Below, in pieces: positions 1-28,267 of a stretch of 28,267 bases of DNA. Source of the stretch: a virus; IMG/VR virus record IMGVR_UViG_3300021091_003049, positions 1 through 28,267 of that record. One strand, given 5' to 3'. A model generated the notes under the pieces. That model did not search any database. It was not told the DNA's origin and saw only the letters and a list, made by a program, of their open reading frames with translations. A program made the position numbers and the translations under genes. The number at the start of each line of letters is the position of its first letter. The stretch's first letter is position 1.

Positions 1-708
1 TTAATCGGGTCTAGGTATCTCATAATAATTCCTATCAATGGATTTTAAGTGGTCTGCCATGTGCTGCATTGGCACACTTATAGAAAGTCTTTTTTCCTGA
101 GGTTGAGCATAGTGGAAACATCTATTTGGAATATACAACATGTCTCCTGGTTTTAGATCGACATCAATAGCACATTCTAAATCTTTTTCATCTATATCAT
201 AGGCATATCTATCTACCAAATAAGACGCCCTATTTTTATAAACTTTCCAATGAGTAATACCTTCAACTTGAATAATAAAATTATTTGCAAAATCTTCATG
301 TATTTTGAATGATTTACTAGGTGATAGTCCACAATATACATGAAGAGCAGATTTTGTATTTGGAAAATAAGTTTCAAACTGCTGTAATATCTGTTGCTTT
401 TGTCTAGTAATTAAATCAAAGTTATTGATAATTAAAGTATGTCCATCAATAAAAGCATCACGAATATCTTTAGCATCTGAGGAAGGTTTAGACCATGCTC
501 TGTCATACCGCACAATATTGATATATTTGTTAGTCACTTTATCAATCAACTGCATATCAAAAAATTGTGGATTATTAATGCACAATTCAACTTCATCCCA
601 CGTAGCAAAAACATGAGGATCTTCAACAATTCCTTGCCAATACTGTGGGTCGTCGTTTATTGCCCACTTTTTAGTTGCATGTAGTTGTGTCAGAAGAGAA
701 GATATCAT
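1..708 (-). CDS. JmjC/cupin-type 2OG-Fe(II) dioxygenase
   Basis: This 235-aa protein ends in a TAA exactly at the window edge, so it is complete. Its C-terminal half is a cupin/JmjC-like double-stranded beta-helix. The putative Fe(II) ligands H137 and D139 lie in KIHEDF and H199 lies in RCFHYAQ, with the typical stretch VEGITHWKVYK after the first pair and KPGDMLYIPNRCFHY before the last His. This layout matches the Cupin_4/JmjC group, whose members hydroxylate proteins or small molecules using 2-oxoglutarate and O2. The ATG at 708 is preferred; a TTG 12 bases further upstream is in frame but has no visible support. The gene overlaps the preceding dioxygenase by 38 bases, which suggests translational coupling. 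It is the last gene seen of the halogenase/oxygenase run. The substrate is unknown. Confidence 0.75.
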   Translation of the reverse strand: MISSLLTQLHATKKWAINDDPQYWQGIVEDPHVFATWDEVELCINNPQFFDMQLIDKVTNKYINIVRYDRAWSKPSSDAKDIRDAFIDGHTLIINNFDLITRQKQQILQQFETYFPNTKSALHVYCGLSPSKSFKIHEDFANNFIIQVEGITHWKVYKNRASYLVDRYAYDIDEKDLECAIDVDLKPGDMLYIPNRCFHYAQPQEKRLSISVPMQHMADHLKSIDRNYYEIPRPD

Positions 709-1336
709 AATCAGATACAAAGTTAAGATTACAAATTATCCGATATGGATTTGTAGATGGATTACTTGATGAATGAAATTGATGTCCATCAAAGGCAAAT
801 AAAGTATTCTCTTTTGGAGTTACTCTTTTACACTCAGTATATTCTTGCGTACGTGCTTTATGCCATCTCTCGTCTATATTACCATAGTTTGGGTCATCAT
901 ACTCATTGAAAAATACAGTATCACCACTGGAATCATGAAAATAATATAGAGCAGCGTAATGATCTTTTTCACTATCGGTGTGCACACCATTATGATGTCC
1001 ACCATTTCCATTATTTAATTGTAATGCAAGTCTAACTCTAGTAAATTCTATTGGGGCGGGCATTACATCCTTTATAGTATCAAGAAATGGGGCAAAATGG
1101 GGCAACCATGGGCTTTCAACACCATGATTATCAATTAAGAGATGAGTAAAACCAATTGATTTTTCTTCAGGTTTCATGTCTAATAATTTTGTATCACCAA
1201 AAGCATAACTGTGTGGTGTATATGCAACATCTTCAGATAGAAAATACCACGGAAATCCTTTCATTCCACTAACCATATCAAACAATCTAGAATGATAAGA
1301 TTTTCCTAGAAGATTGTTTACCTGGATATATTTCAT
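671..1336 (-). CDS. 2OG-Fe(II) oxygenase
   Basis: A 221-aa 2OG-Fe(II) oxygenase. The facial triad is readable: H119-T120-D121 in NGVHTDSEKDHYAALYYFH, H188 in DGHQFHSSS, and the 2OG-binding Arg at about R199 in NPYRIICNLNF. The PKENTLFAFDGHQFHSS context is typical of the prolyl-4-hydroxylase-like superfamily often carried by cyanophages. The start is taken as the ATG at 1336 (MKYIQVNNLLGKSY). A longer in-frame reading begins at 1390, but it would add a Phe/Ile-rich extension lying inside the upstream gene. Even so, the gene overlaps that upstream gene by 50 bases and shows no clear Shine-Dalgarno sequence. The substrate is unknown. The context suggests it acts together with the neighbouring dioxygenases and halogenase, which is inference. 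Confidence 0.82.
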   Translation of the reverse strand: MKYIQVNNLLGKSYHSRLFDMVSGMKGFPWYFLSEDVAYTPHSYAFGDTKLLDMKPEEKSIGFTHLLIDNHGVESPWLPHFAPFLDTIKDVMPAPIEFTRVRLALQLNNGNGGHHNGVHTDSEKDHYAALYYFHDSSGDTVFFNEYDDPNYGNIDERWHKARTQEYTECKRVTPKENTLFAFDGHQFHSSSNPSTNPYRIICNLNFVSDYDIFSSDTTTCN

Positions 1337-1952
1337 GATAATAATTTGAAAATGCTTGTATATTAAAAGAAATAGATATTCTTTCCCCATCGCTGTTACT
1401 CTTAGAAACAGAATGTAATAACCAAGAGGGAAACATCACCATATAATCATTTACTGGAGAAAATGTAACTACATCTTCATTTAAGTTAGAGTTTTTGTTA
1501 AAATTATTACCTGCTCCCCAAAACTCTTTCATCATTTGAATATTAAGATCTCTATAGAGATTAAGTGCCCCAGAGCAACAATCAGGCACACTTAAATAAT
1601 AAACACCAGACATAACGCTACCTGGATGGTTATGAATAAGATTACTATGACCGTGATTATTTACATTCATCCAAAGATTAACAATGCGTAATGTATAATT
1701 TTGAAATCCAAACTTGTCTGCACAATAATATGCCATTTCAAGAATTTTACTTCTCAACTCATGCAATGGATTATTTTTCATAACTTCATCAACAAAGTCA
1801 TGAGATTGCCATCCACCGTTGTTACTAACTACTCTCCCATCTGGGTCTTCATTTCGCACTACGTCAACAAATTTTAAGAGTTTATCTCTATCAAGTCCAA
1901 CATCATCCTGAATCCACAATGGTGTTGGAAATATCAAATTAGTTTCAATCAT
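1287..1952 (-). CDS. Putative 2OG-Fe(II) oxygenase (TIGR02466-like)
   Basis: A 221-aa protein that begins MIETNLIFPTPLW, the usual opening (FPTPLW) of the 2OG-Fe(II) oxygenase subfamily resembling TIGR02466. The core reads LIHNHPGSVMSGVYYLSVP (H107, H109), followed by MFPSWLLHSVSKS (H180) and GERISISFNI (R191). These are the expected metal and 2OG-binding positions, although the second ligand position is His or Ser-rich rather than a clean HxD. The start is the ATG at 1952; the TTG two codons upstream is less likely. It overlaps the stop of the preceding 118-aa gene by 8 bases. It is the first of three consecutive dioxygenase-type genes downstream of the halogenase. The substrate is unknown. 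Confidence 0.75.
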   Translation of the reverse strand: MIETNLIFPTPLWIQDDVGLDRDKLLKFVDVVRNEDPDGRVVSNNGGWQSHDFVDEVMKNNPLHELRSKILEMAYYCADKFGFQNYTLRIVNLWMNVNNHGHSNLIHNHPGSVMSGVYYLSVPDCCSGALNLYRDLNIQMMKEFWGAGNNFNKNSNLNEDVVTFSPVNDYMVMFPSWLLHSVSKSNSDGERISISFNIQAFSNYYHEIYPGKQSSRKILSF

Positions 1953-2301
1953 CTTCAAATATGAAATCTTTATCAGTTACACTTGGGTCAACATGTTTCT
2001 TATATAAGGACATTGCTTCGATTGCACCAACAAGTTTATTAATATGATCTTTTTTAAATTGCAATTCTTCTAAAGAAATCTTAGTGATTGTAGAAGTATA
2101 ATGCATATTGTCAAGTGCTTCTCTCAACTTTTTGTAATCTTCTACAGCATCAGAGTGCTGTTGTAGAAAATTATTAACTAATTGGTCAAAAGTAATAAGT
2201 CCTTGAATTTCCTTACTCTTATCAATTTCTAGACTTTCTTCACTTGTTGGTATTCCTGCTAGTTCTGCAAGATTTACTTCAGTTACAGTTTGCTCAGACA
2301 T
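1945..2301 (-). CDS. Small helical protein of unknown function in the halogenase run
   Basis: A 118-aa acidic protein that I do not recognise. The N-terminal 30 residues are low in hydrophobics (MSEQTVTEVNLAELAGIPTS). Residues of about 35-105 look continuously helical with heptad-like Leu/Ile spacing (FDQLVNNFLQQHSDAVEDYKKLREAL and onward), so it could be a coiled coil or helical hairpin. The tail is acidic (KDFIFEDD). It has no Trp and no Cys, and no membrane segment. An AGAGG sequence lies about 11 bases before the ATG. It sits 2 bases after the 294-aa gene and overlaps the following dioxygenase by 8 bases, so it is firmly within the run. It could be a carrier, adaptor or substrate for the neighbouring enzymes; that is speculation. 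Confidence 0.7.
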   Translation of the reverse strand: MSEQTVTEVNLAELAGIPTSEESLEIDKSKEIQGLITFDQLVNNFLQQHSDAVEDYKKLREALDNMHYTSTITKISLEELQFKKDHINKLVGAIEAMSLYKKHVDPSVTDKDFIFEDD

Positions 2302-2303
2302 AA

Positions 2304-3188
2304 TTACATAAACCTCTTAATGTTTTTATTTAGGGCAAGAATTGCTTTATGATTTTTGATTCTCTCTTTTAAATTACTGGATTCTAAAAAGTGCATACGC
2401 CTCTGATATTCCATAATTTGATTGTTAGCAAAGTCCTCATCATTTGCTGATTCAACCACAATATTCCATCCTTTCATTTTTAAAAAATCTCTATGCACTG
2501 GCACCCACTGACATAATGGAGTGCCTGCTTTAATTAAATATTCACCTGGGTCTAACTTATGCCAGAACAATTGTAAATTAATTTCATACGAATATGATGG
2601 GTCAACAACTCCTGTGGGTGGAGTAAATCTATCTTCATCCCAATATGGAATAGGCATTTGAATAAACACAACATCGGGATGTGCTTGCACTCTCCATGGT
2701 AATTCAAGTTTAATTGTCGTATCTAAAACATCTTTTGTTTGGTCAACTAAATGACGCATACCTTCAGTTTGTTGTGGAATATGTCCTGTTACAAATCGAG
2801 GATTTCCTACTGTGACATTAAATAGTCCTTGAGATAACCACTCAAAATCTATTGCGTTATCACCTATCTTAATTAGAATATCTGCTGGACATGGAAGTAC
2901 ATAACCAGAGTCCATGATTGAAGTTATTGCAGGGCAAGTTACAGCATGACCAGGGGATGGAGGGTTATAATTTTCTCTCCTTAGTTCTGCATTTGCTTTC
3001 TCCCACATATGTTTTACTTTAAGATATGGGCAACGTTTAGATTTATCTGCAGTTAATTTTAATGCATCAGTCCTCCACTTTCTATGAAGTTTTCTTGCTG
3101 GAAACCAAGGTTGTAATTCAGCAACACCAGGGTCAACTGAATAAAACCTAACCCATAGTTTCTTTTTAAAGATATTCATCAGTCCCAT
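2304..3188 (-). CDS. Conserved-looking protein of unknown function next to the halogenase
   Basis: A 294-aa soluble protein that I do not recognise with certainty. It begins with a basic, aromatic stretch (NIFKKKLWVRFYSVDPGVAE). The middle part has Cys-containing segments (AVTCPAITSIMDSGYVLPCP) and beta-rich stretches (ADILIKIGDNAIDFEW, NLQLFWHKLDPGEYLIKAG). After GTPLCQWVPVHRDF it ends in a charged helical region. The central part has the look of a small-molecule-binding beta fold, but no catalytic motif can be named. The ATG at 3188 is chosen because AAGGG lies 9 bases before it. This start overlaps the end of the halogenase gene by 23 bases, and that coupling suggests the two proteins are made together. 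A role as a halogenase partner or substrate-handling protein is inference from position only. Confidence 0.75.
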   Translation of the reverse strand: MGLMNIFKKKLWVRFYSVDPGVAELQPWFPARKLHRKWRTDALKLTADKSKRCPYLKVKHMWEKANAELRRENYNPPSPGHAVTCPAITSIMDSGYVLPCPADILIKIGDNAIDFEWLSQGLFNVTVGNPRFVTGHIPQQTEGMRHLVDQTKDVLDTTIKLELPWRVQAHPDVVFIQMPIPYWDEDRFTPPTGVVDPSYSYEINLQLFWHKLDPGEYLIKAGTPLCQWVPVHRDFLKMKGWNIVVESANDEDFANNQIMEYQRRMHFLESSNLKERIKNHKAILALNKNIKRFM

Positions 3189-4752
3189 AAATGTTATCCC
3201 TTAGATATTCATAGTGTGAAGGAAGTTGTTGTACCCAATTTAACATAACTTCTCTGTCTTGTTGATATTTAGAGTGAGAAATTTCTAACTCTTCTAGATT
3301 AACATTTCTTTCCTTTATTGTAAAGTCTACAATAGGTCTATATCCAAGACCTGCCATGATATATGGAAGTCCATTGTAATTGGAATCATTGTATATATTT
3401 TCTGGATTTAACAAGATATTATAATGTCCAGATGCAGCAATATATGTTGATTGCTTCACCCCAACCTGAGATTTTAAATCAACATGAGTGATTATATCTT
3501 TCCAATATTGAGTATCTTCTCGTTGACTCAATGTGTAATGCATAGCAACAAAGTTTTTCATTGTCTCTAACGCATTGTCAACGATAAAATTAAAACTATC
3601 TCTGTCAATTTTAGACACAAATCCATTTCTACGTTGTAGTATATCACTTAGAAACATGAGATTTTCATGTGTAGTCATCAATCCTGTAGACTCTAATGGT
3701 TCTAAAAATCCGTAAGATAATCCAATACCAACAACATTCTTTACCCATGCTTTTTCATGTTTTCCATGTTTAATACGAATTGGGCGAAGATGTGCAGACT
3801 CAGCAACTTCTGCAGAGTATCTATTTGATAGATATTCTCTAAACTCTCTTTCAGCATCAGCATCTGAAATATATTTACTGCTATAAACATAACCAGTGCC
3901 TACACGATGCCAGAGTGGTATATTCCATATCCAACCAGCATCCATTGCAACACAATCAGTATAAGTTTCCATCTGATTAATCCTATCAGTATATGGAATC
4001 TGAGTTGCTAACGCTCTATCATTGTATAACTGATGATTAAATGATTTAAACTCAACTCCCATGTGTTGCTCTAACAACAACGATTTAAATCCTGTGCAAT
4101 CAATAAACAAATCAGCACTGATTGTATCATTATCTGTTGTGATAATAGAATTAATGGTGCCATCTGGTGTTTTGACAACATTTTCAATATCTCCTTTGAT
4201 ATGTACGACTCCATTGGGAAGAGCAATACTATCTCTCAGAAATTTTCCAAACAAATCAGCATCTAAATGATAGGCAGTATCCCATTCCGAGTCATAATTT
4301 GAATTAGGAATAGTCTCTGCAATTTTACACTCATCTGCGAGATAAGTATTCATATTATAGAAGCGAGCAAACTCTTCTGGAGGATATTGCTCCATTCCAT
4401 ATCTGCTTTGTAGCGCAAAGAAGTCAAATAAATTTCGTTTATAATCATCATTAAGATCCCATTTTCCAAAAGGATACTGAAATCTCTCACCAGTATTTTC
4501 TCTAAAATTTTTAAAAGCAATGGAAGTTTTAAATGTTGCATTACATTTTGACATCCATTCTTCATCACGTAATTCCAAGCGATGAAGAAATCTATTGAAT
4601 TGACCTAGGGTAGATTCTCCAACTCCAATAGGTTTTGTGACATTAGATTCAATTAATGCTATTTCAATGTCTGGAAATGATTTTGACAATAGAGCAGCAG
4701 ACATCCATCCACTACTTCCACCACCAACAATACAAATAGATTCAATTTTCAT
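3166..4752 (-). CDS. Flavin-dependent halogenase (tryptophan-halogenase family)
   Basis: A 528-aa member of the flavin-dependent halogenase family (Trp_halogenase). The FAD-binding motif is at residues 8-15 (IVGGGSSG). It is followed by KPIGVGESTL, a candidate catalytic Lys K75 in CNATFKTSIAF, the diagnostic WxWxIP motif at 274-279 (GWIWNIPLWHR), and the conserved FLEPLESTGL with E351/E354. These enzymes use FADH2, O2 and halide to form HOCl or an equivalent that is passed to the lysine. A family member from a T4-like cyanophage, VirX1, has been characterised as an iodination-preferring halogenase with broad small-molecule substrates, so free tryptophan should not be assumed. A flavin reductase is needed and none is visible here. 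The start codon lies two bases after an intrinsic terminator. It is the first gene of the six-gene run. Confidence 0.93.
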   Translation of the reverse strand: MKIESICIVGGGSSGWMSAALLSKSFPDIEIALIESNVTKPIGVGESTLGQFNRFLHRLELRDEEWMSKCNATFKTSIAFKNFRENTGERFQYPFGKWDLNDDYKRNLFDFFALQSRYGMEQYPPEEFARFYNMNTYLADECKIAETIPNSNYDSEWDTAYHLDADLFGKFLRDSIALPNGVVHIKGDIENVVKTPDGTINSIITTDNDTISADLFIDCTGFKSLLLEQHMGVEFKSFNHQLYNDRALATQIPYTDRINQMETYTDCVAMDAGWIWNIPLWHRVGTGYVYSSKYISDADAEREFREYLSNRYSAEVAESAHLRPIRIKHGKHEKAWVKNVVGIGLSYGFLEPLESTGLMTTHENLMFLSDILQRRNGFVSKIDRDSFNFIVDNALETMKNFVAMHYTLSQREDTQYWKDIITHVDLKSQVGVKQSTYIAASGHYNILLNPENIYNDSNYNGLPYIMAGLGYRPIVDFTIKERNVNLEELEISHSKYQQDREVMLNWVQQLPSHYEYLRDNIYGTDEYL

Positions 4753-4754
4753 AT

Positions 4755-4779
4755 AAAAAAAGAGGTGTCTCCACCTCTA
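4755..4779 (-). terminator. Intrinsic terminator or attenuator in the halogenase leader
   Basis: Read on the minus strand, a perfect 7-bp stem AGAGGTG/CACCTCT with a GAGA loop is followed at once by a run of T (stem T plus six more), then TATATG, where ATG is the halogenase start. It is a textbook rho-independent terminator. It lies downstream of a sigma70-type promoter and of the late-transcribed fibre genes, so it should stop late transcripts. It may also attenuate transcripts that start at 4803-4831. Confidence 0.85.
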
Positions 4780-4802
4780 TGTATTATGCTTGAGACTCAG
4801 TT

Positions 4803-4831
4803 ATTTTAGCGTGGCGGTTTCCAGTTGTCAA
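4803..4831 (-). promoter_or_regulatory. Sigma70-type promoter upstream of the halogenase run
   Basis: Minus strand TTGACA (4831-4826), a 17-base spacer, then TAAAAT (4808-4803): 11 of 12 consensus positions at ideal spacing. The -35 lies inside the last codons of the 142-aa gene and the -10 contains its TAA stop. The predicted start is near 4796, giving a leader of about 43 bases that contains the intrinsic terminator before the halogenase ATG. No late-promoter motif is present in this gap. Confidence 0.7.
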
Positions 4832-5234
4832 CCCATGGGTCCCATGATGCTCTACCTGGAAGTTGTATTAACTTTGGATTTGGCACAAATGGGGGAATAG
4901 ATGATGGTGCTGGATTTTCAGATTTTACTTTTTTAATATGGTCTACCCAGCGTGTGCCACCATCTAAAGAATCTTTATATTGCATATCTAGTTGTGCACC
5001 CACATCTCCATATCCAACCATTCTAGAAACAGTTGCCGCTGCACGAAGATCTTCACACTCTGAGTGATGGACAACTTGCCCATTTATCATTACATGCTCA
5101 TGTGTGCAATCATCTGGCACATCGCACCATTTCATATCGGCATCTGGACCTTCGTAAATTTCAAATTTATCTTCCTCATCACAAATATCTGTGATTGCTC
5201 CAGTAGCACGGGATATAATAGCGATTTTTGCCAT
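4806..5234 (-). CDS. Putative fibre-associated or assembly protein
   Basis: A 142-aa protein. Its N-terminal 65 residues are a compact acidic region with Cys and His (VHHSECEDLRAAA). Residues of about 72-108 carry MVGYGDVGAQLDMQYKDS followed by a Trp-containing helix (RWVDHIKKVKSENP). The tail is Pro-rich (PAPSSIPPFVPNP) and ends DPWVDNWKPPR. The G-x-QLD-x-Q/I-Y-x-D...I-x-x-VK-x-x-(H/N)P pattern is one I associate with small proteins encoded next to phage tail fibres, some of them assembly chaperones. That assignment is tentative. It has its own perfect late promoter (TATAAATA) and a strong AAGGAG ribosome site. It follows the three Gly-rich fibre genes, which supports a role with them. Confidence 0.6.
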   Translation of the reverse strand: MAKIAIISRATGAITDICDEEDKFEIYEGPDADMKWCDVPDDCTHEHVMINGQVVHHSECEDLRAAATVSRMVGYGDVGAQLDMQYKDSLDGGTRWVDHIKKVKSENPAPSSIPPFVPNPKLIQLPGRASWDPWVDNWKPPR

Positions 5235-5258
5235 GATAGATTTAAACTCCTTCGTTGT

Positions 5259-5266
5259 TATTTATA
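5259..5266 (-). promoter_or_regulatory. T4-type late promoter (TATAAATA)
   Basis: A perfect TATAAATA on the minus strand lies 25 bases before the ATG of the 142-aa gene and directly after the TGA of the first Gly-rich gene. It fits the late-promoter core used by T4-like phages with the gp55 sigma factor. Confidence 0.75.
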
Positions 5267-6076
5267 TCAACCAAAATACTCATATACGACTACAACTCCT
5301 TCACGTCCTCTAGCACCTCTGTTACTATCTCGGGACCCATTACCACCAGCACCCCAAGCTGCATGTGCCTCATGATTATGAGAATAGTTACTATTAGAGT
5401 GAGATGAAGGTTGACTGCCACCCATATAGGATCTTCCTGCAGAATGATTCCCATAGCTGTAGTGAGACCCGTGACCATTTCCACCGCCGCCGAAGACATT
5501 CAAACTACCACCAGACCCATTACCACCCAATCCACCAGCGTGTTGTTGAGAACAATTAGCACCAACACCACCGCCAGCAGAACAATAACCTCCAAATGAG
5601 GAACCATTTCCATTACCGCCACATCCAGAGTAGTTAGTGCCACCTCCAGGGTTACCAACACTAACTCCCACTGAAGAAACATTAGTTACATCGATAACCA
5701 TTTCTGCCATTCCACCAGCGCCACCCGATTCACAATATCCAGATCCACCTCCACCAGCACCAACAACTTGCACTCTAATACTTCTTACACCACTAGGTTT
5801 AGTCCAAGTACCATTGCTAGTGTAAACTTGCATAGATCTAAATCCACTAGCACTAGATACTGGAACCCAAGATAAGTTTGCTCCATCCGTAGTTAAATAT
5901 CTACCACTATTTCCACTTAATGATGGAATAATATATTTAGAAGACCCTGTAATTGTACCATTAATATTGATATTAGTGATTTTTAATGTGCCATGAGATG
6001 TAATTGCTCCTGAAGCAAGATTAAATCCACTGAGACCCTGCTGGTCTTTAATAGATGTAACTCTAAGTATGCTCAT
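5267..6076 (-). CDS. Gly-rich tail fibre or adhesin, tandem copy A
   Basis: A 269-aa virion-type protein and the last transcribed of three tandem paralogues of identical length. Residues 1-80 form a copy-specific N-terminal region that ends in a fibre-like shaft (GRYLTTDGANLSWVPVS). From about residue 85 the conserved head begins with NGTWTKPSGVRSI, then VVGAGGGGSGY, the entry to the Gly-rich domain common in phage tail proteins. The head is about one-third Gly and rich in Ser, Asn and His, and carries four spaced Cys (CES, CGGNGN, YCSAGGG, NCSQQH). It ends SNRGARGREGVVVVYEYFG. Such domains may fold as packed polyglycine helices, as in the T-even gp38 adhesin; that analogy is inference. This copy differs from B and C by having AHAAW instead of SHCAW. 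It has a late promoter and a GGGG ribosome site. Confidence 0.8.
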   Translation of the reverse strand: MSILRVTSIKDQQGLSGFNLASGAITSHGTLKITNININGTITGSSKYIIPSLSGNSGRYLTTDGANLSWVPVSSASGFRSMQVYTSNGTWTKPSGVRSIRVQVVGAGGGGSGYCESGGAGGMAEMVIDVTNVSSVGVSVGNPGGGTNYSGCGGNGNGSSFGGYCSAGGGVGANCSQQHAGGLGGNGSGGSLNVFGGGGNGHGSHYSYGNHSAGRSYMGGSQPSSHSNSNYSHNHEAHAAWGAGGNGSRDSNRGARGREGVVVVYEYFG

Positions 6077-6098
6077 TACACAATCCCCTTCTTAGATA

Positions 6099-6106
6099 TA
6101 TTTATT
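6099..6106 (-). promoter_or_regulatory. Late promoter (AATAAATA) for copy A
   Basis: AATAAATA on the minus strand lies 22 bases before the copy A ATG. It is formed partly by the TAA stop codon of copy B, where the reading GGT TAA TAA ATA contains both stop and promoter. Confidence 0.65.
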
Positions 6107-6914
6107 AACCAAAGTATTCATATACGACTACAACTCCTTCACGTCCTCTAGCACCTCTGTTACCATCTCGGGACCCATTACCACCTGCTCCCCAAGCACA
6201 ATGAGACTCATGACGATGGGAATAATTAGATTGGTTATGTGATGAGGGTTGACTGCCACCCATATAAGATACACCAGCAGTATGATTGCCATAACTATGG
6301 TTAGACCCATGACCATTTCCACCACCACCATAAACGTTTATATTACCACCAGACCCATTACCACCCCATCCACCAGAGTGTTGTTGAGAACAATTAGCAC
6401 CGAGTCCCCCAGATGCTGAGCAATAACCTCCAAATGAAGAAGTATTTCCATTACCACCACATCCAGCATAGTTAGTGCCACCTCCAGGGTTACCAACAGT
6501 GACTGATACCGAAGAAACATTAGTTACGTCAACAATCATTTCTGCCATTCCACCAGCACCAGCAGATTCACAATATCCAGATCCACCTCCACCAGCACCA
6601 ACAACTTGCACACAAATACTTCTTACACCAGTAGGTCTATTCCAAGTGCCATTACCAGTCCAAACTTGCATAGATCTAATGCCAGATGCAGTAGATACTG
6701 TTGCCCACTCTGTATTTGTACCATTAGACATTAAAAATTTTCCAGCATGTCCTGATTGCACTGGAATTAAAAAATTAGATCTTCCTTGGATTTGTCCATT
6801 GATTACAAGGTTTGATACTGTAAGAGTACCTATAGTAGAAACCCCGCCACCAGAGAATGAAAATCCAGTAGCGCCTGTTAAGTCTCTAATTGAAGCAATT
6901 TTAAGTTGTGACAT
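6105..6914 (-). CDS. Gly-rich tail fibre or adhesin, tandem copy B
   Basis: The middle of three tandem 269-aa paralogues. The N-terminal 80 residues (MSQLKIASIRDLTGATG..., GRSNFLIPVQSGHAGK) differ from copies A and C. From NGTWNRPTGVRSI onward it is nearly identical to them. It shares the extra Cys with copy C (ESHCAWGAGGNG) and shares the C-terminal VVVVYEYFG with copy A, so it looks like an intermediate or mosaic of the two. Long stretches of the 3' part are also almost identical to copies A and C at DNA level. It is probably a trimeric fibre tip or short fibre that binds the host surface; the actual receptor is unknown. It has a separate late promoter. Confidence 0.8.
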   Translation of the reverse strand: MSQLKIASIRDLTGATGFSFSGGGVSTIGTLTVSNLVINGQIQGRSNFLIPVQSGHAGKFLMSNGTNTEWATVSTASGIRSMQVWTGNGTWNRPTGVRSICVQVVGAGGGGSGYCESAGAGGMAEMIVDVTNVSSVSVTVGNPGGGTNYAGCGGNGNTSSFGGYCSASGGLGANCSQQHSGGWGGNGSGGNINVYGGGGNGHGSNHSYGNHTAGVSYMGGSQPSSHNQSNYSHRHESHCAWGAGGNGSRDGNRGARGREGVVVVYEYFG

Positions 6915-6931
6915 AAGACTTAATTTTTAGT

Positions 6932-6939
6932 TATTTATT
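6932..6939 (-). promoter_or_regulatory. Late promoter (AATAAATA) for copy B
   Basis: AATAAATA on the minus strand lies 18 bases before the copy B ATG. It overlaps the TAA stop of copy C in the same GGT-TAATAAATA arrangement as the next copy. Confidence 0.65.
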
Positions 6940-7747
6940 AACCAAAGTATTCATGGATATACACAATCCCTTCACGTCCTCTAGCACCTCTGTTACCATC
7001 TCGGGACCCATTACCACCTGCTCCCCAAGCACAATGAGACTGATGATTATGGGAATAATTACTGTTAGAGTGAGATGAAGGTTGGGTACCACCCATATAG
7101 GATGATCCTGCAGTATGATTCCCATAGCTGTAGTGAGACCCATGTCCATTACCACCGCCACCGTAGATATTCAAACTACCACCAGACCCATTACCACCCC
7201 ATCCACCAGAGTGTTGCTGAGAACAATTAGCACCAAGTCCACCACCAGCAGAACAGTAACTTCCAAATGAAGAAGTATTTCCATTACCACCACATCCAGC
7301 GTAGTTGGTACCACCTCCAGGGGTACCAACAGTGACTGATACCGAAGAAACATTAGTTACGTCAACTTGTCTTTGTGCCATTCCACCAGCACCAGCAGAT
7401 TCACAATATCCAGATCCACCTCCACCAGCACCAACAACAGTAACCATAATAGTTCTTACACCAGTAGGTTTATTCCAAGTGCCATTACCAGTAAATGCTT
7501 GAATTGATCTAATGCCAGATGCAGTAGATACTGTTGCATAAGATAAAGTAGACCCGTTGGTAGTTAAAAATCTACCACTATTTCCTGAAGGATTTGGAAG
7601 AATAAAAGCAGAAGATCCTGAGATAGTGCCATCAATAACAATATCAGTGACTGTTAAAGTGCCATTAGCAGTAATGCCACCAGCGGCAAGTGTAAAACCA
7701 CCAAGTCCCTGAAGATCTCTAATAGAACCGAGTTTTAGCTGAGACAT
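6938..7747 (-). CDS. Gly-rich tail fibre or adhesin, tandem copy C
   Basis: The first transcribed of the three 269-aa paralogues. The N-terminal 80 residues are copy-specific (SGSSAFILPNPSGNSGRFL), then the shared Gly-rich head starts at NGTWNKPTGVRTI. It has the same Cys positions as copy B, including QSHCAW. Its last residues differ (GREGIVYIHEYFG instead of GREGVVVVYEYFG), and the DNA next to the stop also diverges from A and B over about 20 bases. It has a late promoter (CATAAATA) just upstream. The 111-codon frame and the 299-aa fibre gene lie immediately before it, making one fibre-tip neighbourhood. Confidence 0.8.
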   Translation of the reverse strand: MSQLKLGSIRDLQGLGGFTLAAGGITANGTLTVTDIVIDGTISGSSAFILPNPSGNSGRFLTTNGSTLSYATVSTASGIRSIQAFTGNGTWNKPTGVRTIMVTVVGAGGGGSGYCESAGAGGMAQRQVDVTNVSSVSVTVGTPGGGTNYAGCGGNGNTSSFGSYCSAGGGLGANCSQQHSGGWGGNGSGGSLNIYGGGGNGHGSHYSYGNHTAGSSYMGGTQPSSHSNSNYSHNHQSHCAWGAGGNGSRDGNRGARGREGIVYIHEYFG

Positions 7748-7770
7748 TTTATTATTCTACTGTTCCTAGT

Positions 7771-8082
7771 TTATTTATGCAAGTGGGATAAAAGAGAATT
7801 ATAAAATAATCCTTCTGTATTCAAGGTATTATGATGAATATCATGCCATAAATTTTCTAGTTGTTGCTCTATTGTTGGTTTCGGTTTTGGTGCATATTTT
7901 GCTGCCAAATCATTTTCTTTTTGCACAACTTCGCACATTGCCTCTATCTGTGGTGCATATGGCGCCTGATACATCGGGTCATTTGGAAAACTGATTTTTG
8001 TTAAATCACCATCTTCCATAATAAACGATCTTCCATTAGAGAGGCGTCGAATTGCCTCTGCTTTCACATCATCAGAAAACAT
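7771..8082 (-). CDS. Small fibre-associated protein
   Basis: A 103-aa protein (MFSDDVKAEAIRRLSNGRSF...). The frame is open nine codons further upstream, but the ATG at 8082 is preferred because AGAGG lies 7 bases before it and it starts one base after the TAA of the 299-aa gene. The C-terminal part reads PKPTIEQQLENLWHDIHHNTLN, then EGLFYNSLLSHLHK. This matches the QLD-x-LWHDI-x-x-GTL pattern seen in small proteins next to phage tail fibres. The same pattern, weaker, is found in the 142-aa protein at 4806-5234. It may be a fibre assembly chaperone or a small virion component. Coupling to the 299-aa fibre gene is likely, since no promoter lies between them. Confidence 0.6.
   Translation of the reverse strand: MFSDDVKAEAIRRLSNGRSFIMEDGDLTKISFPNDPMYQAPYAPQIEAMCEVVQKENDLAAKYAPKPKPTIEQQLENLWHDIHHNTLNTEGLFYNSLLSHLHK
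7772..7779 (-). promoter_or_regulatory. Late promoter (CATAAATA) for copy C
   Basis: CATAAATA on the minus strand lies 24 bases before the copy C ATG and overlaps the last codons and stop of the 103-aa gene. Confidence 0.6.
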
Positions 8083-8083
8083 A

Positions 8084-8983
8084 TTAACCTCTAACTTCAA
8101 CTGCAATTAAACTAGAAATACTTCTCATATCATTAGACTGTCTATCATTAATATATAAATTTCGGACGCCACCACCCCAGGAAGCACTTGCACCAACTGA
8201 ATATGTGCAAGGTGTTGTAGTATTAGGCATATCCATATACATGAATGTGGCATGATACATATGGTCTTCAGTATCATGCCCATCATAAACAGTGGCAACA
8301 CTACCACTACTCACGTTAGTATTACCACTAAGGTTTGTTGTAAGAATACTATTATTTCTTAAAAATCCAAATGTAGTAACATGTCTTTGATTAGAAGCAA
8401 TACTAGCTAATAAAAGAATCTTGGAATTAGTATGTGTTGGTTGAAGTGTAACTTCTAATGATGGAATTGCAGTTAAGTTATCAGAAAAAATCAAATAACG
8501 AGTTGGGGGAGTTTGAGCATATCTTAATTGTAAAACGCGACCTTCACCAACATCATTATCTTCACCACCTAAAAGAAACCAGGTAGCACCGTTTTCGATA
8601 GTTACTGTAAATCCATTATTAATTTGCACTGGACCAGCAGTAAATCCATTAGTAAACTCTGTGCCACCATTTGCTACTGGTCCAATAGTAATATTTTCTT
8701 TAATCTGGGGACCATTAGTACGAATAATAGAATCCTCACCTACAGCAGGACCACCCCCGCCAACATCATCCCAACCAGGAACACCTGCAGCAGCATCTGC
8801 TAAGTAGATTTGTGCCATATCTTCGGTGGTATTATACACCAAAGTGCCATATGGTGGTATGCCTAGAGCATTAATTTGCGTCTGATTGAGAGCAGGCAAA
8901 TTGACTTGCTCTGTAACCTTTAGAGCAGTTACCAGTGCTCTTGTTACAGCATCAATCTGATTTCCTATGATTTTGGTAGCCAT
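8084..8983 (-). CDS. Tail fibre protein with jelly-roll-like tip
   Basis: A 299-aa protein. The N-terminal part has IPPYGTLVYNTTEDMAQIY, then GVPGWDDVGGGG, a common start in marine phage fibre proteins where a short beta-structured cap is followed by a Gly hinge. The middle (about residues 90-150) is a short beta-rich shaft. The C-terminal 140 residues contain LEVTLQPTHTNSKILLLASI, an aromatic region with YHATFMYMDMPNTTTPCTYS, and the end SISSLIAVEVRG. That pattern fits a beta-sandwich fibre tip like those on other marine phage fibres. The probable role is host recognition or baseplate decoration. It has a late promoter (AATAAATA) and a GAGG site before the ATG. Confidence 0.75.
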   Translation of the reverse strand: MATKIIGNQIDAVTRALVTALKVTEQVNLPALNQTQINALGIPPYGTLVYNTTEDMAQIYLADAAAGVPGWDDVGGGGPAVGEDSIIRTNGPQIKENITIGPVANGGTEFTNGFTAGPVQINNGFTVTIENGATWFLLGGEDNDVGEGRVLQLRYAQTPPTRYLIFSDNLTAIPSLEVTLQPTHTNSKILLLASIASNQRHVTTFGFLRNNSILTTNLSGNTNVSSGSVATVYDGHDTEDHMYHATFMYMDMPNTTTPCTYSVGASASWGGGVRNLYINDRQSNDMRSISSLIAVEVRG

Positions 8984-9005
8984 TTGACGCCTCTATTCGT
9001 TTAAC

Positions 9006-9013
9006 TATTTATT
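9006..9013 (-). promoter_or_regulatory. Late promoter (AATAAATA) for the 299-aa fibre gene
   Basis: AATAAATA on the minus strand lies 22 bases before the ATG at 8983 and 3 bases after the stop of the 1190-aa gene. A GAGG ribosome site follows. Confidence 0.65.
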
Positions 9014-9015
9014 TT

Positions 9016-12000
9016 TTAAATGACCAACTCACGAATCTGCACAACATCTCCATTCTGGGGAAGTGTGCTGATTGAAAAATCAACAGCATTAGACGTAACA
9101 GTATAGTCTATACCTGGGCGCTGACAAATACCATTTAAGAATACTAAAATTGAATAAGCAGTATGCCCTGGTGAAATAGCAAATGATGTAGTAGTTCCAT
9201 TACCAGTATACATTACACCATTATTACCGTTATTAACACCAGTTGCTAGAGAATACTTATCTGCACAACCATATCTACCAGTCACATCAATATTACCAGT
9301 TACTGATACATTACCACTAATTTTCATTCTATTATTAGCATCAGGTGCTATGCCTATACCATAATTGGTCACACCTGAGAATCTATTTGATGTAATAGGT
9401 CCAGTGTCACTTAATCCCCACTTATACCAAGTACCCGAATCATAAATCCAACCTAAGAAAGTGCCAGGAGTCCACTCAATGTTATAACAAATATCTCCAG
9501 TGTTAAATGCTAGACCAGGTGGAAATTCAGGATTACCATTGTTATCCGCATTTGCCATGAGGATATTTCTAAGCACTGTGCCATCTTCATTTGATAATGT
9601 AAAGTTAACAGTTTGGATTGTATTTTGGGACGTGATTTTCTTTTGGAATGTTACAGGTCCAGAGAATACAGATTCTAATTGGTTAGATGCACCACCAATA
9701 ACTGTTAATTTATCAGTTAACACTAATTCTGAGAATGTTTCAATAGTTGAGCCCTCTTCACCTAGCACATTAAGTTGTGCAATATCTTCATTAGTAATTT
9801 GACCCGTAACTGGGTTAATAACTTGGTTACCAACAAACAACTCTCCATCACTATTGACACCAGAATAATATGCAACTCCAGACCCTTCTCGCAATGCTTG
9901 CGAAAGTCTTGTTGCTGCTGGAGATAGAACTTCAACCTGAGTAGATGGGAATGCCGTTGAATAGTTACCAGGACCGAATCCAAGATATTCAAAAGTATGT
10001 CCACCAGCACGAAGAATCGAATAACGACGTAATTCAACTAAAATTGGTTGGACAGAAGTATCAGCATTTAATTTGAGAGGAATCTTTCTATCTTCAGCTT
10101 CTCCTAATCTTGAAGTAACTACGATACCATTCAATACGTTAGATGTTGTATTGTATCCGAGATTATTATTACTTTCTAGTAAGAAATATTGTGATGTCTC
10201 TTTAGTGATTGACCTTAAATTATCATTATTTGGAGTTGGTGATGCACCATCAGTGGTGAAAACTTCACCAATAGTTTGGTTATCAGCGATTGATACTGCT
10301 GCTAATGGGTCGCTTACTGGATTATCTCTATCGAATGCAGGATAAAGGTCAACAGTATTCTGAGAGAAGGAGAAATCATTAAAATTTGAAGTCGATGGCG
10401 TAACTGAAGCATTAAGAAGTGTCAGATAGTAAATACCATCTTGCACACCTCGAATAAACTCTTGATATACTTCTTTTGCATAAATGTAATATATCTTACC
10501 ATACTTAGGAGAGTTAGTTTCAGAAGATCTTGGTTGGATTACAAAACCAGTAATAGGTTCTCTAGGTACTGGGAAGGCATCTTTATTCAAGACATAGCGA
10601 TAACGATAAATTCGGTCAACCAAGTTACGAGCATCGGGGACTCTACGAATATATGTGGTAGGTGTGAATCCTAAGTTTTGGTAAATAGAGTTTGCTTGAA
10701 GTGTAGTGTAAATTGTATTACCAGCACTATCAACTTGTAAATACCACTGACTCCTTGCAGTATCCCATTTAAGTGGAGAATCGTCATCTCCAGCTTTTGT
10801 GCCAGTAACAGCTGGTCCAGATGGATTTATTTTGGCAAAATGCACTGTTGGGGCACTAGCACCAGCAGCTAACAATGATACATAAATTTGGTCTGGGCTA
10901 GTAAGATTATCACGTCTTGCTCCAACAGTATATCCTTGTATTTTACTTGGTGGTCTACCTGTCTGAGTTGTATATCCATACAAGTATAGTCTAGTTGGGT
11001 CAGCAACACTACGAGTTTTAGTAATATCAATAGTCACCCAGTTAATCGAAATTTCGTCAACGTCCGAAAGAGACTTGGGAGGGATAACGTGAGTGATTTG
11101 ACCTGCTTTATCTTTAGTAAATGCTACTGATTTAAATCCTTTAGACCTTAGTGAGGTATTACCAAAGTTTGAGTTTGAGTTGGTGATAGACATGTCACCA
11201 CCTGTGTCACTAAAGAAGTGGTCACCAAATCCCACAGCGAACACAGACACAACTTGAATGAATGCATCATTTGATGCTTTAATATGAGCGTGACGCCAAC
11301 CCTTTCTATATTTGCAAAGACCATTAATATGTGCTCCAGAACCTGCTGCCTGCACTTCATATGCTTGAGTAGATTGATTATAAAGCACAAATGCACGGTC
11401 ATCTTTCTGTAGCGAAATACCAGTAAACTGGGCAACAACCATGGATTTGAAACCTGTAGCTTCTGCTCCATCTGCGTGCATACCATTGATACCCCACACA
11501 GATCTCAATGACATATTGAAAACATATGGAGATGCGGAGTCAACTGTATCAATTTCAACTTTAACTAAAATATTACTGCCAAGAGCATTTCCAGAAGGCT
11601 CTGCTGACATCTGATAAGTAAACTGATTTCCTTGTGAAGATGTTACTAAAAACGACCCATTATAAAGGAGAGCGTCCTGGTCAGTAGGACCAGTAATGCC
11701 AGAAAGATTAACTGCGACACCGACAGAGAATCCGTGGTTTTTAGGATTACCAAGCTCATCAACTGTAAAAGCAGTAGCAGTTTGTCCATTACGAATAATT
11801 TGAGATACAGCAAATTCATCCGAAATTGGACCTACAATTCTATTTTCTTCTATTCTCGCTTGTAGTTGGTCTTGAGCAGGAATACCAGATGTGTCAGGAA
11901 TAACAGCATATCCCTTGGAGATTTTCTGATAGTATAACTCCAAGTCTGTCAGATTTGCATATTCAAAGCATGTTAGTTTGTGGTGGGAGAAGTTTGGAGC

Positions 12001-12588
12001 AATTTGAGAAAGGTCATCACGATAGTATACTCCATTAGTATCTCCATCAAAGAAAGATGCTTGCCAAAAATAACAACCACCAGTTACTCGGAAAATTGCA
12101 GTCGGTCCAGGTTCGTTTGCCAGAGTAATACCTAAACTACCCTGGACTGTAGGATATGGGACATACTTTGGTATTAATTTTGTGCGACGTAAATCAGACC
12201 CAACAATAGAACAACCACGAGGCACAATCACGCCACCACGAGTGCTATTAAACTTATAAAGTTCGTTAGATGGAGACGTAATATCGAAATTAGTATTTGC
12301 GTTAAATGGTTGAATTTGATTATAATCGGACATTCCTGGACGATTATCAATAATATATTCAGATGGATATAGGTAGATTGAGAATGCATCAAATTCGTCA
12401 TTACTCAAACCAACACGATACGAGAAACGTGCTACTTCAAGAAAAGCACGTTGCAGAGTCTTAAAAGGACGCAATGCAGAGTTACCTCTATTGTCAAAGG
12501 CATCTGACGCATCAAAGTCATCAGGGTTAACGTAAATAATACGTCCAGTTCTCGACGTGATGATATTCTTAAGACGAGTAAGTGCCAT
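9016..12588 (-). CDS. Large virion structural protein, beta-helix type (gp10-like position)
   Basis: A 1190-aa structural protein. The N-terminal segment (residues 14-60) reads TGRIIYVNPDDFDASDAFD, then RGNSALRPFKTLQRAF. This opening is typical of parallel beta-helix (pectate-lyase-like) fibre and baseplate proteins in T4-like cyanophages, and IVPRGCSIVGSDLRRTKLIP follows in the same repeat. The middle is long and beta-rich. The C-terminal part changes to a fibre shaft (RMKISGNVSVTGNIDVTGRYG) and then a small tip starting GVMYTGNGTTTSFAISPGHT and ending IRELVI. It probably forms part of the baseplate wedge or a long fibre. I cannot prove gp10 identity from sequence alone. It has a late promoter and AAGGAT before the ATG. 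Confidence 0.75.
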   Translation of the reverse strand: MALTRLKNIITSRTGRIIYVNPDDFDASDAFDNRGNSALRPFKTLQRAFLEVARFSYRVGLSNDEFDAFSIYLYPSEYIIDNRPGMSDYNQIQPFNANTNFDITSPSNELYKFNSTRGGVIVPRGCSIVGSDLRRTKLIPKYVPYPTVQGSLGITLANEPGPTAIFRVTGGCYFWQASFFDGDTNGVYYRDDLSQIAPNFSHHKLTCFEYANLTDLELYYQKISKGYAVIPDTSGIPAQDQLQARIEENRIVGPISDEFAVSQIIRNGQTATAFTVDELGNPKNHGFSVGVAVNLSGITGPTDQDALLYNGSFLVTSSQGNQFTYQMSAEPSGNALGSNILVKVEIDTVDSASPYVFNMSLRSVWGINGMHADGAEATGFKSMVVAQFTGISLQKDDRAFVLYNQSTQAYEVQAAGSGAHINGLCKYRKGWRHAHIKASNDAFIQVVSVFAVGFGDHFFSDTGGDMSITNSNSNFGNTSLRSKGFKSVAFTKDKAGQITHVIPPKSLSDVDEISINWVTIDITKTRSVADPTRLYLYGYTTQTGRPPSKIQGYTVGARRDNLTSPDQIYVSLLAAGASAPTVHFAKINPSGPAVTGTKAGDDDSPLKWDTARSQWYLQVDSAGNTIYTTLQANSIYQNLGFTPTTYIRRVPDARNLVDRIYRYRYVLNKDAFPVPREPITGFVIQPRSSETNSPKYGKIYYIYAKEVYQEFIRGVQDGIYYLTLLNASVTPSTSNFNDFSFSQNTVDLYPAFDRDNPVSDPLAAVSIADNQTIGEVFTTDGASPTPNNDNLRSITKETSQYFLLESNNNLGYNTTSNVLNGIVVTSRLGEAEDRKIPLKLNADTSVQPILVELRRYSILRAGGHTFEYLGFGPGNYSTAFPSTQVEVLSPAATRLSQALREGSGVAYYSGVNSDGELFVGNQVINPVTGQITNEDIAQLNVLGEEGSTIETFSELVLTDKLTVIGGASNQLESVFSGPVTFQKKITSQNTIQTVNFTLSNEDGTVLRNILMANADNNGNPEFPPGLAFNTGDICYNIEWTPGTFLGWIYDSGTWYKWGLSDTGPITSNRFSGVTNYGIGIAPDANNRMKISGNVSVTGNIDVTGRYGCADKYSLATGVNNGNNGVMYTGNGTTTSFAISPGHTAYSILVFLNGICQRPGIDYTVTSNAVDFSISTLPQNGDVVQIRELVI

Positions 12589-12612
12589 TTATAGGAATCC
12601 TTCTATCTTGAG

Positions 12613-12620
12613 TATTTATT
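12613..12620 (-). promoter_or_regulatory. Late promoter (AATAAATA) for the 1190-aa gene
   Basis: AATAAATA on the minus strand lies 24 bases before the ATG at 12588, and its first two bases are part of the TAA stop of the 730-aa gene. Confidence 0.65.
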
Positions 12621-14811
12621 AAGTTGTTGTTTGTTTAGTCATATTAATCACAGTAAAGTCTTCAGATGGAGATTCGAATCCATTGACATTATAACTAATA
12701 CTCGCTGCAGAAGAATATACTAAAAGATTTTCACCAGGACCAACTATAATAGATGAATTTTTTTCAGTGTCATTTGCTCCTACTGAATTATCATAGAAAA
12801 TATAGTCTTCATCACTATACAATGCTGTTGAGGTTGTATGAATCCCTGTTGAAATACTGGCAACGGTAAATGTTAAAGCAGGTGCACCTCCATTACCTAA
12901 TTGACTATCATTAATTGTGATTGTATTACTAACAACAAAGTTTTCACCACCATCAACAAGAGTCACTGTTGCACCACCACCTGCAGCAACTGTAACCGTA
13001 AATGTTGCTTTAGTTATATTACCAGGACCAGAAGTTGAATTTGCCTTAAGATTTGCATAAGTGCCAGCGGTACGAAGTGCATTTGCTGCACCCACATTAC
13101 TAATTGAAAGAATTTTACCATTAACAACCTTAGTTGTTACACGTGTGCCTAAATTCTTGGTTGGAGTATCATAAAATTCTTTGCCAGCGACAAATTCTGG
13201 AGACCCAACACCAAGAGCAACTTTTAAATGACACTTAGCAGGGTCCCAATCTTGCACAAATCCATAAGGTCCAACTTCAATACCAGATGGTTGAATGGTT
13301 TGAGTTACTCCGTTAATTGTAAAAGTATCACCAACAGCAAGTGTTTCTCCAGCAACATCATAAACAAAAATATCAAAGAAGAATGGATTTGTATCGACAG
13401 AAGAGGCGAATCCAACACCAGTTGTTGATCCTGCAGGAGTGCCATCAGCATATATGAATAAGTTTGGTGATGTATTCACATCTACAGCAATAGAAGTATA
13501 TGCTCCTGAAGACCCTGCGGTGCCAACTTTAGAGACACCTTGTGTATACTCAGTGCCAGCAGGTGTGCCATTTGGACCCTCTGCATTATTTGTAGAGTAT
13601 TTAAGAGGAAAATTTGCACAACTGGCGTCAGATAAATCGTAAATATAAGTTCTACCCAAGACATAAATTTGAGCATTAGGTAGTGTATGATTGGTCCCAC
13701 CTCCAGTGGTCGTAAGTAAGTATTTAGAATCAACCGCAGCAGATACTGTAGCTACAAAACTTAATGTTGCTGAAGCGTTTGAGGATGCACCAGTAATATT
13801 TTCGCCTTCTGTGAAGAAATTAACAAGATATGTCCCATTATCTGTAAGAAGAGTTACTACAGATGCATCTGCATGGTTAACTGCAGCGGTGCCATAGCGA
13901 CCCCTAACTACTGTTAAATCATTACCATTTACTGCTGTTATTGACATCAATTCGTTGTTAATACGAATAAATGACCCAGATACAAATCCTGTAGAGTTAG
14001 CAACGGTAAGAGTAACATCACCTGCTGCAAAAACTGCACCTTCGGAAATTGTAGAAGTTGTAGCAGAGGCTGACCAACTATTAACAGCACGACCTGGTGG
14101 GATAACTGCTGCAGTAGTACCCAACGACCCACGAGTAATTGTAAGAGTGTTGGTAGTAGTATTAATTGCAGTAATTGTTGCAATTTCACCTCCAGCATCT
14201 GGAGCATTCAGGGTTATTAACTGACCAGTAGCAAGACCAGTATTACGAGAAATCTTTAAGCTAGTAGCTGCAGCTGTAACATCAGGAATATGGAATACAA
14301 TTCCAGTGCCACCAGCAGCAAGACCTCTAAACACTGTAGAAATTCCAGAAGTATTTCCAGTAATTGTTTCTCCACCAGAAAATGTGCCAGCTATACTATT
14401 TCCTACAACCCCAATAGTAGTAACTTTTTGCACAATAGCATAGTAAGTTACATCAGAAATTGGCTTAAATACATCTAAAATTTTTCCTTTTGCTCCATTC
14501 GTTGTGGAAAATATAGTACCTGGAATAGCATTAGCGTTTTGAAACCCTGGAGAAAGTGTTAATTTATAACTACTAAACGGATTACCCTTCGTAAATTTGT
14601 AGGAAGATGCTACTCCACCATTGTTAGATTCAGGTCCATCTAAATGTAAGACCTGATCGTAGTTACGAAGAGCCATGCGATAAGTTGCACCAGATGCACT
14701 TTGGTTACAGACATTAACTACTGTGCTACCAGTCACTGTGGTAGGACATCTATACAACACTGTATTTGTGGTTGCTGCTGGTTTTTTAGCTGCGAGTCTT
14801 CCTGCTGTCAT
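12619..14811 (-). CDS. Virion structural protein with beta-rich repeats
   Basis: A 730-aa protein rich in Thr, Ser, Gly and Val. The N-terminal segment (TVLYRCPTTVTGSTVVNVCN, residues 17-36) resembles a beta domain of cyanophage virion proteins. Two clear internal repeats lie at about residues 183-243 and 264-320. Each has the order T-L-x-(I/V)-x-x-(N/S)-T-G, then I-T-x-(I/V)-N, then (I/V)-x-RG-x-x-G-T, as in SLKISRNTGLATGQLITLN and TLTVANSTGFVSGSFIRIN. No enzymatic motif is visible. It starts 6 bases after the stop of the 445-aa gene and has no late promoter of its own, so it is co-transcribed with that gene. It is probably a baseplate or tail-fibre component. Confidence 0.75.
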   Translation of the reverse strand: MTAGRLAAKKPAATTNTVLYRCPTTVTGSTVVNVCNQSASGATYRMALRNYDQVLHLDGPESNNGGVASSYKFTKGNPFSSYKLTLSPGFQNANAIPGTIFSTTNGAKGKILDVFKPISDVTYYAIVQKVTTIGVVGNSIAGTFSGGETITGNTSGISTVFRGLAAGGTGIVFHIPDVTAAATSLKISRNTGLATGQLITLNAPDAGGEIATITAINTTTNTLTITRGSLGTTAAVIPPGRAVNSWSASATTSTISEGAVFAAGDVTLTVANSTGFVSGSFIRINNELMSITAVNGNDLTVVRGRYGTAAVNHADASVVTLLTDNGTYLVNFFTEGENITGASSNASATLSFVATVSAAVDSKYLLTTTGGGTNHTLPNAQIYVLGRTYIYDLSDASCANFPLKYSTNNAEGPNGTPAGTEYTQGVSKVGTAGSSGAYTSIAVDVNTSPNLFIYADGTPAGSTTGVGFASSVDTNPFFFDIFVYDVAGETLAVGDTFTINGVTQTIQPSGIEVGPYGFVQDWDPAKCHLKVALGVGSPEFVAGKEFYDTPTKNLGTRVTTKVVNGKILSISNVGAANALRTAGTYANLKANSTSGPGNITKATFTVTVAAGGGATVTLVDGGENFVVSNTITINDSQLGNGGAPALTFTVASISTGIHTTSTALYSDEDYIFYDNSVGANDTEKNSSIIVGPGENLLVYSSAASISYNVNGFESPSEDFTVINMTKQTTT

Positions 14812-14817
14812 TTGAAA

Positions 14818-16155
14818 TTACCAACCTGCTTGGAAAAATGATTGAAGTCTTATTTGTCCACCCAAAACAGGGGCGGAAATGGCACCACCGAATGAAATTG
14901 CAACATTACTAATATTATTAGTTGAGAGAAGTGTTGCATCGGCGTCTGGAAATTGAATAGTACGATTTCCAGTTAAGTTTGAGGCATCAATAATAACAAT
15001 ACCATTAAGGTTTGCTGGATTTTTAATTTTCATTAATTCCATTGTCTTGTTATAGAGAGTTTGTGTTTTTCTCTCAGAAACAAGAATACTTGTGCCTGTT
15101 GTATTTAGAGGTGCCGCTGGGTCATTATCTGGAAATGCAAACTGATATGTTTGATTATTTTCAATATTAGAAAGGTCCAATTGAATCTTTCTGGTTTCTC
15201 CCTCATCGGGGTCAGTATCACAAAATACTGCACCCTTATATACTTTATTATAGATAACTTGAGTAGATTCCTCACCAACAAGAGTAACGTTGAGGTTTGG
15301 AAATTTAACTGTCCTATTCTGTGTCAACAACGAAGAATCAAAAATTACATAACGTGTTGGGACATTTATATCATTTGATGGGACATTTGAAAATGTTGGA
15401 TTAACAAGATTTTTGTTAAATACATTTTGCTCAGTAATATCATCAAGTAATGTAGATTGTGTTAACTCTTTGAAATCAGGCAGTCTATAGATATGAAGAC
15501 CTGGAGATTCCCAGGCATCACATTCAAATTTGGCAATTTTTGCTGGGTTAGTAGACCCAGTTACTTGTAATTCACTATCTTTAATAATAATAGTTTTATT
15601 AGTAACTGTTTGAAAGGTGTCGTTAGCAACTAACGTGGTGCTAGTATTAGTACCTACGCTTGGTAAATCGAAGCGACGTGTGCCAGACTGCGTTGAAATT
15701 GTATCAACGTTAAAGGTAACTCTCTTTGCTGGATTTTGGTCTCCTTGCAAGAAGAATTGAGCATCTGTCTGTACAAGTGGTCCATTAACAGTAAAGACTC
15801 CACTACCTTGAGGAGTCATCTCAATATTAGATGTTGCTGAAGCACTATCAATCGCTCTAATTAGAAGTGTTGATGATGCATCAGTATTTAATCTACGAGA
15901 ATTATAAAATGCAGCAGTGCCAAATGTAAGTCCAATTTCATTTACAGCAGATTGATACAATCCAGTATCACGGTCTAAGTCAAAAGCTAGACCTGGTTGA
16001 GCAAGTGACCCTGCAGATAACCCACGAAACAACTGATTGACTTTTGCTTTTCTATTGGGTAAAAGCGGATCGGAAATAACTATAGGGAGGATTGCCTCCC
16101 CTGTCACAAGATCATTTGAGATAGTTTCTAATTGCGATATTCTTTTACTTGCCAC
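14818..16155 (-). CDS. Virion structural protein with shaft repeats, GTG start
   Basis: A 445-aa protein. The start is GTG at 16155 (GTG GCA AGT AAA AGA); an in-frame stop lies only a few codons upstream and the MASKRISQLETI opening is typical of cyanophage virion proteins. Residues of about 150-420 hold at least four copies of a beta-rich unit built around NRT(V/I)(K/Q)FP(N/D)x(N/D)xTL(V/L), followed by T-Q-x-(V/L)-Y/T-NK. Examples are SGTRRFDLPSVGTNTSTTLV, NRTVKFPNLNVTLVGEES and NRTIQFPDADATLL. Such repeats form fibre shafts. It ends QIRLQSFFQAGW. A perfect TATAAATA late promoter lies 28 bases before the start. Confidence 0.75.
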   Translation of the reverse strand: MASKRISQLETISNDLVTGEAILPIVISDPLLPNRKAKVNQLFRGLSAGSLAQPGLAFDLDRDTGLYQSAVNEIGLTFGTAAFYNSRRLNTDASSTLLIRAIDSASATSNIEMTPQGSGVFTVNGPLVQTDAQFFLQGDQNPAKRVTFNVDTISTQSGTRRFDLPSVGTNTSTTLVANDTFQTVTNKTIIIKDSELQVTGSTNPAKIAKFECDAWESPGLHIYRLPDFKELTQSTLLDDITEQNVFNKNLVNPTFSNVPSNDINVPTRYVIFDSSLLTQNRTVKFPNLNVTLVGEESTQVIYNKVYKGAVFCDTDPDEGETRKIQLDLSNIENNQTYQFAFPDNDPAAPLNTTGTSILVSERKTQTLYNKTMELMKIKNPANLNGIVIIDASNLTGNRTIQFPDADATLLSTNNISNVAISFGGAISAPVLGGQIRLQSFFQAGW

Positions 16156-16183
16156 GTAGTTTCAACACAATTTGCTACAGTTT

Positions 16184-16191
16184 TATTTATA
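16184..16191 (-). promoter_or_regulatory. T4-type late promoter (TATAAATA)
   Basis: A perfect TATAAATA on the minus strand lies in the 46-base gap between the 140-aa gene and the 445-aa structural gene. It is the first late promoter after the tRNA and small-gene block, so it marks the return to late structural transcription. Confidence 0.75.
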
Positions 16192-16201
16192 CAACCTATA
16201 C

Positions 16202-16624
16202 TTAGTAGGACGGAATATCTAAATTTGATTTAGATATTTCTTCTTCTGATGCTGGATGAATTACTTCTTTAAGGATACCATTCCTAAAATACAAATAGAC
16301 TGTTGGCCATTCAGAATGGCGACCATCCCATCTAGTTGGATATGTTTCAACTAAAGAATTAACTCTTGCTGGTTTTATTTTACCATGTATACCATTTGGA
16401 ATCCATACAAAATTTAAATAAGGTCTCTCAGAATTATATCCATCATCGCCCTCTGAGAGTTCTACAAAGTCTGCAGTGCCTGAATAATCAATTTCAAATA
16501 ACTGACCATATGGGTCTAAGAAATAATCTGTCATGCAACTATCTAGACTTTTGGTTTGTAATTCTTTTTTATAAAAGTCTGGTCCGAGGTCTCGGTAACA
16601 GTAGATTGTGTCGTACATTCCCAT
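16202..16624 (-). CDS. Conserved small protein, MGMYDT family, function unknown
   Basis: A 140-aa protein beginning MGMYDTIYCYRDLGPDFYKK, then LQTKSLDSCMTDYFLDPYGQ. I recognise the M-G-(M/L)-Y-D-T start and QTK-x-L-(D/E)-x-C as a family of small proteins in phages and bacteria without known function. The C-terminal half is beta-rich with several Trp and Tyr and ends SKSNLDIPSY. No membrane segment or enzymatic motif is visible. A start at the second Met (16618) is also possible. It lies between the ATP-grasp gene and the late structural genes. Confidence 0.65.
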   Translation of the reverse strand: MGMYDTIYCYRDLGPDFYKKELQTKSLDSCMTDYFLDPYGQLFEIDYSGTADFVELSEGDDGYNSERPYLNFVWIPNGIHGKIKPARVNSLVETYPTRWDGRHSEWPTVYLYFRNGILKEVIHPASEEEISKSNLDIPSY

Positions 16625-16713
16625 GATTTTTTCTTAGGTCGTAGGTGAAAAAGATTTGGCCAGGTATCACGTATAATTTCTGCTAGTTTATATGGTGTGT
16701 CTTTTGAAATCAT
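16543..16713 (-). CDS. Possible small ORF between the ATP-grasp gene and the MGMYDT gene
   Basis: A 56-codon frame starting MISKDTPYKLAEIIRDTWPN. Its ATG lies one base after the TGA of the ATP-grasp gene, the usual coupled spacing in this genome, and it fills the 90-base gap there. The first 30 residues look like a real helical peptide. The last 27 overlap the following gene and have a less natural composition (CTTQSTVTETSDQTF). It has no recognised domain. It may be real but short, or a chance frame. Confidence 0.3.
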   Translation of the reverse strand: MISKDTPYKLAEIIRDTWPNLFHLRPKKKSWECTTQSTVTETSDQTFIKKNYKPKV

Positions 16714-16714
16714 T

Positions 16715-17605
16715 TCATAGATTAGAGCGCAGTCTTGCATATGCAAATATTTTTTCTGGGATATTAATATTTAATGCTGTTTCAAATCCTTTAAATCCTG
16801 GGGAGGAGTTTGCTTCACAGATTCGATATCCGTCTTCATGAAATAGAAGATCGACACCAGCAATATCAAGATTGAGAGTTTTCGCAACTTGTATCGACAA
16901 CATTTCCATTTCATCATCTATTTCGTATGGTTGACCAATCCCACCACGGGATATATTTGCCTTGAATGACCCATCCGTAGACTCCCTCTTCATTGCACCT
17001 ACAACTTTACCACCAATCACAATGACACGCAAGTCTCTACCACTTGAATATTCAATATACTCTTGGACAATCAAAGAATTTCTAAAGTCTAGTGCAGAAA
17101 TTAATTCTGATAAGTCGTTAAATTGTTTTTTATTCTCACACAAATAAACTCCAGCACCGTGAGAACCAGTTACTACTTTTACAACACAAGGAAATCCTAC
17201 TTGTTTTTCTAATAAATCGCAATTATTAGGAAAACGAGTAAGCATTGTTTTTGGAATAGGAAGTCCTGCTTGAGCCAAAATCTGATTGGCATACATTTTA
17301 TCTTTAGAGGCGACAATACTATCAGAGTTTGGTAATGTTAGTACATTTAACCTTTCAAACTGCCTAAGAACAGATAGGTTGTAATTGCCAGTAGCAGACC
17401 CAGTGCGAGCGAGTAACACATCAGGTAGACTAACAATATTAGATTGGTAACGAATTGATTTGCGGTCATCACGAGAAACTAGTAAGTCGATTTCATCAGC
17501 ATAAACTATAGAAAAATCAATATCTTGTTTTTTAGATTCCTCTATGAATCTATCTCTTTCGTAAGTCTCCTTCGAATTACGATTTGTTAACATCCATAAT
17601 TTCAT
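16715..17605 (-). CDS. RimK-like ATP-grasp ligase
   Basis: A 296-aa ATP-grasp enzyme of the RimK/LysX/GshB type. It starts MKLWMLTNRN. The linker SKDKMYANQILAQAGLPIPK leads into the ATP-grasp fold with GFPCVVKVVTGSHGAGVYLC (Gly-rich loop), SLIVQEYIEYSSGRDLRVIV, the loop ANISRGGIGQP, and the metal-binding end GVDLLFHEDGYRICEANSSP (D...E-x-N). The length matches RimK (about 300 aa). RimK adds glutamates to the C-terminus of ribosomal protein S6; relatives join amino acids to other carriers or peptides. The phage substrate is unknown. The gene begins 24 bases after the tRNA-Ala 3' end, so it is read with the tRNA block. No late promoter precedes it. Confidence 0.88.
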   Translation of the reverse strand: MKLWMLTNRNSKETYERDRFIEESKKQDIDFSIVYADEIDLLVSRDDRKSIRYQSNIVSLPDVLLARTGSATGNYNLSVLRQFERLNVLTLPNSDSIVASKDKMYANQILAQAGLPIPKTMLTRFPNNCDLLEKQVGFPCVVKVVTGSHGAGVYLCENKKQFNDLSELISALDFRNSLIVQEYIEYSSGRDLRVIVIGGKVVGAMKRESTDGSFKANISRGGIGQPYEIDDEMEMLSIQVAKTLNLDIAGVDLLFHEDGYRICEANSSPGFKGFETALNINIPEKIFAYARLRSNL

Positions 17606-17629
17606 ATTAGGTAACGAAACAAGAATTGA

Positions 17630-17702
17630 TGGAGAATAGGGGACTCGAACCCCTCACCCCTGCCGTGCAAAAGCAGTGCTCTACCAAATGAGCTAATTCC
17701 CC
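17630..17702 (-). tRNA. tRNA-Ala(UGC)
   Basis: A complete cloverleaf. The acceptor GGGGAAT/ATTCTCC includes the G3:U70 pair that is the alanine identity element. The anticodon arm CTGCT-TTTGCAC-GGCAG has anticodon TGC. The T-arm is GGGG-TTCGAGT-CCCC and the discriminator is A. CCA is not encoded. Confidence 0.95.
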
Positions 17703-17705
17703 GTT

Positions 17706-17777
17706 TCCTCTGTCTGGGAATCAAACCCAGTTTCCAACTCCCTTGTCGGGGTGTCCTTATCAATAGACTACCAGAGG
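17706..17777 (-). tRNA. Degenerate tRNA-like element (anticodon uncertain)
   Basis: The acceptor CCTCTGG/ACAGAGG has a G:A mismatch at 7:66. T8-A9, a good T-arm (CTGGG-TTTGATT-CCCAG) and discriminator A are present. The anticodon stem CACCC/GGGAG has an A:A mismatch and encloses only six bases (CGACAA), so the universal U33 appears to be missing. If one base is lost the triplet would be GAC (Val). The D-loop lacks the usual GG. It is either a decaying tRNA or a tRNA-like RNA. Confidence 0.55.
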
Positions 17778-17781
17778 TTGT

Positions 17782-17806
17782 GGGTCGGATATGATGGTCC
17801 CGACCC
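17782..17806 (-). other. Hairpin between the Thr tRNA and the tRNA-like element
   Basis: A perfect 7-bp stem GGGTCGG/CCGACCC with an 11-base loop lies in the 55-base spacer. There is no T-run, so it is not a simple terminator. A tRNA-processing or RNA-stability role is possible. Confidence 0.45.
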
Positions 17807-17832
17807 GTATGGAAGAACCGAAGTCCATCCAA

Positions 17833-17904
17833 AGCCTAATGTCAGACTTGAACTGACGACCGCTCGCTTACAAGGCGAGTGCTCTACCACTGAGCTAATC
17901 AGGC
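17833..17904 (-). tRNA. tRNA-Thr(UGU)
   Basis: A complete cloverleaf. The acceptor is GCCTGAT/ATTAGGC. The anticodon arm ACTCGC-CTTGTAA-GCGAG has anticodon TGT. The T-arm is GTCAG-TTCAAGT-CTGAC and the discriminator is T. It decodes ACA. Confidence 0.93.
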
Positions 17905-17911
17905 ATCTTCA

Positions 17912-17994
17912 TATTATACACTATTTGGTTTTGGGTCGGAAGGGGCAGTCAGGACATCCTGACCCACAGCATCCTTTAGTATTATACACTATTT
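17912..17994 (-). repeat. 15-bp direct repeat carrying TATAAT boxes
   Basis: AAATAGTGTATAATA (minus strand) occurs twice, at 17994-17980 and 17926-17912, 68 bases apart. Each contains a perfect -10 box. The first copy also encodes the last codons (N-S-V-stop) of the 48-aa gene. The second lies just upstream of tRNA-Thr, so it could start transcription at the tRNA 5' end, although the -35 (TTCCGA at 17 bases) is weak. Confidence 0.55.
17933..17965 (-). other. Nested hairpin upstream of tRNA-Thr
   Basis: The inner stem GTCAGG/CCTGAC (17948-17963) has a 4-base loop, and GGGTC/GACCC can pair outside it. It shares the 9-mer TGGGTCGGA (plus strand) with the hairpin on the other side of tRNA-Thr. 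There is no T-run, so a simple terminator is unlikely. Confidence 0.4.
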
Positions 17995-18128
17995 TTATCT
18001 TCGCTAAGATCTTTTAAGTAATCTACCCACCATTGTGGGTCCCTCTGATATTTCCAATTAGGCACTTCCTTGCCTTGCTCAAAATACCAATCATTAATTG
18101 CTTTGTCAATTGTTTCACCAATAATCAT
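17982..18128 (-). CDS. Small conserved-type phage protein
   Basis: A 48-aa protein, MIIGETIDKAINDWYFEQGK followed by EVPNWKYQRDPQWWVDYLKD. The frame is open upstream to 18209, but the ATG at 18128 is preferred because AGAGG lies 9 bases before it and it gives the usual short overlap (14 bases) with the preceding gene instead of 95 bases. It is rich in Trp and Tyr. It resembles short proteins I associate with T4-like cyanophages, with no known function. The stop codon is part of a TATAAT-containing direct repeat. Confidence 0.6.
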   Translation of the reverse strand: MIIGETIDKAINDWYFEQGKEVPNWKYQRDPQWWVDYLKDLSEDKNSV

Positions 18129-18315
18129 CGTCCTCATCCTCTGGGTCAAAATCATCATAGACGTTGGGGAGAAATGGTCCGTGTGGTCGTTTGGAATCTT
18201 CTCTGACATAATTGGCTTCTGATATGCTAGATGACCACAATAATGATAATTTCATTACTATGTAGATAACTGCTAAAGGCAAAAAACATAGGGAAACAAT
18301 CAATGCGTGTTTCAA
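18115..18315 (-). CDS. Small membrane protein, TTG start
   Basis: A 66-aa protein. One hydrophobic segment at about residues 3-27 (ALIVSLCFLPLAVIYIVMKL) should cross the membrane, followed by a polar region and a very acidic tail (YDDFDPEDEDDDYW). The start is TTG at 18315: GGAGG lies 8 bases before it, and the TTG overlaps the TGA of the previous gene as TTGA, a coupled arrangement like ATGA. A frame starting five codons upstream is possible but would place GGAGG inside the gene. It could act on the host membrane, but no holin or spanin motif can be claimed. Confidence 0.6.
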   Translation of the reverse strand: MKHALIVSLCFLPLAVIYIVMKLSLLWSSSISEANYVREDSKRPHGPFLPNVYDDFDPEDEDDDYW

Positions 18316-18668
18316 TCTCTTTGCCTCCAATCATCTGGTTTGTTTCTACCTTCAGTCCACCAGTCAATCATATCATCGACATCGTTGAATCCACGCTTAC
18401 CGTTGCGTTCGTGTCCCAATCCACCAATGTCAAGTTGGTTTAAAAAATCATCCATACCGCCGTCTACCATGTCTGGATTCTCTGCTTTACGTCTTGCTTG
18501 ACGTAGCATAGTGCCTGCACTGCGGTTTGCTTTAGCTAGTTTCTCTGCCCAAATCATATCTTCCAACCCTACGCTTTCGTGTAAGATAATCTTTCTACAG
18601 ATTTCTTCCAAACGTAAACGATATTGTGTGGATAGCATATGCAGTTTCCATATAGGGTTATTTAGCAT
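18312..18668 (-). CDS. Small basic phage protein of unknown function
   Basis: A 118-aa protein. The N-terminal half is helical and basic (LSTQYRLRLEEICRKIILHE, then LAKANRSAGTMLRQARRKAE). The C-terminal half is acidic and Trp-rich with MVDGGMDDFLNQLDIGGLGH and DVDDMIDWWTEGRNKPDDW. I do not recognise a domain. The arrangement could suit a nucleic-acid or protein adaptor. It overlaps the upstream 66-aa gene by 11 bases and is coupled to the TTG-start membrane protein downstream. It is expressed with the small-gene block from the promoter at 18882-18910. Confidence 0.65.
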   Translation of the reverse strand: MLNNPIWKLHMLSTQYRLRLEEICRKIILHESVGLEDMIWAEKLAKANRSAGTMLRQARRKAENPDMVDGGMDDFLNQLDIGGLGHERNGKRGFNDVDDMIDWWTEGRNKPDDWRQRD

Positions 18669-18858
18669 GAATCATTGACTCTAACTCGTTGACTCTACTG
18701 AATTCTTCGTATGCCTTATCCGACCTTTCCGATAGAATATCAGAAATGTCTTCAAGGATTACTTCGTTGTCAATGTATTCATCCAGATACTTATCTAGTG
18801 CTTCTTTCAGATACCGATAACGATGCCACTCGGGGGAGTATGGTTTGTAGTGTGCCAT
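18658..18858 (-). CDS. Small acidic helical phage protein
   Basis: A 66-aa protein, MAHYKPYSPEWHRYRYLKEA followed by LDKYLDEYIDNEVILEDISD, probably two or three helices, acidic in its second half. It is the first gene after the strong sigma70-like promoter at 18882-18910 and overlaps the next gene by 11 bases. It resembles short unassigned proteins in T4-like cyanophages. The function is unknown. Confidence 0.65.
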   Translation of the reverse strand: MAHYKPYSPEWHRYRYLKEALDKYLDEYIDNEVILEDISDILSERSDKAYEEFSRVNELESMIHAK

Positions 18859-18881
18859 AACAATGTTGATATATGTGGCTG

Positions 18882-18910
18882 ATTCTAAGTTATATATGAT
18901 ATTTTGTCAA
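18882..18910 (-). promoter_or_regulatory. Sigma70-type promoter for the small-gene block
   Basis: Minus strand TTGACA (18910-18905), a 17-base spacer, then TAGAAT (18887-18882): 11 of 12 consensus positions. The first T of the -35 is the discriminator base of tRNA-Gly. The predicted start is near 18875, 17 bases before the ATG at 18858. Confidence 0.75.
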
Positions 18911-18980
18911 GCGGACAACGGGGATTGAACCCGTGATTCAAACTTGGAAGGATTGCGTGTTACCGCTACACTATGTCCGC
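18910..18980 (-). tRNA. tRNA-Gly(UCC)
   Basis: The acceptor is GCGGACA/TGTCCGC, T8-A9 are present, and the D-arm is GTG/CAC. The anticodon loop CTTCCAA has anticodon TCC, and the stem CAATC/GTTTG has one T:T mismatch. The T-arm is ACGGG-TTCAATC-CCCGT. Discriminator T fits glycine. It decodes GGA. Confidence 0.9.
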
Positions 18981-18983
18981 ATA

Positions 18984-19071
18984 TACGAGTGGGTGGATTC
19001 GAACCACCTCAAAGCCGCTAATCTGGCGGAAAGAGTTTATAAGACTCCTCTGACTACCAAGTCTCACTCGC
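18984..19071 (-). tRNA. Unusual long-variable-arm tRNA with loop CTTATAA (anticodon UAU)
   Basis: An 88-base element with acceptor GCGAGTG/CACTCGT, T-arm GGTGG-TTCGAAT-CCACC and discriminator A. The anticodon stem GGAGT/ACTCT encloses CTTATAA, so the anticodon reads TAT (codon AUA, Ile). The variable region is 23 bases with a CCGC/GCGG stem, as in Leu or Ser tRNAs. The D side is about five bases shorter than in a normal Leu tRNA, lacks U8, and has TTGGTAG as in Leu tRNAs. The body is therefore class II and Leu-like with a non-Leu anticodon. Confidence 0.7.
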
Positions 19072-19076
19072 AAAGG

Positions 19077-19159
19077 TAGGAGCAGGGAGACTTGAACTCC
19101 CACGGGCAATGCCCAACAGATTTTAAGTCTGGTGTGTCTACCGATTCCACCATGCTCCC
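19077..19159 (-). tRNA. tRNA-Leu(UAA)
   Basis: An 83-base class II tRNA. The acceptor GGGAGCA/TGCTCCT ends in a G:U pair. The D-loop has TCGGTAG. The anticodon arm CCAGA-CTTAAAA-TCTGT has anticodon TAA. The variable arm GGGC-ATT-GCCC and T-arm GGGAG-TTCAAGT-CTCCC are clear. Discriminator A fits leucine. The 5' end directly follows the stop of the 95-aa gene, so it is made from that transcript. Confidence 0.95.
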
Positions 19160-19447
19160 TCAGTCTGGAATTTCTTCGTAGTTTTCAATGTACTCGCTCA
19201 TCTCGAATAATACGGGATGACACTCTTCAGCGATTAGATAATCGCTGTACCTGTATAGGTCCTCCATAGTATAGGACGTTGTAGTCTCTGCGTCAAGTAT
19301 GACTTCAGGATTATCTTGAATTAATTTGGGCAATTCATCAAAAGTAAAAGGAATGCCCATTAATTTCCAAACCTGCACAATCACTTTTGTATCATCTCCA
19401 AGTATTAGATAGCAATAATTGCTAGTGATACGAAGTGGTTTACCCAT
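19160..19447 (-). CDS. Small phage protein of unknown function
   Basis: A 95-aa acidic protein (MGKPLRITSNYCYLILGDDT...). The first third is beta-rich and the rest helical with Tyr and Glu (TMEDLYRYSDYLIAEECHPV). It has no recognised domain. Its ATG abuts the stop of the previous gene without a gap, and its TGA abuts the 5' end of tRNA-Leu, so mRNA and tRNA share one transcript. It is read from the promoter at 19918-19947. Confidence 0.65.
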   Translation of the reverse strand: MGKPLRITSNYCYLILGDDTKVIVQVWKLMGIPFTFDELPKLIQDNPEVILDAETTTSYTMEDLYRYSDYLIAEECHPVLFEMSEYIENYEEIPD

Positions 19448-19699
19448 TTAAAATCCTTTTGTCATTTCTCTAAGTGATTCTGCGACATATTGAGAAGTTG
19501 CTGCAGGGTCAACAAATTCTTCAATTTCATCTGGTAATGCTAAAGCATCAGCGATTGAATTTCTAACAATAGGTGTCATCATTAAGATTGCACCAGATTT
19601 AGTAGTAATTTTAATTGTATGACCTCTCTCAACTAATGTTAGACAGAAGTCAAAGTTTGAAGACATTTCCTCTTCAGTAAGTTGTATTAGACCTTGCAT
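19448..19699 (-). CDS. Small protein, weakly Phd/YefM-like
   Basis: An 83-aa protein. Residues of about 10-45 (EEMSSNFDFCLTLVERGHTI, then KITTKSGAILMMTPI) follow the pattern of Phd/YefM antitoxin N-termini: a helix with F...L..V..G followed by two strands with I-T-x-x-G-x-x-x-M-x-P. The C-terminal half is helical (EIEEFVDPAATSQYVAESLR). No toxin partner is evident next to it. The similarity is a pattern match by eye and may be only a shared fold. Spacing to its neighbours is 1 and 0 bases, so it is co-transcribed with them. Confidence 0.55.
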   Translation of the reverse strand: MQGLIQLTEEEMSSNFDFCLTLVERGHTIKITTKSGAILMMTPIVRNSIADALALPDEIEEFVDPAATSQYVAESLREMTKGF

Positions 19700-19700
19700 G

Positions 19701-19892
19701 TTAAGAAACGTAAGTAATTAATTCTTCGGGGACATTTTGTTTGAATGAAGCTATTGTTTCATGGAAACCCTCAGCACCCTCTTCATCCCAACGATATTTG
19801 ATTATTTCATCATAACCTTCATCGTCCATAATGGTGATTTGACGTTTGGGAAGATTGACCCAAATGTGCTCAAGGTAGGTTTCATTTGCCAT
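19701..19892 (-). CDS. Small conserved-type cyanophage protein
   Basis: A 63-aa protein, MANETYLEHIWVNLPKRQIT followed by IMDDEGYDEIIKYRWDEEGA. It is acidic with a central Gly-Trp-rich region. I associate this sequence type with small unassigned proteins in T4-like cyanophages. It is the first gene after gp5 and after the sigma70-like promoter at 19918-19947. The function is unknown. Confidence 0.65.
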   Translation of the reverse strand: MANETYLEHIWVNLPKRQITIMDDEGYDEIIKYRWDEEGAEGFHETIASFKQNVPEELITYVS

Positions 19893-19907
19893 AGATGGGG
19901 GGTTTCA

Positions 19908-19967
19908 GACCTCATCTAGTATAGCATCAGTTGAGCAGTAATGGCAAGCCGAAAACCTGATGAGGTC
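19908..19967. promoter_or_regulatory. 9-bp inverted repeat around the promoter after gp5
   Basis: GACCTCATC (19908-19916) and GATGAGGTC (19959-19967) form a perfect inverted repeat with 42 bases between. It encloses both the -10 and -35 boxes of the promoter at 19918-19947 and the stop of gp5. It could be an operator pair or a long-range stem. A second short pair, CATCAG/CTGATG, lies inside. Confidence 0.35.
19918..19947 (-). promoter_or_regulatory. Sigma70-type promoter after gp5
   Basis: Minus strand TTGCCA (19947-19942), an 18-base spacer, then TATACT (19923-19918): 10 of 12 consensus positions. It overlaps the end of gp5. It would drive the 63-, 83- and 95-aa genes and tRNA-Leu. Confidence 0.6.
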
Positions 19968-22674
19968 CAAGACCGCAACCTGTTGACATAAACCCAGTGC
20001 CTAAGGTGGTCGATAAAAGTCCCGTAACCACAGTAGTTATATTAGCACCATTTGTAACAAACTCAGAAATAACTCCTGTTGGAGAAAGAACAAAGGTAGA
20101 GTGAATACCACTTGACCCGCCTATTAATAGGTCATTCATCGAAGCTGGCATTACATTACCAATACAAACACGAGTTTGGTTTGGTGGAGCAACACTTGGG
20201 AATGGAATATCCATAGTAACATCGAGGATTGCTCCTCTAACAATATTAAATTGCCCTGTGATTGCAGCAAATGGGTTAAAAACAGCAATAGTTTCGATGC
20301 GTCCAGCATTTAAGAATGAGCTAATCCAGTTTGCCTCATTAACAATTTCACCATCAGCAACGTTTTCAATAGTGCTTGCTTCAGTCCTAACGGTTTGAGA
20401 GTTGATATTAACTGCCTCAATACCAGTGATTTTTACTTTCGATCCTTGGATTCTAATTTCACCAGTATATGAAATGTCTTTATCGCCTTCTAATCTCTCT
20501 CCTGTTTTTTGTTCTTTGTCATCTTTTAATTTAGCAGATAATTGAGGACCATGTGGTGTGCGTCCATATTCATCTGCATCTGGAGCATATGGAATTTCAG
20601 ATACTGGATAGAATCCACCATACCGATTACTCCACTTTAAGAATGTTTCTCTACCTTCTTTTTTGGACAATACTGTTTCACGATTATCATAAAGTGTCCC
20701 CATCGCCAACGCAATCCCTTCATTATTGGCTTGCTGTGTGTTGGCTGCATTCGCTTCTGCCTTAGACCCTGCCGATGTGCTTGTATATGGGTCAGAGTAT
20801 TTACCAAGTTTTCCACCACTACTAGTCACAGGACTTGTAGAACTAGTTTCTTTACCGTAACTACCACCAGGTTTCTTTGATGTGCCACTAGATTCTGCTT
20901 GTGGTCCATTAGAATTATGTTTATTATTTGAGCCTGTAATTTCTTCATGGTAATTACCCATGACCTTAAGATAAAAATCACCCTCTACAGTCAATACATA
21001 GTTTCCTTTGATAGTCTCACATTTGTCCTTAGCAATAATCTTTGTCTCATTATTGGGCACATTCTTATGCTCATTGCCCCAACCATCTTGGAATGTAGTA
21101 ACTCCACCTGGACCCATTTTAATACTTTTTTCAACACCAGGAGTAGCATCATGAAGTTCTTTAGATCCATTCAAGAATGTTTGGGTTTGCATCAAGAGTG
21201 GATTAATTTTGGTGAACATTTCATCGATAAATGACCCCCCACCAGATATACCACCATTGTTTTTATAACTTTCATATGAAGAGTATGGGCTACCTGCAAC
21301 AGCCTCAGATAATATCTCGCATTCCGTGGTGCCAATAAGTGGCCACCACGCATTCATCTTCGGTCGTTTTATCTTCCTCCCACAGTCTCGTTGAAAGAGT
21401 AATCCAAGAATCATTTTGATAAGAGCAATCAAAGATCCCCAATTCAATTTGGTAAAATCAAATTTCATTATCATGTCAACTGTCTTACCAATCTGTCCAG
21501 CAGCCGAAGCAAGTGCTTTGGCAGTCTTAACTGCTGCCAGAATACTATTAGCAACGTCACGAATTTTATTCATGGTATTAGTAATACCATTCAGAATACG
21601 ATTAGTAACACCACTAACAGCTTCAGAAATAATACTTGCAACTTTATCAACAATCATAGATGCCATCTGGTTGGCAAAATTTACTGTATCTAATATTGCT
21701 CCTTGTACTAGTCCCAACCACGCTGGTTTCTTAGCACAGAAAATTTCAAAGATTGTGTCTAGTAAACTTAAAATTGCTGTGATAACACCCAAAGGAATAA
21801 AATTACTAATAATCTTTACCAAAACCAAAATGACCTGAGCAATTACTTTGGCAAGCATTTCTTTTAATGGTGCAAGAATACCAGAAATACCACCTGCTAA
21901 GAAACTAACAATCTTACCAAGATGCTCTTTTACTTTATCACCTGCAATTTTATTACCAGTAATAAGTGATACCCAGGCGCCTGGACCTTCACCTAAAGCT
22001 GCAGCCATTTGACCTAGTTCGGTAAGCATACGCTGCAAGTCTGTTTCAAATCCGCTACCAGCAGGTCCTGCTACACCATCACCAATTGATTGTTTTTCAA
22101 CGGGTGGTTTCATTGGATTAGTCACTGCATTACCAGGGACAGTTTCTTCTCCTATTGAAATAGCACCTCTTGATTGCTCGGGTGCGCCACTAGGATCAGC
22201 TGGTGTTGACGACTGTTGTTTAGTAAATGGATTGCCAGCAAATTTATCTTTCCCAGACATGTCATCTTGCTGGGGTGTATTAGTCTTTAATTCATTAGCA
22301 GGTTTACCATCGGCAATGGTGGTACGCTTATCATCTTTTTTCTGTTGGAATCCGCGGAACGACCCTAAAACAATAGGAAGTTGAGCCTCATCTCCATCTA
22401 AGAAAAATCCTAATACCCAAGCACCAGGTTGCAATTCTGTAGTAGTGCCAGCATTCTTAGTGCCAGGTTGGTCTGCAGGAAGTAATACGTTTGCCCATGG
22501 TAAATCTTTTGTTGGGATAACTTTAGTATATGCTTCTTTTTTCTTATGACCAGTATACCAACCTAAAATACGTACTTGTACTCGACCCAATCCAGATGGG
22601 TCTTTGATTCCCTCAACTTCACCAATCCACCAGGTGTATCCATCTCTTCCTAAGTAATCAGTACGCTCTCTCAT
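19927..22674 (-). CDS. 5: gp5-like baseplate hub and tail spike protein
   Basis: A 915-aa protein. Residues of about 5-110 are a gp5/VgrG-type OB-fold (GYTWWIGEVEGIKDPSGLGR, VQVRILGWYTG, then LPWANVLLP, QPGAWVLGFFLDGDEAQLPI, VLGSFRG), the hub-binding domain of T4 gp5. Residues of about 240-430 are strongly hydrophobic and helical (LAPLKEMLAKVIAQVILVLV and beyond). The C-terminal third contains beta-helix-like spike segments (ETIKGNYVLTVEGDFYLKVM, GNYHEEITG). T4 gp5 carries a lysozyme domain between OB-fold and spike; I see no lysozyme motif here, only the hydrophobic region. A late promoter and AAGGAT precede the ATG. Confidence 0.85.
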   Translation of the reverse strand: MRERTDYLGRDGYTWWIGEVEGIKDPSGLGRVQVRILGWYTGHKKKEAYTKVIPTKDLPWANVLLPADQPGTKNAGTTTELQPGAWVLGFFLDGDEAQLPIVLGSFRGFQQKKDDKRTTIADGKPANELKTNTPQQDDMSGKDKFAGNPFTKQQSSTPADPSGAPEQSRGAISIGEETVPGNAVTNPMKPPVEKQSIGDGVAGPAGSGFETDLQRMLTELGQMAAALGEGPGAWVSLITGNKIAGDKVKEHLGKIVSFLAGGISGILAPLKEMLAKVIAQVILVLVKIISNFIPLGVITAILSLLDTIFEIFCAKKPAWLGLVQGAILDTVNFANQMASMIVDKVASIISEAVSGVTNRILNGITNTMNKIRDVANSILAAVKTAKALASAAGQIGKTVDMIMKFDFTKLNWGSLIALIKMILGLLFQRDCGRKIKRPKMNAWWPLIGTTECEILSEAVAGSPYSSYESYKNNGGISGGGSFIDEMFTKINPLLMQTQTFLNGSKELHDATPGVEKSIKMGPGGVTTFQDGWGNEHKNVPNNETKIIAKDKCETIKGNYVLTVEGDFYLKVMGNYHEEITGSNNKHNSNGPQAESSGTSKKPGGSYGKETSSTSPVTSSGGKLGKYSDPYTSTSAGSKAEANAANTQQANNEGIALAMGTLYDNRETVLSKKEGRETFLKWSNRYGGFYPVSEIPYAPDADEYGRTPHGPQLSAKLKDDKEQKTGERLEGDKDISYTGEIRIQGSKVKITGIEAVNINSQTVRTEASTIENVADGEIVNEANWISSFLNAGRIETIAVFNPFAAITGQFNIVRGAILDVTMDIPFPSVAPPNQTRVCIGNVMPASMNDLLIGGSSGIHSTFVLSPTGVISEFVTNGANITTVVTGLLSTTLGTGFMSTGCGLGPHQVFGLPLLLN

Positions 22675-22695
22675 CGTTTAAATCCTTTTACGTGA

Positions 22696-23157
22696 TTATT
22701 TATCAAGTCGTTTAAAAATAAATTCTCCCTCTTCTGGTTTTTTACCCCAAAGAAAATCTCCTGTTTCTAAATTATAACCACTATCTAATGACCTATATTC
22801 AATTCCATTGAATCTTGAAGTAGACACTAGTCTAGTATTTTTATGCACACATTCTCCCTTGATATGTCCATTCCACCATTCTCCATCCCATTTGTAAATA
22901 TATGGACATGTCGGCGTATTATCTAATAAATTAAATGTCTCAAATACTATACACTTATCGGACATTTTTTGCCAAGTATGACGAGTATGTCTATATGGAT
23001 TATCTTCACCACGATACTTATACCATGATTTACTTTCAATAGTGTTGTAACCCGTTACAGTCCACGTAATATCAATCTGTGGCCATTTTACAGGATTACT
23101 AAATGCTTGCATTTTATTTCTATAATGTCCCTCTAACAAAAGCTCAAAGTTATTCAT
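22696..23157 (-). CDS. cpeT: CpeT-like phycobiliprotein lyase (auxiliary metabolic gene)
   Basis: A 153-aa protein matching the CpcT/CpeT lyase pattern from end to end: EGHYRNKMQAFSNP at 9-22 (family G-x-(Y/F)-(S/R)-N-x-x-QA-x-x-(N/D)P), NPYRHTRHTW at 53-62 (family PYRQR), a Cys at 84 and at 103 in GHIKGECVHKNTR, SLDSGYNLETGDFLWG at 123-138 (D-x-G...E...(V/L)WG), and EGEFIFKRL at the end (GPFEF-x-R). Cyanobacterial CpeT attaches bilins to phycobiliproteins. Cyanophages carry a shorter version (PhiCpeT), and this length fits. The ATG at 23157 is preferred over a GTG at 23169. It lies between CP12 and gp5, with a perfect consensus sigma70 promoter upstream. Confidence 0.8.
   Translation of the reverse strand: MNNFELLLEGHYRNKMQAFSNPVKWPQIDITWTVTGYNTIESKSWYKYRGEDNPYRHTRHTWQKMSDKCIVFETFNLLDNTPTCPYIYKWDGEWWNGHIKGECVHKNTRLVSTSRFNGIEYRSLDSGYNLETGDFLWGKKPEEGEFIFKRLDK
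22697..22704 (-). promoter_or_regulatory. Late promoter (GATAAATA) for gp5
   Basis: GATAAATA on the minus strand lies 22 bases before the gp5 ATG and overlaps the last codons and TAA stop of cpeT (GAT AAA TAA). It is followed by AAGGAT as ribosome site. Confidence 0.65.
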
Positions 23158-23176
23158 TGCAATCCACACAAGGTTG

Positions 23177-23205
23177 ATTATAACTATTTACCAATATTAT
23201 GTCAA
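23177..23205 (-). promoter_or_regulatory. Perfect consensus sigma70 promoter for cpeT
   Basis: Minus strand TTGACA (23205-23200), a 17-base spacer, then TATAAT (23182-23177): all 12 consensus bases at ideal spacing. The predicted start is near 23170, giving a leader of about 13 bases before the cpeT ATG. Host RNA polymerase should read this early in infection. Confidence 0.85.
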
Positions 23206-23207
23206 GC

Positions 23208-23417
23208 TTAGACATCGTACTTTTTACATTCAACCGCATCTGGATGTCCATCACAAAATAATTCTAATGGTGTTGGGTCGTGGACATCTTCTGGATGTCT
23301 AATATGATACGCTTCAAGTTGCTCTAACTCTTCCTCTGTATGGCGACGTTGCTGTGGAGATGTGGTTGGGTCGTCAAGAACTTTTTTATCTAATGCTATA
23401 TGCTGATTGATGTCCAT
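23208..23417 (-). CDS. cp12: CP12-like Calvin-cycle inhibitor (auxiliary metabolic gene)
   Basis: A 69-aa protein. The C-terminal 20 residues, PLELFCDGHPDAVECKKYDV, match the CP12 C-terminal motif (L-E-x-(F/Y)-CD-x-(N/H)P-(D/E)-x-x-EC-x-x-YD) with the redox Cys pair C55 and C64 at the family spacing. The N-terminal part (MDINQHIALDKKVLDDPTTS, PQQRRHTEEELEQLEAYH) is helical and lacks the N-terminal Cys pair of plant-type CP12. CP12 binds GAPDH and PRK and shuts down the Calvin cycle; cyanophages carry it to favour the pentose phosphate pathway and NADPH for nucleotide synthesis. It has its own late promoter. It could also be a non-CP12 protein with a similar tail, but the Cys motif is specific. 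Confidence 0.8.
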   Translation of the reverse strand: MDINQHIALDKKVLDDPTTSPQQRRHTEEELEQLEAYHIRHPEDVHDPTPLELFCDGHPDAVECKKYDV

Positions 23418-23438
23418 TGTGTTACAAATATTATTATG

Positions 23439-23446
23439 TATTTATC
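23439..23446 (-). promoter_or_regulatory. Late promoter (GATAAATA) for cp12
   Basis: GATAAATA on the minus strand lies 21 bases before the cp12 ATG and directly after the TAA of the hub gene. Confidence 0.65.
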
Positions 23447-24790
23447 TTAATAACTTTGCGCCTTAATCGAATCTCTGACTAAGATTAATTTGGAAGTCAT
23501 TCCTTCTGGTTTTTGGAATGTATGTGTAAGTCCTGCAACTAAATACTTTCCACTAAACTTGAGGTCTTCTTTAACTCTTTTACCTTCTTCTTGCGATGCT
23601 GGAATTGAAACCGTGATAATATCCCCTGCAGTTATTGCTGTATTACCTGGAATTACAATAGTAAGTTGAATAGTTTTCAATAAATTATATCTAGCAGCAG
23701 CATATTCTGCTACCGCCATGGTATCTTTATCTGCAGTAGTGCCTTCTGATTTACCAAGTGCTGCATCATTTTTATGCCCAGGCAATATTCTAATTTTTTG
23801 TCTTGTTGGACTAGCTATATCTTTTGGTGGAGTATAAGGTGCTCCACCTTTTTCAACTTTCGATGCCCTCTTGAATATATCTGCAAATGTTGTTTCCCTT
23901 GGGGGATAGACTGTGCCCCCAGGTGAATCACCCCCAGAAGTGCCGCTACTAGTTGCTCTACTATCAGTTGGCACAGAAACAGAAATTCCAATAGCAATAG
24001 ATTTATAAGTGCCAAGTCTCATTGATTTAAGATGGTCCGCTTTATCTGGATATTGTATACTTTCAATAGAATACATTCCATTATCGTTTATTCCAGTGCC
24101 TTTTTGTTGATAAGTATATAGAAAGTTTCCTTTACCATCAGCTTTGCCTTCTGCTAATCCGTCAAGAGACCTAAATTGAAATCCTCTACTATTTTCAAAA
24201 AACAAAAATCCAGACTGAGATGACGACCCCTTACTAGATGTTGTTCTAGTTGTTTTATCTGACAAATATGTTATAGCATCTAAAGGTTTCCAACTTGGCG
24301 AAATATATCTAATCTTTGAATGCTGCTCAAAGTTTTCTGATTTTACTTTACTTTTTGCTTTTAAATGTTTCTCACAAATATGCTTTGGAATATTACTTAC
24401 ATCATTTTTACTTCCTGGTCCAAAAGAGTCAAATACTTTATTCATTTCATTATGAAACATTTCTGGAGAAACAGTATGTAAAATATACATCTGCCCTCTC
24501 TCAGATTTAATAATACTACCTATTTTCCAAATCTTAGTAGTAAACACTAATGGTTTTCCTTTAGAGCTATCAGTTGTTAATGATACTGTAATTTCTTCTC
24601 CACCTTGAAGACTTTTGTTAAAGTCTATTGCATCCAATATTGTAAAATCACAACGAACAAATGCAGCTTCTATTGATACGTGATATTGAAAATCAACAAC
24701 GATATCTTTGATATCTTTGGTTGCTTTAGGATTTACTAAAGAAATATCTAACTTATCAAGTTTATATTTTCTAGATTCGTTTTGTGCCAT
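23447..24790 (-). CDS. gp27-like baseplate hub protein
   Basis: A 447-aa protein, MAQNESRKYKLDKLDISLVN, then VDFQYHVSIEAAFVRCDFTI (residues 34-53). This opening has the strand pattern of gp27 and tail-hub (gpD-like) proteins, where two similar beta-barrel parts form the ring carrying the gp5 spike. The C-terminal part GDIITVSIPASQEEGKRVKE and SGKYLVAGLTHTFQK, then SKLILVRDSI, matches the usual end of such hub proteins. Its length is close to T4 gp27. The order hub, then gp5 spike (with AMGs between) fits. It starts one base after the 1065-aa gene, so the two are co-transcribed. Confidence 0.7.
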   Translation of the reverse strand: MAQNESRKYKLDKLDISLVNPKATKDIKDIVVDFQYHVSIEAAFVRCDFTILDAIDFNKSLQGGEEITVSLTTDSSKGKPLVFTTKIWKIGSIIKSERGQMYILHTVSPEMFHNEMNKVFDSFGPGSKNDVSNIPKHICEKHLKAKSKVKSENFEQHSKIRYISPSWKPLDAITYLSDKTTRTTSSKGSSSQSGFLFFENSRGFQFRSLDGLAEGKADGKGNFLYTYQQKGTGINDNGMYSIESIQYPDKADHLKSMRLGTYKSIAIGISVSVPTDSRATSSGTSGGDSPGGTVYPPRETTFADIFKRASKVEKGGAPYTPPKDIASPTRQKIRILPGHKNDAALGKSEGTTADKDTMAVAEYAAARYNLLKTIQLTIVIPGNTAITAGDIITVSIPASQEEGKRVKEDLKFSGKYLVAGLTHTFQKPEGMTSKLILVRDSIKAQSY

Positions 24791-24791
24791 T

Positions 24792-27700
24792 TTACATTAA
24801 ATCCACCATGTCTGAATTAAATTCTGATATAAGACCAAACTTGGGCATTAGATACGGATCGGCATCCATTTCAAATGCTGGAGGTAGTACAACTGGGGAT
24901 GACTTTCCACCTCCACCACCTGTAACTACTGGTGGTGCTTGTTGAGTTATTGTTTTCACACCGCCAGCTGCCTTCGCCTCCACCTCTTTCTTTTTCTTCT
25001 CTTCTGCTTCTTTTAACTTTGCTTTATTTAACGCATCTGCAGATTGATTATTGGTAGTTGGCGCTAAAGATGGATTCATCGCCAACTCAGTATCTTTCAT
25101 TGCAGTGCCAAACTCACCAAGCAGTTTCTCAAGCTCTGCTTGTCTGGTTTCTATAGTATCTTTTTTCTCCTCTGCACCCTTATCTGCTGCTGCTGGTGCT
25201 GTGGCACCTCCCGCTACTTCAGTACCTTTCAAATCTGCAGGTGCGCCACCAGTGGCACCAGGGAGTGCACTCTTTTTCTCTTTCTTGTCAACCATAGCAA
25301 GTTCCATAGCTGCTCTAGCTGCCAGTTGACTCGATGTTTTATCGTTAGCTCCTTTCTCTTTCCACGCCTCTCTATTTTCGTGATATGATTTATTATAATA
25401 ATAATTTGTTGTTGCTTGTTTATCAACTTTCACTGCACCTGGCACAAAATCTTTCTTTTGCTCTGACACTGCCCTTTTCAAATCGCCTGCTGATGCAATT
25501 GCCTTAAATTCCGCACTATCAGGTTTTAAATATTCTACTGCGCCGACGCCCAAACCCGCAAACCCAGATTCTGTCTTCTTACTAATTGCTTTAATAATAA
25601 TATCTTTGCCATTAACATTATACTGTACAAAATATTCTTTTCCACCAAGTATAATGCCCCTGGTGGTGTTTGTTGCTTTAGCATATGCAACAGGGTCAAA
25701 TTTCCCACCCTTTGCATATCCTTTTATAGTTGGTAAAATCGCACCACCCACATCAAATCTGGGCATTGCGTATCCACCGCTTTGCGCTTCACGCATTCTA
25801 CGACTTGTAAGTCCTGGATTGTTTTTTGTTGCTGGTGTATTAAATGGGACAACAAATGCACCACCAGATGCTAGTCCTTTCATACCAACCCATTCTGTGC
25901 CATGCCCAATAAATGATACGCTTCTACCACCATCTAATGATACTGGATACCCAGACATAGGTCCATTAATCCATCCTCCAGATGCTAGTCCTTGAGGTTG
26001 TACAATTCCCCCTTCAGAGAATCCTAGTAATCGTTTTGCTCCTTGCACCATTCCACCAAAGAAACCAGCGGATGCTTTGGCAGCCTGTCCAACCATACCA
26101 ACAGCACCGCCAGCAACATTAGATAATGCTCTAGCTGTAACAGCACCGATTAAATCTCCAAATAGTGAAATAATTCCATCTTGTGGATCAGTAAATGCCT
26201 TAAGTAGTTTCATCCCATAATCTTCTTTACCATCAAGATTTGCAGGGTCTGAAATGCCAGATTTACCACCTATTGATCCCATACCAAGTGCTGAAATTGG
26301 AATTCCAAATGCGGAAGCAATAGGGGCGAGCATAGCTCCCATTAATGCTCTTAGAGGTGCTGGTAGAAAGGCACCAAATGAATTGGAAATAACTCCAATA
26401 GCAGCAACTAATCCAAATCCAACTGCTTTAAATGGTAGCATCATGACATCACGAAGACCGCTTGCCATTTTCGCCATGTCCATTATTGGCGTATTCAATA
26501 TTGATGGAGGACTCATTTCTCCACCGCTAGCCGCCTTAGGCAATGTTAAAGATGGAATAACTACCTTGCCACCAGCTGACTTCCCTTCTTCGTCTTTACC
26601 CTTATTTGCTGTTGCTTCTGGAGCAAAGAATCTAAGGACAGCAGTTAAAGCTTTAATTCCAAGAAATAATGGTGCGAATGCTACTTGCACACCGATTCCA
26701 ACTAATTGTTTAATCAAAGGAAGATGCGGCTCTACAGCATCTAGCATTTGATTCATGAAGTCGCCTAAAGCTTCAAATAAACCAGTAAATGCATCTTTAA
26801 TTGGTGCAAATATTGAAGTAAATACATCACCAACCATCTTAAAGAATCGCTGAATTGGCTCAAAAATAGGTTCTAAGAATCCTCCAACTGCTTTACCTAC
26901 CGCACCACCAGCCATAGCGCCTACAGCACCAGCAACAGCACCCGCACCAGGAATCCCTGTAGCTTCGCCTATGGCAGCGCCAATCGCTTGTCCAGCACCA
27001 GCTCCAACGCCAGCACCAAGTGCCTCTGCACTACTACCACCTGAAGCTGCTGTCATACCAGCGGCTGCTATACCAGCACTAGCAGCAAATGCAACCTTAC
27101 CAAATTTAGTGCCACTAAACTTTCTAAACTTGTCAGCAAATGCAGCTGCATTCTTCATATTGAGAATGCCTTTGCCAAGGGTCATGATAACCCAAGACAA
27201 TGCCTTTACTGTAGCTATTGGATTTTTAAGAAATGCGATACCAACAAAAATTGGTGCAGCAGATAGCACAAACTGGATTGCTCCAAAGAATCCTTTGAGA
27301 CTAATTGGATTCTCAAGGAATTTAATCAGTCCGTCAAGTGCTGACCCAACTAAAAATTCAGTGATTTTAAAGATGAATTTGCCGAGAGCAAACAATCCTT
27401 TTGCTAAGTGTTGAACTTTTTCAGGATTTTTCGCTAACCAATCAAGCACCGCAAAACCAATGAATATCTTCATAAAATATTTTGCTAGCATTGCAATGCC
27501 AGAAAATAGACCACCAAATGCCTTTTTAGTTTGCTCTTTAAATGTATCTTTAATTTTACGTCCTAATTTGCCTTTTCCTTTCTCAGCATCACCCTCTGCT
27601 TCATCTCTTTGTCTTTTACTTTCTTGTTTTCTTTTTGCGTCTTCTTCTAATTTTCTTCTTTTATCTTCCTGCTTTTGTATTTTTTCTTCTGCCTTTGCAA

Positions 27701-27989
27701 TTTTTTCAGCACCTCTTACTTGCTCTGCAACTGATGACTTTACAGCATAAGTCATCCCTTCAGCAACTAATGCTAAACTATTAAGAGTTGCCCCAAGTGA
27801 ATTAATTCCAGAAATAATAGACTTCATTCCAGAATTTAAGTCTGATGACATTTCACCAACAGCCTTTGCAGCAACCAATGGAGTCATCTTATCTCCAGTT
27901 GGCATACGAACACCGTTTGTTCCTTTATAAGAAATCATCTTATAAAGTTTTGCTCTAGGTATTTTTACTTGCGGCTGGTCAACTGCCAT
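24792..27989 (-). CDS. Large hydrophobic hub or tape-measure-like structural protein
   Basis: A 1065-aa protein. Residues of about 95-150 are a highly charged coiled coil (AEEKIQKQEDKRRKLEEDAK). Residues of about 160-290 are long hydrophobic helices (AMLAKYFMKIFIGFAVLDWL and beyond). Residues of about 300-370 are Ala/Gly-rich with many small-residue repeats (ALGAGVGAGAGQAIGAAIGE). More hydrophobic amphipathic helices follow to about 620, then a Gly-rich beta segment, and a Pro/Lys-rich tail ending FGLISEFNSDMVDLM. Such composition fits tail tape-measure or baseplate hub proteins that pass through the membrane during DNA entry. I cannot tell whether it corresponds to T4 gp29 or to another hub protein. 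Its ATG overlaps the upstream stop as TAATG. Confidence 0.6.
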   Translation of the reverse strand: MAVDQPQVKIPRAKLYKMISYKGTNGVRMPTGDKMTPLVAAKAVGEMSSDLNSGMKSIISGINSLGATLNSLALVAEGMTYAVKSSVAEQVRGAEKIAKAEEKIQKQEDKRRKLEEDAKRKQESKRQRDEAEGDAEKGKGKLGRKIKDTFKEQTKKAFGGLFSGIAMLAKYFMKIFIGFAVLDWLAKNPEKVQHLAKGLFALGKFIFKITEFLVGSALDGLIKFLENPISLKGFFGAIQFVLSAAPIFVGIAFLKNPIATVKALSWVIMTLGKGILNMKNAAAFADKFRKFSGTKFGKVAFAASAGIAAAGMTAASGGSSAEALGAGVGAGAGQAIGAAIGEATGIPGAGAVAGAVGAMAGGAVGKAVGGFLEPIFEPIQRFFKMVGDVFTSIFAPIKDAFTGLFEALGDFMNQMLDAVEPHLPLIKQLVGIGVQVAFAPLFLGIKALTAVLRFFAPEATANKGKDEEGKSAGGKVVIPSLTLPKAASGGEMSPPSILNTPIMDMAKMASGLRDVMMLPFKAVGFGLVAAIGVISNSFGAFLPAPLRALMGAMLAPIASAFGIPISALGMGSIGGKSGISDPANLDGKEDYGMKLLKAFTDPQDGIISLFGDLIGAVTARALSNVAGGAVGMVGQAAKASAGFFGGMVQGAKRLLGFSEGGIVQPQGLASGGWINGPMSGYPVSLDGGRSVSFIGHGTEWVGMKGLASGGAFVVPFNTPATKNNPGLTSRRMREAQSGGYAMPRFDVGGAILPTIKGYAKGGKFDPVAYAKATNTTRGIILGGKEYFVQYNVNGKDIIIKAISKKTESGFAGLGVGAVEYLKPDSAEFKAIASAGDLKRAVSEQKKDFVPGAVKVDKQATTNYYYNKSYHENREAWKEKGANDKTSSQLAARAAMELAMVDKKEKKSALPGATGGAPADLKGTEVAGGATAPAAADKGAEEKKDTIETRQAELEKLLGEFGTAMKDTELAMNPSLAPTTNNQSADALNKAKLKEAEEKKKKEVEAKAAGGVKTITQQAPPVVTGGGGGKSSPVVLPPAFEMDADPYLMPKFGLISEFNSDMVDLM

Positions 27990-28267
27990 TAGTTATTAGC
28001 CCTTCTAGGACGCCCTGTCAACATAGGTGAAGGAGCAGGAGTTATAGAACCACCGCCGCCACCGCCTCCAGTATTTATGACTGGTTGTTGAATATTGTTA
28101 TTAATAATTGTAGGTGCTGGCATGAAGTTTTCCGATTCTTTATCACGCTGTGCCTTTGCTTTTAATTGTTGTTCTTTTTTCAATTGCTCAGCAGTCTTAG
28201 TTGTAGATGGCTCAATCTTTGGTTTTGTTGGTGCAGGTTTTTCACCTGGTTTTGGTGGGGTCTCTTG
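27989..28267 (-). CDS. C-terminal part of a Pro/Gly-rich structural protein (partial)
   Basis: The frame is open to the right edge of the window without a stop, so this is the 3' part of a gene: at least 92 residues. It begins in a Pro/Lys-rich stretch (TPPKPGEKPAPTKPKIEP), goes to a charged helix (KKEQQLKAKAQRDKESENF), then Asn-rich INNNIQQPVINT, a run of seven Gly, and ends PSPMLTGRPRRANN. A TTG at 28183 is in frame but is unlikely to be the start since the upstream codons look coding. The TAA overlaps the ATG of the 1065-aa gene by one base. The composition suggests a flexible tail of a virion protein; no specific identity. Confidence 0.6.
   Translation of the reverse strand, partial: QETPPKPGEKPAPTKPKIEPSTTKTAEQLKKEQQLKAKAQRDKESENFMPAPTIINNNIQQPVINTGGGGGGGSITPAPSPMLTGRPRRANN

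Follow-up and report, generated by a model that had tools for sequence, protein, structure and literature searches.

The cp12-cpeT locus

The window analysed here is a viral DNA fragment of 28,267 nt (IMG/VR record IMGVR_UViG_3300021091_003049). On its minus strand, a gene for a CpeT/CpcT-family protein is situated between a CP12-domain gene and a gp5-like gene, with the following features:

23439..23446, minus strand: late-type promoter GATAAATA ahead of cp12
23208..23417, minus strand: cp12, CP12-domain protein of 69 aa (PF02672, E = 2.3e-10), its stop codon abutting the -35 box
23200..23205, minus strand: -35 hexamer TTGACA, beginning 2 nt past the cp12 stop codon (TAA, 23210..23208; offset -2)
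23183..23199, minus strand: 17-nt spacer TAATATTGGTAAATAGT, different in the relatives save for A/T-richness close to the -10 box
23177..23182, minus strand: -10 hexamer TATAAT, exact match
23161..23175, minus strand: start-site dyad AACCTTGTGTGGATT, differing from AACnnTGTnnGGGTT only at position 13 (A for G)
22696..23157, minus strand: cpeT, CpeT/CpcT-family protein of 153 aa (ATG at 23157, end at 22696)
22697..22704, minus strand: late-type promoter GATAAATA ahead of gp5, overlapping the cpeT stop codon (GAT AAA TAA)
19927..22674, minus strand: gp5-like baseplate hub / tail lysozyme (Gp5_OB, E = 1.2e-5, and synteny)

The cpeT product matched Pfam CpeT (PF06206, E = 7e-11) and PHROG 488, 'CpeT-like antenna protein' (E = 1.6e-37). 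The same order of genes (tail protein, CP12, cpeT, gp5), interrupted here and there by further genes, is found in nine cyanophages (S-WAM1, S-SZBM1, P-RSM6, P-TIM40, S-SSM5, P-RSM4, WH25-B, S-MbCM6 and Syn33). A preliminary description of this DNA had assigned late promoters to cp12 and gp5, and a GATAAATA box indeed precedes each of them; the published late-promoter consensus is NATAAATA (PMC2984593). The gp5 box is present too in the related loci L003, L004, L013, L015 and L021. In L003 and L004 it is retained despite a different reading frame. Among the three genes, a host-type promoter stands on cpeT alone.

This promoter, TTGACATAATATTGGTAAATAGTTATAAT (23205..23177, minus strand), reads TTGACA-17-TATAAT without mismatch directly ahead of cpeT, just as first described, and its spacer of 17 nt falls within the 16-18 nt of sigma70/SigA promoters. 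A NATAAATA box of the T4 late type is missing there, and a T4 MotA middle promoter is not present either, the -35 position being filled by a perfect TTGACA. The exact pattern occurs once in the whole window, against about 0.01 expected (mean of 100 shuffles). A separate simulation gave 0.017 expected versus 1 observed for 12/12 matches, and 0.48 versus 2 for 11/12 matches. The earlier view of such a sequence as a rarity in any genome is true of hosts, with no exact match in two picocyanobacterial single-cell assemblies and one in a third, on a contig already judged phage-derived, but not of T4-like cyanophages: each of nine complete isolate genomes contained 1-7 exact matches (reversed-pattern control, 0), some of them within coding sequence, e.g., in S-SZBM1 cpeT.

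Conservation and position of the promoter

A near-identity DNA search of the phage collection with this locus found nothing. Loci were compared that had been gathered from IMG/VR by CpeT protein similarity, blind to the promoter (n = 24). TTGACA-17-TATAAT stands directly ahead of cpeT in 16 of them, so the promoter is conserved alongside cpeT in other phages, a point that the preliminary description had left for checking. In the remaining eight, where CP12 and cpeT are separated by other genes, the fetched stretch contained no exact promoter. Across six non-redundant cpeT loci the two hexamers do not vary at all (100 % identity), against a mean pairwise identity of 0.50 in the spacer; by phylogenetic footprinting the hexamers are thus under selection. 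The promoter is missing at the CP12-cpeT island of P-RSM6 and P-SSM4, and at that of P-TIM40 there is no more than TTGACA-17-TAGAAT, with no clear dyad.

At most resolved island sites the -35 box lies within -2 to +4 nt of the CP12 stop codon, the TGA of which is often contained in TTGACA. This holds irrespective of whether cpeT or, as in S-WAM1 and S-SZBM1, a 2OG-oxygenase gene follows; in S-SSM5, WH25-B and P-RSM4 a promoter stands ahead of CP12 instead. Judged by these positions, what the promoter goes with is the CP12 boundary, not cpeT. The idea that it is dedicated to cpeT was rejected on the same grounds, the -35 position being unchanged where the oxygenase gene comes next.

A phage promoter class with a start-site dyad

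The sequence (C)AACCnTGTnnGGGTTG is common to the relatives downstream of their -10 box. On sequence comparison the cpeT promoter falls into a phage-specific class whose consensus is TTGACA-N17-TAnAAT-(C)AACnCTGTnAGGGTT, in which AACnCTGTnAGGGTT is a 15-bp dyad after the -10 box, centred at about +1; the members carry AACnnTGTnnGGGTT 0-1 nt past the -10 box, and the window copy AACCTTGTGTGGATT does so with its single mismatch. The preliminary description had not noticed this recurrence of the promoter in phages, nor the conservation of the dyad at its start site. Three observations led us to take the dyad as more than a coincidence. When TANAAT-N0-2-AACNNTGT was searched in 19 records with no -35 element in the pattern, 23 of the 30 matches listed had a perfect TTGACA 17-18 nt upstream. 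The dyad alone, AACNNTGTNNGGGTT, gave 18 sites in 17 phage records against one for the reversed control, and at all 18 a sigma70 promoter of 11-12/12 ended 0-1 nt upstream. Finally, the GTT end of the dyad, which no search pattern for viral contigs demanded, is conserved to 86-93 % among the 146 non-redundant sites listed. In the published accounts of T4-like cyanophage promoters that we read, we found no description of the dyad; those on antisense transcription or promoter motifs at gp55 likewise had nothing about this class. We regard the class as new only provisionally.

At least 243 sites were obtained from IMG/VR in three scans, the patterns of which required the hexamers and part of the dyad. 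With these demands and a limited listing, the following counts give minimum numbers and should not be read as proportions of all phages:

Beside gp55, facing away: at least 145 of at least 243 sites
Antisense, at the 3' end of a giant virion gene: at least 40 of at least 243 sites
CP12-cpeT island, sense: at least 32 of at least 243 sites
Ahead of small genes preceding a baseplate-wedge gene: at least 5 of at least 243 sites
Other: at least 21 of at least 243 sites

The layout at gp55 was read from relatives, as the window is a 28-kb fragment that does not include its own gp55 locus. A copy in Syn9 (NC_008296.2, 123690-123770) and those in L387-L392 are examples. An opposing promoter of at least 10/12 points into gp55 at 86 of the 91 non-redundant gp55 sites listed (shuffled, 5 %), and one of at least 11/12 at 78 % of them (shuffled, 0.3 %). 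These 86 pairs either overlap or abut; 44 of them use the same DNA as -35 element for both promoters, and in others the -35 box of the gp55 promoter lies in the spacer of its partner or just beyond. Isolates have the same layout, and in Syn9, S-SSM5 and P-RSM4 the gp55 promoter is perfect. Among the matches listed, no opposing promoter of at least 11/12 was found at island or virion sites. The virion-gene copies (L114, 4606-4647, minus strand; also L087, L071 and about 37 more loci) had neither an opposing promoter, again among the matches listed, nor a common terminator behind them. A search for intrinsic terminators common to the DNA behind the gp55-facing and the virion copies showed no enrichment over upstream controls, and Rfam returned only tRNAs for the window and the antisense loci. 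We know of no transcript from the antisense copies of the class.

The gene beside gp55 bears the name 'methylamine utilization' in several cyanophages (L125, 4714-5133; Syn33; and orthologues). Its product matches the Sm-like family PF16243 with E = 1.7e-44, and the name is therefore probably misleading.

Function of the dyad

The spacing of the elements predicts a transcription start at about 23169-23170, within the dyad, and hence a leader of about 13 nt ahead of the cpeT ATG. The dyad probably serves as an operator through which initiation would be controlled by a protein of phage or host. It might instead act in the RNA, as a leader hairpin or through stability or ribosome access, or else in promoter escape, a reading that we consider rather unlikely. 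The spacing of the half-sites differs by 1 nt among the relatives (CAACACTGTCAGGGTTG versus CAACACTGTCCAGGGTTG), a variation that a rigid operator would seldom show and that speaks against one, and AAGGG could double as a ribosome-binding site ahead of cpeT. On the other hand, TATAAT ends 0-1 nt upstream of the dyad, so that the first half-site would precede the expected start and be absent from the RNA, which favours a DNA operator. The gp55-facing copies, moreover, have no conserved small open reading frame behind them (median longest ORF, 34 aa).

Predicted transcription of cpeT

The best explanation of the locus, to which we assign a probability of roughly 0.7, is a host-type phage promoter of the dyad class, from which cpeT would be read independently of the late structural operon driven by gp55. 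Homologues of alt, modA, modB, motA and asiA are absent from cyanomyoviruses (PMC2984593); with none of these polymerase-modifying functions of T4, promoters of this kind should be read by the host enzyme. The unmodified host RNA polymerase with its housekeeping sigma factor (sigma70/SigA) would thus initiate at the cpeT promoter, and cpeT would be transcribed separately from the surrounding late genes. A phage or host protein bound at the dyad would control this initiation and place cpeT under common regulation with the other copies of the class. Transcription from this site is a prediction from the DNA, and its timing would be middle rather than immediate-early.

The preliminary description had favoured a plain immediate-early promoter dedicated to cpeT, read by unmodified host polymerase for a product needed at once. 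The perfect consensus, the missing polymerase-modifying genes and the late promoters on the neighbouring genes are all in keeping with it; we nevertheless hold it improbable, since the promoter is bound to the CP12 boundary instead of to cpeT and the timing data of related phages point elsewhere. The auxiliary metabolic genes of P-HM2 all belong to the middle cluster, although cpeT is not named there (PMC5082946). The P-HM2 genome carries a cpeT, and with its auxiliary metabolic genes exclusively middle, 'immediate early' is not established for this gene. In the transcriptomes of Syn9 and P-TIM40, host-like promoters are reportedly those of middle genes, while a novel element is said to drive the early ones.

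The other origin suggested at first, an acquisition of cpeT from a host along with its own promoter, did not stand up. The cpeT family is host-derived, but host cpeT is a member of the cpeESTR operon (PMC3037559), and in two picocyanobacterial single-cell genomes it starts 9 and 15 nt past the stop codon of the upstream gene, which leaves no room for such a promoter. The extended class was met in cellular genomes on four contigs only, all judged phage-derived: one carries cpeT- and oxygenase-like genes, another a uvsW fragment, and the other two (one from a MAG, one from a single-cell assembly) were judged from context only. Together with the position at the CP12 boundary and the lack of an exact match in the two host assemblies, the host gene spacing makes a capture of this kind very improbable. 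A chance match to the consensus, for which the exact matches inside coding genes could be quoted, is practically negligible and was ruled out by the low expectation in the window and by hexamers kept while the spacer drifted.

A candidate for the late switch

Returning to the dyad-class promoter as the preferred reading, its arrangement at gp55 would have consequences beyond cpeT. Where the opposed promoters overlap or abut, often with common -35 DNA, only one of the two would be open to polymerase at any moment. Such mutual exclusion would allow control at the dyad to tip the balance toward late transcription: with the dyad copy repressed, gp55 and with it the late genes would be favoured. 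As a tentative proposal, possible but doubtful, T4-like cyanophages may have a hitherto undescribed regulon, in which a regulator at the start-site operator controls the CP12-cpeT island as well as antisense transcription, and times the late switch by freeing the gp55 promoter. How cyanomyoviruses set early, middle and late timing without MotA, AsiA and polymerase-modifying enzymes has been described as unclear (PMC2984593). A class with a fixed dyad, located at the promoter of the late sigma factor and at a metabolic island, is a specific and testable candidate for this timing, and the expression of cpeT would join a named regulatory group instead of being an isolated oddity.

Comparison with known promoters

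The sigma70-type early promoters predicted in S-PM2 and Syn9 (PMC2984593, PMC3037559) likewise have TTGACA and TATAAT about 17 nt apart and use the host polymerase; the class described here adds a conserved dyad directly after the -10 box and is restricted in its locations, antisense ones included. T4 early promoters resemble it as near-consensus sigma70 promoters. The host-like promoters that Doron 2016 is said to describe in T4-like cyanophages are probably of the same timing class as that of cpeT. Strict dyad matches numbered none in P-TIM40 and one in Syn9, and the dyad class is therefore unlikely to be the general early element reported from these two phages. An opposed, mutually exclusive pair is a familiar switch layout among overlapping divergent phage promoters, but in the present case the dyad belongs to one partner, and its counterpart serves gp55, the gene of the late sigma factor. 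An antisense RNA has been described before from a T4-like cyanophage, the CfrI RNA of S-PM2 (PMC2984593, PMC5931967); CfrI is located at psbA, whereas the antisense transcription predicted here from promoters faces the 3' ends of Sm-like/uvsW genes and of the giant virion gene.

Other features of the window

A second near-perfect promoter, TTGACA-17-TAGAAT (11/12; 18910..18882, minus strand), lacks the dyad; it starts precisely at the 3' terminus of a tRNA gene and precedes a 66-aa ORF. Three glycine-rich ORFs in a row (5267-7747, minus strand), each exactly 269 aa long, look like tandem paralogues. A 528-aa ORF (3166-4752, minus strand) resembles, from the appearance of its sequence, a tryptophan halogenase; two halogenases are annotated in the tail-fibre region of Syn9.
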